Shown piece after piece: positions 1-64,000 of a stretch of 64,000 nucleotides of DNA (positions within the stretch are counted from its first letter, which is position 1; each line of letters begins with the position of its first letter). The translations under genes and the position numbers were made by a program. The DNA is from an uncultured Bacteroidales bacterium (GTDB taxonomy: Bacteria; Bacteroidota; Bacteroidia; Bacteroidales; UBA932). Location: assembly GCA_944326325.1 (NCBI GenBank), contig CALVDQ010000001.1, forward strand, positions 124,001-188,000. The letters are read 5' to 3'. The notes beneath the pieces are model-generated. The model saw nothing but the letters and a program-made list of their open reading frames with translations. It was not told where the DNA came from and did no database searches.

Positions 1-1436
1 GGTATTATCTCGGTAATGCTCTCGGAAGGAACAACCTCCACGGCTTTTACATTTCCTCCCTTAACCCGGAGCGGGGCGGGAGCTGCAGCCGGACCGGCCG
101 CATCCGGCCTTGTGAACTGAGGGATATAGATACACGGCCAGTTGGTGAATCTCGTGTACGAGCCGGAGGTCGTATTCACTCCGAACAGGGCCAGGTAATT
201 GTAGTTAATCTCCTCACCTTCGCTGGAAACGCTTGTCATCGGCTGTACTGACATCGTGCTGTAGTCATCGGACAAGACTACAGGTACAGAGTTGGACGCA
301 GAGCTTGTGCGGAAATACCCGGTGGCAGGATCATAGAGGGTCAGGAACAGGAGATACCGTGAAGAACCGGCCGATACAAGTGCCACAGGATTGGTCTCGT
401 GGGAACTCGGTATGAACATGGTATTGTCGGTTCCGACATCCACCCCGATAAAGAAGGAGAAGAAGCTCTCCATGAAACCGGTCATCATCATATAGCGGTA
501 GTCCGGGATACCCGCAGCGGAGCAGGTTACGGTGTACGGTTCGTCTGTTATGACCCATGTCTTCGTCTCCCTGTCATACACACACTGCCTTTCGGACGTC
601 ACGGTCCAGTCGCCGGCCAGCAAAGTATAGAGATCCGGATGCATCATGTCAGGAGAAGGAAGCGGACCCGTGTAGGTGGCTCTGATTCCGACTTCGGACC
701 CTTCCGCTCCGTATATTCCATATATCCCGAGCATATATGCCCCGGACGCCCTTGCTACACTCACCACTCCGTCTATGGAATAGCCGGTATCCCCCATCAC
801 GACGGATGCATCCGTCATCTCGTAGACACCCGGCTCCAGGGAAGCCGCATCCTGGTCTATCGACAGGGTAGCACGGAGATAATTGTCCCCCTTCCTGACG
901 AACAAGGTATATGAACCGGCCTCTGAAACTTCGCCGAAAGCGCTGTCGGCGGTTATCGGAGAATCCATTGTATGGGTGAAAGCAACGTTTCCGCACGAGA
1001 ATGTGATGGAATTGCCTTCCGCATCCGAAAACGTACCGTTCAGGCGGCATCCGGTTCCGTCGGAGACGGCGGAAACCCAGGCCTCGTCAGCCACGAACTC
1101 CATACCGTCCTCCGAAGTCCAGGAAGCTCCGGCCTCCAGCACTCGATCTTCCTCCGTGGCGTCCGTACGGTATGTACCTGTCGCCGGGACAGGCGATGAA
1201 TAGATGAGGCCTTCCCTCTGGCTTGACAACACGAAAGATACGGTTGTACCATCTTTCCCGAGCTCGACCGAATAAGCTCCGGCGGCATCGTCATACACTG
1301 CGGAGACCACATCCAGGACCGTATTCTCCACACTTGTCCCGGACTGTTCCTCCTCACACGCCGCAACTGCGAATATGGACAGGAGCGGCATAAGATATTT
1401 CAGTTTTGCAGACATATCTGTCAAATGTTTTTTCAT
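1..1436 (-). CDS. Secreted lipoprotein of the SusCD operon, 3' end cut by window edge
   Basis: Reading the minus strand from the ATG at 1436 gives an open frame of 478 codons that runs through the left edge, so the C-terminus is missing. The N-terminus is a lipoprotein signal: a basic start, a hydrophobic stretch, then a lipobox ending FAVAAC at about residue 27, followed by CEEE. The mature part is acidic, rich in Ser/Thr/Gly and probably beta-structured; I recognise no family. It starts 11 bp after the stop of the BACON lipoprotein gene and is the last visible gene of the import operon, so a role as a surface-exposed accessory or binding lipoprotein is inferred from position only. A nearer in-frame ATG (residue 8) would shorten the basic n-region, so 1436 is preferred. 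Confidence 0.7.
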   Translation of the reverse strand, partial: MKKHLTDMSAKLKYLMPLLSIFAVAACEEEQSGTSVENTVLDVVSAVYDDAAGAYSVELGKDGTTVSFVLSSQREGLIYSSPVPATGTYRTDATEEDRVLEAGASWTSEDGMEFVADEAWVSAVSDGTGCRLNGTFSDAEGNSITFSCGNVAFTHTMDSPITADSAFGEVSEAGSYTLFVRKGDNYLRATLSIDQDAASLEPGVYEMTDASVVMGDTGYSIDGVVSVARASGAYMLGIYGIYGAEGSEVGIRATYTGPLPSPDMMHPDLYTLLAGDWTVTSERQCVYDRETKTWVITDEPYTVTCSAAGIPDYRYMMMTGFMESFFSFFIGVDVGTDNTMFIPSSHETNPVALVSAGSSRYLLFLTLYDPATGYFRTSSASNSVPVVLSDDYSTMSVQPMTSVSSEGEEINYNYLALFGVNTTSGSYTRFTNWPCIYIPQFTRPDAAGPAAAPAPLRVKGGNVKAVEVVPSESITEII

Positions 1437-1447
1437 TGAACACATTA

Positions 1448-2806
1448 TTATTCAGCCCTGGTCATCGGATCCATGTTGACGATAAAGGACCAGTATCCAA
1501 GCTGGTCATCCTGATCGTCGCTCGGCGTCTCCGAAGTGAATATGTAGAGCCAGAACCCGATCACGTCTGAAAGCACACCGTTATTCTCGAAAGAGATGGT
1601 ATCTCCGGCCGGATCATAGAGCAGGTCCATTCCTGCATTGTCAGGCATATCAAAGGAATAGTCCGCTGAATTTACGTACGGCATCCACCAGAAATACCCT
1701 GTAATGCCGCCCTCGAACGATCCCGACATCATGTACTGCTTTGTCCATGACAGCGTGCTTTCCGTATCATCGTACGAAAGGGCGACCCTTGAAGTGCCCA
1801 GCGAAGGATCAGGGATATACATATAGTAGCCGCTCCTGTCGTTGTTCTCAACTATGGAGACAGTCGCCGAAGCTGCCACAAAATAACCGTCAGAATCCAC
1901 ATCCATATATGACAAAACCCAATTTCCTGCAAAGGATGAATAACCGTAGTTCCTTTGGGTGACAGTTATTGTCTCCATGACATTTCCTTCAGCGTCAGTC
2001 ATCCTGACCTCCCCGGTCCTGACCTCCCCGGTCGTGTTCTCTGTAACGGAGACGGATATCTGTCCGTCTGCAGTCTTTTCCGCTGTAATCCACTCGTCAT
2101 CCGTCGACACTGACCAGACGACATCACTTCCGACATATTCCGTAACCGACACGAACTTGGCATCAAGGACATCCATGGAGAATGTCAGTTCCGTCTGTTC
2201 AAGGATAGGAAGATCGGACTGGGAAACCGGAAATTCGAACGTTTTCCATCCGAAACCCACGGAAACCGTCGTGGAACGGTCCGAACCGGAAAGGTTGATA
2301 TCAGCCGACAGGATGACCTGCCCGTCCTGTATGCTTGATTCCAGCCAGGAGTCCGCCTCGGGAATCGTAACCGTCGGATCCGAAATGCCGGAAGTCGAGA
2401 AGCCGAAAGATACGCTTCCCCCTTCCGGGTCTATTTCGAACCCGGACGCTATCTCATCGGATGAGACAGTGAAAATCAGGCCCATCTGGGAAATGGAGAC
2501 CTCCTGGCTCTGTCCTCCGGCCGATATGGTGACATTGGCTATCCTTGAGAATGCCTCGCCGCTCTCTTCCACGGTAAACTGGACAGATTCGGTACCGGCA
2601 GTGCTCACTGTAAGCCAGGATTTGTCGGAAGACGCAGAAACTTCGGACGCATTGGTCGAGATCAGGATCTCTCCCGGACCTCCGGCCGCGGTAAAATTCA
2701 CATCGGACTGCAATATCTGCAGATAAGTCTCCGGAGTCTCCTCCTTTACACAGGATACGGCAAGGAGGAGGATACCCGCAAGAATGATGTATAATATTCT
2801 TTTCAT
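1448..2806 (-). CDS. BACON-domain lipoprotein
   Basis: The protein is 452 residues from the ATG at 2806; an upstream extension in frame exists but lacks a signal peptide, whereas MKRILYI starts a good lipoprotein signal ending LLLAVSC (Cys about residue 19). Residues about 30-105, 110-200 and 205-290 look like three BACON/Ig-like repeats: each holds the SW(L/I)TV or EWITA core and ends in a strand such as VSISQ, VSQSD or VTQRN. The last 150 residues form a separate unknown domain, beginning FAGNWVLSYMDVD. BACON domains occur in Bacteroidota surface proteins and are proposed to bind carbohydrate or mucin. Position behind SusCD suggests a surface-anchored substrate-binding or spacer protein. 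A 15-bp in-frame tandem duplication in the third repeat gives TGEVRTGEVR. Confidence 0.8.
   Translation of the reverse strand: MKRILYIILAGILLLAVSCVKEETPETYLQILQSDVNFTAAGGPGEILISTNASEVSASSDKSWLTVSTAGTESVQFTVEESGEAFSRIANVTISAGGQSQEVSISQMGLIFTVSSDEIASGFEIDPEGGSVSFGFSTSGISDPTVTIPEADSWLESSIQDGQVILSADINLSGSDRSTTVSVGFGWKTFEFPVSQSDLPILEQTELTFSMDVLDAKFVSVTEYVGSDVVWSVSTDDEWITAEKTADGQISVSVTENTTGEVRTGEVRMTDAEGNVMETITVTQRNYGYSSFAGNWVLSYMDVDSDGYFVAASATVSIVENNDRSGYYMYIPDPSLGTSRVALSYDDTESTLSWTKQYMMSGSFEGGITGYFWWMPYVNSADYSFDMPDNAGMDLLYDPAGDTISFENNGVLSDVIGFWLYIFTSETPSDDQDDQLGYWSFIVNMDPMTRAE
2003..2032 (-). repeat. 15-bp in-frame tandem duplication
   Basis: Two identical copies of CCTGACCTCCCCGGT (plus strand) lie head to tail at 2003-2017 and 2018-2032 inside the BACON lipoprotein gene. 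The frame is kept and the protein gains a five-residue repeat (TGEVR twice). This looks like a simple replication-slippage duplication. Confidence 0.9.
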
Positions 2807-2817
2807 TTCAGTTTCGT

Positions 2818-4101
2818 TTAATTGTTCTTCACAAGACCGACAAGATACGGAAGCTGGGTTCCGGAAGCTTCGGTCGCCAGGTTGTATACCAGCAAGGACG
2901 TGATAGGCTTCCATGCCCCGTTATCGACAAACTCGAGTGCCACAGGGTCGGTACTGATCGGAACGAGGTTGAATCCGTACGAGGTTCCGGCCGTAAGGCT
3001 GCCGCGGCCTGTAGCAGGATCAAGAGCCCAGACACAGAGGTATACACTGCCGGAAGAGTCCAGCGGCTGGGAGTTCAATGTAAGGTATCCGTAAGGGGTC
3101 CACCCGACTTCAATGGTATATCCCCCGATATCCGACACACTGTAGGATTCTCCGTACGAACCGATGTCGAACACAAGATCCATCGTCTTGGAACCATTGT
3201 AGTACACCAGGGTATATGAACCCAGGAATGTCTCGTATCCGATATATCCGTCAGCCCGCCTTGCCGATATCTTCACGGACCTCTCTTCTCCGTTCTCGTC
3301 CAGTGCGACAAGATTCCCGTCAGCATCGAAGACAAAATCCTGGAATATCTCCCCGGCCACCTCAAGAGGCTCGTAAAGGCTGATACCGTCGGCATTGAAC
3401 GAATAAGGGAACTTTTGCGCCTGCCAGTCTTCCGCACCTTCTGGAAGATATGTCAGCACATTGAAGAGCTGCCCATACGCAAAGTCAGATGCAGAAAGCG
3501 ATGCGATAGGGATATTGTCCCCTGCAACGATATCGTATTCGGTATTGTACCGGCTCTTGAAATCTATGATCCTCTGGATTATCGCCTCCCCGTCCTGGTC
3601 CTCCGTAAGGGCGGTGAAGACTATGCTGTTCCCGGTCTTTATCCCCCGGAACACCATCTCGGACCCGTCCCCGTGCTCGTAGGCGAATTCGAAATCGCCG
3701 CCATAAAGGTTTTCCGCGAAAATATCCGGATCGGACCAATAATGGATATAGTCGTTGTAGGTGTCGAACGTCAGGATGACACTCGACGAGCTTGTCAGGG
3801 AATAGTGGCTGGTACGGGTGTCTGCCGCAGACGAAGCCAGTTCGCTAGCCACGGTCACATTCCCGTCTTCACTGAAATCCATGACATATGTACAGCCTCC
3901 GTAAGCCTGGCTTGAGGACGGGAAATACTGCACCAGCCAGCCATGCTCCGCCGAGATAAGGAGATCCCGGCACTCCAGCACCTTCGCGTTTTCCCGTTCG
4001 GAGGACGGTTCAGGAAATACATCCTCTATCTCATAGGTACATGAACTTGCGGTCAGCGCAGCTGCTGCGGCTGCCGCCATAATGTAGACAAGATTCTTCA
4101 T
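2818..4101 (-). CDS. DUF4302-type lipoprotein
   Basis: This 427-residue protein has a signal peptide of type II: MKNLVYIM, an alanine-rich hydrophobic stretch and a lipobox ending LTASSC (Cys about residue 21). The region after it (ENAKVLECRDLLISAEHGWLV, then AYGGCTYVMDFSEDG) matches my recollection of the DUF4302 family of Bacteroidota lipoproteins, which is usually found behind SusC/SusD and the HExxH lipoprotein. No catalytic motif is visible. It starts 3 bp after the stop of the metallohydrolase gene and ends 11 bp before the BACON gene. A surface lipoprotein that helps substrate capture is an inference. The family call is from memory of the sequence pattern and would need a profile search. 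Confidence 0.75.
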   Translation of the reverse strand: MKNLVYIMAAAAAAALTASSCTYEIEDVFPEPSSERENAKVLECRDLLISAEHGWLVQYFPSSSQAYGGCTYVMDFSEDGNVTVASELASSAADTRTSHYSLTSSSSVILTFDTYNDYIHYWSDPDIFAENLYGGDFEFAYEHGDGSEMVFRGIKTGNSIVFTALTEDQDGEAIIQRIIDFKSRYNTEYDIVAGDNIPIASLSASDFAYGQLFNVLTYLPEGAEDWQAQKFPYSFNADGISLYEPLEVAGEIFQDFVFDADGNLVALDENGEERSVKISARRADGYIGYETFLGSYTLVYYNGSKTMDLVFDIGSYGESYSVSDIGGYTIEVGWTPYGYLTLNSQPLDSSGSVYLCVWALDPATGRGSLTAGTSYGFNLVPISTDPVALEFVDNGAWKPITSLLVYNLATEASGTQLPYLVGLVKNN

Positions 4102-4104
4102 AAG

Positions 4105-5046
4105 CTATTCCTCCGTACTGAAATCAGACCAGTTGATGCCTTCCACCTCGCTGTAGCGTCTCATGAGAATCGAGCGCAGTTCATCAAGATCCACATTCCA
4201 GGCATCCACCATATAATCCTTCACGATCGAGAGCTTCCTTTCGATCAGGGCCCGGCCTTCCGTGCCGGCCTGGGCTATCCTGGACTCCCATTCCTCCTCG
4301 GACAGGGTGATATAATAGGAAAGCACTTCCACGAAGTCTTCACCAGGGGCGCTCGAAGCGTAGGCGCTGATGAATCCCATCTCAAGGGCCTCCTGGTCCG
4401 ATATGGATGTCCACATCGCCGTATAGCTGTCCTGGGTGATGGTGTTGTAGTCCACGGGATAGGCCTTGTTCTGGTTGAGGATGTGGGCGAACTCGTGGTG
4501 CATCGTGTGCAGGAAGTAATAGTTCACGGCATCCATACTGTTGATGGTCACTGAGTAGCCCTCGGACTCGTCGACTCCGTTGTTGTAGTTGACTGTCACG
4601 AAATTCTGTGATATCAGCCAGTTTGCGACATAAAGGGTCACTTTCAGCCCTCCTTCAGCAGTACCGAGCTGCAGGGAACCTATGTTGTATGCCCCGGAGC
4701 CGATCACAGGTATCATTCGCGGAGCATTCTGCCTCATGAAGCCCGCACCGGCGATCTCGGTGTACGGGTCGAGCCACAGGAATTTCACCATCTTGGCAAG
4801 TATCTTGGCGCAGATCTCATCTGCCGGCACGAGATCGTAGTCGTGGTCAGTCTCGATATCCTCGTAGCGGTAGGTGAACCTGATGTTGTACGGAGCGCGG
4901 TAGTTCTCCTCAAGCCACCTGTCAAACTCTGTCTCCGGATTGACAGGGTCTGCTATGACACTTCTGCTATCCAGTTCCTCCTTGTTGCAAGAAGACAGGA
5001 GAACAGCGGCTGCCACAGCTGCCATATATATTATTATCTTTTTCAT
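4105..5046 (-). CDS. Substrate import-associated zinc metallohydrolase lipoprotein
   Basis: The protein is 313 residues with a lipoprotein signal (lipobox ending VLLSSC, Cys20). The motif HHEFAH at residues 183-188 supplies a zincin HExxH (184-188, codons near 4495-4483). A downstream acidic segment (GEDFVEVLSYY) is a candidate third zinc ligand. This layout, with a gene order directly after SusC and SusD, fits the family described as substrate import-associated zinc metallohydrolase lipoprotein (TIGR04549). It probably sits on the cell surface and cleaves a peptide or ester bond in material taken up by the neighbouring transporter; the substrate is not known. It is followed by the DUF4302-type gene with 3 bp between stop and start. 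Confidence 0.88.
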   Translation of the reverse strand: MKKIIIYMAAVAAAVLLSSCNKEELDSRSVIADPVNPETEFDRWLEENYRAPYNIRFTYRYEDIETDHDYDLVPADEICAKILAKMVKFLWLDPYTEIAGAGFMRQNAPRMIPVIGSGAYNIGSLQLGTAEGGLKVTLYVANWLISQNFVTVNYNNGVDESEGYSVTINSMDAVNYYFLHTMHHEFAHILNQNKAYPVDYNTITQDSYTAMWTSISDQEALEMGFISAYASSAPGEDFVEVLSYYITLSEEEWESRIAQAGTEGRALIERKLSIVKDYMVDAWNVDLDELRSILMRRYSEVEGINWSDFSTEE

Positions 5047-5071
5047 ATATCTGATATTTCAAACATTAGGA

Positions 5072-6574
5072 CTATCTCGGGTTAGGTGTCATTCCTGCGG
5101 AAATCACCGCACTCGGAAGCTGTATGGCGAGGCGGAGGTCATACGGGCTGACAGTTACCGGTGCCTCGCCGTCCAGTTCATGGGTATAGGCTATGCCGTA
5201 CCGTTTGAGATCGAGAAACCGGCCTCCTTCGTGGAGGGTCATCAGCCTGCGGGCGTGAAGACAGGCCTTCACGAGGTTGGTCTGCATATCGTCGGCCAGG
5301 ACAAGCCCCCTTGGAGCAAGATCCGGATTATTGTATGAAGAAGTGCCATAGTACTCCGAGATCTGGTCGGCCGAAAGGGTTCCGGTAAGTCCGAGACTGT
5401 GGTAAAAACTGTTCAGGTCGTTAGCCGCAGCATTGTAGTTCCCGTCCAGGGCGTATGCTTCGGCCCTGTCAATCATGGTCTTCTCGGATGTGAAGACAAC
5501 ATTCACGCAATACGGCACTCCGGTATCCGCCACCGGATCCGTTTTGATGAAGTATTCGGTCAACTTAGGTGACAGATCGGCCCTTTGCTTATAGATGTAC
5601 ATCATACCTACAGGAAGAGAACTGAGCGATCCCCACGGAGTGGAACCGCCGAGCACTTCAGCCGCCTTCGCTTCGGAATGGATGAACCTTCCATAGGTCA
5701 CCCTCGCAGCCAATGTGTTGTAGCCCTGATTCAGGAAGTTGGCAGCCTCATCGGTAGAGATGTAGGCATTTGCATATTCATCTGGGGACGTACCGGTATA
5801 AAGGTTCCAGTCGCGGTAAAGCGAGGTAGGATCAATGCCGATGGCCTCGTCTGCATAGTAAACGGCTTTCTCATAGTCTCCGTAGTACAGATAGAACTGT
5901 GCGGCGAATGCAGCCGCAGCGGCCCTGTTGAAATGATATTTCGGCTGTGTAAACCTCGTATCATCGATAAGAGGATAGCCCTCTTCTATATCCGCAGCGA
6001 TCATCCTGTAGACTTCCGCCACCGTTCCTCTCTCCCTGTCCACATAGACGGTCGTCTCAGGTTCCGTCACATACGGGATTCCAAGGTCTGAACTGCTTGT
6101 TTCCGTATTATAGGCCTGGCAGAATGTGGTCACGAGAGTGAAATGCCCGTAGGCGCGGCAGATAAGGGCTTCTCCTTTCTGCGGGTCCAGCTCTTCCCCT
6201 CCGCCCAGGTTTTCAATGGCGTCGAGAGCGGCATTGGCCGACGCTATGGCATTGTAGTTGGCTTCCCATACCGATGCAGGAGTATCTATACCGTCACCTG
6301 TTACTTCCTGGAAACGGTATGCCTGCTCAAAGTATGTCTGATACACGTCTATTTCCCGTCCGTAATCGGTGACATTGTCGGACATCAGTTCCATCATGGT
6401 CGTCGGCAAAACTTCGGCGTATGCGGACACGAGGACCTGCGTTATCTTGTCGGCATTGTCAAGGTCGGTACGGTTGTCCGGCATCTCGTCCAGGAACTTG
6501 TTGCACGAGAGCGGAAGCAGAGCCACGGCGGAAAACAGTGCAATCTTGTATGTCGTTGTATATATTCTTTTCAT
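5072..6574 (-). CDS. SusD/RagB family outer-membrane nutrient-binding lipoprotein
   Basis: The protein has 500 residues from the ATG at 6574; a GTG two codons earlier is less likely. It carries a lipoprotein signal with lipobox ending LLPLSC, followed by NKFLDEMPDNRT, the usual start of a mature SusD. The length and the tetratricopeptide-like helices (for example AAAAAFAAQFYLYYGDYEKAVYYADEAI, quoted in part) fit the RagB/SusD fold, and the C-terminus ends with a LAIQLPSA-type segment. SusD proteins form the lid over the SusC barrel and bind the substrate at the surface. It lies 12 bp after susC. The partner genes suggest a peptide or glycopeptide substrate rather than plain starch, which is an inference. 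Confidence 0.93.
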   Translation of the reverse strand: MKRIYTTTYKIALFSAVALLPLSCNKFLDEMPDNRTDLDNADKITQVLVSAYAEVLPTTMMELMSDNVTDYGREIDVYQTYFEQAYRFQEVTGDGIDTPASVWEANYNAIASANAALDAIENLGGGEELDPQKGEALICRAYGHFTLVTTFCQAYNTETSSSDLGIPYVTEPETTVYVDRERGTVAEVYRMIAADIEEGYPLIDDTRFTQPKYHFNRAAAAAFAAQFYLYYGDYEKAVYYADEAIGIDPTSLYRDWNLYTGTSPDEYANAYISTDEAANFLNQGYNTLAARVTYGRFIHSEAKAAEVLGGSTPWGSLSSLPVGMMYIYKQRADLSPKLTEYFIKTDPVADTGVPYCVNVVFTSEKTMIDRAEAYALDGNYNAAANDLNSFYHSLGLTGTLSADQISEYYGTSSYNNPDLAPRGLVLADDMQTNLVKACLHARRLMTLHEGGRFLDLKRYGIAYTHELDGEAPVTVSPYDLRLAIQLPSAVISAGMTPNPR

Positions 6575-6586
6575 TTCCACAGTGAT

Positions 6587-9500
6587 TTAGAATCCGAATT
6601 TAAGCGTGAATGTAAACTGGCGCGCCAGAGGTGACGATACTCCTCCCGACATATAGTACTCCGGATCCTGTCCGCCGAGCGACTTGTCGGCATAGATGAG
6701 GAACGGGTTCGTCACCTGGAGCTTCAGGGAGAGGTTATCGAATTTGGCCTTGCTTATCAGTGCCTTAGGGAACTGGTATGTCAGGGATATTTCCTTCATC
6801 CTGATGAAGTCGCCCTTGGCTACCCTTGCGCTCGAATAGTTATAGGCGTTGTATCCGGTACGTATCTCTGTAGAACCGTAGACCTGGAGCTGGCGGGTGC
6901 TGGCAATGACGGGCACATCCGTATGCGCTTCGTCACCCGACACCGTCCAGCGGTTCTTGAACTCGTTGGACATGGCGTAGAAATCGGAGTACTCGTGCCT
7001 GAACACAGGGTTGAGCCTTATCACATTGCCGAATCCGTAAGTCATGAACACGTTGAGGCGCAGGTTCTTCCAGGTGAACGTGTTGCCGAATCCGCCGGTG
7101 TACACAGGGTCTGTTGGCCCCTCGTACTTGAGCGTTTTCATCAATTCCTCGTCAGTGGTCTGGAAGTCTATGGTGCTGTAGTTCTCCTTGGTGATGGTCT
7201 CTCCGCCGAGTTCGAATACAGGGAAGCCTTCAGGGTCAAGTCCCGTGAACGGGATCGAGAACAGGGAATACGGGGCATAGCCTTCGAGGTTGTATCCGGT
7301 TCCTGCCACAAGGTCCATTATGTTGGCATCCGTGGTAAGGTTCGTGATCTTCTGCTCGCTCCACGAGAAGGTAAGGTCCGTGGTCCAGCGGAAATTCTTC
7401 GCCTCTATGTTGCGTGTCGAGAGGGTGAACTCCACTCCGTTGGATTTCATGTCGGCTATATTCGCATATTTCCAGATCTCTCCTCCGGCACCGGTCGTGT
7501 TGGTGCGGCCGAGAAGGTCGAAGTTGTTCCTCCAGTAGGCGTCAAGTTCGATGTTGATCCTGTTGTTCACGAATCCGGCAGCCACACCGACATTGAGTTC
7601 ATGCTTCTTCTCATAGGTCAGGTTGCTGTTGCCGAGCATATTGATATCCAGACCTGTCTCCTTGTCATCGGCCGAAGGACGGTAAGGAGTGTTGAAGCTT
7701 GAATAGATGGCAGTCGCGTTGGATATCCAGTCAGGACCGGCATCGGCCGTAAGGGAATAGGATGCCTTCAGACTCAGATGCGACAGGGCAGCCGGGTTCA
7801 CATTCAGGAAGAAGTCCTCTTCGTGTACGTTCCATGCGGCACCGACGTTCCATGTCGGGAGCCAGCGGGCTTCCCTCGAGCGTCCGAGACGGTTCGTACC
7901 TTCATAGCGGAAGGTTCCGTTGACGGAATATCTTCCCTTGTAGGAATAGTTGAGCATCGCAAAGAACGCGGCGGTCTTGCGGACCGTATTCTCGAGGGTG
8001 AAGTAGTCGGAATTGTCCTCCGAAGCCTTCTTGAAAGCCAGATAGTTGGAGAAAGCCTGCTCTCCCTTGGAGTACTGCATGCCCCAGCCCCTGAACCAGT
8101 CGTTGGACCTCCTTACCTGCGTGATTTCCATACCTCCGTACAGGTGTATGAGGTGCGTGTCGTTGAAGTCATGGTTCCAGGTGAGGGTATTACGTATCGT
8201 GTAGCTCGGGGAACGGTATTCCCTCTTCTCGAATATACCTCCGTCCGGAAGGATGGTTACAGGCAGCTGGTTGAGCTGGTCAGGGTCATCGTAGAGGAAC
8301 GGGTTGTTTTCCTGGATGACGGCATCCGACATCTCGCGGTATGCCCTGGCCTGGTTGGAGTCATCCTTTATGTGATGCTGCATCGAGGTCTGGTTGTAAC
8401 GGAATGACGCAAGGGAGTTGAACTCCAGCCCCGGGATGATCTCCCACTTGAGCTCACCCTGGAAACGGACGTCCGTGGCGTTGATATCCATGTAGTTGTT
8501 TTCCAACTCATCGAATATGTTGAACGAAGTATAGTTGCGGACATAATACTCGTCAGCCGCCATCGCCCTCGATGTGTTCATCGCGAAGCTGAACGGATTT
8601 ATATCGAAATCCCTGTTCACCTCACCGTAGACTACATCCACATCCTGACTGAGGGTTCCCGGGGCTTCCTGCCGGCGGTAGCTTCCGTTTGCAAGGAGGG
8701 AGAAGCTGAGGTTGTCGAGTATATGGAAAGTAGTGTTTGCATTGAACGTGTACCTTTCCACCTTGCTCCTTTCATACCAGCCCGGATCGTTCATCACGCT
8801 CAGCGAAATGTAGGATGAAGCCTTCTCGCTTCCGAGGGATACGCTGACGGAGTGGTTCATCATGATGGAGTTCTTGAACAGGGCGTCGAACCAGTCCGTA
8901 TTGCGGTATTCCGCCTGGCGGAGATAGGAGGCCATCGCGGCATCCGTGTACGGCAGGCCGAACTGTCCGGAAGACTCGTTGTACGTGTTGATGAGCTCGT
9001 ACATCTTTCCGTAGACACCGTACTCGTTGCTCCTGAGAGTCTCGGCCATACCGAGGAAACCCTTGTCCGCAAGTTCCTGGTAGACACTCATCTGGTCCTG
9101 GGAGTTCATCACGTTGTAGTCCTTGTAGGAAGGCTTCAGACGCATTGTGAACTCTCCGGTATAGTTGATGCGGGCCGTGCCCGGACGTCCTTTCTTGGTG
9201 GTGATGACGATCACGCCGGCCATTGCCTTGGCTCCATAGATGGATGTGGCGGATCCGTCCTTGAGGATATTGATGCTCTCGATGTCGTCGGAGTTGAGTC
9301 CGGCAATGGCCGAACTGACCATGGTCACTGCGTCTCCTGACGAGAGCTCGTCGGTATTCACTTCTGTCACATCCTCGATAATGACCCCGTCTACCACCCA
9401 CAAAGGCTTGGAGTTACCGAGGATTGAGGTTGCTCCGCGGACCCTGATCTTAGGGGCCGTACCGAAAGTCGAAGATACATTCTGGACAGAGACACCGGCC

Positions 9501-9938
9501 GCACGGCCTTCAAGGGACCGGCTGATGTCAGCGACTCCGTTGAGCATCATGTCATCGGCCACGAGTCTGTCCGAGGCGCCGGTAAAAAGGCGCTTGTCGA
9601 TGTTGGTCATACCTGTGGATACCACAGCCGCTTCAAGCGACTCCGAATCCGGCTCAAGAGAGACATTGATCTCCGGAGCCACAGGTACTTCCAGCTCCTT
9701 ATACCCTAAATAGGTAATCTGAAGGACCCCCCCCCCGCGGGGCAGTCAGGGAAAATTTTCCGTCGACATCTGTCACGGCACCTACATTGGCAGCGCCTTT
9801 AAGCATCACCGCTGCGCCTATCGCAGGAGTGCCGGTATCGTCGACGATACGGCCGCGTACATCAATTTCCTCGTCCTGCGCAAATGTGCAGACTGCGGAC
9901 AGTACGCAAAAAATCATTAAAAAGACTTTTCTGACCAT
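6587..9938 (-). CDS. SusC/RagA TonB-dependent outer-membrane transporter, frameshifted near the N-terminus
   Basis: Two overlapping reading frames together make one SusC of about 1116 residues. Frame one starts at ATG 9938 with a signal peptide (MVRKVFLMIF through CTFAQ) and a carboxypeptidase-like regulatory domain (VRGRIVDDTGTPAIGAAVML) and is thrown out of frame at a run of ten C (9727-9736). The second frame resumes with ITYLGYKELEV, then the plug (residues such as RVRGATSILGNSKPLWVVDG) and the barrel, and ends in the terminal Phe (LKFGF). A run of nine (or twelve) would restore one frame. The gene is therefore either inactive in this clone, phase-variable or mis-sequenced. It leads the six-gene import operon. 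Confidence 0.9.
9727..9736. repeat. C10 homopolymer that breaks the susC frame
   Basis: Ten consecutive C on the plus strand (G on the coding strand) lie inside the codons for the PRGG segment of the SusC regulatory domain. With ten bases the frame ends at a stop about 30 bp later; nine bases would give PRGGVLQITYLGY, the expected family sequence. Confidence 0.95.
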
Positions 9939-9966
9939 AGGCTAGTCAAAATTAATGTTAATAATA

Positions 9967-10032
9967 AGTTATAGTATATTTGCAGTTATAGTATAGTCAA
10001 GCTATAGTTATAGCTGTAGTCAGTATAGTCAA
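9967..10032. repeat. Repeat and palindrome cluster upstream of susC
   Basis: AGTTATAGTATA occurs at 9967-9978 and again at 9984-9995. A near-perfect palindrome AGCTATAGTTATAGCT fills 10000-10015 (7-bp arms, 2-bp centre). AGTATAGTCAA recurs at 9990-10000 and 10022-10032. The 315-bp gap between susC and ksgA (9939-10253) holds this cluster and the two divergent promoters; I see no gene in it. The cluster lies in the presumed susC leader and could be an operator. Confidence 0.6.
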
Positions 10033-10113
10033 TTGTCGCAAATCTCAGTTGTAATCCTGTTTTCCGGCCCTTAAAATCAGAAAAAACTTGGGGAGGTTTA
10101 TGCCGATTTCCAA

Positions 10114-10144
10114 CAAAGTTAAAAAATTGAAATTGTAAATGCAA
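10114..10144 (-). promoter_or_regulatory. Candidate promoter of the susC operon
   Basis: On the minus strand TAACTTTG (10121-10114) fits the Bacteroidota -7 box TAnnTTTG, with TTG at 10144-10142 exactly 20 nt upstream. Transcription would start near 10108 and give a leader of about 170 nt. A second -7-like box, TAATTTTG at 9954-9947, sits just before the start codon but has no clear -33 partner. Confidence 0.45.
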
Positions 10145-10195
10145 TAGCATTCTGATGTTAATAAAATGTTAAAATATTATTGCAGAATAGCGTTA

Positions 10196-10227
10196 TTGAC
10201 ATATCAGTGATAATTTGATTACATTTG
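10196..10227 (+). promoter_or_regulatory. Candidate promoter of ksgA
   Basis: TTG at 10196-10198 is followed after 21 nt by TACATTTG at 10220-10227, a full match to the Bacteroidota -7 box TAnnTTTG. The predicted start is about 20 nt before the ATG at 10254. Confidence 0.6.
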
Positions 10228-10253
10228 CAGTCGCATACTGAAAATTCATTATC

Positions 10254-11099
10254 ATGCAGCAGGTACGGGCGAAAAAATCATTAGGACAGCATTTTCTTAC
10301 AGACCTTTCCGTAGCGAGACACATTGCGGAAAGCCTGCAGCCGGACGGTGCGGCACCGGAAACACCTTCCGATGTGCTGGAAATAGGTCCGGGAATGGGC
10401 GTATTGTCGCAATATCTGATGGAAAGAGAAGATATCGCCTTGAAAATGGTAGAAATAGACAGCGAATCCGTGGACTATCTTCTGTTGAATTTCCCTAAGG
10501 CAAGAGGATCCCTGATACAGGCGGATTTCCTGAAGCTCGACCTGCGCCGGTTCTTCAGGGGTGACTTCTGCATAATCGGAAATTTCCCATACAACATATC
10601 TTCCCAGATATTCTTCAGGATACTCGACCACAAGGACAATATCCCGCAGGTGGTGTGCATGATACAGAAAGAAGTAGCGGAAAGGATAGCCGAAAAACCC
10701 GGGACAAAGGTCTACGGCATACTCTCGGTCCTGCTGCAGGCCTGGTACGACATCGAATATCTGTTCACTGTCGGAGAAGGCGCCTTCAATCCCCCGCCGA
10801 AAGTGAAGTCGGCGGTAATCCGGCTCAGGAGGAACAGCCGCAGGGATCTCGGCTGCGACGAAGCCATGTTCAAGACCATCGTGAAGGCCGGCTTCAACCA
10901 GCGGAGGAAGACGCTCCGCAATTCTCTGAAGACGATAATTGACGAGAAGGCCGGTAAAGAAGGCTGGACCCCTGAAGAATACGCATCCTTCATTTCAGAT
11001 CCCGTGTTCGGACTCCGGCCGGAAAGGCTCGGAGTAGAGGATTTCATTTCGCTCACCGGAAAATTTTCGGATTCCGGAAAATTTTTACTAAACTTGTAA
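10254..11099 (+). CDS. ksgA: 16S rRNA (adenine(1518)-N(6)/adenine(1519)-N(6))-dimethyltransferase
   Basis: RsmA/KsgA dimethylates two adjacent adenines in the 3' terminal helix 45 of 16S rRNA during late 30S assembly. The 281-residue protein shows the family start (RAKKSLGQHFL, residues 5-15), SAM motif I (EIGPGMGVLS, 43-52), and the catalytic NFPY motif at 110-113. The C-terminal helical domain contains the FNQRRKTLRNSLK signature. Length fits the family. A good promoter precedes it. It is followed after 80 bp by thrA in the same direction, with no obvious terminator, so read-through into the amino-acid genes is possible. Confidence 0.97.
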   Translation: MQQVRAKKSLGQHFLTDLSVARHIAESLQPDGAAPETPSDVLEIGPGMGVLSQYLMEREDIALKMVEIDSESVDYLLLNFPKARGSLIQADFLKLDLRRFFRGDFCIIGNFPYNISSQIFFRILDHKDNIPQVVCMIQKEVAERIAEKPGTKVYGILSVLLQAWYDIEYLFTVGEGAFNPPPKVKSAVIRLRRNSRRDLGCDEAMFKTIVKAGFNQRRKTLRNSLKTIIDEKAGKEGWTPEEYASFISDPVFGLRPERLGVEDFISLTGKFSDSGKFLLNL

Positions 11100-11179
11100 G
11101 TTCCGGACCTGCGCCAGATGCTTCGGCGACAACGTAAAACCGGGAACATTATTTAAAACGGACAAAACAAATCTGCTCT

Positions 11180-13618
11180 ATGAGAGTCTTGAAATTCGGA
11201 GGTACATCCGTCGGTTCGGCCACGGGGCTCCTCCAGGCGAAAAACGTAATCGAATCATGCTCCGACGACATTATCGTTGTCGTTTCCGCCCTCGGAGGCA
11301 TAACCGACCAGCTGATCCAGACATCCAGGACGGCAGCCGCGGGTGACCTGTCCTATGAAAGGCAGCTGGAAGCCATATATGAACGTCATTTCAGGCAGGC
11401 GGAAGACACCGTGATTCCGGAAATGCTGCCGGAAGTCAAATCCCGCCTCGAGGATATGCTCGGGGAACTCTCCAACATCTTCAAGGGAGTATATCTCATA
11501 AAGGACCTCTCCGCCAAGACCTCCGACGCCATAGTCAGCTACGGGGAAAGGCTGTCCTCCGTAATCGTGCACGGGACCATAAGAAATTCGGTCCTGTACG
11601 ACTCCCGTGAATTCATAAAGACACGGCCGTATTTCAGCAAGCACATCGTGGATTTTGCAGAGACGGAAAAACTCGTCCTGCAGAAATTCGCCGAACTCCC
11701 TCACATAGCGATAGTCCCGGGCTTCATCAGTACCGATGCCGCCAACGGTGACGTGACAAACCTCGGCAGGGGAGGTTCCGACTATACGGCCTCCGTACTC
11801 GCCTCTGTCCTCAACGCCGACACCCTCGAGATATGGACAGATGTCGACGGATTCATGACCGCCGACCCGAAAATCATCAGCAACGCCTACACGATAGAAC
11901 ATCTCACTTTCGTGGAGGCAATGGAGCTGTGCAACTTCGGGGCTAAAGTCATCTACCCTCCGACAATATTCCCCGCCTACCACAAGAACATTCCCATTAA
12001 GATAAAGAATACCTTCAATCCGGCATCCCCAGGGACATTCATCACCAGGAATCCGGAAACAAGCGACCACAACCGTGCCATCAAAGGCATCTCATCCATA
12101 AACGACACCTGCCTCATAACGATACAGGGGCTCGGCATGGTCGGGGTCATCGGAGTGAACTACCGCATATTCAAGACCTTGGCAAAATCTGGCATAAGCG
12201 TCTTCCTTGTCTCCCAGGCCGCATCCGAAAACACGACATCCATCGGCGTGAGGAACGGGGACGCCGATCTTGCGGTACAGGTGCTTTCGGAAGAATTCGC
12301 CCAGGAAATCAGGATGGGCGAGATCAACCGCATCAAGCAGGAAAGGAACCTCGCCACTGTCGCAATAGTGGGCGAGAACATGAAACATACCCCCGGTATC
12401 GCCGGCAAGCTGTTCGGGACACTCGGAAGGAACGGTATCAACGTCATCGCCTGCGCGCAGGGAGCCTCCGAGACCAATATCTCGTTCGTTGTCTCCATCG
12501 ACAGCCTCAGAAAGGCAATGAACGTGATACATGATTCCTTCTTCCTTTCCGACTACCAGGTCCTGAACCTTTTCCTGGCGGGGACCGGTCTGGTGGGAAG
12601 CAACCTCATCGGCCAGATAAGGATGCAGCAGGAGAAACTGATGAAAGAGAAATCCCTGCAGATAAAGGTCATAGGAATAACAAATTCCCGGCACTGCATC
12701 ATAGACAGGGAGGGAATAGACCTCGACACTTACGTACAGAAACTTGAAAGCGCGGAAACCCCGGCTTCACCGGAGATTTTCCGGGACGAGATCCTCGGCA
12801 TGAACATGTTCAATTCCGTATTCGTGGACTGCACCGCCAGCGCGGAAGTAGCCGGAATCTACAAGAGCCTTCTCGAGCATAACGTCTCCGTAGTGGCAGC
12901 CAACAAGATTGCAGCCTCTTCGGAATACGGGAAATACCGGGAGCTGAAAGAGACGGCCCGCAAGCGAGGTGTAAAATATCTGTTCGAGACCAACGTGGGT
13001 GCCGGGCTTCCGATCATCAACACCATCAGCGACCTTATCAACAGCGGGGACAAGATCCTAAAGATAGAGGCCGTAGTTTCCGGTACACTTAACTTCATCT
13101 TCAACGAGATGAACGAAAAAGTCTCCTTCAGCCAGGCCATAAGGATGGCCAAGGAGGCAGGCTATGCCGAGCCGGACCCGAGGATAGACCTCAGCGGGAC
13201 GGACGTGATCCGCAAACTCGTCATACTGTCCCGGGAAGCCGGATACCGCGTTGAGCAGGACGACGTCCGGAAAAACCTCTTCATTCCCGAAAAATACTTC
13301 ACGGGCAGCCTGGACGAGTTCTGGGCCACCATATCCGAAATGGACGAAGATTTCGAAAGGAGGCGCAGAGTACTTGCCGCCGAAGGCAAATGCTGGAGGT
13401 TCATAGCCACCATGGACAACGGGGTCACGGAAGTCGGGCTTAAGGAAGTGGACAGGGAAAGCCCTTTCTACCAGCTTGCAGGCAGCAACAACGTCATACT
13501 GATCACTACGGAAAGGTACAAGGAATACCCGATGCAGATAAAAGGATACGGGGCCGGTGCCGGAGTGACGGCGGCGGGAGTGTTCGCCGATATCATAAGT
13601 ATCGCCAACATAAGATAA
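11180..13618 (+). CDS. thrA: Bifunctional aspartokinase / homoserine dehydrogenase
   Basis: This 812-residue fusion catalyses the first and third steps from aspartate towards threonine and methionine. The aspartokinase domain starts KFGGTSVGS (residues 5-13). Two ACT-type regulatory segments follow at about 310-460 (ITIQGLGMVGVIG; VAIVGENMKHTPG). The homoserine dehydrogenase domain begins near 465 with the dinucleotide-binding motif AGTGLVGSNL and continues through the substrate-binding region (FETNVGAGLPII). The length is close to that of E. coli ThrA. ACT domains imply threonine feedback. The next gene starts 6 bp after the stop, so this leads the threonine block. I found no leader peptide or attenuator in the 80 bp upstream. 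Confidence 0.97.
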   Translation: MRVLKFGGTSVGSATGLLQAKNVIESCSDDIIVVVSALGGITDQLIQTSRTAAAGDLSYERQLEAIYERHFRQAEDTVIPEMLPEVKSRLEDMLGELSNIFKGVYLIKDLSAKTSDAIVSYGERLSSVIVHGTIRNSVLYDSREFIKTRPYFSKHIVDFAETEKLVLQKFAELPHIAIVPGFISTDAANGDVTNLGRGGSDYTASVLASVLNADTLEIWTDVDGFMTADPKIISNAYTIEHLTFVEAMELCNFGAKVIYPPTIFPAYHKNIPIKIKNTFNPASPGTFITRNPETSDHNRAIKGISSINDTCLITIQGLGMVGVIGVNYRIFKTLAKSGISVFLVSQAASENTTSIGVRNGDADLAVQVLSEEFAQEIRMGEINRIKQERNLATVAIVGENMKHTPGIAGKLFGTLGRNGINVIACAQGASETNISFVVSIDSLRKAMNVIHDSFFLSDYQVLNLFLAGTGLVGSNLIGQIRMQQEKLMKEKSLQIKVIGITNSRHCIIDREGIDLDTYVQKLESAETPASPEIFRDEILGMNMFNSVFVDCTASAEVAGIYKSLLEHNVSVVAANKIAASSEYGKYRELKETARKRGVKYLFETNVGAGLPIINTISDLINSGDKILKIEAVVSGTLNFIFNEMNEKVSFSQAIRMAKEAGYAEPDPRIDLSGTDVIRKLVILSREAGYRVEQDDVRKNLFIPEKYFTGSLDEFWATISEMDEDFERRRRVLAAEGKCWRFIATMDNGVTEVGLKEVDRESPFYQLAGSNNVILITTERYKEYPMQIKGYGAGAGVTAAGVFADIISIANIR

Positions 13619-13624
13619 TACTCC

Positions 13625-14842
13625 ATGAAATACATTATAATATTAGGTGACGGGATGGCCGACGAGCCAATCCCGTCATTGGGCGGAAAGACACCGCTGC
13701 AGGCTGCCCGCAAGCCGGAAATGGACTGGCTTGCCGCCCACGGGAGAAACGGTCTTCTCGACACCATTCCGGAAGGCTTCGCCCCGGGCAGCGAAATTGC
13801 GAACCTTGCCATACTCGGATACGATCTGCAGGAAGTCTTTGAAGGACGGGGCTCTCTGGAGGCTGCAAGCATGGGTGTACCTATCGGAGACGGGGAAATG
13901 GCCATGAGGTGCAATCTCATTACGGTAGAGGACGGAAGGATAAAGAACCATTCCGGAGGACAGATCAGTTCCGGAGAGGCCGCAAAACTCATACACTTTC
14001 TGCAGGATGAGCTGGGAGGAGATGACGTGAATTTCTTCCCGGGAGTGTCCTACAGACATCTACTGAAAATGAAAGGAGGTGACAAGCATATCGTCACGAC
14101 ACCTCCGCATGACATAATAGGGGAAGACTACAGGAAATATCTTGTAAAACCTGGAAGAGAAGGCAGTGAAGCCACTGCCGAGCGGTTGAATTCCCTGATA
14201 CTCGAATCAATGGAATTACTTCCGGAACATCCGGTCAATATAGCCAGAGCCCGGGAAGGAAAGGACATCGCCAACAGCATCTGGCTGTGGTCTCCTGGCT
14301 ACCGTCCTAAAATGAAGACCCTTGCGGAACAGTTCCCCCAGATAAGAAAAGGCTCGGTAATCTCGGCCGTTGATCTGATAAAGGGGATAGGAGTCTATGC
14401 CGGGCTGCGCTCCATCGATGTGGAAGGGGCGACAGGCCTTTATGACACCAACTATGAAGGCAAGGCCCAGGCAGCCATCGAGGCACTCAGGACAGAGGAT
14501 TTCGTGTTCCTTCATATCGAAGCCAGCGACGAGGCCGGACATGACGGAGATCCGGACCTGAAGGTCAGGACAATACAATATCTGAACGACAGGATCGTGA
14601 AACCGGTGCTGGACGAGGTCAGGAAGTGGGACGAACCTGTATCAATTGCCGTGCTTCCAGACCATCCGACACCATGCGCAATACGGACACATACGGCCAG
14701 GCCGGTGCCGTTTACGATCTACAGGACAGGCTGCGATGGCGACTCGGTGGAAAGGTTCGACGAATTTTCGGCTGCCCGAGGAAGCTACGGAATGCTTTCC
14801 GGACGCCAGTTCATAGAAACTTTTCTCGGAAACGGTGAATGA
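13625..14842 (+). CDS. Phosphoglycerate-mutase-like alkaline phosphatase superfamily protein, candidate homoserine kinase
   Basis: The 405-residue protein belongs to the archaeal-type, cofactor-independent phosphoglycerate mutase (ApgM) superfamily. It shows the metal motif GDGMAD (8-13), a candidate nucleophile Ser56 in APGSEIANLAILGYD, and the metal-binding IEASDEAGHDGD and LPDHPTPCAIRTHTARPVPF segments. Relatives that sit between thrA and thrC are grouped as a proposed homoserine kinase (TIGR02535), since such genomes lack the GHMP-type ThrB. The position here, 6 bp after thrA and overlapping the region of the thrC start, supports that role: phosphorylation of homoserine before ThrC. A glycolytic mutase role remains possible. 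No thrB lies in this window. Confidence 0.85.
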   Translation: MKYIIILGDGMADEPIPSLGGKTPLQAARKPEMDWLAAHGRNGLLDTIPEGFAPGSEIANLAILGYDLQEVFEGRGSLEAASMGVPIGDGEMAMRCNLITVEDGRIKNHSGGQISSGEAAKLIHFLQDELGGDDVNFFPGVSYRHLLKMKGGDKHIVTTPPHDIIGEDYRKYLVKPGREGSEATAERLNSLILESMELLPEHPVNIARAREGKDIANSIWLWSPGYRPKMKTLAEQFPQIRKGSVISAVDLIKGIGVYAGLRSIDVEGATGLYDTNYEGKAQAAIEALRTEDFVFLHIEASDEAGHDGDPDLKVRTIQYLNDRIVKPVLDEVRKWDEPVSIAVLPDHPTPCAIRTHTARPVPFTIYRTGCDGDSVERFDEFSAARGSYGMLSGRQFIETFLGNGE

Positions 14843-14867
14843 TAACGGACAAGATAACGGAAATTCG

Positions 14868-16178
14868 ATGAAATACTACAGTACAAACGGAAAAGCCGGC
14901 AGTGTAACCCTCGCAGAGGCTGTGAAAAAGGGCCTGGCACCAGACAAGGGGCTGTATATGCCGGAACGGATCACAAGGCTGCCGGATGAATTTTTCGGCC
15001 GGATAGAGACAATGGATTTCCAATCCATTGCCACGACAGTTGCAAATGCGTTTTTCGGGGAAGACATTCCTTCGGAAGACCTGGAAAGGATAGTATGCGA
15101 CACCCTGAATTTCGACACGCCCGCAGTCAGGGTCAGGGACAATATTTACGCTCTCGAGCTGTTCCACGGCCCGACCCTGGCGTTCAAGGACGTAGGAGGG
15201 CGGTTCATGGCCAGGATGCTGTCGTATTTTATAAAGAAGGAAGACAGCAGGAAGAAAGTGACGGTGATTGTAGCCACATCCGGGGACACCGGGAGTGCCG
15301 TTGCCAACGGTTTTCTCGGCGTCGACGGCATTGACGTGATCGTGCTGTACCCGGAAGGCAAGGTGAGTGAAATACAGGAAAAGCAGTTCACCACACTGGG
15401 GCAAAACGTCACGGCCCTGGAGGTTTCCGGAAATTTCGATGACTGCCAGAGACTTGTAAAGACAGCCTTCCTGGATGAGGAACTGAACAGCCGGCTTACC
15501 CTGACATCCGCAAACTCAATAAATGTTGCAAGGTTCCTGCCCCAGGCCTTCTATTATTTCAACGCATACGCGCAGCTCCGGCGGCAGGGACTCGCTGAAA
15601 ACGTCGTATTCAGCGTACCGAGCGGGAATTTCGGGAACATCACCGCCGGGCTCATCGCGGCCCGCATGGGGTTGCCCGTAAAGAGATTCATCGCAGCCAA
15701 CAACCGCAATGACGTATTTCTGGAATATCTCCGCACCGGGAAATATACCCCGAGGCCGTCTGTCCAGACCATCGCCAATGCAATGGACGTTGGAGACCCG
15801 AGCAATTTCGCAAGAATCATGGACCTCTACGGGCATTCGGTGGAAGCTGTCAGAAAAGACATTTCCGGCTGCCGCTACACAGACGGGGATATCAGGGCGA
15901 CAATCGCAGCAGTCTACAGGGAGAGCGGATACATCCTTGACCCGCACGGAGCCTGCGGATATCAGGGGCTTGCCGACAGCATTGCACCGGGAGAGACCGG
16001 TATCTTCCTGGAGACAGCCCATCCTGCCAAATTCAAGGATACCGTAGAAGATATCCTCAAGATGGAAATAGAGATTCCGGAAAGGCTGCAGGATTTCATG
16101 AAGAGGGAGAAAAAGTCGATAAAGATATCTGCCGGTTTCGGTGATTTCAAGGAATACCTGGAAAGCCGGGATATCTGA
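14868..16178 (+). CDS. thrC: Threonine synthase
   Basis: ThrC converts O-phosphohomoserine to threonine with pyridoxal phosphate. The 436-residue protein starts MKYYSTNGKAGSVTLAEAV, the normal family start; a GTG at 14835 overlapping the previous stop would add 11 residues with no family match, so ATG 14868 is preferred. The PLP lysine is Lys107 in HGPTLAFKDVG, and the phosphate-binding SGDTGSAV loop follows. It closes the threonine block (thrA, candidate homoserine kinase, thrC) and is followed 13 bp later by proC in the same direction. Confidence 0.97.
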   Translation: MKYYSTNGKAGSVTLAEAVKKGLAPDKGLYMPERITRLPDEFFGRIETMDFQSIATTVANAFFGEDIPSEDLERIVCDTLNFDTPAVRVRDNIYALELFHGPTLAFKDVGGRFMARMLSYFIKKEDSRKKVTVIVATSGDTGSAVANGFLGVDGIDVIVLYPEGKVSEIQEKQFTTLGQNVTALEVSGNFDDCQRLVKTAFLDEELNSRLTLTSANSINVARFLPQAFYYFNAYAQLRRQGLAENVVFSVPSGNFGNITAGLIAARMGLPVKRFIAANNRNDVFLEYLRTGKYTPRPSVQTIANAMDVGDPSNFARIMDLYGHSVEAVRKDISGCRYTDGDIRATIAAVYRESGYILDPHGACGYQGLADSIAPGETGIFLETAHPAKFKDTVEDILKMEIEIPERLQDFMKREKKSIKISAGFGDFKEYLESRDI

Positions 16179-16191
16179 AAAATCTGATAGA

Positions 16192-16983
16192 ATGCGAAAA
16201 ATAAACAGGATATCCATCATAGGTGCCGGGAACATGGGCGGAGCCATTGCCGGAGGCCTGTTCCGCAATCCGGATTTTCCGTCCGGAGGGATCACCGTCA
16301 CCGCACGGACACAGTCCACATTGGACAGGATGAAAGCGGCATACCCGGAAATATCCGTCACAACAGACAACCCTGCGGCAGTCTCAGGGGCTGATCTTGT
16401 GATCATAGCGGTCAAGCCCTGGCAGATAAAGGAAGTCATAGAGGAAATCAGCCCTGCGGCAGACTGCGGAAGGTGCACGGTCGCTTCGGTCGTGGCCGGT
16501 GTCAGCTTTGCGGAACTCAGGCAGATGTTCACTGTGGCTCCCGCACTGCTCCGGATAATCCCCAATACCGCCATTGCTCTCGGGAAAAGCACCACATTTA
16601 TCGCCCGGGACAGGGTGGACAACGAGACCGCGGAGGAAATAGCCGGCCTCTTCAGGGCCATGGGCGAAGTCGTGGAAATTCCGGAAGAAATGATGCCGGC
16701 AGGTACGGCCCTGGCCTCCTGCGGGATAGCGTACGCCTTGAAATATATGGACGCTGCCATCAAAGGCGGGATAGAAACAGGCTTCGGGGCTGAAGAAGCA
16801 CGAAGGATAGTCATGAAGACCATGGAAGGTGCATTGGCCCTGATGGAAACCAACGGGACCATGCCGCAGACCGAAATAGACAAGGTCACGACTCCGGGAG
16901 GATACACCTTCAGGGGGCTGGAAGCAATGGAAGGACACGGATTCTCGGATGCTGTCCTGCAAGGCCTTCTGCACAGCATGTAG
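16192..16983 (+). CDS. proC: Pyrroline-5-carboxylate reductase
   Basis: ProC makes the last step of proline synthesis, reducing pyrroline-5-carboxylate with NAD(P)H. The 263-residue protein begins MRKINRISIIGAGNMGGAI, a Rossmann motif at the very N-terminus, and contains the conserved PNTA(I) segment and the C-terminal VTTPGGYTFRGLEAME family signature (residues around 225-240). An earlier in-frame ATG at 16141 lies within thrC and adds non-family sequence, so 16192 is the start. It links the threonine block to proB and proA; the proB start is 43 bp downstream. Confidence 0.96.
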   Translation: MRKINRISIIGAGNMGGAIAGGLFRNPDFPSGGITVTARTQSTLDRMKAAYPEISVTTDNPAAVSGADLVIIAVKPWQIKEVIEEISPAADCGRCTVASVVAGVSFAELRQMFTVAPALLRIIPNTAIALGKSTTFIARDRVDNETAEEIAGLFRAMGEVVEIPEEMMPAGTALASCGIAYALKYMDAAIKGGIETGFGAEEARRIVMKTMEGALALMETNGTMPQTEIDKVTTPGGYTFRGLEAMEGHGFSDAVLQGLLHSM

Positions 16984-17026
16984 CCGAGGGAAAGACTTAT
17001 TGCTTACAAATCCATAAGAAAAGACC

Positions 17027-18127
17027 ATGCAGGCAAGATACAGAAGAGCAGTAGTAAAGGTAGGCAGCAATGTCCTGACAAGAGGAGACGGGACCCTCGA
17101 CGTTGCCGTCATGGAAGGCATCGTGGACCAGCTGGCCGGGATGATGAAACTCGGAATGGAAATAATCCTCGTATCATCGGGAGCCGTAGCATCCGGCAAG
17201 GCCTTGATTTCCAGCCACAGGAAACTTGACGCTGTCTCGGCGAGACAGCTTTATTCCTCGATAGGCCAGGTCCGGCTGATAAACAGCTACTGCGAACTTT
17301 TCGCCAGGCACGGCATCGTCTGCGGACAGGTCCTGACCACCAAGGAAAGCCTTTCCACCCGCGACCATTACCTCAACCAGATGAACTGCATGAATACGAT
17401 GCTTGAGAACGGGGTGATACCGGTAGTCAACGAAAACGACACCATCTCGGTCACCGAACTCATGTTCACGGACAACGACGAACTTTCCGGCCTGGTGGCA
17501 TCCATGATGAATGCGGAATGTCTTGTGATACTGAGCAATGTAGCCGGCATATACGACGGTCCGCCGCAGGATCCGTCCTCGTCTGTCATCCCTGAGATAA
17601 GGCCAGGCGATGATGTCTCCGGATTCATAGATCCGGGGAAGAAATCATCGTTCGGGCGAGGTGGGATGCTGACAAAATACAGAATAGCGGCCAAAGTGGC
17701 GGACGAGGGCATAGAAGTGGCGATAGCGGACGGTAAAAAGGAGGGGATACTGACGGATATCCTTTCGGACAGTCCCCGGGCAGATATGAGATATACCCGT
17801 TTTCTTCCGTCAGAAAAGCCTATCTCGCATGTCAAGAAATGGATTGCCCATTCCGACGGTTTCGCCAAGGGGGAAATCCACATCAACGAGGGGGCATACC
17901 GGGCACTCACCGGAGACCGGGCCTCAAGTCTTCTTCCGGTGGGAGTGACCTCGGTGAAAGGCGAGTTCGAGAAAGGGGACATCGTCAGGATAATGGCTCC
18001 GGACGGACACGCGGTCGGAGTCGGGAAGGTCTCGGCAGGCAGCGTAAGGGCGGCTGAAAGTATCGGACAGAAAGGAAAGAGACCACTCATACATTATGAC
18101 TATCTTTACATCGACATTTCAGAATGA
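17027..18127 (+). CDS. proB: Glutamate 5-kinase with PUA domain
   Basis: ProB phosphorylates glutamate to gamma-glutamyl phosphate, the first step of proline synthesis. The 366-residue protein has the amino-acid kinase fold: [14 protein letters not shown] near the N-terminus, the [11 protein letters not shown] loop, and [19 protein letters not shown]. The last 95 residues (from about [19 protein letters not shown]) form a PUA domain, as in the long form of the enzyme. The stop overlaps the proA start by four bases (ATGA at 18124-18127), the usual sign of coupled translation of these two enzymes, which pass a labile intermediate. Confidence 0.97.
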
Positions 18128-19386
18128 CTTCAGATATGGACTATAAAGCATTGTTCGGCGCAGTCAGGGAAGCCGCCGCGGAACTTTCGATGACAGACGA
18201 CGAAAGGATCAGCGACCTGCTGCTCGGAATAGCGGACGAAATAGGGGACCACACGGAGGAAATCCTCGAAGCCAATGCCATGGACCTCGGCAAGATGTCC
18301 CCGGACGACCCGATGTACGACAGGCTGAGACTTGATTCCGCAAGACTGGCGGGAATAGCCTCGGATATGCGTAATGTCGCCGCCCTCCCCTCTCCTTCCG
18401 GACGGGTCCTGAGCGAAACCGTCAGACCTAACGGAATGACGATAAAGAAGATAAGCGTACCCTTCGGTATCATAGGAATAATCTACGAAGCCCGCCCGAA
18501 CGTAAGCTTCGATGTCTTCTCCCTCTGTATCAAGTCAGGCAACGCCTGCATTCTGAAAGGCGGTAGCGACGCATACGAATCCAACAGGGCGATTGTCTCC
18601 CTGATCCGTTCCGTCCTTGGAAAATACGGGTTCAACGAGAATACAGTGGCACTTCTCCCCGCAGGAAGGGAAGCTACGGCCGCCCTGCTCGGAGCCGTGG
18701 GCGATGTGGATCTGGTGATTCCGCGCGGCAGCAAGGGACTCATCGACTTCGTCAGGCAGAACGCACGGGTTCCCGTCATCGAGACCGGAGCAGGCATCTG
18801 CCACACCTATTTCGACAAGGACGGAGACCTCGGCAAAGGTGCGTCCATAGTGAACAATGCAAAGACCAGGAGAGTGAGCGTATGCAATGCCCTGGACTGC
18901 CTGATTGTCCACAAAGACAGGCTTTTCGACCTGGCCGGGCTGTGCAGCGGGCTCAGTGAATCAAATGTTGTGATCTATGCAGACGAAGCAGCCTATGCGG
19001 CCCTGGACGGAAACTATCCGGCAGAATTGCTGGAGCACGCCGACAGCTGCAGTTTCGGTACGGAATTCCTGTCATACAGGATGGCCATAAAGACGGTGGA
19101 CAGCCTTGAGGAAGCTCTCGGGCATATCGCCAGATATTCTTCCAGACACAGCGAAGCCATCATTTCCGAAAACAGGGAAACCATAGACCTGTTCCTGAAG
19201 CAGGTAGATGCAGCCTGCGTGTACGCAAACGTGTCCACGGCCTTCACCGACGGGGCCCAGTTCGGCTTCGGCGCGGAAATAGGCATCAGCACCCAGAAGC
19301 TCCACGCCCGCGGTCCGATGGCCCTTCCGGAACTGAACACCTACAAATATGTCATTACCGGTGACGGTCAGATCCGCCCCCGATAG
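18124..19386 (+). CDS. proA: Glutamate-5-semialdehyde dehydrogenase (gamma-glutamyl phosphate reductase)
   Basis: ProA reduces gamma-glutamyl phosphate to glutamate semialdehyde with NADPH. The 420-residue protein contains the ALDH-like cofactor region ([16 protein letters not shown]), the [11 protein letters not shown] segment and the catalytic-cysteine region ([13 protein letters not shown]). It ends with the typical QLHARGPM-type sequence ([21 protein letters not shown]). It overlaps proB by four bases. Its last 32 bp overlap, tail to tail, the end of the beta-barrel gene on the other strand, so the two transcripts have complementary 3' ends. Confidence 0.97.
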
Positions 19387-20662
19387 AGAAGCGCAGACCG
19401 AGATTAAGATTGAAATTCAGCGGATGCTCCGAATAGACGGTTTCTACATCCGAACTGTTCCTGAAGTGCCAGGTGGCGCCAGGTTCCACATAGATACCCA
19501 CGAGACCGGTCAGATTCACCTGAAGGCCCGCGGAAACGCCGCACGACCACTGCAGAGGCCTGACAATGAGACTTTCGGTGTCCCGGTCACGGACATCGTT
19601 GCTGTAGACAAAATCGCTCCTGACACGTCCTCCGACACATTTTTCAAGCATTCCTCCGGCTGAAAAATACACCCGCATCCAGCGGCTGTCCCACACGTTA
19701 TAGCTGATATTCAGAGGAATGCCAAGATAATGCAGTTCCTGCCGGGAATCTACATAATACGAATCGCTGCCTGTGCGGGACTTGGACAGAAGCCAGGAGT
19801 AGGCGATACCTGTCTCTATGCTCCAGTGCGGCGTGAACCGGTAAGAGACAGCCAGACCCACCCTGAGCGGCAGGAAATGTTCCGACTCCGTGCTGACATC
19901 CCTTGTCCTGTTGAATGTCATGATACCTGCCAGGGAGTTGTCTCCGTAAGCCATCGGAGCCATGGCCGCCTCCCTTACAGGGCTGCTGTATCCGCTGTGT
20001 GAAGTGCTCCCTCCGGACAATCCCGAGGCGTAGACGCTGAATGACGGCCTGCGGGACGCGGCAGGCCTGTCGTTTTCGGCAAGGAGGATATGCTGCCAGT
20101 CGTACGGGTCCCGGGGGATTATATCCACCTGTCCGGACTCTTCCTGCCCTGAAGTTTCCGGTGTCTCCGTGTTCTGCAGTCCCGGTGTCTCTCCCGATAT
20201 GTCTTCCTGCCCGGAAATTTTCAGGCCCTCCGTATCCTGCCGCTCCGGGACATCCTCCGGCACTTCTTCCCGTACGTAGCCCGGCACGGCATCCCTTCTG
20301 TCCGCCGCCGTATGGACTTCCCTCCCGGACTCCGCCGCGGCCGGTCCTGTCATATCGTCCTGTGGCGCTTCCGGGCTTTCCTCTGTCACGGACTGTGTCT
20401 GCGCGAGCAGATGCGTATCTGTACCGGGACCGGCGGCATCCACGGCACTGCCGGACTTGTCATATCCAAGGACCACCGCCACGGCTATGGCCGCAGCTGC
20501 AGCAAGTCCCGGAACAATGACCGCCAGAACCCGTCTCCTGTTTTTCCTGCCGGCAGCAGAAGCGTCATAGGAAGCCATAATATCCTCGAAAAGACCTTCA
20601 GGAGCCGGCTCCGTATAGCCGGACATCTTGTCCTTGAACTCTTTTTTCCAGCCTTCTTTCAT
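19355..20662 (-). CDS. Anti-sigma-like membrane anchor fused to an outer-membrane-type beta-barrel domain
   Basis: The 435-residue protein has three parts. Residues 1-42 are a charged cytoplasmic segment ([28 protein letters not shown]), resembling the N-terminus of Bacteroidota anti-sigma-type proteins. A basic RKNRRR and one hydrophobic segment (about 45-66) follow. Residues 70-200 are a low-complexity Glu/Pro/Thr linker, and 200-435 look like an outer-membrane beta-barrel of the porin-like PF13568 type ([34 protein letters not shown]). The start overlaps the ECF sigma factor stop, so the pair is translationally coupled. I infer a membrane regulator of that sigma factor. Topology is unusual, since there is an inner-membrane anchor and a barrel in one chain. 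Confidence 0.75.
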
Positions 20663-21228
20663 TACGATGCCCCCGTTTTTTTCTTGTATTCATTTATCCA
20701 CCTTGCCAGCATTGCCCTGGCCCTGTGCAGTTGGGAAGCGGAAGAGTTCTCCCTTATCCCGAGCATTGAAGCTATCTCCTTGTGGCTTTTGTCTTCAAAC
20801 ACATAAAGATTGAAAATAGTCCTGTAGCCGTCAGGAAGCCTGCGGATCATTTCCTGAATGACCGAAGGTGGTATATGTTCTATATCCGGACTTTCCCCGG
20901 TGTCTTCCGGGACATCCGGAAGCACGTCCGGTCTTACGATAAAATCAGTTCGTCCTGCTTTCTGCAGATACTTCAGGGACTCGTTCACGACAATCCTTCC
21001 CATCCACGCTTTCAGGGAACCTTCGCCCCTGTAGCGGAACCTGCCGATGGAGGTGAATATCTTCACGAAACAGTCCTGGAGGATATCTCGGGCAGTATCC
21101 CGGTCCGCAATGTACCTGGAACAGATGGTGTACAGATAACCGGAATAGAGACCGTACAGGTCTTTCATAGCCTGCCGGTCTCCTTTTGCCAGTGCATCTG
21201 CAAGTTTCTGTTCTGAAGTATTCTGCAT
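20662..21228 (-). CDS. RNA polymerase ECF-type sigma factor
   Basis: The 188-residue protein has sigma region 2 (YGLYSGYLYTICSRYIADRDTARDILQDCFVKIF, with WMGRIVVNESL after it) and region 4 (RLPDGYRTIFNLYVFEDKSHKEIASMLGIRENSSASQLHRAR, a helix-turn-helix). These match the group IV ECF sigma factors of Bacteroidota, which direct transcription of envelope or uptake genes. Its stop overlaps the start of the anti-sigma/barrel hybrid, and it lies 29 bp after the NigD-like gene. No paired SusCD is near, so its regulon cannot be read from context; autoregulation of this three-gene unit is the simplest guess. Confidence 0.93.
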   Translation of the reverse strand: MQNTSEQKLADALAKGDRQAMKDLYGLYSGYLYTICSRYIADRDTARDILQDCFVKIFTSIGRFRYRGEGSLKAWMGRIVVNESLKYLQKAGRTDFIVRPDVLPDVPEDTGESPDIEHIPPSVIQEMIRRLPDGYRTIFNLYVFEDKSHKEIASMLGIRENSSASQLHRARAMLARWINEYKKKTGAS

Positions 21229-21257
21229 TCAGTTCATTACGGTTTTTCCGCCGGGGC

Positions 21258-21983
21258 TCAATCCACACGTGTACGGTAGTCGAACTTTACCGTCTTCTCC
21301 CCGGAGAACGAATCGAACCTGAGCGTAAGCTTGACTGTTTCGCCCTGGGTGTCCGGCAGCCCGTCCAGGCGGAACGCCACCATAGCATCTCCTGAAGCGG
21401 ACGAGTAATCCCCGTTGGCATCATGCTTCAAACAGACCTCGTACGGATCATCGGGATTCAGGCCGGTAATAAGATTAAGACTGTGCTTTATATTGGTATC
21501 TCCCCAGTTTGTATAATAATGTATGGTAATATAACCGTCTTCCACTACTGTCCAGTCCTTGAATATCTCCACAGGATCATTTCCGTAGGCAAGGTCGAGT
21601 CCGGCATCGTCCATGTCCTGGGGAGCAGCTACGGCCTTCTTGGTCAGAATGCTGTCCATCCAGCTGATCTGTACGGCCTTCTGGTATACATCCCCGTCCA
21701 CGCCTTCCGGCATATCCGTTTCCGTATATTTCACGAATGCACGCACTTCCTTTTCTCCGTATGGAAGGTCCGAATTGTCGACAGGCCACAGCCTGGTATT
21801 GTCATCCAGCTGGAAGAAGAAGTATTCACTGCCCTCATCCACTACAGGCTTCACCGTGACAATGGCATCGGGATACCAGTAGGAATAATCATAGTCATTG
21901 TCGTCATTGAGACAGGACTGTAGCATAGGGACCGACAGGAGCGCCGCCCCGGCGATGATAAATGGTCTGCAAAATTTTTTCAT
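21258..21983 (-). CDS. NigD-like lipoprotein
   Basis: The 241-residue protein has a lipoprotein signal ending VPMLQSC (Cys about residue 24), followed by an acidic stretch LNDDNDYDYSYWYPDAIVTVKPV and then FFQLDDNTRLWPV. This pattern is characteristic of NigD-like proteins, named after a gene of a Bacteroides fragilis bacteriocin (nigrescin-like) operon; the family has an N-terminal OB-like and a C-terminal beta domain. The function of most members is unknown. It precedes the ECF sigma gene by 29 bp and may share its transcript. There is 119 bp between its start and the mrp stop, without an evident terminator or promoter match. Confidence 0.85.
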   Translation of the reverse strand: MKKFCRPFIIAGAALLSVPMLQSCLNDDNDYDYSYWYPDAIVTVKPVVDEGSEYFFFQLDDNTRLWPVDNSDLPYGEKEVRAFVKYTETDMPEGVDGDVYQKAVQISWMDSILTKKAVAAPQDMDDAGLDLAYGNDPVEIFKDWTVVEDGYITIHYYTNWGDTNIKHSLNLITGLNPDDPYEVCLKHDANGDYSSASGDAMVAFRLDGLPDTQGETVKLTLRFDSFSGEKTVKFDYRTRVD

Positions 21984-22102
21984 GATGATTTCCTTTTTTA
22001 TCCGGACAGGTCCGGAAACCCTGAAACAGCGTTACCGGAACCTGCCTGCAGAAATATAAATCCGCATCACGGAAAATCTTGCACACCTTTTCCTGGAATT
22101 TT

Positions 22103-23182
22103 TCAGAATCTGTCCGGACCTTTTTCCCTGACGATCGAGGCAAGGTTGCCGGCAAGACGGACAAAAGCCTCCCCGTCCGGTCTGGAAGAAAGGGCTGCAG
22201 GCTCTCCGTCATCCCCGGACTCGCGTATATCCTGGACAAGAGGAATCTGTCCGAGCAGGGGGATTCCGTATTTTTCCGCCATTTTCGCACCGCCGTCCTT
22301 GCCGAAGATATAGTATCTGTTCTCCGGAAGTTCGGCAGGAGTAAACCATGCCATATTTTCCACGAGACCAAGGATAGGCTTGTTGATATGTTCGTTGCGG
22401 AACATGTTCACTCCTTTCTCAACGTCGGCAAGCGCTACGGCCTGCGGCGTGCTCACGATCACCGCCCCTGTCAAAGGTATGTCATGGACAAGACTGATAT
22501 GGATATCGCCAGTTCCGGGAGGCATATCGATCAGGAGGAAGTCAAGTTCACCCCACCTGACCTGCAGGATCATCTGCTTGAGGGCATTGCAGGCCATGGG
22601 GCCCCTCCATATCAGAGCCTGTTCCGGTCTGGCGAAATAACCGATGGACATCCACTTCACGCCGTATTTCTCAAGCGGCATGATGACTTCCTTGTCTCCG
22701 TCACGGAATGCCTCCGGAGTACTGCCTTCCGTCCCTGTCATCTTAGGTACGGACGGACCGTAGACATCGGCATCGGCCAGGCCTGTCCTGTATCCGAGGC
22801 GGGCCAGAGCCACTGCCAGGTTCACGGCCACGGTAGATTTCCCGACACCGCCTTTTCCCGAAGCGATCCCGATTATGTATCTGACACCGGCAAGTTCGTC
22901 CAGCCCGAGATCCAGCCCGGCCGGCTTTTTCGCCGACTCATCCTTCACGATTGTCCGGACTTCGGCCTCCACGCCAGGGATATGCCTGACCAGGGCGGCT
23001 TTCGTGCTTCCGATCAGGTACTCGGCAAGCGGATCCCTGTGTTTAGGGAAGGCAAGGGTTACGGTCACCTTGTTCCCGTCGATTTCCACCTTGTCCACCA
23101 TTCCCAGCTCCACGATGTTCCTGTCACCCTTTGCAGGGTGCTGCACATCGTAGAGCATTTTCATTATTTCATTCTGTTTCAT
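22103..23182 (-). CDS. mrp: Mrp/NBP35-family iron-sulfur cluster carrier ATPase
   Basis: The 359-residue protein has an N-terminal MIP18-type domain (residues 1-80) and a deviant Walker A P-loop GKGGVGKST at about 109-117, with MPPGTGDIH as switch region. Mrp/ApbC proteins load and transfer Fe-S clusters to apo-enzymes. The CxxC pair that bridges a cluster between subunits in many Mrp proteins is absent here: the region reads ENMAWFTPAELPENRYYIFG. Similar sequences occur in other Bacteroidota as far as I recall. It starts 21 bp after the S46 peptidase stop and probably shares its transcript. Confidence 0.92.
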   Translation of the reverse strand: MKQNEIMKMLYDVQHPAKGDRNIVELGMVDKVEIDGNKVTVTLAFPKHRDPLAEYLIGSTKAALVRHIPGVEAEVRTIVKDESAKKPAGLDLGLDELAGVRYIIGIASGKGGVGKSTVAVNLAVALARLGYRTGLADADVYGPSVPKMTGTEGSTPEAFRDGDKEVIMPLEKYGVKWMSIGYFARPEQALIWRGPMACNALKQMILQVRWGELDFLLIDMPPGTGDIHISLVHDIPLTGAVIVSTPQAVALADVEKGVNMFRNEHINKPILGLVENMAWFTPAELPENRYYIFGKDGGAKMAEKYGIPLLGQIPLVQDIRESGDDGEPAALSSRPDGEAFVRLAGNLASIVREKGPDRF

Positions 23183-23203
23183 TTCTGTACACTCTTCCGG
23201 AAT

Positions 23204-25384
23204 TTATTTCCCGGCATCAGGGCGGGTCTCTTCAGGATATACGATGTCCATCTCGTCAAGCAGCCATCCGGCTCCTCCGAACTTGTCTATGATGAAGAGG
23301 ACATAACGGATATCCACATTGATGCAGCGCTGGAGGTCCGGTTCGAACATCACGTCGCTGCTCATCGACTCCCAGTTTCCGTCGAAAGCCAGTCCGAGCA
23401 GGTCTCCGTCGGCATTGAGCACCGGACTGCCGGAATTGCCTCCTGTAATGTCGTTGTTCGACAGGAAGGCCACAGGCATCTTGCCGTCAGGCATGGCGTA
23501 AGGGCCGAAATCCCGGGCCTGGTAGAGTTCCTTCAGCTTTTCAGGCACGACAAACTCCCAGTTGTCCGGATCCTCTTTCTCCATCACCCCGTCAAGGGTA
23601 GTGTAGTACCTGTAGATGACGGCGTCCTTAGGCGAATATCCTTTCACCGTCCCGTATGTAAGCCTCATGGTGAAGTTGGCGTCAGGATATGAAGGTTCGC
23701 CCTTGTGCCACTCGAGCAGGCCTCCCGTATAGGCCTTCCTGCCTTTGGCGAGGGCCTTGTCGCTGTGCATGAGGGCAGGGTACTGCGATACGATGATCTT
23801 GTTCACCTTGCGGGCAAGAAGGTTTGCCGGATCGTTCTCCACTGCTTCCAGGCCCTTCTCCTCTATGGCCTCCCGGAGTTTCTCCGCAGAGACGAAGATG
23901 CTCTCCGAAAACAGGGAGTCAACATATTTACCGACATCCATACCGCGGAAACCATCGCTGTCCGTATCCTCTGACGCATTGTCCATGTAGTATTCCAGCA
24001 TGGCCGCGGCTACCTTCCTGTCGGTGGAAGCCGAATAGTCCTTGTATACAGGAAGCATCTGCTGATATGCAGTCCTCAAGGCCTCGAGAGTGTCCTTCGC
24101 GTCATCCTTTCCGATAGCGGAACGGAACAGTCCGTTCATCTTGGAAGCCATCTGCTGGAGTTCGATGCGGTATACCGATTCCGTGGCTGTCACATAACGT
24201 ACGTTCGGGCCTGTACCTTCCTCGATGCCGGCCCTGATGTCAGCAAGCGCATTCCCGTATTTTTCCGTACGGCTTTTTTTTCCGGCTACCCAGTCGCCGA
24301 ACTCTTCCTCCTCCTGCCCGGCACGTCCGATGACGTCCAGCTTGTCAAAGGCCAGTTTCATCCCCTGCCATTTCTTCCATCCGTTGGAGGATGAAGCATA
24401 CTTGCTGGCATACTTTATCCTGATGGCCGGATCGGAAAGCATATCCTCCATAAGCACATCCTGCCTTATGGTCCTGGCGGCGATCCTGATGTCGTTGAGC
24501 TTCAGCTGGAGTTCAAGCTCCGGAGAAGTCTGGAACCGTGTGGTCCTGCCAGGATAGCCCATTATCATGGTATAGTCCCCTTCCTGTATGCCTGCAAGGG
24601 AAATCCTCAGATGTTTCTTTGGAGAATAAGGGACATTGTTCTCGGAGTATTCAGCAGGATTGTTGTCCTTGTCGGCATATACACGGAATATTGAGAAATC
24701 CCCCGTATGCCTCGGCCACATCCAGTTGTCCGTATCGGCCCCGAACTTGCCGATAGAGGAAGGCGGTGCGCCTACGAAACGTATGTCCTTGTACTCCTTG
24801 CTGACGATCAGATACCATACATTGGTATCGTAGAACGGCATCACTGTGGCACTGCAGTACGGGTTTTCCTTTTCAGCCTTCTCCACCATGTCCGCAATGG
24901 CATCGTCTATGGCTTCCGCCACCCTTTCGTCCACGTGCGAACTGTCCTTGTACTCCTTGCGTATCTTTTTCTCTATCTTCCGTATCTGGTCCGTGATGTC
25001 GGTCATGCTTTCCATGAATGTAACCGTAAGGCCTTCAACCGGAAGTTCCTCGCTCCTGTTCATGGCCCAGTAGCCGTCAGTAAGGTAGTCGTGCTCCACG
25101 GTACTGAGCTTCTGTATGCTGGCATACCCGCAGTGGTGATTGGTCAGAAGCAGGCCTTCTCCGGACACAAGTTCGCCTGTACATCCTCCTCCGAACTGTA
25201 CGACCGCGTCCTTGAGCGATGAATGGTTTATGCTGTAGATCTGGTCGGCGGAGAGCCTGCATCCCAGATCCTGCATTGTACCGATGTTCATTTTCTCGAG
25301 CAGCGGAAGCATCCACATGCCTTCGTCGGCCCTGGCCGGCAGGAACGCCAGCGCAAGCGCTGCAATTGTCAAGATCTTTTTCAT
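23204..25384 (-). CDS. S46 family dipeptidyl-peptidase, DPP7-like
   Basis: The 726-residue periplasmic serine peptidase has a signal peptide (cleaved near ARADEG), the catalytic His in TNHHCGY (83-84), and the nucleophile Ser in GGNSGSPVLNADG near residue 660. S46 enzymes release dipeptides from oligopeptide N-termini and feed asaccharolytic growth. The specificity position after the Ser is FDGNWESM: Porphyromonas gingivalis DPP7 has Gly at this site and DPP11 has Arg, so a DPP7-like preference for hydrophobic P1 residues is inferred. A run of eight T (coding A) near 24274 keeps the frame. The gene has its own promoter and is followed by mrp. Confidence 0.95.
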   Translation of the reverse strand: MKKILTIAALALAFLPARADEGMWMLPLLEKMNIGTMQDLGCRLSADQIYSINHSSLKDAVVQFGGGCTGELVSGEGLLLTNHHCGYASIQKLSTVEHDYLTDGYWAMNRSEELPVEGLTVTFMESMTDITDQIRKIEKKIRKEYKDSSHVDERVAEAIDDAIADMVEKAEKENPYCSATVMPFYDTNVWYLIVSKEYKDIRFVGAPPSSIGKFGADTDNWMWPRHTGDFSIFRVYADKDNNPAEYSENNVPYSPKKHLRISLAGIQEGDYTMIMGYPGRTTRFQTSPELELQLKLNDIRIAARTIRQDVLMEDMLSDPAIRIKYASKYASSSNGWKKWQGMKLAFDKLDVIGRAGQEEEEFGDWVAGKKSRTEKYGNALADIRAGIEEGTGPNVRYVTATESVYRIELQQMASKMNGLFRSAIGKDDAKDTLEALRTAYQQMLPVYKDYSASTDRKVAAAMLEYYMDNASEDTDSDGFRGMDVGKYVDSLFSESIFVSAEKLREAIEEKGLEAVENDPANLLARKVNKIIVSQYPALMHSDKALAKGRKAYTGGLLEWHKGEPSYPDANFTMRLTYGTVKGYSPKDAVIYRYYTTLDGVMEKEDPDNWEFVVPEKLKELYQARDFGPYAMPDGKMPVAFLSNNDITGGNSGSPVLNADGDLLGLAFDGNWESMSSDVMFEPDLQRCINVDIRYVLFIIDKFGGAGWLLDEMDIVYPEETRPDAGK

Positions 25385-25472
25385 TTTGATTTACCTGTTG
25401 TTTCTTGTTTTCCTTTTCCTTTTTTCCATAACGGTGGCTGTCTCCGGCCATATCGCCGGCCGGTACCGGCGA

Positions 25473-25503
25473 CAAAGGTAGGAACTGTTTTGGATTATAA
25501 CAA
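25473..25503 (-). promoter_or_regulatory. Candidate promoter of the S46 peptidase-mrp unit
   Basis: On the minus strand TACCTTTG (25480-25473) is a full -7 match and TTG (25503-25501) lies exactly 20 nt upstream. The -33 element abuts the stop codon of rnhB. The leader would be about 80 nt. Confidence 0.65.
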
Positions 25504-25504
25504 G

Positions 25505-26206
25505 CTACCACAACGCCGGTTCGAGCTCTTTAGGACGGAAACTTCGACGGTGGTACGGTGTGAAGCCGTATTTCCTGATGGCTTCGATATGGTCCCGTGT
25601 AGGATACCCCATGTTCCTGTCCCAGCCATATTCCGGGTATTCCAATGCTATTTTCCTCATGAATTCGTCGCGGAAAGTCTTGGCAAGAACGGAAGCGGCG
25701 GCGATGGATGCATATTTCCCGTCCCCTTTGACGACACAGGTATATGGAATGGCGTCATATAAGGCAAGTGACTGCATTTCTGCCGCGTTTCCATGCACTG
25801 GATTCCCGGAAGCCGCCTTCACAATGGAGGCCATCCGTGAAAAAGAGTAGAAGCGGTTCCCGTCTATAAGCAGATAGTCCGGTCTGGGATCGAGCTGCAT
25901 TACAGCACGCTGCATTACAGCAATGGAAGCGTTGAGTATGTTGATATCGTCTATCTCTTTGGTGTCCGCCGCCTGTACCGAGTATGCTACGGCTTCCTTT
26001 TCGATGACTTCCCTGAGTATGTTCCTTGCCTTCTCCGTCATTTTCTTGGAATCGTCCAGCAGCGGATGCCTGAAATCCTCCGGCAGGATGACGGCGGCGG
26101 CGTATACCGGGCCGGCAAGAGGACCTCTTCCGGCTTCGTCGCAGCCTGCCTCGGTCTTGCCGGGGTACAAATGCGGTATAAGATCTGGTTTTCCTGTCAT
26201 TGCCAT
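25505..26206 (-). CDS. rnhB: Ribonuclease HII
   Basis: RNase HII cuts the RNA strand of RNA-DNA hybrids and single ribonucleotides in DNA. The 233-residue protein has the motif AGCDEAGRGPLAGPVYAAAVIL (Asp-Glu metal ligands at about 23-24), then DYLLIDGN and the C-terminal DHIEAIRKYG segment of the family. Start: ATG at 26206 or 26200; both are short of any conserved residue. It is transcribed from the same strand as the XRE gene 99 bp upstream. Confidence 0.95.
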   Translation of the reverse strand: MAMTGKPDLIPHLYPGKTEAGCDEAGRGPLAGPVYAAAVILPEDFRHPLLDDSKKMTEKARNILREVIEKEAVAYSVQAADTKEIDDINILNASIAVMQRAVMQLDPRPDYLLIDGNRFYSFSRMASIVKAASGNPVHGNAAEMQSLALYDAIPYTCVVKGDGKYASIAAASVLAKTFRDEFMRKIALEYPEYGWDRNMGYPTRDHIEAIRKYGFTPYHRRSFRPKELEPALW

Positions 26207-26305
26207 AGCGGAGCTCCGGTCTCCGGTTTTTCCGGCAAAATTATAAGAAAAAAGATTTTTTTGAAAAATTCAAACAGTTTCTAAAATCCTGGAAAATTCC
26301 GCCGA

Positions 26306-26737
26306 TTACCTTGCAGCGAGTTTTTTCAGCATTACGATAAGTTCGCTTTTGGTTTCTATGAGGTCCTGCTGGGTTTCTATGTGCCGGCGGAGTTCCGTAT
26401 TCTCCAGCCTGAGCCGGGATATTTCTTCAGTAAGGGTATCTATTTCAGCCTTGTACCGTTTCCTGATTTCAGTAATCTGTCCGGTGTACTGGTCTGCGAG
26501 TTCGTCTTCCGTAGATGTCTGTCTGCGCGGGTGGTATCCGAGGACGAGCTCTTCCGTACCGACATTGAGGATTTCCGCTATCCTGCCGAGATTTTCATTG
26601 AGCAGCCTGGTTTCTCCGTTTTCAAGATTACGATAAGCAGTACGCGAGATTCCAAGTCTGTCTGCCATTTCAGATTGTGTAACCTGGAGATTCTTGCGGA
26701 AATTTCTTATGTTGTCTTTCACGGAATCGTTGTTCAT
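26306..26737 (-). CDS. XRE-family helix-turn-helix regulator with C-terminal coiled coil
   Basis: The 143-residue protein has an N-terminal HTH_3/XRE domain (about 8-65: IRNFRKNLQVTQSEMADRLG then ISRTAYRNLENGETRLLNEN). A linker (YHPRRQTSTEDE) and a long coiled coil (about 85-140, RLRLENTELRRHIETQQDLI) follow. The architecture suggests a dimeric or oligomeric DNA-binding protein. Similar short XRE-coiled-coil proteins are common in Bacteroidota, with no assigned target. A palindrome lies 60 bp upstream of its start and may be an operator for autoregulation (inference). Confidence 0.85.
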   Translation of the reverse strand: MNNDSVKDNIRNFRKNLQVTQSEMADRLGISRTAYRNLENGETRLLNENLGRIAEILNVGTEELVLGYHPRRQTSTEDELADQYTGQITEIRKRYKAEIDTLTEEISRLRLENTELRRHIETQQDLIETKSELIVMLKKLAAR

Positions 26738-26755
26738 CCTCTAAAGAAATTTCAA

Positions 26756-26763
26756 CAAAAATA
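26756..26763 (-). promoter_or_regulatory. Candidate -7 box of the XRE gene
   Basis: TATTTTTG on the minus strand fits TAnnTTTG and lies 19 bp before the ATG. The best -33 TTG (26790-26788) is 24 nt away, longer than usual, so the call is weak. Confidence 0.35.
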
Positions 26764-26797
26764 TATGATTTCAATCTCAATTAAGGCCAACGGAATA

Positions 26798-26889
26798 TTG
26801 CCAATGGCAAGAAAAAATTTACAAAATCAGAAAAAACTTTAAAAAATAGAAAAACATGGAGATACAGGAGTCGGAAATGGCAAGAAAAA
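26798..26889. repeat. Palindrome and 14-bp direct repeat between divergent genes
   Basis: TTGCCAATGGCAA at 26798-26810 is a 6-1-6 palindrome. AATGGCAAGAAAAA, which includes its right arm, occurs at 26803-26816 and again at 26876-26889. They lie in the 226-bp gap (26738-26963) between the XRE gene and the small plus-strand gene. I see no gene here. Confidence 0.6.
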
Positions 26890-26963
26890 CTTGCTTTTGT
26901 TTCCGGAAAACGGCAGATTTGCAGAAACGGGCCACAGTGGTCCGGTGAAAAAAACGACGGGTT

Positions 26964-27161
26964 ATGGATATGAAAGAAAAATACGAGACATTCGGGAGGA
27001 TGCTCGAAGACAGGGAAACCGCCATGTACAGGGACCGCTCTTTCGGGGAAATCTGCCGGAAGCTGGATGTGGACCGTGAAAGGTTTGAAGCATACCTGTT
27101 TTCCGAGACAGGACTGGCGGGGGATGAAGTCATGAAACTGTACAGGAAGACACCGGCATAG
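26964..27161 (+). CDS. Small hypothetical protein, 65 residues
   Basis: The reading frame encodes MDMKEKYETFGRMLEDRETA followed by a likely helical domain (FGEICRKLDVDRERFEAYLF, then SETGLAGDEVMKLYRKTPA). The helix-turn-helix-like spacing (SFGEICRKLDVDRERFEAYL) recalls small Bacteroidota proteins with an AraC-type or HTH fold, but I cannot name the family. The composition is coding-like, with charged helices and no low-complexity run. It lies divergent from the XRE gene and 167 bp before the EF-G2 gene. The stop codon falls in the first copy of the tandem palindrome described below. Confidence 0.55.
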   Translation: MDMKEKYETFGRMLEDRETAMYRDRSFGEICRKLDVDRERFEAYLFSETGLAGDEVMKLYRKTPA

Positions 27162-27181
27162 TTTGCCTGGCATAGTTTGCC
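27155..27181. promoter_or_regulatory. Tandem palindromic site upstream of the EF-G2 promoter
   Basis: GGCATAGTTTGCC occurs twice, at 27155-27167 and 27169-27181, with one base between. Each copy is itself a palindrome (GGCA, five bases, TGCC). The centres fall at about -68 and -54 relative to the predicted start of the next promoter, on the same DNA face within about one and a third turns. This is the position expected of an activator site. The protein that might bind is unknown. Confidence 0.5.
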
Positions 27182-27191
27182 GCCGCTCCTA

Positions 27192-27222
27192 TTGCTTTTG
27201 CCGTATGATTTTATTAGATTTG
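27192..27222 (+). promoter_or_regulatory. Candidate promoter of the EF-G2 gene
   Basis: TTG at 27192-27194, 20 nt, then TAGATTTG at 27215-27222 matches the Bacteroidota promoter. Transcription would start near 27229 and give a GC-rich leader of about 100 nt with possible hairpins. Confidence 0.6.
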
Positions 27223-27328
27223 CAAGGATGAGCCTTTTGCAGGCGCCTTTTCCCGGCGCAGCGGATGGCGGAGATTTTCCGCTGTCCACGGGCAACGGCA
27301 GAAGTAACACAAATTAATAACGATAGCA

Positions 27329-29482
27329 ATGAAATTTTACTCAACTCAAAACATCCGCAATGTGGTACTGATCGGGAGCTCGAGATCAGGTAAAACCACA
27401 TTATCTGAAGCCATGCTTTACGAAGGTAAAGTCATCGACCGGAGAGGTACGGTAGAAGCGAAGAATACAGTTTCCGACAACTCCGAGATCGAACAGATCA
27501 ATCAGAGGTCGATATATGCCACACCTCTGTATGCGGAGTTTATGGACACTAAATTCAATATTATAGATGCTCCGGGAGCGGACGATTTCGCAGGCGGGGC
27601 CGTATCGGCGTTCAAGGTGTGCGAGACGGCAGTGCTGGTGATAAACGCACAGCAGGGCGTCGAGGTCGGGACAGAGATTTTCGCCCGCTATGCCGAAAAC
27701 TACGGGATACCGATGATTGTGGCGGTGAACCAGCTGGACGGGGACAAGGCTTCCTGGGAGAACACCCTCGACACCATGAAGGAAGCGTTCGGAAAGAAAC
27801 CGGTTCTTATCCAGTACCCGGTGAATCCTGGAGCGGGCTTCGACGGATTCATCGATGTGCTCAAGATGAAATACTATCACTTCAAGGACGATAACGGCAC
27901 ACGAGAGGACCTTGATATCCCGGAGCAGTACAGGGACGAGGCCGAAGAACTGAGGGCGGCCCTCATTGAAAGGGCGGCCGAATACGATGACGGGCTGATG
28001 GAGAAGTTCTTCGATGCAGGTATGCTTACCGAAGACGAGATAAGGAAAGGAATAGGGATCGGATGCAAGGCCGGTGAAGTCCTGCCGGTATTCTGCCTTT
28101 CCGCAAAGAAGGACATCGGAGTGAAGCGTCTTATGGAATTTACCATAAAGGTGGCCTCGTCACCGGCCGAAAGGAAGGCCCGCACCGTCTCCGGGGCGGA
28201 AATCGAGTGCAAGCAGGATGCCCCGACAACGCTTTTCATATACAAGACAGCCATCGAGCCGCATCTGGGAGAAGTGGCATACTTCAAGGTCATGTCCGGA
28301 GAACTGACGGAAGGGCAGGATCTCGAGAATCCTGAAACCGGGGACAAGGAAAGGATCACGACCATCTATGCCGTAGCCGGCAAGAAGAAAGAGAAAGTCA
28401 CCGATATGTTTGCCGGAGACATCGGATGTACGGTCAAGCTCAGGGCTGCAAAGACCAATGTCACCCTGTCGCAGCCGGGTACCGACATCGCATACGAGCA
28501 CATAAACTTCCCGCCGTCCAAGTTCCGCACGGCAGTCAAGGCAAAGGAGCAGAAGGATGAGGAAAAGATGAGCGAAGCCCTGAACAAGATTTCGGCGGAA
28601 GACCCGACTATCATAGTAGAGTATTCCAAAGAATTGAAACAGACCATATTGAAAGGCCAGGGCGAACAGCACATCAACATTGTCAAATGGAGGCTGCAGA
28701 ATGAGAACAAGATTGAGATAGAGTTCTTCCCGCCTAAAATTTCATACAGGGAGACTATCACGAAAGTGGCGGCCGCAAGCTACAGACACAAGAAACAGTC
28801 GGGCGGCGCCGGACAGTTCGGAGAGGTGCATCTGCTCATATGCCCGATAGTGGAAGGCGTGGAAGCCACGAACAAGTTCAAGATAGACGGCAAGGAAATG
28901 GTCCTTAACATAAAGGGCAAGGAGTCTTTCGACCTCGAATGGGGCGGCAAACTCGAATTCTACAACTGTATAGTCGGCGGGGCCATCGACGCGAGATTCA
29001 TGCCGGCAATCCTCAAGGGTATAATGGACAAGATGAACGAAGGACCTCTTACCGGCTCCCTTGCACGCGACATCCGGGTCTATGTCTACGACGGCAAGAT
29101 GCATCCGGTGGATTCAAACGAGATATCCTTCGTGCTCGCCGCAAGGAACGCCTTCAAGGAGGCTTTCCGCAATGCCGGTCCTAAGATCATGGAACCTATC
29201 TACAATGTCGAGGTTATGACCCCGAGCGCATATATGGGTGCCTGTATGTCGGACCTCCAGAACCGAAGGGCGATCATCGAGGGTATGGGCAATGACAGAG
29301 GCTTCGACACCATCAAGGCACGTGTCCCTCTCGCCGAACTGTACAAATACTCCACGACACTGAGCTCCCTCACTTCAGGAAGCGCGACTTTCACCATGAA
29401 GTTCGCCGACTACCAGCCTGTCCCTGGGGATGTCCAGGAGAAGCTGCTGAAGGCCTACATGGAGCAGGAGAAGGATGAGTGA
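27329..29482 (+). CDS. Elongation factor G paralogue (EF-G2 type) lacking the catalytic histidine
   Basis: The 717-residue protein has the five domains of EF-G, ending with the typical domain V (LQNRRAIIEGMG). The GTPase motifs deviate: G1 is GSSRSGKT (16-23) rather than GHxDxGKT, G3 is DAPGADDF (80-87) with Ala84 in place of the switch II histidine of DTPGHVDF, and G4 is NQLD (134-137) rather than NKxD. In Bacteroides thetaiotaomicron an EF-G2 paralogue without GTPase activity supports translocation during carbon starvation and gut colonisation and is induced by the regulator Cur. The changes here fit that type. It is monocistronic, with a promoter and a strong terminator. Confidence 0.92.
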   Translation: MKFYSTQNIRNVVLIGSSRSGKTTLSEAMLYEGKVIDRRGTVEAKNTVSDNSEIEQINQRSIYATPLYAEFMDTKFNIIDAPGADDFAGGAVSAFKVCETAVLVINAQQGVEVGTEIFARYAENYGIPMIVAVNQLDGDKASWENTLDTMKEAFGKKPVLIQYPVNPGAGFDGFIDVLKMKYYHFKDDNGTREDLDIPEQYRDEAEELRAALIERAAEYDDGLMEKFFDAGMLTEDEIRKGIGIGCKAGEVLPVFCLSAKKDIGVKRLMEFTIKVASSPAERKARTVSGAEIECKQDAPTTLFIYKTAIEPHLGEVAYFKVMSGELTEGQDLENPETGDKERITTIYAVAGKKKEKVTDMFAGDIGCTVKLRAAKTNVTLSQPGTDIAYEHINFPPSKFRTAVKAKEQKDEEKMSEALNKISAEDPTIIVEYSKELKQTILKGQGEQHINIVKWRLQNENKIEIEFFPPKISYRETITKVAAASYRHKKQSGGAGQFGEVHLLICPIVEGVEATNKFKIDGKEMVLNIKGKESFDLEWGGKLEFYNCIVGGAIDARFMPAILKGIMDKMNEGPLTGSLARDIRVYVYDGKMHPVDSNEISFVLAARNAFKEAFRNAGPKIMEPIYNVEVMTPSAYMGACMSDLQNRRAIIEGMGNDRGFDTIKARVPLAELYKYSTTLSSLTSGSATFTMKFADYQPVPGDVQEKLLKAYMEQEKDE

Positions 29483-29510
29483 CAGGATTTCTTGAATCAA
29501 CAGCAAAAAA

Positions 29511-29541
29511 CAGAGAGGGGCGTGCCCCTCTCTGTTTTTTT
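29511..29541. terminator. Bidirectional intrinsic terminator
   Basis: CAGAGAGGGGC (29511-29521), loop GT, GCCCCTCTCTG (29524-29534) is a perfect 11-bp stem followed by seven T. Six A precede it (29505-29510), so it also serves the minus strand. It separates the convergent EF-G2 and GH97 genes. Confidence 0.95.
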
Positions 29542-29551
29542 CATCTGTTTT

Positions 29552-31564
29552 TTATCTGTTTTGCTGCTTGCGGACGATCTTCATCGCGAAGCCGCCTCCC
29601 GGAGCCATGGATACTCCGACTTTCCTGTCGGCAGGGACATCTGAAACGGTCCTTGCAAAGTCTCTCGCCACCCTGTCGGCATTGACCCCGTCCCGGAACA
29701 GTTCTGCCGTGTAATCACCGTCACCCAGGAAAGACAGGTCCAGGACAAGGCTGCGGGCATTCCAGTCCGTCATTCCTCCTATGTACCACACGTCGCCTTT
29801 TCTCCTGGCGATCACCACATATTCGGCGATCCGACCGTCGAGGGCTAACGTCTCGTCCCAGACCTCCGGAACACCGGCGATGAATCCCGTACACTCGGGT
29901 TCACGCATATAATTCGACGGAGAATCGCACATCATGTTGAACGGCGACTCGAAAACGATATACTCCGCAAGCTGCCGGCATCTCGTTCCCTGACTCATCG
30001 GTTCGCTGTTCACCGGGCGGTAGTTTCCTTTCGTCGCATTTCTCATTGCACCCTGAGTGTAGTCCATCGGGCCTGCCACCATCCTTGTGAACGGTACAGT
30101 CACATCGTATGTCACCTGGTCCGTCTCCGGAGAAGACCATTTCATCTGCTCAAGCCCGTGTACGCCTTCATAGTTCACGACATTCGGCCAGGTGCGGCTG
30201 AGCCCTGTCGGCTTGTACGTACCATGGTAGTCCAGCATCAGATGATATTTTGCAGCGATTGCGGCGGCGTCGCGGTGGAAGCGGACCATATACTGGTCGT
30301 CCCTGTCCATGAAGTCGACCTTGAAGCCCTTGATTCCGAGCTCCGAGAAATACTTGCAGACACCTTCAATGTCGCGGTTGAAAGCCCAATATCCGGCCCA
30401 CAGGATAAGGCCGACATTTTTGGAAGCAGCATAGCCGGCGAGTTCCTTCAGGTCTATCTCCGGTATCACCTGCATCAGGTCAGCTTTCAGGTTTACCGCC
30501 CAGCCCTCGTCAAGGATCACATAGCTGATGCCGTGGCTGGATGCAAAGTCAATATAGGCCTTGTATGTCTCGTTGTTCACCCCGGTCTTGAAGTCCACAC
30601 CGTAGAGATTCCAGGCATTCCACCATTCCCAGGCCACTTTTCCGGGCTTTACCCAGCCGAAGTCCATGGATCCGTCGGCAGGAGAAGCCAGCTTGTACAC
30701 CATGTCGTTGTCAGCCAGTTCCCTGTCCTCTTCAGCTACGATGATGACACGCCACGGGAATACCTCCCCGGGGCCGCATTCTGCAATGTATGGCTTGCGG
30801 GACTCCACCACTCCCTGCAGCATATTGTGTCCTCCCTGCTTCACATCGTCAGGCACCGCGGCAAAGACACCTTCAAGGGTTGTATTCCCGTCAGGATTGT
30901 TCAGATACATACCCGGATAATTCTGCAGGTCAGCTTCCGTAATACAGATTTTCCTGCCTCCGGAAGCCTCGACTACAAGAGGAAGGAACGCAAGCCTGCG
31001 GCTGTCCCACTGAGAAAGGGATATGTATTCATATGTGTTCTCGAACGAGTTGAAGAACTGGGCGTCGAAACTTGTCCCGGCCGGTTTCCTTACGTACGGT
31101 ACATACGCCTTCGAGTCGTCCGGGAAATTGAACCTGGCCTCTTCCGAGACGACATTGAAAGGTTTCCCGGACCCTGACACGAACCTGTATGCCACGCCCT
31201 CGTCATAAGCCCTGAAAACCAGGCTGAAGGTCTTGAACCTGAGAGTCATCTCATTGTATATGTCTGGGATCTCCGATTTCTTGTAGAACGGAGCCTCTAT
31301 GACAGATTCGTGGAATGACTTCCTGCAGACGGCACGGCCCGGACGGACTCCGTATGTGCTCCCGTCGGCAAGAGTCATCGATACGGAAGACTCCGAAAGC
31401 ACCGGTTCCCCGTCGTGCTCTATCGAATAGACAATTCTGTCGTCTACGGTTATATGCAGTGCAAGCTGCCCGTCCGGAGACGCAAGGTCGTACTGTTTCG
31501 GAGCCGCAGCAATCCCCAGAGGAAGCATCATTGCCGCAACCAATGCGATTTTTTTCTTTACCAT
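29552..31564 (-). CDS. Glycoside hydrolase family 97
   Basis: The 670-residue protein starts at ATG 31564 (an upstream TTG is unlikely), with a signal peptide cleaved near IAAAPKQY. The N-terminal beta-sandwich (about 20-270) and the central (beta/alpha)8 barrel follow, with WEWWNAWNLYG, ILDEGWA and GIKGFKVDFMDRDDQ. GH97 enzymes are alpha-glucosidases or alpha-galactosidases; some invert and some retain. The Asp in KVDF sits where the retaining subgroup carries its nucleophile, whereas the inverting SusB type has a different arrangement, so a retaining alpha-galactosidase-like activity is inferred with low certainty. It lies 86 bp after mutS on the same strand and has a terminator after it. 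Confidence 0.92.
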   Translation of the reverse strand: MVKKKIALVAAMMLPLGIAAAPKQYDLASPDGQLALHITVDDRIVYSIEHDGEPVLSESSVSMTLADGSTYGVRPGRAVCRKSFHESVIEAPFYKKSEIPDIYNEMTLRFKTFSLVFRAYDEGVAYRFVSGSGKPFNVVSEEARFNFPDDSKAYVPYVRKPAGTSFDAQFFNSFENTYEYISLSQWDSRRLAFLPLVVEASGGRKICITEADLQNYPGMYLNNPDGNTTLEGVFAAVPDDVKQGGHNMLQGVVESRKPYIAECGPGEVFPWRVIIVAEEDRELADNDMVYKLASPADGSMDFGWVKPGKVAWEWWNAWNLYGVDFKTGVNNETYKAYIDFASSHGISYVILDEGWAVNLKADLMQVIPEIDLKELAGYAASKNVGLILWAGYWAFNRDIEGVCKYFSELGIKGFKVDFMDRDDQYMVRFHRDAAAIAAKYHLMLDYHGTYKPTGLSRTWPNVVNYEGVHGLEQMKWSSPETDQVTYDVTVPFTRMVAGPMDYTQGAMRNATKGNYRPVNSEPMSQGTRCRQLAEYIVFESPFNMMCDSPSNYMREPECTGFIAGVPEVWDETLALDGRIAEYVVIARRKGDVWYIGGMTDWNARSLVLDLSFLGDGDYTAELFRDGVNADRVARDFARTVSDVPADRKVGVSMAPGGGFAMKIVRKQQNR

Positions 31565-31650
31565 AGCCAAAACTGAATTAGATACGAAAATTATGATAAT
31601 ATCCTGTATTGATGCGATTCATAGCCGGAAACATTCCGGCAGCAGGCACC

Positions 31651-34290
31651 TTATCCTATCCCGAGCTTGGTCTTCATCGAGCGGAGGAGGTCGAATGCCT
31701 GGAGAGGGGTCATGTTGTTGATGTCGGCAGCGTCGAGGTCCTCCTTCAGGGAAGACAGGACAGGGTCGTCGAGCTGGAAGAAGGAGAGCTGCAGGGAGCC
31801 GTCGCTCTCGACCCTGCCTTCCTTCACGTTATGGGGCCTGATCTTCTTCAGCGACATGGCTTCCTTCTTGTCCTCACCCTTCTCCAGCACGTCGAGGGTC
31901 CTTTCCGCAGACTCTATCACCTGGCGCGGCATACCGGCCATTCTCGCCACGTGGATACCGAAACTGTGGGCCACACCGCCCTCCTTGAGCTTGCGCAGGA
32001 AGATGACACGCTTGTCCACCTCCTTTACGGCGATATGGAAATTCTTCACCCGCGGATAGATGTTCTCCAGGTCGTTCAGTTCGTGATAATGCGTGGCGAA
32101 CAGGGTTTTCGCACCGTCACCGTTCTCGTGGATATACTCTACGATGGCCCTGGCTATTGACATACCGTCGTATGTCGAGGTCCCCCTGCCTATCTCGTCC
32201 AGCAGTACCAGAGAACGCGCCGAGAGATTGTGCAGGATCATGGAAGTCTCGAGCATCTCCACCATGAAAGTGGACTCTCCCTTGGAGATATTGTCCGATG
32301 CCCCAACCCTTGTGAACAGCTTGTCACAGTAGCCTATACGGGCCTGGGAAGCCGGCACGAACGAGCCTATCTGGGCCAGCAGCACTATCAGCGCGGTCTG
32401 CCTGAGAAGTGCCGACTTTCCGGCCATGTTCGGACCAGTCAGGATTATTATCTGCTGCGACTTGTTGTCCAGCATTATATCGTTCGGCACAAACTCCTCG
32501 CCTGCCGGCATGAGGGTCTCGATGACAGGATGCCTTCCCGCCTTGATGTCGATGGTGTACCCGTCGTCCACGACAGGCCGGCAATAACGGTTGGACACGG
32601 CAAGGTCCGCGAACCCGGCCAGCACATCCAGCCGGGCGAGAATCCTGCAGTTGGTCTGCACAGCGGCTATCTCCTTCTGTATCCTCGCCACCAGCTCCGC
32701 ATAGAGCCTGGACTCGAGCTCGTATATCTTCTCCTCCGCACCCAGGATCTTCTCCTCGTACTCCTTGAGTTCGGCCGTGATATACCTCTCGGCATTGACA
32801 AGGGTCTGCTTCCTTATCCAGTCGGACGGAACCCTGGCCTTGTGGGCATTCCGGACTTCCAGGTAATACCCGAAGACGGTGTTGAAGTTTATTTTCAGAG
32901 AAGTAATGCCCGTACGTTCTATCTCCCGCTTCTGTATGTCTGACAGGATATCCTTCCCGTGGAGAGCAAGATCCCTGTAGGAATCAAGCTCCGCGTCCAC
33001 CCCTGACGCTATGACATCACCTTTTCCTACGGCAGCCGCAGGGTCCGGGTTCATGGTCCTTGTCAAGGTGTCCAGAAGGTCCGCACAGCCGTCTATCGAG
33101 GACATCATCCTGTCCAGCTCGGGGACACCCTTACCGGAACACAGCTCCATGACAGGGGCCGTCTGCTCCAGTCCGCGCTTCAGCTGCATGACCTCCCGCG
33201 GTGAAATCTTCCCTGCGGCAGCCCTTGAAATTATCCTTTCCAGATCCCCTGTATCCCCGAGATGCTTCTGCACCTGCTCCAGGTCATCCCTGTTGTCGGC
33301 AAAGTGCTGGACCACCGAATATCTGGACTCGAGCTCCCCGATATCCATCACCGGCATCGCCAGCCAGCTGCGGAGAAGACGGGCACCCATCGGGGACGAG
33401 CACTTGTCTATCACGGATATGAGCGGGACACCCTCCCCTCCGGCTCCGGAAGAGAATATCTCGAGGTTCCGGAAAGTAAAACGGTCCATCCACACGAACT
33501 TGCTCCTGTCTATTCTGGATATGGAACAGATATTCTTCAGCCCTGAATGATGAGTCTGCTCCAGATAGACCAGCAGCGCACCTGCAGACGCCACCCCGAG
33601 AGGGAAGGAATCGATTGCAAACCCTTTCAGGGAATCCACCTCGAACTGGCGCTTGAGCTTTTCTTCCGCGGCCTCATAAACGAAGGCCCACTCGTCAAGG
33701 GTGGAAATGTAATATTTGTCCCCGAACTTTTCCTGCACCCCTTTCCTGAAACTTCTAGGGACAAGCAGCTCTTTCGGGGCGAACGATGACACCAGGGTAA
33801 CTATATAGTCGACCGAGCCTTCCGCCACCTGGAAACCGCCCGTAGAGACATCCAGAAAGGCGGCACCGCACCTGTCCTTGTCGAAGGAGAGTCCGCAGAT
33901 GAAGTTGTTCTCCTTCTGGGTCAGAAGCTGGTCATTGAATGCCACGCCAGGGGTCACAAGTTCGGTGACTCCCCGTTTGACTATCTTCCTGGTGAGCTTG
34001 GGGTCTTCCAGCTGGTCGCATACTGCCACCTTATAGCCTGCACGCACCAGTTTCGGCAGATAGGTGTCCAGTGAATGGTGCGGAAAACCTGCCAGGGGAA
34101 CGGATGCGTTCTGCCCGTTCGCCCTCTTTGTCAGCACTATCCCGAGCACCTTGCTCGCAATCAACGCATCATCCGCGAATGTCTCGTAGAAATCCCCTAC
34201 ACGGAAAAGAAGCACAGCTTCGGGGTACTGTGCCTTGACTTTGAAATATTGTTTCATCAGCGGGGTCTCCGCTATCTTCTCTCCTGCCAT
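31651..34290 (-). CDS. mutS: DNA mismatch repair protein MutS
   Basis: MutS recognises mismatches and small loops and recruits MutL. The 879-residue protein begins with the mismatch-binding domain, which has the Phe-x-Glu motif in GDFYETFADDA. The connector, lever and clamp domains follow, then the ATPase with Walker A GPNMAGKSALLRQ, Walker B SLVLLDEIGRGT and the TLFATHYHEL segment. The length and order are normal. The C-terminal tail (after GIHVARMAGMPR) is short. It precedes GH97 on the same strand; there is no reason to think that they function together. Confidence 0.97.
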   Translation of the reverse strand: MAGEKIAETPLMKQYFKVKAQYPEAVLLFRVGDFYETFADDALIASKVLGIVLTKRANGQNASVPLAGFPHHSLDTYLPKLVRAGYKVAVCDQLEDPKLTRKIVKRGVTELVTPGVAFNDQLLTQKENNFICGLSFDKDRCGAAFLDVSTGGFQVAEGSVDYIVTLVSSFAPKELLVPRSFRKGVQEKFGDKYYISTLDEWAFVYEAAEEKLKRQFEVDSLKGFAIDSFPLGVASAGALLVYLEQTHHSGLKNICSISRIDRSKFVWMDRFTFRNLEIFSSGAGGEGVPLISVIDKCSSPMGARLLRSWLAMPVMDIGELESRYSVVQHFADNRDDLEQVQKHLGDTGDLERIISRAAAGKISPREVMQLKRGLEQTAPVMELCSGKGVPELDRMMSSIDGCADLLDTLTRTMNPDPAAAVGKGDVIASGVDAELDSYRDLALHGKDILSDIQKREIERTGITSLKINFNTVFGYYLEVRNAHKARVPSDWIRKQTLVNAERYITAELKEYEEKILGAEEKIYELESRLYAELVARIQKEIAAVQTNCRILARLDVLAGFADLAVSNRYCRPVVDDGYTIDIKAGRHPVIETLMPAGEEFVPNDIMLDNKSQQIIILTGPNMAGKSALLRQTALIVLLAQIGSFVPASQARIGYCDKLFTRVGASDNISKGESTFMVEMLETSMILHNLSARSLVLLDEIGRGTSTYDGMSIARAIVEYIHENGDGAKTLFATHYHELNDLENIYPRVKNFHIAVKEVDKRVIFLRKLKEGGVAHSFGIHVARMAGMPRQVIESAERTLDVLEKGEDKKEAMSLKKIRPHNVKEGRVESDGSLQLSFFQLDDPVLSSLKEDLDAADINNMTPLQAFDLLRSMKTKLGIG

Positions 34291-34384
34291 CTTCTCATTG
34301 TTGTATCCTGCAATATTACGGAATTTTTACGACAAGAAACATGAATTTTCAGAGCAGTTTCAGGGAACAGTCCCCAAAATTCCA

Positions 34385-34392
34385 TATCTTTG
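34385..34392 (+). promoter_or_regulatory. Candidate -7 box of the glycosyltransferase gene
   Basis: TATCTTTG matches TAnnTTTG and lies 14 bp before the ATG at 34407, which supports the shorter start and implies a very short leader. The -33 element is weak (TTTC, 23 nt upstream). Confidence 0.4.
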
Positions 34393-34406
34393 CCGGATAT
34401 GGTTTT

Positions 34407-35705
34407 ATGAAAAGAGTCCTTGTCATATCGTATTATTGGCCTCCGTCAGGAGGCTCCGGAGTCCAGAGATGGGTGAAATTCGCGAAATATCTGCCGTCGG
34501 AAGACTGGCAGCCCGTGATATATACCCCGGAAAACCCGGAACTGACTTCGGTCGACAGGAATATGGAAAATGATGTCCCGCCGGAGGCCGAGATAATCAG
34601 GACTAAAATCATCGAACCATACGGCCTTTACAGGAAGCTCTCCGGAAAAGGAGGGACCGGTGAAGGGCAGACGGAGGTAAACCCGATCAACGGCAGGGAC
34701 AAATCCCTGAAACAGAAAATTTCGCTTTTCATCCGCGGAAATTTCTTCATTCCCGATCCGCGATGCCTTTGGATCAGGCCGTCGGTAAGGTTTCTGACAA
34801 AATATCTTGAGGAACATCCCGTAGACATCATCGTAAGCACAGGGCCGCCGCATTCGATGCACATCATAGCACGTAAAGTGGCGGCCAGGACGGGTCTGCC
34901 GTGGATAGCCGACTTCAGGGACCCGTGGACAAGGATGTTCTATTTCAAGCATCTGCCGCTGACCGCATGGGCAAGGAAAAAACACGCTGCCCTGGAAAAG
35001 GATGTGCTGGACTCGGCTTCCGCCATCGTTACGGTCACAAGACAGCTGCAGGATGAATTCGCATCCATGACAGACACGCCGGTCCACTGCATCACCAACG
35101 GATTCGACGAAGACGACTTCCGCCAGGTCATAGAGCCTGACGGTTTCTTCAACATTACGCACACCGGACTTTTTGCCGGAGACGGCAATCCGGAAACCCT
35201 GTGGCAGGTCCTTTCGGACAAATGCAGGGCGGACGGGGAATTCCGGCGGCTCCTGAGAATCCGTCTCATAGGAAAGACAGACAAGGAGATAACCGAATCA
35301 ATCATCTCACACGGGCTGGCTGAGAACCTGCGTGACCTCGGCTACCAGACTCATCAGGTCGCTACCGGTGAACAGATGGGAGCTTCCGTACTGCTGCTTC
35401 CGCAGAGGAAGGAACCGGAATACAAGGCTGTACTTACAGGCAAGATATTCGAATACCTGGCCTCAGGGCATCCTGTCCTCGGGATAGGACTCACGGAATG
35501 TGCCATGGCAGACGTACTGAATGAAACCGGGAGAGGAAAGATGGTCGGCTGGGACGATTATGACGGGACTGCGGCATTCATCGGTGACTGCTGGGAAAAG
35601 TTCAGGAACGATGAGCCAGACCCGGATCCGGCGGATATCTCGCAGTATTCGAGACGGGAGCTGACAGGGCGGATGGCAAGACTCATGGAAAGCCTTCTGC
35701 GATGA
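34407..35705 (+). CDS. Glycosyltransferase, GT4-like
   Basis: The 432-residue protein starts at ATG 34407 with MKRVLVISYYWPPSGGSGVQRWVKFAKYL, the normal N-terminal strand and glycine-rich loop of GT-B enzymes; an ATG at 34341 adds non-family residues. IADFRDPWTRMF (about 180) and the C-terminal LTGKIFEYLASGHPVLGIG, with the EYLA region, match the nucleotide-sugar-binding half of GT4 glycosyltransferases. The acceptor and sugar are unknown. The stop overlaps an ATG of the YfhO-type gene, so both may be made from one transcript, possibly for surface glycan or lipoglycan work. Confidence 0.85.
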   Translation: MKRVLVISYYWPPSGGSGVQRWVKFAKYLPSEDWQPVIYTPENPELTSVDRNMENDVPPEAEIIRTKIIEPYGLYRKLSGKGGTGEGQTEVNPINGRDKSLKQKISLFIRGNFFIPDPRCLWIRPSVRFLTKYLEEHPVDIIVSTGPPHSMHIIARKVAARTGLPWIADFRDPWTRMFYFKHLPLTAWARKKHAALEKDVLDSASAIVTVTRQLQDEFASMTDTPVHCITNGFDEDDFRQVIEPDGFFNITHTGLFAGDGNPETLWQVLSDKCRADGEFRRLLRIRLIGKTDKEITESIISHGLAENLRDLGYQTHQVATGEQMGASVLLLPQRKEPEYKAVLTGKIFEYLASGHPVLGIGLTECAMADVLNETGRGKMVGWDDYDGTAAFIGDCWEKFRNDEPDPDPADISQYSRRELTGRMARLMESLLR

Positions 35706-38356
35706 AAAAAAACGGGACCGGACGACAGACGGACCTTCCGATAGAGAAAAGAAACCAAATTATTATAGAAAACATGAAGAATAACATATCAAGAAAAGTC
35801 CTGTATGCCGCCGGCATAATCCTGCTTTTTCTGGTAATCTCATACGCTTTCGTACCCGAAGTCCTGGGAGGGAAGATAGTCAACCAGTCCGACATCTCCG
35901 GCTGGACTGGCATGACCAATGAGGTGATCACCTACAATGAAGCCCACCCGGATGACCCGTCCTTCTGGACCAACTCGATGTTCGGAGGGATGCCGACCAT
36001 CTCCATGTACGGCATATTCAAAGGCGACTGGACAAACTGGATATACGATTTTCTCCTGACCGGAGCCAGGCCCGCTACATACCTTTTCATATCTTTGCTC
36101 GGAGGCTTCCTGCTCATGCTGGCTTTCGGCATCCGGCCGGTACTGGCCATAGCCGGAGCCATTGCGATAACCTTCTGCTCCTATAACCTGCAGATCATCC
36201 AGGTGGGACACAACACGAAGATGCAGGCGATAGCCTATATGCCGTGGGTACTCGCGGCAATGGTATTCACTTACAGATCGGCATCGGAGGCAATCAAGGA
36301 CAGGAAAAAAGGATTCCTGAAGACACTGCTCGGGGCCGTACTCTTCGCATTCGCCCTGAGTTTCCAGATAAAGGCGAACCATCCTCAGATTTCCTATTAT
36401 CTGGCAATAATAATACTGGTCTATGTCATAGCCGTATTCATAAAGATCCTGACGGGAAAGGACAGGAAACCGGCACTCGCCCGCTTCTTTACGGCATCCG
36501 CCCTGCTTCTTGTCACCGGATGCCTCGGGATAGCCACAAACTTCAACAAACTGCTTCCTACATACGAATATGCCGAATACTCGATGCGCGGCGGCTCGGA
36601 ACTCGGCAAGACAGAAGGCAGCCAGGATACCGGGGGACTTGACCTTGACTACGCGACTGCATGGTCCTACGGTATCGGGGAGACCCCTAACCTTCTGATT
36701 CCTGACTTCAACGGAGGAGCTTCGGCCGGTGACCCGGGGCTGAAAAGTTCCGAAGTCCGCGATCTACTTGTCCAGGCAAGGCAGCCGGATGTCGACAAGG
36801 TGATGCAACAGCTTCCGCTCTACTGGGGTCCGCAGCCGTTCACGGCAGGTCCGATGTACATCGGGGCCATCTCGATCTTCCTCTTCATCCTCGGACTCTG
36901 TATCGTGAAAGGACGGGACAAATGGTGGCTGGCCATATGTACGGTACTGGCTGTATTCCTTGCCTGGGGAAGCCATTTCATGTGGTTCACCAGAATATGG
37001 TACGACTGGGTGCCGCTTTACAACAAGTTCAGGACAGTGTCCATGGCTCTTGTAATACTGCAGGTGACAGTACCGCTGCTCGGGATCATAGCCCTGGACA
37101 GGATATGGAAAGAAGGAGATGACCGGAAAAAGGTAATGAAAGCTGCCGGTATCGCATACGGCATTGCGGGAGGACTGTGCCTCCTGGCCGCGTTTTTCCC
37201 TTCCATAGCCGGCTCTTTCACCGGCAGTGCGGATGCAGGTATGCAGGATGTCCTGGCAGAGGCTCTGAAGGCCGACAGGAAAGCCATGCTGGTCAGGGAC
37301 GCCACCCGAAGCTTCGTTCTCATCACCCTTGCTTTCTCCCTGATACTCTGGAGCATGAAACAAAAAGGGAACGCAGCCGCAGGTACAGGCAATTCCGGAA
37401 AGAATTACACAATAGCAGGGGCGGCGATGGCTGTCCTGATACTCTTTGACCTCGGCGGCATAGGAAAACGCTATCTGAACAGCAGTCATTTCGTCAGCCG
37501 AAGCGACTTCTCTTCACAGTTCGAGGCAAGACCTGTCGACAATATGATCCTTGAAGACAAGTCCCCGGACTACAGGGTGCTTGACCTTAGCGTAAACTCC
37601 TTCAACGACTCCCGTACAAGCTACTGGCACAAATCCATCGGAGGCTACAGCCCTGCCAAGATACAAAGATACCAGGACCTCATCGAAAGGTATCTCACCG
37701 GGGAGATAAACAATGTGATACGGACAATCAACTCATCCTCCACGATACAGGAAGCGGAAGCCGGACTGAAGGACATCCCCGTACTTTCCATGCTGAACGG
37801 CAAATACATCATCATAGGGGACGACATGCCGCCAGTCGAAAACAGGAACGCTTTCGGCAACTGCTGGTTCGTATACTCCGCCAAGGCTGCCCGGACACCT
37901 GACGGGGAGATCGACCTGCTTGCAGAGACCGACCTGAAATCGGAAGCGGTGATAGGGGATGACTTCTCATGGGCACGGGAAAGGCTCGATTCCCTGGGCA
38001 CCCTTGCACGCCACGACATCGCCCCGGCCGACTCGGTCTGGATGACAGCCTATGCTCCGAACGAACTGAGATACAGAAGCCGGACCAACTCGGAAAATGC
38101 AGTTATATTCAGCGAAATATACTATCCGAAAGGCTGGACTCTCACAATTGACGGAGAACCTGCCGAGCTTTTCCGTGCCGACTGGATCCTGCGCGGAGCC
38201 TTCATCCCTGCCGGAGAGCACGAAATAGTGATGCGTTTCGAACCGCAGGTCTACAAGACCGGAGCAGCCTTGTCCCGCGCATCATCCATCACGCTATACA
38301 TCCTCCTTGTCCTCTCCGCGGCAGGCACAGCCGTTGTCCGGAGACAGGACAGTTAG
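35702..38356 (+). CDS. YfhO-family multi-pass membrane protein
   Basis: The 884-residue protein has one N-terminal membrane helix (LYAAGIILLFLVISYAFV), a large loop, and about ten more hydrophobic segments to residue 600. A soluble C-terminal domain and a last helix (ITLYILLVLSAAGTAVV) follow. The sequence features (WTNSMFGGMPTISMYGIFKG; the aromatic-rich loop GSHFMWFTRIWYDWVPLYNKFRTVSMALV) match bacterial YfhO membrane proteins, which act in glycan or teichoic-acid glycosylation in Firmicutes; the role in Bacteroidota is not settled. Two starts are possible: 35702 (overlapping the glycosyltransferase stop) or 35774 (MKNNISRKVL), which fits the membrane start better. Its end overlaps the symporter gene by four bases tail to tail. 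Confidence 0.85.
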   Translation: MKKNGTGRQTDLPIEKRNQIIIENMKNNISRKVLYAAGIILLFLVISYAFVPEVLGGKIVNQSDISGWTGMTNEVITYNEAHPDDPSFWTNSMFGGMPTISMYGIFKGDWTNWIYDFLLTGARPATYLFISLLGGFLLMLAFGIRPVLAIAGAIAITFCSYNLQIIQVGHNTKMQAIAYMPWVLAAMVFTYRSASEAIKDRKKGFLKTLLGAVLFAFALSFQIKANHPQISYYLAIIILVYVIAVFIKILTGKDRKPALARFFTASALLLVTGCLGIATNFNKLLPTYEYAEYSMRGGSELGKTEGSQDTGGLDLDYATAWSYGIGETPNLLIPDFNGGASAGDPGLKSSEVRDLLVQARQPDVDKVMQQLPLYWGPQPFTAGPMYIGAISIFLFILGLCIVKGRDKWWLAICTVLAVFLAWGSHFMWFTRIWYDWVPLYNKFRTVSMALVILQVTVPLLGIIALDRIWKEGDDRKKVMKAAGIAYGIAGGLCLLAAFFPSIAGSFTGSADAGMQDVLAEALKADRKAMLVRDATRSFVLITLAFSLILWSMKQKGNAAAGTGNSGKNYTIAGAAMAVLILFDLGGIGKRYLNSSHFVSRSDFSSQFEARPVDNMILEDKSPDYRVLDLSVNSFNDSRTSYWHKSIGGYSPAKIQRYQDLIERYLTGEINNVIRTINSSSTIQEAEAGLKDIPVLSMLNGKYIIIGDDMPPVENRNAFGNCWFVYSAKAARTPDGEIDLLAETDLKSEAVIGDDFSWARERLDSLGTLARHDIAPADSVWMTAYAPNELRYRSRTNSENAVIFSEIYYPKGWTLTIDGEPAELFRADWILRGAFIPAGEHEIVMRFEPQVYKTGAALSRASSITLYILLVLSAAGTAVVRRQDS

Positions 38357-39699
38357 AATATCAGCGCCGATGCAAACACCGCCAGCACGGCGACAGGGCA
38401 TACATACCTTATAAGAAAATACACGAAACCGGACATCCTGACATTGGTTTTCAGGGTGCCCCCGTTGGTAAACTCATCGATTACATCGCTTTTCTTCATG
38501 ACCCAGCCCACAAAGACCACAAGCAGCAGCCCTCCTGCCGGCATAAGGACATTGGCTGAAAGCTTGTCGAAAAGGTTGAAGATGGTCTGCCCGAAGATAT
38601 GGAAGCCGGACAGCGGGCCGAACGACAGGGAACAGAGTATGCCCAATACCCATGCCACGAGGAAAACCAATATCGAAGCTCCCCTGCGGGAATAGTGCTT
38701 CTCCTCCACCAGGTAGGCGACCCCGACTTCATACAGGGATATGGAAGAAGTCAGTGCGGCCACGATCAGGGCAAGGAAAAACAGTATGGCAACGATCCAT
38801 CCCAGAGGCATATTCGAGAAGATGAACGGCAAGGTCTCGAATACCAGTCCCGGCCCCTCCTGGGGATTGAGCCCGAAAGCGAAGACAGCCGGCATTATCG
38901 CACAGCTTGCAAGCATGGCGAAAAGAAAATCCGCAGTCGCGGTATAGGTCGACGAGACAGCGATATTCTCCTTCCTGCTCACATAAGAGCCGTAGGTCAG
39001 GATAGTGCCCACCCCGAGAGAAAGTGAAAAGAAAGCCTGCCCGAGGGCCGCCGAGCACACCGATGCGTCTATCTTTGAAAAATCAGGCTTGAAAAGATAC
39101 CTGAGTCCTTCTCCGGCCCCCGGCAATGTCGCAGCCCTTACGGCGATCAGGATTATCAGCACGAAAAGTACCGGCATCATGATCTTGCCGAATTTCTCTA
39201 TCCCGCTCTTGACCCCCGAGATGACAATGGCCGCCGTCAGGAGCAGGAAGATGGTATGTCCCACGATAGGAGACCATACCGAAGATATGAAATCCCCGAA
39301 CATGGATCCCATCTCGGACCGGGACATTCCCCCTGTGAACTCCAGAGTACACGCCTTCAGGAAATATTCGACAGACCACCCGCCTACCACACTGTAATAG
39401 GATACGACTATGATCGGAGTTATGACAGAGATCGCCCCGAGCCATTTCCATCGGGTTCCTGGCGCAAGTTTCTTGAATGCACCGTATGCATTTGCGTGGC
39501 TCCTCCTTCCGACTATGACCTCCGACATGAATATCGGCAGACAAAGCAGGAAAACGCAGAAGATGTAGACAAAGATGAATGCGGCTCCACCGTATGAGCC
39601 GACCAGATAGGGGAATCGCCAAAGATTGCCCAGGCCGATAGCCGATCCTGCCATGGCTACAAGTACGCCGAACCGGTTTCCGAAGTTCTCTCTTTCCAT
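38353..39699 (-). CDS. Sodium-dependent transporter, neurotransmitter:sodium symporter family
   Basis: The 448-residue protein has about 11-12 membrane segments. TM1 carries the family signature GNRFGVLVAMAGSAIGLGNLWRFPYL, with the broken helix and Na/substrate site of LeuT-like proteins, and further segments such as VGTILTYGSYVSRKEN follow. NSS proteins import amino acids or similar amines with Na+. The substrate cannot be told from the sequence. It is the last gene of a minus-strand group with galM, thyA and folA, 65 bp after folA. Confidence 0.93.
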   Translation of the reverse strand: MERENFGNRFGVLVAMAGSAIGLGNLWRFPYLVGSYGGAAFIFVYIFCVFLLCLPIFMSEVIVGRRSHANAYGAFKKLAPGTRWKWLGAISVITPIIVVSYYSVVGGWSVEYFLKACTLEFTGGMSRSEMGSMFGDFISSVWSPIVGHTIFLLLTAAIVISGVKSGIEKFGKIMMPVLFVLIILIAVRAATLPGAGEGLRYLFKPDFSKIDASVCSAALGQAFFSLSLGVGTILTYGSYVSRKENIAVSSTYTATADFLFAMLASCAIMPAVFAFGLNPQEGPGLVFETLPFIFSNMPLGWIVAILFFLALIVAALTSSISLYEVGVAYLVEEKHYSRRGASILVFLVAWVLGILCSLSFGPLSGFHIFGQTIFNLFDKLSANVLMPAGGLLLVVFVGWVMKKSDVIDEFTNGGTLKTNVRMSGFVYFLIRYVCPVAVLAVFASALIF

Positions 39700-39764
39700 A
39701 AGAATTTTTTCTGTCGTGCAGCTGTCCTGACATCAGGTTTCGAAAAAAGACGCAAGACAAGCCG

Positions 39765-40256
39765 CTATGTACGTTTTATATATGTTACAAACTCAAAGTC
39801 CAGTCCCGATTCCGGGTCATGGAGAATCCCCGAACGCGTCTCTTCTTTCCATATTTCAGGGGATATTTCCGGAAAGAAGGTATCCGCATCCTCTATATTG
39901 CAGTGCACGGAAGTGATATACATCCTGTCCGCTTCACCTATGGCCTGCCTGTAGATTTCCCCGCCGCCTATTACAAAGCAGCGCTCATGGCTGCCGGCGA
40001 GGGCAAAGGCTTCATCCAGGGAACGGACCGTTTCCACGCCTTCATGCACTTCTTTCCAAGACCGGGAGACCACGATATTCCTGCGCTTCGGAAGCGGCCT
40101 CCCTATCGACTCGTATGTCCTGCGCCCCATGATGACAGGGTTGCCGGAAGTGGTTTTCCGAAAATGCTTCATATCTTCGGAAATATGCCACAGCAGGGCG
40201 TTGTCCCGGCCTATGGCTCCGTTGTCGGCGACCGCCGCTATTATACATTTTTCCAT
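39765..40256 (-). CDS. folA: Dihydrofolate reductase
   Basis: DHFR reduces dihydrofolate to tetrahydrofolate with NADPH. The 163-residue protein has the family start (CIIAAVADNGAIGRDNALLWHISEDMKHF), the VIMGRRTYESIGRPLPKRRNIVVSR region and the C-terminal FVIGGGEIYRQAI. It starts 13 bp after the thyA stop. The pairing makes sense, since ThyA produces the dihydrofolate that DHFR recycles. Confidence 0.97.
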   Translation of the reverse strand: MEKCIIAAVADNGAIGRDNALLWHISEDMKHFRKTTSGNPVIMGRRTYESIGRPLPKRRNIVVSRSWKEVHEGVETVRSLDEAFALAGSHERCFVIGGGEIYRQAIGEADRMYITSVHCNIEDADTFFPEISPEIWKEETRSGILHDPESGLDFEFVTYIKRT

Positions 40257-40269
40257 TATCCTGAATTTG

Positions 40270-41064
40270 TCATACCGCTACGGGAGCCTTTATGGCAGGC
40301 CACGGATCGTATCCCTCCAGGGTGAAATCCTCATATTCAAATGAGAATATATCCTTCCTGTCCGGATTTATCTTCATAACAGGCAGAGGCCTGGGTTCGC
40401 GCGAAAGCTGCAGGGCCACCTGTCCGAAATGATTCTGATAGATATGGGTATCCCCTGTAGTATGGATGAACTCCCCCGGTTCATAGCCGCAGACCTGGGC
40501 CACCATCATGGTCAGAAGGGCGTACGAAGCTATATTGAAAGGTACTCCGAGAAAGACGTCTGCGCTGCGCTGGTAAAGCTGGCAGGAAAGTTTCCCGCCG
40601 GCGACATAAAACTGGAAAAGGGTATGGCAAGGGGGCAATGCCATCTTGTCCACTTCCGCGACATTCCAGGCAGAGACAATCATCCTTCTTGAATCCGGAT
40701 TATGCTTCAGTGTGTCTATTACATTCGAAAGCTGGTCTATGGTGCTTCCGTCCGGAGCCGGCCAGCTGCGCCACTGGTGTCCGTAGACAGGGCCGAGATC
40801 ACCGTTTTCGTCAGCCCACTCGTCCCAGATTGAAACCCCGTGGTCCTTCAGGTACTTTATGTTAGTGTCGCCGGAAATGAACCAAAGGAGTTCATAGATG
40901 ATGGATTTTAGATGCACCTTCTTGGTGGTCAGAAGGGGAAAGCCTTTTCCAAGGTCGAAACGCATCTGATATCCGAATACGCTCTGTGTCCCTACTCCGG
41001 TACGGTCGCTCTTCATCGTGCCGTGCTCCCGGATATGCTTCAACAGATCCAGATACTGCTTCAT
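40270..41064 (-). CDS. thyA: Thymidylate synthase
   Basis: ThyA methylates dUMP to dTMP with methylene-tetrahydrofolate. The 264-residue protein has the classical length and motifs: [23 protein letters not shown] at the start, the catalytic Cys in [12 protein letters not shown], and [22 protein letters not shown]. The C-terminus ends in APVAV, as in the family. It sits between galM (2 bp upstream stop-to-start) and folA (13 bp). Confidence 0.98.
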
Positions 41065-41066
41065 GG

Positions 41067-42152
41067 CTATTCCCTGTATTCCTGTCCCGATATTCCGGCT
41101 TCGGATGCCGTACCGAAAGAAAAGATAATGGCTTCCCTGTATGACTCCCCAGGGCGGAGGACGGTTGAAGGATAATCCGGCTTGTTAGGGGAATCCGGGA
41201 ATTTCTGGCACTCTATCGCCACCCCTTCGTAGTCTTCATAGCTCCGTCCGCATTTGCCTTCAGGGCATCCCGAGAGCCAGTTGCCCGTATAGACCTGCAC
41301 GCCAGGCTGTGTAGTATAAACCTGCAGTATTCTTCCGCTGGCCGGAGAATAAAGTTCAGCGGCAAAGCGTACCGATTCCTCTGCGCTCCCGTCAATAATC
41401 CAGCAATTGTCGTATCCCTTTCCGTACTTCAAGGCCGGAAAATCATTCTTTATGTCGCGTCCCAGCGGTTTTGCCGTAACGAAATCCATCGGAGTGCCAG
41501 CCACCGGCTCGCTGTCTCCGAGCGGAATCAGGGTCTCGTCCGTAGGAAGATATTCAGAGGCATTGAGCATCAGGAAATGACCGAAGATATCACCGCTGCC
41601 TTCTCCGTCGAGATTGAAATATGCATGGTTGGTAAGGTTCACCACGGTAGGGGCATCGGTCTCGGCCGTCAGTATCAGTGTAAGCTCATTGTCTTCAGAC
41701 CATTCATACCTCACTACGGCCTTCAGGTTTCCAGGATAGCCCATCTCCCCGTCCTCGGAAAAATACATGAATTCCACTCCTCCGTCCTTCTCCCGGCTTT
41801 CCCACACCTTGTTCTGGAATCCTTCCGGTCCGCCGTGCAGATGGTTCGGTCCGTTGTTTACGGGCAGCTCATACTCCTTTCCGTCAAGCGTGAAACGTCC
41901 CTTGGCAATCCTGTTCGCGAACCTTCCTGGCACCTTCCCGAGACATGGCCCGTCCCCGAAATAACTCAGTGGATCAGAATACCCGAGTACGACATCCCCG
42001 AGCTTCCCGTCCTTGTCCGGAACTACGGCAGACACAATCCCCGCACCGATTTCAGACAGCTCGACATAAGCGCCTGAACCGTTTGTAATCCTGTACTTGC
42101 AAATTTCCTTTCCGCAACGGGTCTTTCCCCATACGCATTTTTCTATCTTCAT
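41067..42152 (-). CDS. galM: Aldose 1-epimerase (mutarotase)
   Basis: GalM interconverts alpha and beta anomers of hexoses, mainly galactose and glucose. The 361-residue protein has the usual motifs: [19 protein letters not shown] (first active-site His), [13 protein letters not shown] (second His) and, near the C-terminus, [10 protein letters not shown] with a catalytic Glu. The length fits. It starts a minus-strand group with thyA, folA and the NSS transporter. Galactokinase lies 11 kb away, so a Leloir operon is not present here. A -7 box is upstream. Confidence 0.95.
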
Positions 42153-42189
42153 TTCAGAAACTGTTTTTATGGTTTTTCAGCATTCCGAA

Positions 42190-42197
42190 CAAAGATA
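42190..42197 (-). promoter_or_regulatory. Candidate -7 box of galM
   Basis: TATCTTTG on the minus strand matches TAnnTTTG and gives a leader of about 30 nt. No clear -33 TTG at the right spacing was found. Confidence 0.4.
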
Positions 42198-42225
42198 GGA
42201 AAAATTTCATCTAACCCGCGTTATT

Positions 42226-43179
42226 TTATCCTTGCCTGTCCAGCCAATAGAACAGTTTCTCCTGGGGAGCATCCTTCATCATCACCACCTTGTCCCTGTC
42301 CAGAAGATAGAGGGACGGGATAGCGCGGACATTGTAAAGCACATCGTTCCTAATGACAAGGTTCGGGTCGTAGCCGTTGTACCAGTCGTCGGGATAGACC
42401 GGCATATATTTGTACCACCCGGCAAGATCCTCGTCTATGTAGATGTTGAGTACGGCAAGCGTACCGTCCGAAATACTCTTCCTGACCCTTTCGTCTGCAT
42501 TGAGGGCATCGATGATCTCCTTGCAGGCTGCACAGCCCGGATTGCTGAAAAACAGTATGGTGTATTCAGCCTTTATACCGTAAAGGGAATAAGATTTCCC
42601 GTTCTTGTCGCTGAAAACGAAATCCGCGGCCCTGGTCCCCACCTTGTTGAGGGAGCACATCCTGGCGTCATAGCTGTAGGCCGCCCTCCCGGACTCCGGA
42701 ACGAAACTGCTCCGGGACAGCCCGGTGACGAACGGAAGATAAAGGTCCTCGTTCCTATAAGGGGAGTTAGGGTCGTACAGATAAAGCTGTGTCAGTCTCG
42801 TAATCTCCTCGAAGACATTCGATGAAGTATCCTTCGCTTCCACTGCCGAGACCTGCATAAAAAGATTTTCCACAGACTTCACGGCTTCGTCAAGGTCTAC
42901 CATATCCAGAAAAGCAAGATAATTGGCGTAAGCCTGCTCGACATCCGCGACCCTCACACCGTTGACAATTGAAGAATCACAGTAATACAGACCGGCAGTA
43001 TCCGTAAATTCGTCCCAGAAATGTCCGGCATAGTAGGAAGCCGCTTCCGCCGGATCCGTCACCATCGCCGGTACGCTGACCTGCGGAAAGGGTCTCGGAT
43101 GGAACGTGCTTTCCTGCCGCTGCCCGCAGGAGACAGCGGCGAAAATCAAAGCCAGTATTGCAAGTCTTCTTTTCATCAT
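42226..43179 (-). CDS. Thioredoxin-fold lipoprotein (DUF5106-like)
   Basis: The 317-residue protein has a lipoprotein signal (lipobox ending AAVSC, Cys18). The first half is helical and matches the Bacteroidota DUF5106 pattern as I remember it (SYYAGHFWDEFTDTA). From about residue 180 a thioredoxin-like domain follows with the redox motif GCAAC in FFSNPGCAACKEIIDALN and a cis-Pro region AIPSLYLLDRD. It is probably a periplasm-facing thiol reductase or peroxide-response protein. The start overlaps the stop of the Na/Pi cotransporter by four bases. Confidence 0.85.
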   Translation of the reverse strand: MMKRRLAILALIFAAVSCGQRQESTFHPRPFPQVSVPAMVTDPAEAASYYAGHFWDEFTDTAGLYYCDSSIVNGVRVADVEQAYANYLAFLDMVDLDEAVKSVENLFMQVSAVEAKDTSSNVFEEITRLTQLYLYDPNSPYRNEDLYLPFVTGLSRSSFVPESGRAAYSYDARMCSLNKVGTRAADFVFSDKNGKSYSLYGIKAEYTILFFSNPGCAACKEIIDALNADERVRKSISDGTLAVLNIYIDEDLAGWYKYMPVYPDDWYNGYDPNLVIRNDVLYNVRAIPSLYLLDRDKVVMMKDAPQEKLFYWLDRQG

Positions 43180-44912
43180 CTGCCTACAGACTGCTCCGCC
43201 TGGGAAATATTGATAAGGAAGTCACCTATCTTCTCCAGCTCGGAAACGATATCCATATAGAACACTCCTGTTTGATAGTTGTAACTGTTGCTTTCAAGGT
43301 TGACTATATGTTCCTCTCTCAACGCGTTGCGGTACTCGTTTATCTGGATTTCCGCATCAGTGGCATTGGAGATGTCGCCCACCTCGGAGTACTTCTTCTT
43401 CAGGTTCTCTATCATTGCGACGTACGCGCTGTCTACAAGATCCATCATCTTGTTCAGACGCCTGAGCATGGAATCGTCGAATGTCTTGCTGTGGACATTC
43501 TTGCGCTGAAGCATCCGCGCTATGGCTTCACCGGAGTCCCCGAGACTTTCCATCTCTCCTATAATCTTGTACATCGCCTTGATCCTCGCTCCGGACTCCT
43601 CGCTGATCTCGGATTTTGACACTTCGTTCAGGTATGAAGCTATCTCGAACTCTATCCTGTCCGTTATCTCCTCATACTTCACCAGTTTCCCTTCCAGTTC
43701 CTCGAACTTGTCCTTGTCGGTCTCGTTTATGGCCTGGCGTACATAGCCGAATCCCTTGTGGCAGATCTCCGCGAAATGAACAATCTCCTGCTTCGCTTCG
43801 TCCAGGGAAAGTTCCGCGGTACTGAGGGGACCGCCCTGTATGAACTGCAGCCTGAATATCTCCTCGTCCCCGGCCGGACTCTTGACCATCCAGGTGACAA
43901 GTTTTTCGATTACAGGCACGAACCATATCAGGATGCAGGTATTGATAGTATTGAAGAGGGTGTGGAGCATCGACACTCCGTAAAGTGCGGATGTCTGGAG
44001 GGCGGTATATTCATCCGAACCAGGCTGGGCATCGGCAAAGCTGGAAGTCATAGGGTTAGGATATCCGAGAGCTTCCACTATGATGCCTATCAGCTTCAGG
44101 AACGGCCTGTAAAGGATCAGCACCCAGATGACTCCGAAGACATTGAACACCGTATGCGCCCTCGCTGCCCTCTTTGCCGACACATTCGCCACCGCCGCAG
44201 CGATATTCGCCGTAATAGTAGTACCTATATTCTCTCCCAGCACCATTGCCGTAGCGATGTCGAAAGGTATCCATCCGGCATTCACCATCACAAGTGTCAA
44301 GGCCATAGTCGCGCTGGAAGACTGCAGGACGATAGTCAGCAGTGTACCTATCAGTACGAAAATCAATATGGAACCATATCCGAATCCCGCCCAGTGCTGC
44401 AGGAATGAAAGCACCTCCGGAGACTGGTTCAGGTCCGGTACCGAATTCTTCAGGAAGTTAAGTCCGAGGAACAGCAGCGCGAAACCTATTATGAACTCCC
44501 CTATACTCTTGTTCTTGCTCTTTTTCGCCACGAAAAAAACAAAACCTACTGCCATCAGCGGAATTGAAAGGGAGGCTATGTCCACTGTAAAGCCGAGGAT
44601 GGAGATAAGCCAGGCCGTGACGGTAGTGCCTATGTTCGCTCCCATTATCACACCGATGGCATTCGCAAGGGAAAGCAGACCGGCGTTCACGAAACTGACG
44701 ACCATAACCGTAGTCGCGCTGGAAGACTGTATGACAGCCGTTATCCCGAGTCCGGTAAGAACCTGTTTCAGAGGAGTGGATGTCATCGAAGCCAGAAACG
44801 ACCTCAACCTGTCTCCCGCCGCCTTCTGGAGTCCCTCGCTCATAAGGGTCATTCCGTAGAGGAACATACCCAGGGCTCCGAGAAGGGTAAAGATTTGAAG
44901 AAATATCTGCAT
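43176..44912 (-). CDS. Na/Pi-cotransporter family protein with PhoU-like domain
   Basis: The 578-residue protein starts at ATG 44912 (MQIFLQIFTLLGALGMFLYG); a start 13 codons earlier adds Cys/Asn-rich residues and is less likely. Two inverted-repeat halves each carry the QSSSAT signature (AVIQSSSATTVMVVS; IVLQSSSATMALTLV), the hallmark of Na/Pi cotransporters related to YjbB/NptA. After about residue 370 a helical PhoU-like domain follows (LDEAKQEIVHFAEICHKGFGYV and the region around EIGEMESLG). It imports or exports phosphate with Na+. A -7 box (44949-44956) precedes it. Confidence 0.94.
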   Translation of the reverse strand: MQIFLQIFTLLGALGMFLYGMTLMSEGLQKAAGDRLRSFLASMTSTPLKQVLTGLGITAVIQSSSATTVMVVSFVNAGLLSLANAIGVIMGANIGTTVTAWLISILGFTVDIASLSIPLMAVGFVFFVAKKSKNKSIGEFIIGFALLFLGLNFLKNSVPDLNQSPEVLSFLQHWAGFGYGSILIFVLIGTLLTIVLQSSSATMALTLVMVNAGWIPFDIATAMVLGENIGTTITANIAAAVANVSAKRAARAHTVFNVFGVIWVLILYRPFLKLIGIIVEALGYPNPMTSSFADAQPGSDEYTALQTSALYGVSMLHTLFNTINTCILIWFVPVIEKLVTWMVKSPAGDEEIFRLQFIQGGPLSTAELSLDEAKQEIVHFAEICHKGFGYVRQAINETDKDKFEELEGKLVKYEEITDRIEFEIASYLNEVSKSEISEESGARIKAMYKIIGEMESLGDSGEAIARMLQRKNVHSKTFDDSMLRRLNKMMDLVDSAYVAMIENLKKKYSEVGDISNATDAEIQINEYRNALREEHIVNLESNSYNYQTGVFYMDIVSELEKIGDFLINISQAEQSVGR

Positions 44913-44948
44913 ATACAGTAGGTTATAGTTACAATTGCAAAGCTCTGG

Positions 44949-44956
44949 CAAAAATA
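44949..44956 (-). promoter_or_regulatory. Candidate -7 box of the Na/Pi cotransporter gene
   Basis: TATTTTTG on the minus strand matches TAnnTTTG and lies 37 bp before the ATG at 44912. No -33 TTG is seen at the right distance. Confidence 0.4.
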
Positions 44957-45113
44957 CGTAAAAATTTCCTGAAATTTTTCATACGTTTGCGCCCGTTTTT
45001 TTGAAAGCGGCTTTTCCGCCGCTGGCTCGCCCCTGGGACGATGAAGGCAAGTGTGAACGCCTGACAGGGGAATAAAGGACAGATGTGAAATCAAGACTGG
45101 AAAAAGGAGCTGT

Positions 45114-45795
45114 ATGAGATTCAGAGAAATTGCAGAAAAATGTATGCACCGCCTGCGGGAGACCTTGTCAGCCGTCCTGGGCCTGACCTGTATCTGCACC
45201 GCAGCGGCGGAAGGGAAGGTCCGGGGAGGGGAAGCATACTTCTCCGGAGGATATCCGGAAGAAACGGTCGCCGACACCCTGATACTTACCGTAGAAGATC
45301 TCTTCAGCAGGGGGATGCAGGCAAGCCTCGTGCTGAAGGCCGCACCATAAGCCGGAACATGGCTGAAGAAGTCCTGAAATCGGCACGTATGGCACAGACC
45401 CCGGATGTACGGATAGGACTGACCGGAGGCTATCTGGGGCAGCCGGTAGTCTTCCTGCACGGACTCAGTGACAAAACTGCCTGATGAAGGCGTACGACGG
45501 GGATCCATACACCAGGCTCGCAAACGAGAGGATAAAGCTGGCTGAGACCGAGGTGAAGATAGCGATGTCCGGCTACCTGCCCGAAATCTCCCTTTATGCA
45601 GGGAACACCCTCGCCAGGCCTCTGACCAGGACCATGACCGATGTTTTCAGCAACAGCTGGAGCATCGGACTCAGCATAACCTACCCTATAACTTCCCTCT
45701 ACAGGAACCGCAGCCAGGTCTCCATGAGGAAACAGAACAAGGGTGATATACAATTATTACAGGCTCCAGAGAGCCTGCGGAAGACTGTAAGCAAT
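45114..45795 (+). pseudogene. TolC-family outer-membrane efflux protein, decayed
   Basis: Three pieces of one TolC-like protein lie in three different frames. Piece one (45114-45350) is a signal peptide plus ADTLILTVEDLFSRGMQASLVLK. Piece two (about 45338-45484, another frame) continues RTISRNMAEEVLKSARMAQTPDVRIGLTGGYLGQ and stops. Piece three (from 45484, third frame) is the later part: KLAETEVKIAMSGYLPEISLYAGNTLARPLTRTM and GLSITYPITSLY. The central part, roughly 150-200 residues, is missing, and the C-terminus runs without a stop into the HlyD remnant. Frameshifts and deletions mark it as a dead gene of an efflux operon. Confidence 0.85.
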
Positions 45796-46158
45796 ATGGG
45801 AAAAGACAACAATACAGAAGTTTCGCCCGTACAGCCGGGGCGGCAGAAATCCATCAGAAGACTCAGACTCAGAAACCTTGTCACGAACCTGTTCTTCTTT
45901 TCGATAGTAGGGACAGGTCTCGTGTGGGCCTGCGGGCATTTCTGGAAATACATGAAGTATGACATCACCAACGATGCCTTCATAGACCAGTATGTGTCGC
46001 CAGTCAACATCAGGGTCTCCGGCTACATCAGGGAAATACGTTTCCGCGAACACCAGTATGTACACAAGGGGGACACACTCCTGATACTGGATGACAGCGA
46101 ATACTCCATCCACGTAAAAGAGGCCGAGGCCGCCATCCTGTGGAAGAATCCGTTTTGA
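45796..46158 (+). pseudogene. HlyD/EmrA-family membrane-fusion protein, truncated
   Basis: The frame after ATG 45796 gives a cytoplasmic basic start (GRQKSIRRLRLRNLVTN), one membrane helix (FFFSIVGTGLVWACGHFW) and the first biotinyl-lipoyl half (DAFIDQYVSPVNIRVSGYIREIRFRE and HQYVHKGDTLLILDDSEY). It ends after about 120 residues, at KEAEAAILWKNPF, where a full HlyD would have over 330. The fragment is in frame with the TolC tail before it. No MFS or ABC partner follows, so the efflux system is not functional here. Confidence 0.85.
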
Positions 46159-46210
46159 AATTTTCAAATATAAATTTTATGAAGTATTTTTCGGAAAATT
46201 TTTCCGGATT

Positions 46211-49200
46211 CTGAAAAAGATACCCATCATAGCAGCCATACTGGCAATCCTGCCATGGACCGCCTCCGCACAGTTCTTCCTGTCGGGGGACGATCCTGCA
46301 TCCTCCAGATGGTACAGTATCGAGAGCCCCAATTTCAAGGTAATATATCCCGACAGGCTCGACTCCCTTGCCAGGAGCTATATCCTAGAACTCGAAAAAT
46401 ACCGTATCCCCGTATCACGCAGTGTAGGGTTCATTCCGGGAGAAGCGATAAAGGCAAAGATGCCGGTCATCCTGCATCCCTTCAACGCTGCATCCAACGG
46501 GTCAGTGGCCTGGGCCCCGAAAAGGATGGACCTTTACACCTCGCCTCCCGCATACGCTCCTGAACCCATGCCCTGGAAGACCATGCTCGGAATACACGAA
46601 TCAAGGCACGTCGCACAGATGCAGTTCGGCCTGAGCTACTGTTTCAGACCATTCAAATATATTCTCGGAGAAATGTTCGCCGGAGGCATGGCAGGAATAT
46701 ACCCTGACAAATGGCTTCTTGAAGGCGATGCCGTAGTCGCGGAGACTGCCTTGTCCATGTCCGGACGCGGACGCACCTCCGGTTTCATGAACTACTATCG
46801 CATCGCTTTTGACGAAGGGGACTTCAGGAATGCTGACAGATGGGCCTACGGCTCGTACTGGCACTATACACCGGACCATTACGCATTCGGATACATGGTC
46901 CTCAGCGGAATAAGGTATATGTACGGGGTCCCTGACTTTTCCGGACAGCTCTTCACAAGATATGCCAGGCACCCTTATGATATAGTAGCCAGGAATACCG
47001 TAAGCAAGGCTCTGACAGGCAAGAAGTTCCGGAATCTCGTGTCCGAAGCGGAGGACCTTTATCACGGAATATGGACCAGGGACGCCGAGAAAAGGGGACC
47101 TTTCCTGCCTTACGGCAGGATGACAGGGACACCGGCCGTCTACACCACGTATAGCGGGACCATCACGGCAGGAAACAGCCTTTATTCCCTGAAAGAAAGC
47201 CTCAACAAGGGAAACAGGCTCGTCCGTATCGATTCCACCGGCAGGGAAACAACAATATCTGCATTCGGAAACAATGTAAGCAGGCTCTGCCTGGCAGAAG
47301 ACCTGGGCAGGATATTCTGGAGCGAGACGGTTCCGGATATCAGATGGTCCATGAAATACGATTCCCGCATAGCCTTCCTTGACCTCGGTACCGGGAAAAA
47401 GGGTACGCTCACCCGTGAGGGGAGAATGTTCAACCCGAGCTGTCCCCGGTCCGGAAGCAGGATAGCGGTCACCAGGTACACCGATGACGGAAGATCGCAC
47501 CTCTGCATACTGGACGGCAGGACCGGAAATGAGACAGATTCCTTCATGTTCCCTGATTCCCTGCAGCTGACCGAAACAGCCTGGATCGGCGACACGGTCT
47601 TCGCCGCTGCCGTTTCTGATCACGGCTACGGGATCTACCGCCTCGAAAACGGCACTCCACGCACGATACTTTCCCCGTCCCCGGTAATGATATACAACCT
47701 CTCATCATACGGGAAATACCTTATGTTCACTTCCGACAGGACAGGAACAGACGAAATGTATCTGTTTGACCCGGACAGCGGAAAAATATTCCAGGAGACA
47801 TCCATGCGGTACGGAGGCAGGTATTTTGCCTTCAGCGCAGACGGCAGATACCTGGTATGTTCGGCTCCTGACAGGACCGGGGAACCGCTGATAAGGATAG
47901 AATCCGATTCCCTGCTCCACAGGAAGGTGGATTTTCATGACAGGTACAGGTGGGAGATAGCGGATTCCATGAGCCGGCAGGAAAAAATGCTGGCCGGATT
48001 GAAAGAAGAAGAAAGGATTGCGTCAGCTGAAACGCCGGTTTTGGACACCACGGAAATCTCGGGCCCGGAAAGGTTCCGGAAATTCCCACATCTTTTCAAT
48101 CTCCACTCCTGGGCTCCGGTGTATTTCAACTATGACAACATCAGCAGCGGAAGCTATGACAGCTACTACAGTTATGCCTCGGCAGGAGCATCTGCCTTCT
48201 TCCAGAACAAGCTCGGGACATTCACCGGTTTCGTGGGCTATTCCTTCCATCAGGATCTCGTAACGGACAGGTCATACCTTGCGGCACAGACAAGGAAATG
48301 GAGGCATTCCGGCCATGTAAAGCTGGCCTATTCCGGACTCTACCCTGTCATAGAGGCCAGTCTGGACATCAATGACAGGACTTCAAGGAATATGCGCGGA
48401 TCCCAGGTCCATAACATACTGACAGGACAGATGACCGAGGTCTACAGCTACGTCTACAGCCATTCCACCCCTCTCGTATCAGGAAACCTTTCCCTGTATA
48501 TTCCATTCGATTTTTCGTCCGGAGGATGGTCCCGCGGCCTGATACCGCAGATATCCTATTCCATAAGCAATGATACCTTCGATTCCGGACGCAACATCGT
48601 ACTTTCCGCCCCTGACATGGCCACGGGAGGCTCCACACAACATACGGTAAAAGTCATTTCCGGAAAAAAATCCTTTTACCAGGCCCTGTCCGCGTCGCTC
48701 CGGTTCTACACCATGCTTCCTGCGGCACATTCCGATGTCTACCCCGAATCAGGATTCGGCCTGGAGGCCGGAGGCTACATACATCCCGGCCTTACGGATA
48801 TGGTCTCTCCATCAGCTTACCTTTATTCCTATGGCTACATACCGGGAATATACGGCAACCAGGGACTAAGGCTCACGGCCCTCTTCAACATGAAACTCGG
48901 AGGTACCACACCCCTGAACACTTCAGTAAATGTCCTTCCCAGAGGATTCGGATCCGGTTCATGGACAGGGGAAAGCCATGACTACAGCGGATTGGGCTCC
49001 TGGGCTTCAGGACAAAGACTGGGTATACTCCTGACTGCGGACTACGCCATGCCTTTTCCCATGGGGGATTTCCATATCGGAAACCTGTTCTATGTCACCA
49101 GAGGCATAATCACCCCTCATTTCGACTGGTCTTTCATCGGCAGGGAAATGCTTTTCTCTGCAGGAGCTTCCCTGGAGATAGAATTCGGGAATTTCATAGG

Positions 49201-49330
49201 TCTGCAGTTCCCCACCACACTGGGACTTACTTATTCCTTCAACGGAGGACCGTCTTTCGGAAGATTCAGGGAGGCAGGGATAAGTCTCGGAAGGCACTTC
49301 ATAGGGCCTGTTTTCAACATGAGCTTTTAG
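46211..49330 (+). CDS. Large outer-membrane protein: M-type peptidase domain, beta-propeller, beta-barrel (active-site copy)
   Basis: Open frame of about 1039 residues. A signal peptide (KKIPIIAAILAILPWTASAQ) is encoded but no ATG, GTG or TTG precedes it in frame; the first codon at 46211 is CTG. The first in-frame ATG, 46460, would lose the signal. ATG 46179 is out of frame by one and would join if the T5 run at 46187-46191 were T6. The domain after the signal resembles peptidase MA (SPNFKVIYPDRLDSLARSY). HESRH at about 129-133 is an HExxH zinc site, and Glu171 in WLLEGDA is the likely third ligand. WD/TolB-like repeats (about 270-620, SDRTGTDEMYLFD) and a C-terminal barrel ending in Phe follow. 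Substrate unknown. Confidence 0.75.
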   Translation: MKKIPIIAAILAILPWTASAQFFLSGDDPASSRWYSIESPNFKVIYPDRLDSLARSYILELEKYRIPVSRSVGFIPGEAIKAKMPVILHPFNAASNGSVAWAPKRMDLYTSPPAYAPEPMPWKTMLGIHESRHVAQMQFGLSYCFRPFKYILGEMFAGGMAGIYPDKWLLEGDAVVAETALSMSGRGRTSGFMNYYRIAFDEGDFRNADRWAYGSYWHYTPDHYAFGYMVLSGIRYMYGVPDFSGQLFTRYARHPYDIVARNTVSKALTGKKFRNLVSEAEDLYHGIWTRDAEKRGPFLPYGRMTGTPAVYTTYSGTITAGNSLYSLKESLNKGNRLVRIDSTGRETTISAFGNNVSRLCLAEDLGRIFWSETVPDIRWSMKYDSRIAFLDLGTGKKGTLTREGRMFNPSCPRSGSRIAVTRYTDDGRSHLCILDGRTGNETDSFMFPDSLQLTETAWIGDTVFAAAVSDHGYGIYRLENGTPRTILSPSPVMIYNLSSYGKYLMFTSDRTGTDEMYLFDPDSGKIFQETSMRYGGRYFAFSADGRYLVCSAPDRTGEPLIRIESDSLLHRKVDFHDRYRWEIADSMSRQEKMLAGLKEEERIASAETPVLDTTEISGPERFRKFPHLFNLHSWAPVYFNYDNISSGSYDSYYSYASAGASAFFQNKLGTFTGFVGYSFHQDLVTDRSYLAAQTRKWRHSGHVKLAYSGLYPVIEASLDINDRTSRNMRGSQVHNILTGQMTEVYSYVYSHSTPLVSGNLSLYIPFDFSSGGWSRGLIPQISYSISNDTFDSGRNIVLSAPDMATGGSTQHTVKVISGKKSFYQALSASLRFYTMLPAAHSDVYPESGFGLEAGGYIHPGLTDMVSPSAYLYSYGYIPGIYGNQGLRLTALFNMKLGGTTPLNTSVNVLPRGFGSGSWTGESHDYSGLGSWASGQRLGILLTADYAMPFPMGDFHIGNLFYVTRGIITPHFDWSFIGREMLFSAGASLEIEFGNFIGLQFPTTLGLTYSFNGGPSFGRFREAGISLGRHFIGPVFNMSF

Positions 49331-49334
49331 GATA

Positions 49335-52319
49335 ATGAGTTACAGGGCTCTTATATGCAGTATCCTTATGTTCCTGCCATGCCTGCAGGGGCTCCGGGCA
49401 CAGATCATCCCTGCCAGTCAGGATCCTGCAGGCATAAGATGGAGCCAGATACGCACCGGCAGCTACAGGTTCATCTATCCGTCCGGATATGACAGCCTTG
49501 CTGTGGAATATGCCCGTATGTACGAAAAATACCGGATTCCCGTATCCGCCACTTCAGGATTCCGGCCGGCACGTATTCCGGTGGTGCTCCATCCGGCGAA
49601 CGCATCTTCCGGTTACGGGATGACCCTCCTTCCGTCCAGGATAGATATGCCCGTACTTCCACAGGGCGGAATGCAATATTCCATGCCGGTTTCAGAATTG
49701 GCAGCTGTCTATCTTTCAAGGCAGGCTGCCCATCTGAAGTACGGACAGTCCAACGTATTCCGTCCCTTATGCTGGTTTCTCGGGGAACTGGTTCCGCTGG
49801 CAGCCATGGAACTTTACCCTGACCAGTGGATGCTGAAAGGAGATGCGGTTATAGCAGCCACAACCCTCATACCCGGAGGATACGGACGTTACGGAGAGTT
49901 CCTCAACTACTATATGGCCGCCCTCGGATCCGGTGATACGAGAGGGTACAGATGGGACCGCTGGGCCATAGGCTCCCCGAAATACTATACTCCAGACCAG
50001 CAGGCTTTCGGATACATGATAATGAGCGGGCTGAGGAACATATACGATGCACCGTACTACATAAAGGATTATCTCACATATTCCGGCAGAAGGCCATACG
50101 ATATTTTCGTAAGCAGGCACATCAACAAGAAAGTGACCGGCGGACGCCTCCGCACGGATGTCTTCCGGACCATTATCGGCTACCACGGAAGGATATTCGC
50201 AGAAGAACTTGAAAAAAGGGCGCCTTTCACAAGATCCTCAGCCGTACTTGACTCACCACCGGAAAAATATGCAGACTATTCCTCGGCAGCCGTACTTCCG
50301 GACGGCACCCTGTACGCCGTAATGTCAAGTCTTGATACAAGCCCCTGCCTTGTAAGAATATCCCCGGACGGAAAACAGAAAAGGATAAGGTCATTCAATC
50401 CCGATGCAAGCAATCTCAGATGGTCCGGAGTCTCGGAACAACTGCTGTGGAGCGAGACCGAAGACGACCCCAGATGGAAACAGAAGCAGGTGAACGTCAT
50501 AAAATGCTATGATATCAAGACAGGAAGGATAAGGAAATTTGCAGCCCCTCTGAACACATACAATCCGTCAATATCCCCGGACGGTACTTCCATAGCTGCA
50601 ATACATGGTCCTGAACCGGGAAGGACTTCGGCAATAATACTGGATGCCGTTTCCGGAAAAATCCTGGAAGAATTGCCTGACGCACCACGTAACGTACAGT
50701 TCGGGGAATGCTCATGGTGCGGAGACACTATCTTCGCCTCCGGAGTATCATCCGAAGGTGCCTCCATCTTCATGCTTTCAGTCAACGAATCCTCCGGAAA
50801 AGCATACTGGAAAGAAATCCTCGGTCCCGTACGTTGTTCTGTCAGGGATCTCGGCTCCCTGGACGGCAGCCTTGTATTCTCCTGTGACGTATCCGGAGTA
50901 TTCGACCTGTATATGCTGGAAAGGACCGGAGAAGGCCCCCTGGACAACAGGGTGCTGAAGCTCACTTCTGAAAAATACGGAAGCAAGGACTTCGTATTCA
51001 GCAGATCGGGGGACAGCCTGTACTACAGCAGACTCGATGACCTCGGATACAGCCTGCGCAAGACCGGGACAGAAGACCTGTTCCGCACAGAAGTATCCGT
51101 CCATGAAAGGAAAATCCCGGAAGTGCAGGCAGAACTTGCGGAACAGGAAAAAGAAGCGCTGTCAGCTGTCACCGGAGACGCATCCGAAGACAGTTTCCGA
51201 ATTCCCGAACCCGAAAAATACAGTAAATTCCTCCATCTTTTCAGACTGCATTCCTGGGCTCCCGTCTACTGCAACATAGACAGGCTCACAAGCCTGAGCG
51301 GAGAAAAACTCTATGATTTCGTGTCGATAGGTGCCACAGTATTGAGCCAGAACACTCTCGGTACGGCATACGGAAGTGCCGGTTATTCATGGAAACCCGA
51401 TCCTGACGGATATGGACGGGTACATGGGGGACACATCAGCTTCACATACGCAGGATTGTATCCTGTAATAGCCGGAAACTTTTACCTGAACGACAGGATG
51501 TCATGGGAATACACCCTTCTTCCCGACGGCAGGATAGAAAGGAAAGAGGCCGCCGGTCCTTCAATAGTAGGAAAGGTAGACCTGTATGTCCCGCTGTCCA
51601 GAGAAAACGGAGGCCGGTCCTGCAGCTTCGTACCTGTACTTTCCTGGGAACTTGACAACAGCCGGTATGACGGACATCTGAACCACCGTCTGACACTGTC
51701 CGGAAGATTCTGGCTGACAAGGGACAAGGCCAAGGCAGAGATATACCCAAGGTACGGTGTCGGCGTGGAAGCGGGTCTCACCATGGCTTTGGCGGCCGGA
51801 CGAACAGGGAACACAGGCATAAAGCTCAGTGACTCATGGTATTTCCACTCCTACGGATATTTTCCCGGCTTCTGTTCCGGCCAGGGAGGAAAATTTTCGG
51901 TCACAACCCAGATGCGTCTGAGCAAGGGCATATACAATCCCGCTTCCGAAATCCTGCCGCGAGGACTGTCCGGAGGCATCACCAGGGGATTTTACAATCC
52001 TTCATTCTCCACCCTGCTATCGCTCGACTATGCCGTACCGGTATATCTCGGTGACATAAACATAACCCAGCTGATATACATCAATCGTATGGTCATCACA
52101 CCCCACTTCGACTACAGTTTCTCTGCATACCCGAAGATGCACCTGTGCTCGGCAGGCTCTTCGCTCACTTTCCAGCTCGGACGTCTGATCTGGGCTTTTC
52201 CGATGGAAATAGGGATAGACTACTGCTATAATTTCGGGACCCTGTTCTCTGTCATGGATGAAAACGGCTCACGTGTCGTCAGACATTCCCTGAAGCCGGT
52301 GATAAAATTCAGTTTCTGA
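49335..52319 (+). CDS. Paralogue of the previous protein with the zinc site lost (pseudo-peptidase)
   Basis: The 994-residue protein starts 4 bp after the stop of its paralogue and has the same plan: signal peptide (MSYRALICSILMFLPCLQG, cleaved near LRAQ), peptidase-MA-like domain, propeller-like repeats and a barrel ending KFSF. The HESRH of the first copy is replaced by YLSRQ (residues 126-130, 49710-49724), and the LEGD ligand by LKGD (Lys168). Both His, the catalytic Glu and the third ligand are gone, so it cannot bind catalytic zinc in that way. It is probably an inactive partner, a binding protein, or a divergent duplicate. Outer-membrane location is inferred from the barrel and the terminal Phe. 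Confidence 0.85.
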   Translation: MSYRALICSILMFLPCLQGLRAQIIPASQDPAGIRWSQIRTGSYRFIYPSGYDSLAVEYARMYEKYRIPVSATSGFRPARIPVVLHPANASSGYGMTLLPSRIDMPVLPQGGMQYSMPVSELAAVYLSRQAAHLKYGQSNVFRPLCWFLGELVPLAAMELYPDQWMLKGDAVIAATTLIPGGYGRYGEFLNYYMAALGSGDTRGYRWDRWAIGSPKYYTPDQQAFGYMIMSGLRNIYDAPYYIKDYLTYSGRRPYDIFVSRHINKKVTGGRLRTDVFRTIIGYHGRIFAEELEKRAPFTRSSAVLDSPPEKYADYSSAAVLPDGTLYAVMSSLDTSPCLVRISPDGKQKRIRSFNPDASNLRWSGVSEQLLWSETEDDPRWKQKQVNVIKCYDIKTGRIRKFAAPLNTYNPSISPDGTSIAAIHGPEPGRTSAIILDAVSGKILEELPDAPRNVQFGECSWCGDTIFASGVSSEGASIFMLSVNESSGKAYWKEILGPVRCSVRDLGSLDGSLVFSCDVSGVFDLYMLERTGEGPLDNRVLKLTSEKYGSKDFVFSRSGDSLYYSRLDDLGYSLRKTGTEDLFRTEVSVHERKIPEVQAELAEQEKEALSAVTGDASEDSFRIPEPEKYSKFLHLFRLHSWAPVYCNIDRLTSLSGEKLYDFVSIGATVLSQNTLGTAYGSAGYSWKPDPDGYGRVHGGHISFTYAGLYPVIAGNFYLNDRMSWEYTLLPDGRIERKEAAGPSIVGKVDLYVPLSRENGGRSCSFVPVLSWELDNSRYDGHLNHRLTLSGRFWLTRDKAKAEIYPRYGVGVEAGLTMALAAGRTGNTGIKLSDSWYFHSYGYFPGFCSGQGGKFSVTTQMRLSKGIYNPASEILPRGLSGGITRGFYNPSFSTLLSLDYAVPVYLGDINITQLIYINRMVITPHFDYSFSAYPKMHLCSAGSSLTFQLGRLIWAFPMEIGIDYCYNFGTLFSVMDENGSRVVRHSLKPVIKFSF

Positions 52320-52363
52320 AAATTTATTAGATTTGTCCCCTAGAACTGGAAAACAACGTTGAT

Positions 52364-53020
52364 ATGTCAATTACCGCCGAAGCCCTCGCCCCATGCAGCA
52401 AATGCGGGGAAAAAACAAGGATAAAGATATACAGGAGCATTAATACCTCGGAAGACCCCGGACTGAAGGAAAAGATAAGGAACGGGTCGCTTTTCGTATG
52501 GGAATGCCCTCACTGCCACCAGGCAAACCTTGCCAGGTACGAATGCCTTTACCATGACCCAGTGAGCAGGATAATGGTCTGGCTGGTCCCTTCCGGAGAC
52601 TTTCCGGAAAGCCAGATGGAAGCCATATCCAACCACACCAGGGCCATGGGAGGCTACCGTCTCCGTCTTGTAAGTGACGTCGGTGCCCTGATGGAGAAAA
52701 TACTCATTTTCGATGCAGGGCTTGACGACATGGCTGTCGAAATGTGCAAGTATGTCACAATAATGGAAATGCTGTCCAAAGGCAATCATGCCTCGGACAG
52801 CATCTCAGGAACAAGTTTCCATTTCCACCGTATCGAAGAGAAGGACGGAATGAAATACATGGTCTTCATATATCCTTCCTCAGGCCGTATGATGAGCCTC
52901 GATGTAGGTTTCAACGTCTACGAAGACTCTCTCGGCATCATCGGCCGCAATCCCGACATCATCCCGGACGGTCCTTTCATGAAAATCGACCAGGAGTGGA
53001 TAAGTTCGGTGATAAGATGA
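52364..53020 (+). CDS. CpXC-domain protein
   Basis: The 218-residue protein has two CxxC pairs in the first 55 residues (Cys11/Cys14 in PCSKCGEK and Cys48/Cys51 in ECPHCHQA). This is the CpXC domain pattern, which probably binds zinc. The rest is a mixed alpha/beta region (YRLRLVSDVGALMEKILIFD) ending in IDQEWISSVIR. No signal peptide, so cytoplasmic. The function of the family is unknown. It starts 44 bp after the second barrel gene in the same direction and may be part of that transcript. Confidence 0.85.
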   Translation: MSITAEALAPCSKCGEKTRIKIYRSINTSEDPGLKEKIRNGSLFVWECPHCHQANLARYECLYHDPVSRIMVWLVPSGDFPESQMEAISNHTRAMGGYRLRLVSDVGALMEKILIFDAGLDDMAVEMCKYVTIMEMLSKGNHASDSISGTSFHFHRIEEKDGMKYMVFIYPSSGRMMSLDVGFNVYEDSLGIIGRNPDIIPDGPFMKIDQEWISSVIR

Positions 53021-53043
53021 TCTGACGGAAACAGGAGGAAACC

Positions 53044-54189
53044 TTATTCAAGTTTCCTCGCACCGTCGCTTATGACCACGTCATACACCTTAGGTGCATG
53101 GCCGAACTTTTCCGTGAATGAAGCAGTGGCCTTGGCTATGAAAGCATCATAGAGATCATTCTTCACGAGATTGATGGTGCAGCCACCGAAACCGCCTCCC
53201 ATAACACGCGAACCTGTAACCCCGCATTCCCTGGCTATATCGTTCAGGAAGTCCAGCTCTTCGCAGCTTACCTCGTACAGCCTGCTCATGCCGTAATGGG
53301 TCTCATACATCTTCCGGCCGACAGTCTCATAGTCATCCCTCTCAAGCGCATCGCAGACATCCAACACCCTCTGCACCTCTTCTATCACATATTCAGCACG
53401 CATATAGTCTTCTTCCGATATCACATCCCTGACTTCACCGAGCCACTCCATTCTTGCGTCTCTCAGGAACTCCACTTCAGGATGGTTCTTCCTTATTGCC
53501 GCAGCGGCACGCTCGCAGGACTCCCGCCTCTTGTTGTAGGCCGAGGAAGCAAGCTCGTGCTTAACGACAGAATCCAGGAGCACCAGCTTGTACCCGTCAG
53601 GATGGAAAGGATAGTACTTATACTCCATAGTCTTGCAGTCCAGTCTGATAAGGCTTCCTTTCTTTCCGAAAATGGATGCGAACTGATCCATGATGCCACA
53701 TTTCACCCCGCAATAGTTATGCTCGGTCGACTGGCCTATACGTGCAAGTTCGAATTTGTCTATGCCAAGCCCGAACAGATAGTCAAGAGCGAAAGCGTAT
53801 GTACTTTCAAGGGCAGCCGAAGAAGACATTCCGGCTCCGAGAGGGACATCTCCGGCAAAGACCGTATTGAACCCGGATATCTTCCCTCCCCTCTTTATTA
53901 TTTCACGGCAGACACCGAACACATACCTTGCCCAGTTCTGCGTAGGGGCGTCCTCTTCCTTGAGTCCGAATTCAACGTATTCGTCCAGATCAAGAGCGAA
54001 AACATGCACCTTCTCGGTGCCGTTCAGCTTGATTTCAGCCATAATCCCCTTATCTACGGCTCCGGGAAATACATATCCCCCGTTATAGTCCGTATGTTCC
54101 CCTATAAGGTTGATCCTGCCTGCTGACGTGAAGAAGTCACCGTCTTCTCCGAAAAGAGTCTTGAATTTCTCTGCTATCTTAGCTTTCAT
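53044..54189 (-). CDS. galK: Galactokinase
   Basis: GalK phosphorylates galactose to galactose-1-phosphate. The protein of 381 residues starts at ATG 54189 (MKAKIAEKFKTLFG); a GTG eight codons upstream gives a leader-like extension. It shows the GHMP signature: GRINLIGEHTDYNGGYVFPGAV, the ATP-binding PLGAGMSSSAALE, and the C-terminal GSRVMGGGFGGCTINLV. The length is normal. Neighbours (CpXC gene convergent, endonuclease-like gene upstream) give no Leloir context. Confidence 0.97.
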   Translation of the reverse strand: MKAKIAEKFKTLFGEDGDFFTSAGRINLIGEHTDYNGGYVFPGAVDKGIMAEIKLNGTEKVHVFALDLDEYVEFGLKEEDAPTQNWARYVFGVCREIIKRGGKISGFNTVFAGDVPLGAGMSSSAALESTYAFALDYLFGLGIDKFELARIGQSTEHNYCGVKCGIMDQFASIFGKKGSLIRLDCKTMEYKYYPFHPDGYKLVLLDSVVKHELASSAYNKRRESCERAAAAIRKNHPEVEFLRDARMEWLGEVRDVISEEDYMRAEYVIEEVQRVLDVCDALERDDYETVGRKMYETHYGMSRLYEVSCEELDFLNDIARECGVTGSRVMGGGFGGCTINLVKNDLYDAFIAKATASFTEKFGHAPKVYDVVISDGARKLE

Positions 54190-54299
54190 GACGTTTTTTA
54201 AATAAAATTTCACATATTCTTCAAATTTATAAACTGTTTTCGTTTATTCCAAAAATACTTCTACAGCGGATCCTGCAACGGCTGAATCCCCTTATGCAG

Positions 54300-55289
54300 T
54301 CACAACAGCAGCACTACGGGAAGATGGTCGCTTATACCTCCCGTATATGCAGGTCCGGTATAGGTCCTCAGAGGCTTGAGCCCGGGATGGACATTGTCCC
54401 TCACTGAAAGGAACCCTGGAAAACATATCTTCATTTCCGCCTCCGAAGCAAGTCCCCTGTCAACTAGAAACATATCTATCAGCTCCCACTTTCCTCCGTA
54501 CCTTACCGTCCCTTCCCCTTTTTCCGCAAGAGGTGCAGCCATATTGACAAGAACCCCTTCGGCAAGTCCGAAGGCCGTCCCCGAAGGGGTATCGTTGAAA
54601 TCCCCCATACACACTATGTTACGTTCCCCTTTCTCCAGAAGGGAATCGCAGACCGAAACCATCACCTTCATAGCGGCCATCCTTCCTGGTCCGGAAAGTT
54701 TCTCCCCGCCATACCTGGAAGGATGGTGGTTTACAAGAAAATGATATTTTTCCCCGTTCTCCGGCCTTTCCAGACAGACATACAATATGTCGCGGGTCTT
54801 CATGCCCCTCCCCTCCGCATCCCGGTCCACTGCAAGACATCTCCAGCCCAGCTTCCTGAAGACATCCTCCCTGTACACAAGGGCCACGTCTATCCCCCTT
54901 TCATCAGGAGAGTCCCTGTGCACCTGAACATAACCGTATTTCCTGAGCATGGTACCCTTTATCACGGACTGCATCACCCGACGGTTCTCCACCTCGGCAA
55001 CACCGACCGCATCAGGCATCCTTCCATACTTTCCGGACATCCACATGAGGGTCTTGGCCACACCGTTGCACTTTTTCCAATACCTTCCGGGAGTCCAGCG
55101 CCTGTCTCCGGAAGGACTGAACTCACTGTCTGAAACACCGCCGCCGCTGTCCTCCGTATCGAAGAAATTCTCAAGGTTCCAGAAGACAACCAAAAGGGAA
55201 TCCCCTGCCGCATACGCACGGGAATCCGGAAAAAAAGATACGGACAATACGGCCACCGTAATTGTCCTTATGAAAGGAAACATCATCAT
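54300..55289 (-). CDS. Endonuclease/exonuclease/phosphatase family protein, secreted
   Basis: The 329-residue protein has a signal peptide (cleaved near AYAAGDS). The fold signature follows: FWNLENFFDTED near the N-terminus, AVGVAEVENRRV with the metal-binding Glu, the FLVNHHPSR core with catalytic His, CMGDFNDTPSG and a final GISDHLPVVLLL. This is the EEP superfamily (DNase I-like, phosphodiesterase or phosphatase). The target, nucleic acid or phospholipid, cannot be told. Several Met codons at the start (MMMFPF) leave the exact start uncertain by two codons. Confidence 0.9.
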   Translation of the reverse strand: MMMFPFIRTITVAVLSVSFFPDSRAYAAGDSLLVVFWNLENFFDTEDSGGGVSDSEFSPSGDRRWTPGRYWKKCNGVAKTLMWMSGKYGRMPDAVGVAEVENRRVMQSVIKGTMLRKYGYVQVHRDSPDERGIDVALVYREDVFRKLGWRCLAVDRDAEGRGMKTRDILYVCLERPENGEKYHFLVNHHPSRYGGEKLSGPGRMAAMKVMVSVCDSLLEKGERNIVCMGDFNDTPSGTAFGLAEGVLVNMAAPLAEKGEGTVRYGGKWELIDMFLVDRGLASEAEMKICFPGFLSVRDNVHPGLKPLRTYTGPAYTGGISDHLPVVLLL

Positions 55290-55343
55290 AAGTCAGACTG
55301 ACCATACATAAGGCGAATTTGGACATAAAAAAAAGGAAAGCCT

Positions 55344-55390
55344 TGTCAAAAAAGAAAAACATTCCTTCAAAATCTGTCAAAAAAGAAAAA
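55344..55390. repeat. 16-bp direct repeat upstream of ychF
   Basis: TGTCAAAAAAGAAAAA occurs at 55344-55359 (with T44 G45 variation in register) and 55375-55390, 31 bp apart, in the A-rich stretch between the EEP gene and ychF. No function is evident. Confidence 0.6.
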
Positions 55391-55406
55391 TTTATCCAAA
55401 AATCCG

Positions 55407-55414
55407 TAAATTTG
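55407..55414 (+). promoter_or_regulatory. Candidate -7 box of ychF
   Basis: TAAATTTG matches TAnnTTTG and lies 25 bp before the ATG. No -33 TTG stands at the usual 19-21 nt. Confidence 0.45.
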
Positions 55415-55439
55415 CCGCCTGATTCAAAATTTTCCTGAA

Positions 55440-56543
55440 ATGTCACTGAAATGCGGTATAGTAGGCCTTCCGAATGTAGGCAAATCCACCTTGTTCAACT
55501 GCATCAGCTCCGGGAAAGCCCAGAGCGCAAACTTCCCTTTCTGTACGATTGAACCGAATATCGGATCCACGATAGTCCCGGACAAGAGACTCGAGGAACT
55601 TGAGAAGATATGCAAGCCTAAAAGAGTGGTCCCGGCCACAGTGGAGATAGTGGATATAGCCGGTCTCGTGAAAGGTGCAAGTAAAGGTGAAGGTCTTGGA
55701 AACCAGTTCCTTGCAAACATAAGGGAGACTGACGCAATCCTCCATGTCCTCAGATGTTTCGATGATTCCAACATTGTCCATGTGGATGGTTCGGTAGACC
55801 CGGTAAGGGACAAGGAGGTGATAGACCTTGAACTTCAGCTGAAAGACCTCGAGACCGTAGAGAACCGGCTTGCAAAGGTCCAGAAGCAGGCACAGGCCGG
55901 AGGGGACAAGACAGCCAAAAGGCTCTGCGAAATACTGCAGAAATACAGGGAAACCCTCCTTGAAGGCAAGAGCTGCAGGACAGTGGAATTCGACAATCCT
56001 GAAGACAGGCAGCTCGCGAAGGAACTTTACCTGCTGACCAACAAGCCTATAATGTACGTATGCAACGTAGACGAGGCTTCGGCTGCTACCGAAAACAGGT
56101 ATGTGGAAAAGGTCAGGGAAGCCGTCAAGGACGAGAAAGCCGAAATACTTGTCATAGCCGCAAAGATAGAATCCGACATAGCCGAGCTCGAAAGCTATGA
56201 GGAACGGCAGATGTTCATAGAAGAGATGGGACTGAAGGAATCCGGAGTCGTCAGGCTTATCCAGAGCGCCTATTCCCTGCTCAATCTCCAGACATTCTTC
56301 ACCGCAGGTCCGGACGAATGCCGGGCATGGACAATAAACAAAGGGGACAAGGCACCGAAAGCTGCAGGTGTCATCCATACGGACTTCGAAAAAGGCTTCA
56401 TAAGAGCCGAAGTAATCAAATATGAAGACTTCATCGAACTGAAGTCGGAAGCTGCCTGCCGTGCGGCAGGAAAGCTTGGAATAGAAGGGAAAGACTATGT
56501 AGTCCAGGACGGTGACATCATGCACTTCCTTTTCAATGTCTGA
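55440..56543 (+). CDS. ychF: Redox-regulated ATPase YchF
   Basis: YchF is a conserved Obg-family P-loop ATPase that binds ribosomes and takes part in stress responses. The 367-residue protein has G1 GLPNVGKST near the start, the FCTIEPNIG loop and DIAGLVKGASKGEGLGN. The base-specificity motif is NVDE in MYVCNVDEAS, which explains ATP over GTP preference. The C-terminal TGS domain (FFTAGPDECRAWTI) completes it. Length and motifs are fully normal. It is monocistronic and ends at a strong hairpin. Confidence 0.98.
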   Translation: MSLKCGIVGLPNVGKSTLFNCISSGKAQSANFPFCTIEPNIGSTIVPDKRLEELEKICKPKRVVPATVEIVDIAGLVKGASKGEGLGNQFLANIRETDAILHVLRCFDDSNIVHVDGSVDPVRDKEVIDLELQLKDLETVENRLAKVQKQAQAGGDKTAKRLCEILQKYRETLLEGKSCRTVEFDNPEDRQLAKELYLLTNKPIMYVCNVDEASAATENRYVEKVREAVKDEKAEILVIAAKIESDIAELESYEERQMFIEEMGLKESGVVRLIQSAYSLLNLQTFFTAGPDECRAWTINKGDKAPKAAGVIHTDFEKGFIRAEVIKYEDFIELKSEAACRAAGKLGIEGKDYVVQDGDIMHFLFNV

Positions 56544-56569
56544 CATCATTTACCAACGATAGCAATATG

Positions 56570-56617
56570 AATCAACAAGGGTGGGTCCGGATATTTTCAG
56601 GCCCACCCTTGTTGATT
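56570..56617. terminator. Long hairpin between convergent ychF and frdB
   Basis: A perfect 16-bp inverted repeat (arms 56570-56585 and 56602-56617, AATCAACAAGGGTGGG and its complement) with a 16-base loop lies 27 bp after the ychF stop and 17 bp before the frdB stop. The T-run after it is poor on both strands, so it may act as an RNA-end stabiliser or a weak two-way terminator. Confidence 0.8.
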
Positions 56618-56633
56618 CTATGCTGCGTCAATC

Positions 56634-57413
56634 CTAGTCCTTGAACTTGGCACTGAGGAATTCACGGTTCAGACGTGCAATGTGGGAGACAGTCACGTGC
56701 TTAGGGCACTCCATCTCGCAGGCACGGGTATTCGTGCAGGAACCGAAGCCGAGTTCGTCCATCTTTGCGACCATGGCCTTTGCCCTCTTTGCGCCCTCTA
56801 TCTTGCCCTGCGGAAGCAGCGCGAGAGAACTTACACGCGCCGCAACGAAAAGCATTGCAGAACCGTTCTTGCAGGTAGCCACACAAGCTCCGCAACCTAT
56901 GCAGGCAGCACCGTCCATGCTCTCTTCAGCAGTCTCGTGTGAGATAAGGATGGCATTCCCGTCAGGAACACCACCGGTACCTACGGATATGAATCCTCCT
57001 GCCTGGAGTATCTTGTCGAAAGCCCTACGGTCAACGACAAGGTCCTTGATTACAGGAAATCCCTTGCTTCTCCACGGTTCAACGGTAATGGTATCCCCGT
57101 CGTGGAACTTGCGCATATGAAGCTGGCAGGTAGTCACCTCGTCGTCAGGTCCGTGTGCACGGCCGTTTATGTAAAGCGAACAGGCTCCGCAGATACCTTC
57201 GCGGCAATCATGGTCAAAGGATACCGGGCCGCTGCTCTGGCAGCCTCTTTCAACAGCTACCGGATCCATCCCTTCGTGTATCAGCTGCTCGTTGAGAATG
57301 TCGAGCATCTCAAGGAAAGAACTGTCAGGGGAAATATTCTTGACACTGTATGTCTCAAAATGTCCCTTATCCTTGGCGTTTTTCTGACGCCATATTCTTA
57401 ATGTAAAATCCAT
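56634..57413 (-). CDS. frdB: Fumarate reductase/succinate dehydrogenase iron-sulfur subunit
   Basis: The 259-residue subunit carries the 2Fe-2S site ([19 protein letters not shown], with a later Cys), a 4Fe-4S-type [15 protein letters not shown] and a final [15 protein letters not shown] cluster. It passes electrons between the flavoprotein and the quinone-binding membrane subunit. The length and the three cluster motifs fit the Bacteroides type, which works mainly as fumarate reductase during fermentation. It starts 6 bp after frdA. Which direction the enzyme runs cannot be read from sequence. Confidence 0.95.
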
Positions 57414-57419
57414 TTCTGC

Positions 57420-59366
57420 TTAGTCTTTATAGTTTCTGGTAGCTATCTTGATATTCTCGTACTTCAACTGTTCCTTGTGCAGCTCAGGCTCCTCGTTCTC
57501 TCCCTTGTACTCCCATGCGGCAACATACATGAAGTTCTTGTCATCGCGCAGAGTCTCTCCGTCCTCGGTCTGCATCTCCTCACGGAAATGTCCTCCGCAG
57601 GACTCCTTCCTGTTGAGTGCGTCGCGTGCCATCAGTTCGCCAATCTCGAGGAAATCCGAAAGCCTGAGAGCCTTTTCAAGCTCCTGGTTGAAGTTGTCTG
57701 TGTCGCCTGCGACATAGACATCCGACCAGAACTCCTTGCGGAGATCCTGTATAAGGCCGATAGCCTTCTTCAGACCTTCCTCGTTCCTTGCCATACCGAC
57801 ATACTCCCACATGATATGGCCGAGCTTCTTGTGGATCTCGTCTACCGTATGTTTGCCCTTGATGGACATTAGCCTGTCGATCTTGGCCCTGACAGCCTTT
57901 TCCGCAGCATCGAATTCAGGGGCGCTGGTGTCTGTCTTAGGGTTCTTGAACTGGGTGGCAAGATAGTCACCGATGGTATAAGGAAGGATGAAGTATCCGT
58001 CGGCAAGTCCCTGCATGAGGGCGGATGCGCCGAGACGGTTTCCGCCATGGTCGCTGAAATTAGCTTCACCTATGGCATAAAGACCAGGAATGGTAGTCTG
58101 GAGGTTATAATCCACCCAGAGACCTCCCATCGTATAGTGAATGGCCGGATATATCATCATAGGCTCCTTGTACGGGTTCACGGCAGTGATCTTCTCGTAC
58201 ATCTGGAAAAGGTTCCCGTATCTCTCACGGATCTTGTCTTCCCCGAGCCTTGCTATTGCGGAGCTGAAGTCGAGGAACACGGCAAGCCCTGTCTCGTTCA
58301 CCCCGTAGCCTGCATCGCATCTTTCCTTGGCCGCACGGGAAGCCACGTCACGAGGTACGAGATTTCCGAAAGCAGGATACCTGCGCTCGAGGTAGTAGTC
58401 CCTGTCCTCCTCCGGAATGTCAGTAGCCTTGATCTCGTGCCTGCGGAGCTTCATAACATCCTCTTTCTTCTTTGGCACCCATATACGTCCGTCATTACGC
58501 AGGGACTCGGACATAAGTGTCAGCTTGGACTGCTGGTCCCCGTGTACAGGGATACAGGTAGGATGTATCTGGGCGAAGCAAGGGTTTGCGAAGAAGGCAC
58601 CTTTCTTATAACACTGCCATGCTGCGGAACCGTTGCTGTTCATGGCATTGGTGGAAAGGAAATACGTGTTTCCGTATCCTCCGGATGCCAGCACCACTGC
58701 ATGTGCGCCGAACCTTTCAATTTCTCCGGTTACAAGATTCCTGGCTATGATACCTTTGGCCTCACCGTTTATCAGGACGATGTCGAGCATCTCGTGGCGT
58801 GGGTAGCTTTTCACTGTACCTTCGGCGATCTGCCGGTTGAGGGCTGCATACGCCCCGAGAAGGAGCTGCTGTCCGGTCTGGCCGCGGGCGTAGAAGGTAC
58901 GGCTCACCTGCGCGCCTCCGAAAGAACGGTTGGCAAGCATTCCGCCGTATTCCCTTGCGAACGGAACACCCTGTGCCACACACTGGTCGATGATGTTCCC
59001 GCTGACTTCGGCAAGTCTGTAGACATTGGCCTCGCGGCTGCGGTAGTCCCCTCCCTTTATTGTCTCATAGAAAAGACGGTAAACAGAGTCATTGTCATTC
59101 TGGTAGTTCTTGGCGGCGTTTATACCTCCCTGTGCGGCGATAGAGTGCGCACGGCGAGGAGAGTCGCTGATGCAGAACACCTTCACGTTATAACCGAGTT
59201 CACCGAGAGAAGCAGCTGCAGACGCCCCTCCGAGTCCGGTTCCGATGACGATGATCTCGAGTTTCCTTTTGTTGCCCGGATTGACAACACGAAGCTGAGA
59301 TTTATGCTTTGTCCATTTCTCAGACAAAGGACCCTCAGGAATCTTAGAAATTAATTTTTCGGCCAT
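57420..59366 (-). CDS. frdA: Fumarate reductase/succinate dehydrogenase flavoprotein subunit
   Basis: The protein of 648 residues starts at ATG 59366 ([14 protein letters not shown]); a TTG ten codons earlier is unlikely. It has the FAD Rossmann segment ([20 protein letters not shown]), the [14 protein letters not shown] motif whose His binds FAD covalently, and the active-site region [33 protein letters not shown] and the [21 protein letters not shown] segment follow. With frdB it makes the soluble part of complex II. The usual cytochrome b gene (frdC) is not upstream; a promoter and the C45 hydrolase gene are there instead. Confidence 0.95.
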
Positions 59367-59393
59367 TTTATACTGATTATTGAAATTTCGCCA

Positions 59394-59424
59394 CAATTTT
59401 AGTGATTTTTATGCAAATGAGCAA
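59394..59424 (-). promoter_or_regulatory. Candidate promoter of frdAB
   Basis: On the minus strand TAAAATTG (59401-59394, one mismatch to TAnnTTTG) has TTG (59424-59422) exactly 20 nt upstream. The start is about 21 nt before the frdA ATG. The promoter sits in the 70-bp gap after the C45 gene, so frdAB is its own unit. Confidence 0.5.
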
Positions 59425-59436
59425 TTAATTTGCGCA

Positions 59437-60705
59437 TTACATCGTAGATACGGGAGCGCTCCGTCCGGTATATTCCCTGAAAGCCTCGGAATATATCCTG
59501 AAGAACTTCTCCGAAATCCTGTCATAAAGGGAAAGATACTCGCCTTCCGTTATGGTGCCTGCGGCAAAACGGGAGTATATCTTTCCGAATTCCTCACTGA
59601 TCTCCCTTTCCGCCTTGCGGCAGCAGGACAAAGTCGATACGGTACATGCCGTATCTCCGAGAACATACCTCAGGTCAACATATTGTGAAGCGTTGCTTAC
59701 ATCTCCTCCATGGAACACGTACATATCTTTCAGGGCGGCTGCAAGACCGCAGAAAGTCTCCGGCCCGGAAACCGGAAAACCGGAAAGGGCATCAGGGACA
59801 TGGTCTTCCCAGGACACAGGCACAGGCACCGTTACTGCCACCGCAGGATAGCCGAGCGCCGCCCACAGTACGGCCCCGGAAGGGTCCTCCCCCGCCGCCA
59901 CACCCTGTATGACCACCGAGGCGGAAGTGGATCTCCTCGGTATGAAATCCAGGTCAGGCACAATACCGGTCGTCCCGGCAAGGAAAGCCGCCGAATCCCG
60001 CACCAGGTCCACCCCGGTCACAGACTGCCGGTAGGAACGGGAAAGGCTGTCAACTATGTCGAGAGGATGCAGCCCGGCAAGACTCCCTCGTCCGGCCATA
60101 CCGTTGAAAATCCCTGAAGCCGTTTTCCAGCGTTCCACTCCCCTCCACCTTTTCCTGTCTCCGGACCATGAAAAGTTGGTGACAACCTCGAACCCTCTCC
60201 CCGATACAGCCAGGTCCCTCATGACGTATGCCTGGTTCCCGGTCTCGAACCAGGCCGCCCCTCCACAGGCGTCTATACATCCGAAATTGGCCTCCACGCC
60301 CATCGGCCGGGCAAGGGTATCGAGAAAGTGCCTGAAATCCTCCACAGTGGCACAAATCTCCAGGGCCCTGTACATCAGGATGCCTTCCCTGTCCATCATG
60401 CCGGATGGGACATCGTCATTCTTCAGACAGTAGGAGGCTGTATTTATGACAGCGAATCCGGCAGTGTTGACCCCGGCCCATACCTCCCCTCCGGGAGAAG
60501 ATGAGTCAGCAAGCCCCACGAAAGAGTAACGCTCTCCCTTGAAGTGCCTTATACTGTTGTCAAGATTGCCGGTGTCCCTGTGCTTCCATATAAGCGGACG
60601 GCCGTCGGCTGTCCTTGTTATGATTACTGCTGTACACGCTTCCGAGGCGGGTGCGGCTGCCAGGACAAGTACAGCAAAGGCCAATAATATAATAGTATGC
60701 TTCAT
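59437..60705 (-). CDS. C45/Ntn-type hydrolase, secreted
   Basis: The 422-residue protein has a signal peptide (MKHTIILLAFAVLVLAAAP) that would be cut before Cys24 in SEACTAVIITRTADGRPLIWKHRD. A Cys exposed at the mature N-terminus is the nucleophile of Ntn hydrolases, and the pattern CTAVIIT with GVNTAGFAVINTAS matches the C45 acyltransferase/hydrolase group of Bacteroidota. Such enzymes cleave amide bonds, as in bile salt hydrolase or penicillin acylase relatives; the substrate here is unknown. It follows ruvB by 18 bp on the same strand. Confidence 0.85.
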   Translation of the reverse strand: MKHTIILLAFAVLVLAAAPASEACTAVIITRTADGRPLIWKHRDTGNLDNSIRHFKGERYSFVGLADSSSPGGEVWAGVNTAGFAVINTASYCLKNDDVPSGMMDREGILMYRALEICATVEDFRHFLDTLARPMGVEANFGCIDACGGAAWFETGNQAYVMRDLAVSGRGFEVVTNFSWSGDRKRWRGVERWKTASGIFNGMAGRGSLAGLHPLDIVDSLSRSYRQSVTGVDLVRDSAAFLAGTTGIVPDLDFIPRRSTSASVVIQGVAAGEDPSGAVLWAALGYPAVAVTVPVPVSWEDHVPDALSGFPVSGPETFCGLAAALKDMYVFHGGDVSNASQYVDLRYVLGDTACTVSTLSCCRKAEREISEEFGKIYSRFAAGTITEGEYLSLYDRISEKFFRIYSEAFREYTGRSAPVSTM

Positions 60706-60723
60706 TTCGCCGAAAACGCCCTT

Positions 60724-61755
60724 CTAAAACAGGGTTGCCTCCCCGCCTGTATCCGGAGAAGGCTCCATGCCGAGATGCCTGTAGGCCAGTTCCGTCACTT
60801 CCCTGCCCCGCGGCGTACGCACTATGAACCCCTCCTTTATGAGGAACGGCTCGTAGACCTCCTCCAGGGTACCCTGGTCTTCACCTATGGCAGTAGCTAT
60901 CGTATTGGCTCCTACCGGACCTCCCTTGAACTTTGTGATAATCGTCCGGAGGATCTTGTTGTCCACCGAATCAAGCCCCCTCTTGTCTATATTAAGGGCA
61001 TCCAGGGCATACCGCGCTATTTCGAGATCGATATGCCCGTCTCCTATCACCTGGGCGAAATCCCTCACCCTGCGGAGAAGGGAATTGGCTATACGCGGGG
61101 TACCCCGGCTGCGGAGGGCGACCTCGTTTGCGGCCGGTCCGTCTATACCTACCCCGAGGATGGATGCGCTTCTTTCGACGATACGCACGAGATCCTTCGT
61201 GTCATAGTATTCCAGCGCGAACTTTATCCCGAACCTGGCCCTGAGAGGGGAAGTGAGCAGACCGCTCCTTGTCGTGGCTCCGACCAGGGTGAACGGATTT
61301 AGGGATATCCTGACCGAACGTGCCCCGGGACCCTTGTCTATCATGATGTCAATGACGAAGTCCTCCATGGCCGAATAGAGATACTCCTCCACGACCGGAG
61401 AAAGACGGTGGATCTCGTCTATAAACAGCACGTCCCCCTCATCGAGGGAGGTAAGGAGCCCGGCAAGGTCGCCCGGCTTGTCGAGAACCGGTCCTGAAGT
61501 GACCTTCAGCCCGGCACCAAGCTCATTCGCTATTATATGAGCAAGAGTGGTCTTTCCCAGGCCGGGAGGCCCGTGGAACAGCACATGATCCAGAGACTCC
61601 CCTCTCATACGGGCGGCCTTGACGAATATCTTAAGGTTCGCTATTATCTTGTCCTGTCCGGTAAAGTCCCCAAGGGCCTGCGGCCTTATCACGCTGTCGA
61701 GCTCCCTGTCCTTGCCGGTTTCCGGGATGTGCGGGTCGAATCGCTCCTCCATCAT
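60724..61755 (-). CDS. ruvB: Holliday junction branch migration helicase RuvB
   Basis: RuvB is the hexameric motor that migrates Holliday junctions with RuvA. The protein of 343 residues starts at ATG 61755 or 61752; a TTG at 61761 is less likely. It shows the family start ([15 protein letters not shown]), Walker [12 protein letters not shown], Walker B DEIHRLSP, sensor 1 GATTRSG and the C-terminal winged helix ending [17 protein letters not shown]. It is complete. A -7 box (TATATTTG, 61773-61780) stands a few bases upstream. Confidence 0.98.
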
Positions 61756-61772
61756 AACCAAAAAAATTTTTA

Positions 61773-61780
61773 CAAATATA
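61773..61780 (-). promoter_or_regulatory. Candidate -7 box of ruvB
   Basis: TATATTTG on the minus strand matches TAnnTTTG; the leader would be about 12 nt. No -33 TTG at the right spacing was found. Confidence 0.4.
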
Positions 61781-61814
61781 GGTTATTTTAAAGGAATGAT
61801 TGTGAAGATGGTTG

Positions 61815-62065
61815 TGTGGATATGTTGATAACCTTGGAACCCCTACTGTATATCAGCATATTGCGTCAGTATTTTATTTACATCTCCTCCTGTTTGCACT
61901 GGAGGAAACACGTTGGGAAGATGTGGACTTTTTTCTTGGAATTTGAAATTAAATCCGGATTATACGTTTTTTTTGGATTTTATAATTTATTTTTGGGATT
62001 CTTTTCACAGGGTTATATACAGGTTGTCTACATGTTTTTGTAGGGTTGTCAACAGGTTTTCAACA
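61815..62065. other. AT-rich intergenic region with DnaA-box-like motifs (origin-like architecture)
   Basis: The 318-bp gap between divergent ruvB and mfd (61762-62079) has no gene. On its left side TGTGGATAT (61815-61823) and the overlapping TGTTGATAA (61823-61831) each match 8 of 9 positions of the DnaA box complement TGTGGATAA. A strongly AT-rich stretch with long T runs spans about 61928-61999. On its right five 11-bp repeats with 7-of-9 DnaA-box-like cores lie in register (62011-62065). This is the layout of a replication origin (boxes, unwinding element, phased boxes), but also fits a multi-site regulator of mfd. No dnaA, gidA or other origin marker gene is in the window. Confidence 0.4.
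62011..62065 (+). repeat. Five tandem 11-bp repeats, consensus GGTTnTCnACA
   Basis: Units at 62011 (GGTTATATACA), 62022 (GGTTGTCTACA), 62033 (TGTTTTTGTAG, degenerate), 62044 (GGTTGTCAACA) and 62055 (GGTTTTCAACA) are spaced by exactly 11 bp, one helical turn. Four of the five cores match TTATCCACA at 7 of 9 positions. The array ends 14 bp before the mfd ATG. Confidence 0.85.
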
Positions 62066-62079
62066 GAAATCGGACGGAA

Positions 62080-64000
62080 ATGTTAATAAACAGAAAATCT
62101 ACATCATTGCTCGAAGAGAAGCTGCGTAAATCTCCTGAGGTGTTCTGCTCGGGGCTGTTCCTGTCGGCGAGATGGTTCGTGCTGGCTTCTGCCGCACGGT
62201 CCGGGACCCATCTTGTGGTTCTTCCGGACAAGGAGTCGGCGGAGTACTGCGCTTCCGACCTGTACAACCTCATTGAGGGGGACAGGGTGTTCTTCCTTCC
62301 CGACACAGGCAAGAAGATCGAGAGAAGCAACTACAAGGCTTCCCTCGAGGTGCAGAGAACTTCCGCTCTGGGGCGCATTATGGAAGGGGAAAGGGACGGA
62401 CTGTCGGTGATAGTGTCCTATCCGGCGGCCCTCGGTGAGAAGATGCCCCCGCAGTCCAGGGTGAGCGAATCCGTGATAACGGTCAGGAAAGGTGAAGAGG
62501 TTGACTACGGGAACCTGTGCGGGAGGCTTGCGGCAGAAGGATTTTCAAAGGTGGATTTCGTTTCCGGTCCGGGGCAGTTCGCTGTGAGGGGTGGTCTTGT
62601 CGACATATTTTCATATTCCTTCAATAATCCTTTCAGGATATCCTTTTTCGGAAGCGAGGTGGAGAGCATCAGCATATTCAACTGCAATACGCAGCTCTCT
62701 GAAAGCCAGGTTGACAGTGTGGACATATATCCGGAACTCGTCTCGTCTGACGATGAGGAAGGAATACCTGTCTCCGATCTTTTCCGGGACGACACTACGG
62801 TGTGGCTGGATTCGTCCGACATGTACCGTGACGAGTGGTTCATGGCCGGGCTGCAGCGTTTCAGGAGGGTCTATATCGACACTCCCCTCTCCAGGCAGGA
62901 CGAGGAGCAGGTGCATTTCAGCATATCTCCGCAGCCGGTGTTCAACAAGAATTTCGAGCTCCTTGTCGAGGATATAAGGAAACGGACGGAGGAAGGCTGG
63001 AAAATAGTCATATTCGGAGAGAAGGAGTCCCAGCTCGAGAGGCTGAAGTCCATACTTTCCCAATATGGTGGCGTCATCCCCGAATTCTGTCCCGGAAAGA
63101 ATATCCACAACGGTTTTATCGACAGCCAGGACAGGATATGCTGCTATTCCGACCATGAGATATTCGACCGTTTTCACAGGGTCAGCATCCGGAGAAGTGT
63201 GGAGAAAAGCGAGCAGCTGACAATCAACGACCTCACCTCTTTCAACATTGGGGATTATGTGGTCCATATCGACCATGGGGTGGGTATTTTCGGAGGTCTT
63301 GTGCGCATCAGGGACGACAAGGGGCGGATGCACGAAGTCGTGAAACTGATATACAAGGACAATGATACCGTTCTCGTCTCCGTACATTCCCTCCACAAGA
63401 TTTCCAGATACAGGTCCAAGGATTCCGAGCCTCCGAAAATCCACAAGCTCGGGTCAAAGGCATGGCAGAACCTGAAGGCAAGCACCAAGAAAAAGGTAAA
63501 GGACATAGCCAAGGAACTTATACAGCTATATGCCAAGAGGAAAAGCATAAAGGGATTCGCCTTCTCCCCTGACTCATATCTTCAGGAGGAACTCGAATCC
63601 TCCTTCATATACGAGGATACGCCTGACCAGGAGAAGGCTGTACGTTCCGTAAAGATGGACATGGAGGCGGACTATCCGATGGACAGGCTCATCTGCGGCG
63701 ATGTCGGGTTCGGAAAGACGGAAGTTGCCGTAAGGGCCGCGTTCAAGGCTGTGGCTGACAGCAAACAGGTGGCTGTACTTGTACCTACTACGATACTTGC
63801 CCTGCAGCATTACAACACTTTCAAGGGACGCCTGAAGGATTTCCCTTGCAATATAGACTATGTAAGCCGTCTCAGAACGGCAAAAGAGATCACCGAAATA
63901 CAGAAAAAGCTGAAATCGGGGGCCATTGATATAATAATAGGTACACACAAGCTCATCGGCAAGGGATTCGAGTTCAAAGATCTCGGCCTTCTTGTCATCG
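62080..64000 (+). CDS. mfd: Transcription-repair coupling factor, 3' end cut by window edge
   Basis: Mfd removes stalled RNA polymerase and recruits UvrA to lesions. From ATG 62080 640 codons are visible and the frame runs off the right edge; full-length Mfd is about 1100 residues. The first 300 residues form the UvrB-like domains (RIMEGERDG, then VDFVSGPGQFAVRGGLVDIF). The RNA polymerase interaction domain follows with FNIGDYVVHIDHGVGIFGGL, and the helicase starts with the Q-motif region and Walker A GDVGFGKTE (540-548), then DIIIGTHKLIGKG. The repeat array lies directly upstream. Confidence 0.95.
   Translation, partial: MLINRKSTSLLEEKLRKSPEVFCSGLFLSARWFVLASAARSGTHLVVLPDKESAEYCASDLYNLIEGDRVFFLPDTGKKIERSNYKASLEVQRTSALGRIMEGERDGLSVIVSYPAALGEKMPPQSRVSESVITVRKGEEVDYGNLCGRLAAEGFSKVDFVSGPGQFAVRGGLVDIFSYSFNNPFRISFFGSEVESISIFNCNTQLSESQVDSVDIYPELVSSDDEEGIPVSDLFRDDTTVWLDSSDMYRDEWFMAGLQRFRRVYIDTPLSRQDEEQVHFSISPQPVFNKNFELLVEDIRKRTEEGWKIVIFGEKESQLERLKSILSQYGGVIPEFCPGKNIHNGFIDSQDRICCYSDHEIFDRFHRVSIRRSVEKSEQLTINDLTSFNIGDYVVHIDHGVGIFGGLVRIRDDKGRMHEVVKLIYKDNDTVLVSVHSLHKISRYRSKDSEPPKIHKLGSKAWQNLKASTKKKVKDIAKELIQLYAKRKSIKGFAFSPDSYLQEELESSFIYEDTPDQEKAVRSVKMDMEADYPMDRLICGDVGFGKTEVAVRAAFKAVADSKQVAVLVPTTILALQHYNTFKGRLKDFPCNIDYVSRLRTAKEITEIQKKLKSGAIDIIIGTHKLIGKGFEFKDLGLLVI

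Follow-up and report, generated by a model that had tools for sequence, protein, structure and literature searches.

A candidate chromosomal replication origin between ruvB and mfd in an uncultured Bacteroidales bacterium

We suggest that this bacterium and, by prediction from its relatives, its family have their chromosomal replication origin (oriC) in the gap between ruvB and mfd, a reading to which we assign a probability of roughly nine in ten. The gap, where GC skew changes sign, carries two groups of DnaA-box-like sites that point in opposite directions; AT-rich DNA separates and adjoins them. The original prediction had named this gap as a candidate oriC, and the reading is now supported by a contig skew minimum inside the gap, by boxes kept in relatives and by a dnaA locus that offers no rival. 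It would indicate where replication probably begins in a large group of uncultured bacteria in which a search beside dnaA cannot locate the origin. A located origin would also anchor growth-rate estimates made from metagenome read depth.

DnaA-box-like sites and AT-rich DNA in the gap

The analyzed stretch of DNA (the window, 64,000 nucleotides) corresponds to C1:124001-188000, where C1 is one contig of a draft assembly of 34 contigs and 2.50 Mb. As first described, ruvB and mfd diverge from the gap, and Pfam matches confirm both neighbors (Table 1). The TTG start of ruvB is a mechanical call, and an in-frame ATG lies a few codons downstream.

Table 1. Features of the ruvB-mfd locus, in window coordinates
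Feature	Position	Strand	Remarks
ruvB	60724-61761	-	Left neighbor, read away from the gap; open reading frame; Pfam RuvB_N, AAA_lid_4, RuvB_C
ruvB-mfd gap, proposed oriC	61762-62079		Contains the contig GC-skew minimum (61773)
AT-rich stretch beside ruvB	61762-61800		85% AT; candidate unwinding element
TATATTTG, TAnnTTTG match towards ruvB	61773-61780	-	Inside the AT-rich stretch 61762-61800
Left pair of DnaA-box-like sites, 8 bp apart	61815-61831 (61815-61823, 61823-61831)	-	Match to TTATCCACA
Isolated weak DnaA-box-like site TTATTTACA	61874-61882	+	7/9 match
AT-rich stretch with T runs	61928-61999		78% AT; candidate unwinding element
TATTTTTG, TAnnTTTG match	61988-61995	+	Motif match; possible mfd -7 element
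Right array of DnaA-box-like sites	62013-62065	+	Boxes at 62013, 62024, 62046 and 62057; exact 11-bp register
DnaA-box-like TTATTAACA over the mfd start codon	62081-62089	-	7/9 match; absent from the original prediction
mfd	62080-64000	+	Right neighbor, extends past the window end; Pfam UvrB_inter, CarD_TRCF_RID, DEAD

A pair of 8-of-9 DnaA-box matches in inverted orientation had been reported at 61815-61831, and it is present there: the minus-strand sites ATATCCACA and TTATCAACA each match TTATCCACA at 8 of 9 positions and have one base in common. Likewise, the five 11-mers in exact register reported on the mfd side were recovered, four of them with cores that match the box consensus at 7 of 9 positions; the slot at 62035 (TTTTTGTAG) is degenerate, retaining the register and not the sequence.

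The number and spacing of the boxes were compared with 5000 dinucleotide shuffles of the gap, with matches scored against TTATCCACA. The gap holds seven matches with at most two mismatches, a count equalled in 2 of the 5000 shuffles, and the four-box chain at 11-bp spacing arose in none of them. Matches with at most one mismatch are less striking, as the two found in the gap were reached in 53 of the 5000 shuffles. On both strands of the 498-kb contig, this is the only place where three or more boxes follow one another at 11-bp spacing, and TTNTCAACANNTTNTCAACA, with up to one mismatch allowed, occurs a single time in the 2.5-Mb genome, at window position 62046. Box density depends on the threshold chosen: at two or fewer mismatches to TTATCCACA the gap leads with 8 sites per 320 bp against 5 for the runner-up, at one or fewer it holds 2 against 3 in the interior of mfd, and with up to one mismatch to TTWTCMACA both hold 5. 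The cluster inside mfd (62939-63247, coding) consists of five one-mismatch sites, four on the plus and one on the minus strand, without an 11-bp chain, and we took it as chance.

An AT-rich stretch with T runs had been put forward as the unwinding element. Its presence holds, at an AT content well above that of the whole gap (67%) and of the window (47%); as an unwinding element, 61928-61999 is one of two candidates. The other, 61762-61800, had gone unlisted and is the more AT-rich of the two. The least stable 60 bp of the gap rank within the top 0.12% of the contig. TAnnTTTG, which we take to be the Bacteroidota -7 promoter motif, occurs towards mfd in the last 150 bp of the gap in 19 of 79 gaps. 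Since the same motif is found towards ruvB, no more than 60 bp from that end of the gap, in all 79 of 79 gaps, the conservation of 61762-61800 may be for the ruvB promoter, for unwinding, or for both.

DnaA-trios are defined by three or more trinucleotides with a middle A, located 0-16 bp beyond a DnaA box. Using a search other than the published scoring program, we found no DnaA box in 61741-62140 with three consecutive TAG/TAA trios next to it. Two trio-like runs occur in this interval against a shuffle mean of 1.8, and TAATAA (62084-62089) is the sole trio-like stretch near the last plus-strand box.

Strand skew and the dnaA locus

Cumulative skew was read on two of the 34 contigs, C1 (all 498 kb) and C9. 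On C1 the exact minimum of cumulative GC skew falls at C1 185773, which is window position 61773 and lies within the gap, so that the original prediction also agrees with the skew of the contig. GC skew is about -0.03 to the left of the gap and +0.024 to +0.038 to its right. The extremes of AT skew and keto skew lie 9.5 kb to the right of the gap, and purine skew on C1 showed no agreement with the GC-skew turn. Gene co-orientation is weak: long frames point leftward in 68 of 115 cases on the left and rightward in 108 of 190 on the right, and over the 100 kb immediately right of the gap, 48% by length point rightward.

Bacterial oriC usually lies beside dnaA, and in Bacteroidetes this is not required. 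Here dnaA is located on a separate contig (C9:74460), hence the ruvB-mfd gap on C1 is not beside it. The DnaA protein of this genome has the three usual domains (N-terminal, ATPase and DNA-binding). An origin on the dnaA side was rejected for this genome: C9 (103,684 bp) displays a single skew slope with no skew turn, and the surroundings of dnaA contain scattered one-mismatch boxes only, with no box cluster.

Conservation in relatives and the limits of the arrangement

Relatives were collected by a scan with the window's portion of Mfd, and the best 80 of 211 related loci were kept; some of their records carry the name Candidatus Cryptobacteroides. A divergent ruvB lies upstream of mfd in 78 of the 80, and the contigs of the remaining two give just 37 and 274 bp before mfd. 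The gap measures 239 to 341 bp in the 78 relatives and shows a recurring layout: minus boxes lie on the ruvB side and plus boxes ahead of mfd, and in most cases the mfd start is overlaid by a minus box. A left minus pair 8-9 bp apart occurs in 55 of 78 (shuffle mean 0.1), two or more right plus boxes in 71 (0.2), a right tandem with 10-13 bp spacing in 58 (0.05) and a minus box over the mfd start in 67 (0.45). Any left minus box, the loosest of the five tallied features, is found in 78 of 78 against a shuffle mean of 17.1. The 78 relatives are related to one another, and these tallies do not equal 78 separate events. The recurring layout, with its 11-bp register and one degenerate slot, offers dozens of natural variants from which to learn how box phasing and orientation serve to build a Bacteroidota initiation complex.

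Local skew was tallied at 45 loci; the other 35 of the 80 were excluded because their flanking sequence was too short. GC skew rises from negative values to positive ones over the gap at 39 of these 45, and 6 show no sign flip. At 32 of the 45 the local minimum is no farther than 1.5 kb from the mfd start, and at 19 it falls in the interval from -350 to +100 bp relative to that start. A genome of the same genus (G471), sampled as 14 stretches of a 674,617-bp contig, has its sampled minimum on the mfd stretch; this minimum is shallow, skew is weak and the halves of the mfd stretch show no sign flip.

The 13 relatives whose local minimum lies farther than 1.5 kb from mfd, together with the displaced AT and keto skew extremes on C1, would fit an origin situated nearby, for example in a neighboring gap a few kilobases off, with the boxes described here as an accessory site for DnaA. 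We consider this highly improbable, as it does not sit with a GC-skew minimum inside the gap itself, with the lack of a second chain of three or more boxes on the contig, or with the retention of both the gap layout and the ruvB-mfd neighbors across relatives.

Two single-contig complete genomes from other genera of the family, G297 and G362, were each sampled as 20 stretches of 20 kb, one of them centered on the mfd start. The two genes diverge in each genome, and no other of the 20 sampled stretches has as many boxes as the mfd stretch (8 in G297 and 6 in G362). Cumulative skew, in 10-kb steps, reaches its lowest point exactly at the mfd start in each of the two genomes, raw and mean-removed; the values are estimates, since the sums over the sampled stretches do not return to zero. 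In G297 (2,229,011 bp) the skew maximum, at about 1.77 Mb, is almost opposite 0.67 Mb, and the mean-removed minimum is slightly below another minimum at 1.11 Mb. The maximum of G362 is not clearly opposite mfd. A genome of another genus of the family (G115) likewise has divergent ruvB and mfd, with skew changing from -0.096 to +0.124 and left minus boxes; a clear right array was not seen at its ruvB-mfd gap. Across the family, an exact box tandem is found anywhere in 90 of 249 genomes, our own counted, compared with 1 of 249 for a reversed-pattern control. At least 23 of these 90, a lower bound from the part of the mfd places that was listed, have the tandem 34-168 bp from an mfd match. Thus the boxes expected to persist in close relatives do persist, and the cluster is also found in other genera of the family.

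The order-wide form of the arrangement was rejected. Among 31 genomes from other families of the order, four of which have just ~2-3 kb upstream of mfd on the contig, none (0/31) has ruvB upstream of mfd within the flank examined, and none has a comparable box array at mfd. Because these genomes lack both, the ruvB-oriC-mfd context looks like a family trait and not a phylum rule.

Negative-to-positive skew across mfd is nonetheless seen in 9 of the same 31 genomes, an observation that would suit a purely accidental origin of the signals, in which AT-rich intergenic DNA happens to contain box-like words and local skew changes on account of two divergent genes. Divergent genes can flip local skew by themselves, and the relatives are not independent. 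We find this account barely credible: the phased chain is absent from every shuffle, four of the five box features recur in 55-71 of the 78 relatives against shuffle means of 0.05-0.45, the fifth and loosest in 78 against 17.1, and the skew trend spans hundreds of kilobases.

Tandem boxes were also used as an origin marker in other families, where 38 of 148 genomes match (our own genome and G115 included), compared with 5 of 148 for a reversed-pattern control. Of 16 box clusters inspected, one of them from G115, two (L149 and L145) combine boxes with negative-to-positive skew; the L145 array lies within a frame, close to the contig end. The L149 cluster (L149:9031-9491, genome G125) has thirteen box-like sites in both orientations, three of them in a 12-bp tandem, and skew changes from -0.029 to +0.041 across the sites. 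It is flanked by a 462-aa frame without an NCBIfam match, with nadA beyond it, and by a lipoamide dehydrogenase gene, and may be the oriC of another family, set among different genes. Perfect 12-bp tandem runs, with three to six units of TTATCCACA, TTTTCCACA or TTATCAACA, were seen in L145, L146, L147 and L148. Two of these runs are inside frames and one adjoins a gene with primase-polymerase-like and helicase-like matches; they are possibly iterons of mobile elements.

Proposed initiation scheme and the link to mfd

In the scheme that we propose, ATP-DnaA would first bind the better-matching boxes, namely the left minus-strand pair and the right plus-strand boxes nearest mfd. The weaker boxes in 11-bp phase would then be filled by ATP-DnaA, giving a filament of DnaA, arranged head to tail, along a single helix face. 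An adjacent AT-rich stretch, 61762-61800 or 61928-61999, would open, and two replisomes would depart in opposite directions. The stretch 61928-61999 sits at the 5' ends of the right boxes.

The oriC of E. coli likewise has two opposite box groups, a mixture of strong and weak boxes and AT-rich unwinding DNA, whereas fewer box-like sites were found in the ruvB-mfd gap and the gene neighbors differ, as judged from the part of PMC10316083 drawn on here. According to the same excerpt, B. subtilis has boxes followed by a GC-rich spacer and then an unwinding region with TAG/TAA trios (PMC10316083). The gap resembles the B. subtilis-type basal unwinding system in its tandem DnaA boxes adjoining AT-rich DNA, and differs from it in that three such trios in a row were not found next to a box (PMC8287927, in excerpt). 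In the open-licence literature we found no report that ties DnaA-trios to oriC in Bacteroidota.

The predicted oriC of Prevotella intermedia chromosome I (Ori-Finder/DoriC) is far from dnaA, as is reported to be common in Bacteroidetes (PMC4755523, in excerpt). Like the gap described here, that origin and other predicted Bacteroidetes origins have multiple DnaA boxes at a GC-skew transition remote from dnaA; the excerpted portion does not name the gene neighbors of the P. intermedia locus and does not mention ruvB or mfd (PMC4755523). A predicted origin away from dnaA is thus already on record in Bacteroidetes, and the ruvB-mfd context was not found described in the literature searched, as far as the consulted portions extend. 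A search of open-licence literature, DoriC not included, likewise yielded no description of an oriC in Cryptobacteroides or of an oriC beside ruvB and mfd in Bacteroidota; the one paper in which oriC, both genes and Bacteroidota come up together is, going by its listing, a review of phytoplasmas. In the excerpts cited, Bacteroidota origins are predictions.

Unusually, boxes of the candidate origin extend over the leader of mfd and its start codon, which are covered by the right array together with one further box. Occupancy of these sites by DnaA would thus probably reduce mfd transcription as well. The original prediction had offered a DnaA-controlled mfd promoter as its other reading. Such a promoter may hold alongside oriC; alone, it leaves the skew unexplained. 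That the boxes form only a DnaA-controlled promoter of mfd, and perhaps of ruvB too, with replication starting elsewhere, has in its favor the place of the right array between the possible -7 motif and the mfd start, as well as box-like tandems at other promoters of the family (mraZ in relatives, rpsL in this genome). We regard it as very unlikely, since it would leave unexplained the skew minimum of the 498-kb contig, the minimum at the gap in the two sampled complete genomes (G297, G362) and the ruvB-side minus boxes in 78 of 78 relatives.

The start of mfd carries a codon bias. Codon 2 is Leu in 71 of 80 relatives, written TTA or TTG in 69 of those 71, and codon 3 is Ile in 78 of 80, written ATA in 76 of 78. 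At internal codons of the same mfd genes, TTA and TTG make up 12% of Leu and ATA 59% of Ile. Gene starts favor such codons anyway: at positions 2-4 of the long frames of C1 they account for 21 of 43 Leu and 29 of 65 Ile. The bias at mfd codons 2-3 exceeds both controls and retains ATGTTRATAA, which is TTATYAACA on the minus strand. As a sign of a start-codon box the bias is suggestive, and weakened by the relatedness of the sequences.

A more speculative extension, which we hold to be possible and on balance doubtful, is that the family origin is fused to the mfd leader through the right array and the start-codon box, with codons 2-3 held as TTR-ATA. Each initiation would then switch mfd off and afterwards release it; transcription-coupled repair would be timed to initiation, and selection would act on the start codon as part of the origin. 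Since a box overlies that codon in mfd, any coupling of initiation to transcription-coupled repair is open to a direct test.

Box tandems also occur at other genes. A tandem of the form TTTTCCACA-N3-TTATCAACA or TTTTCAACA lies 73-103 bp from the start of mraZ, the gene that heads the cell-division cluster, in 20 of the 20 relatives selected because they carry one (L168:6581-6601, L200-L219). The tandem at the mraZ start is shared by G362, and the mraZ of our own genome (L220) has one-mismatch words only at the tandem position. It could be a DnaA-box pair or an operator of MraZ, which we assume to consist of GTGG repeats. A second exact tandem, TTATCAACA-N3-TTATCAACA, is located on the same contig outside the window (G000:C1:21131-21151, L003), ~76 bp upstream of an operon that we take, from its protein starts, to be rpsL-rpsG-fusA-like. 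It suggests a possible link between DnaA and ribosome genes.
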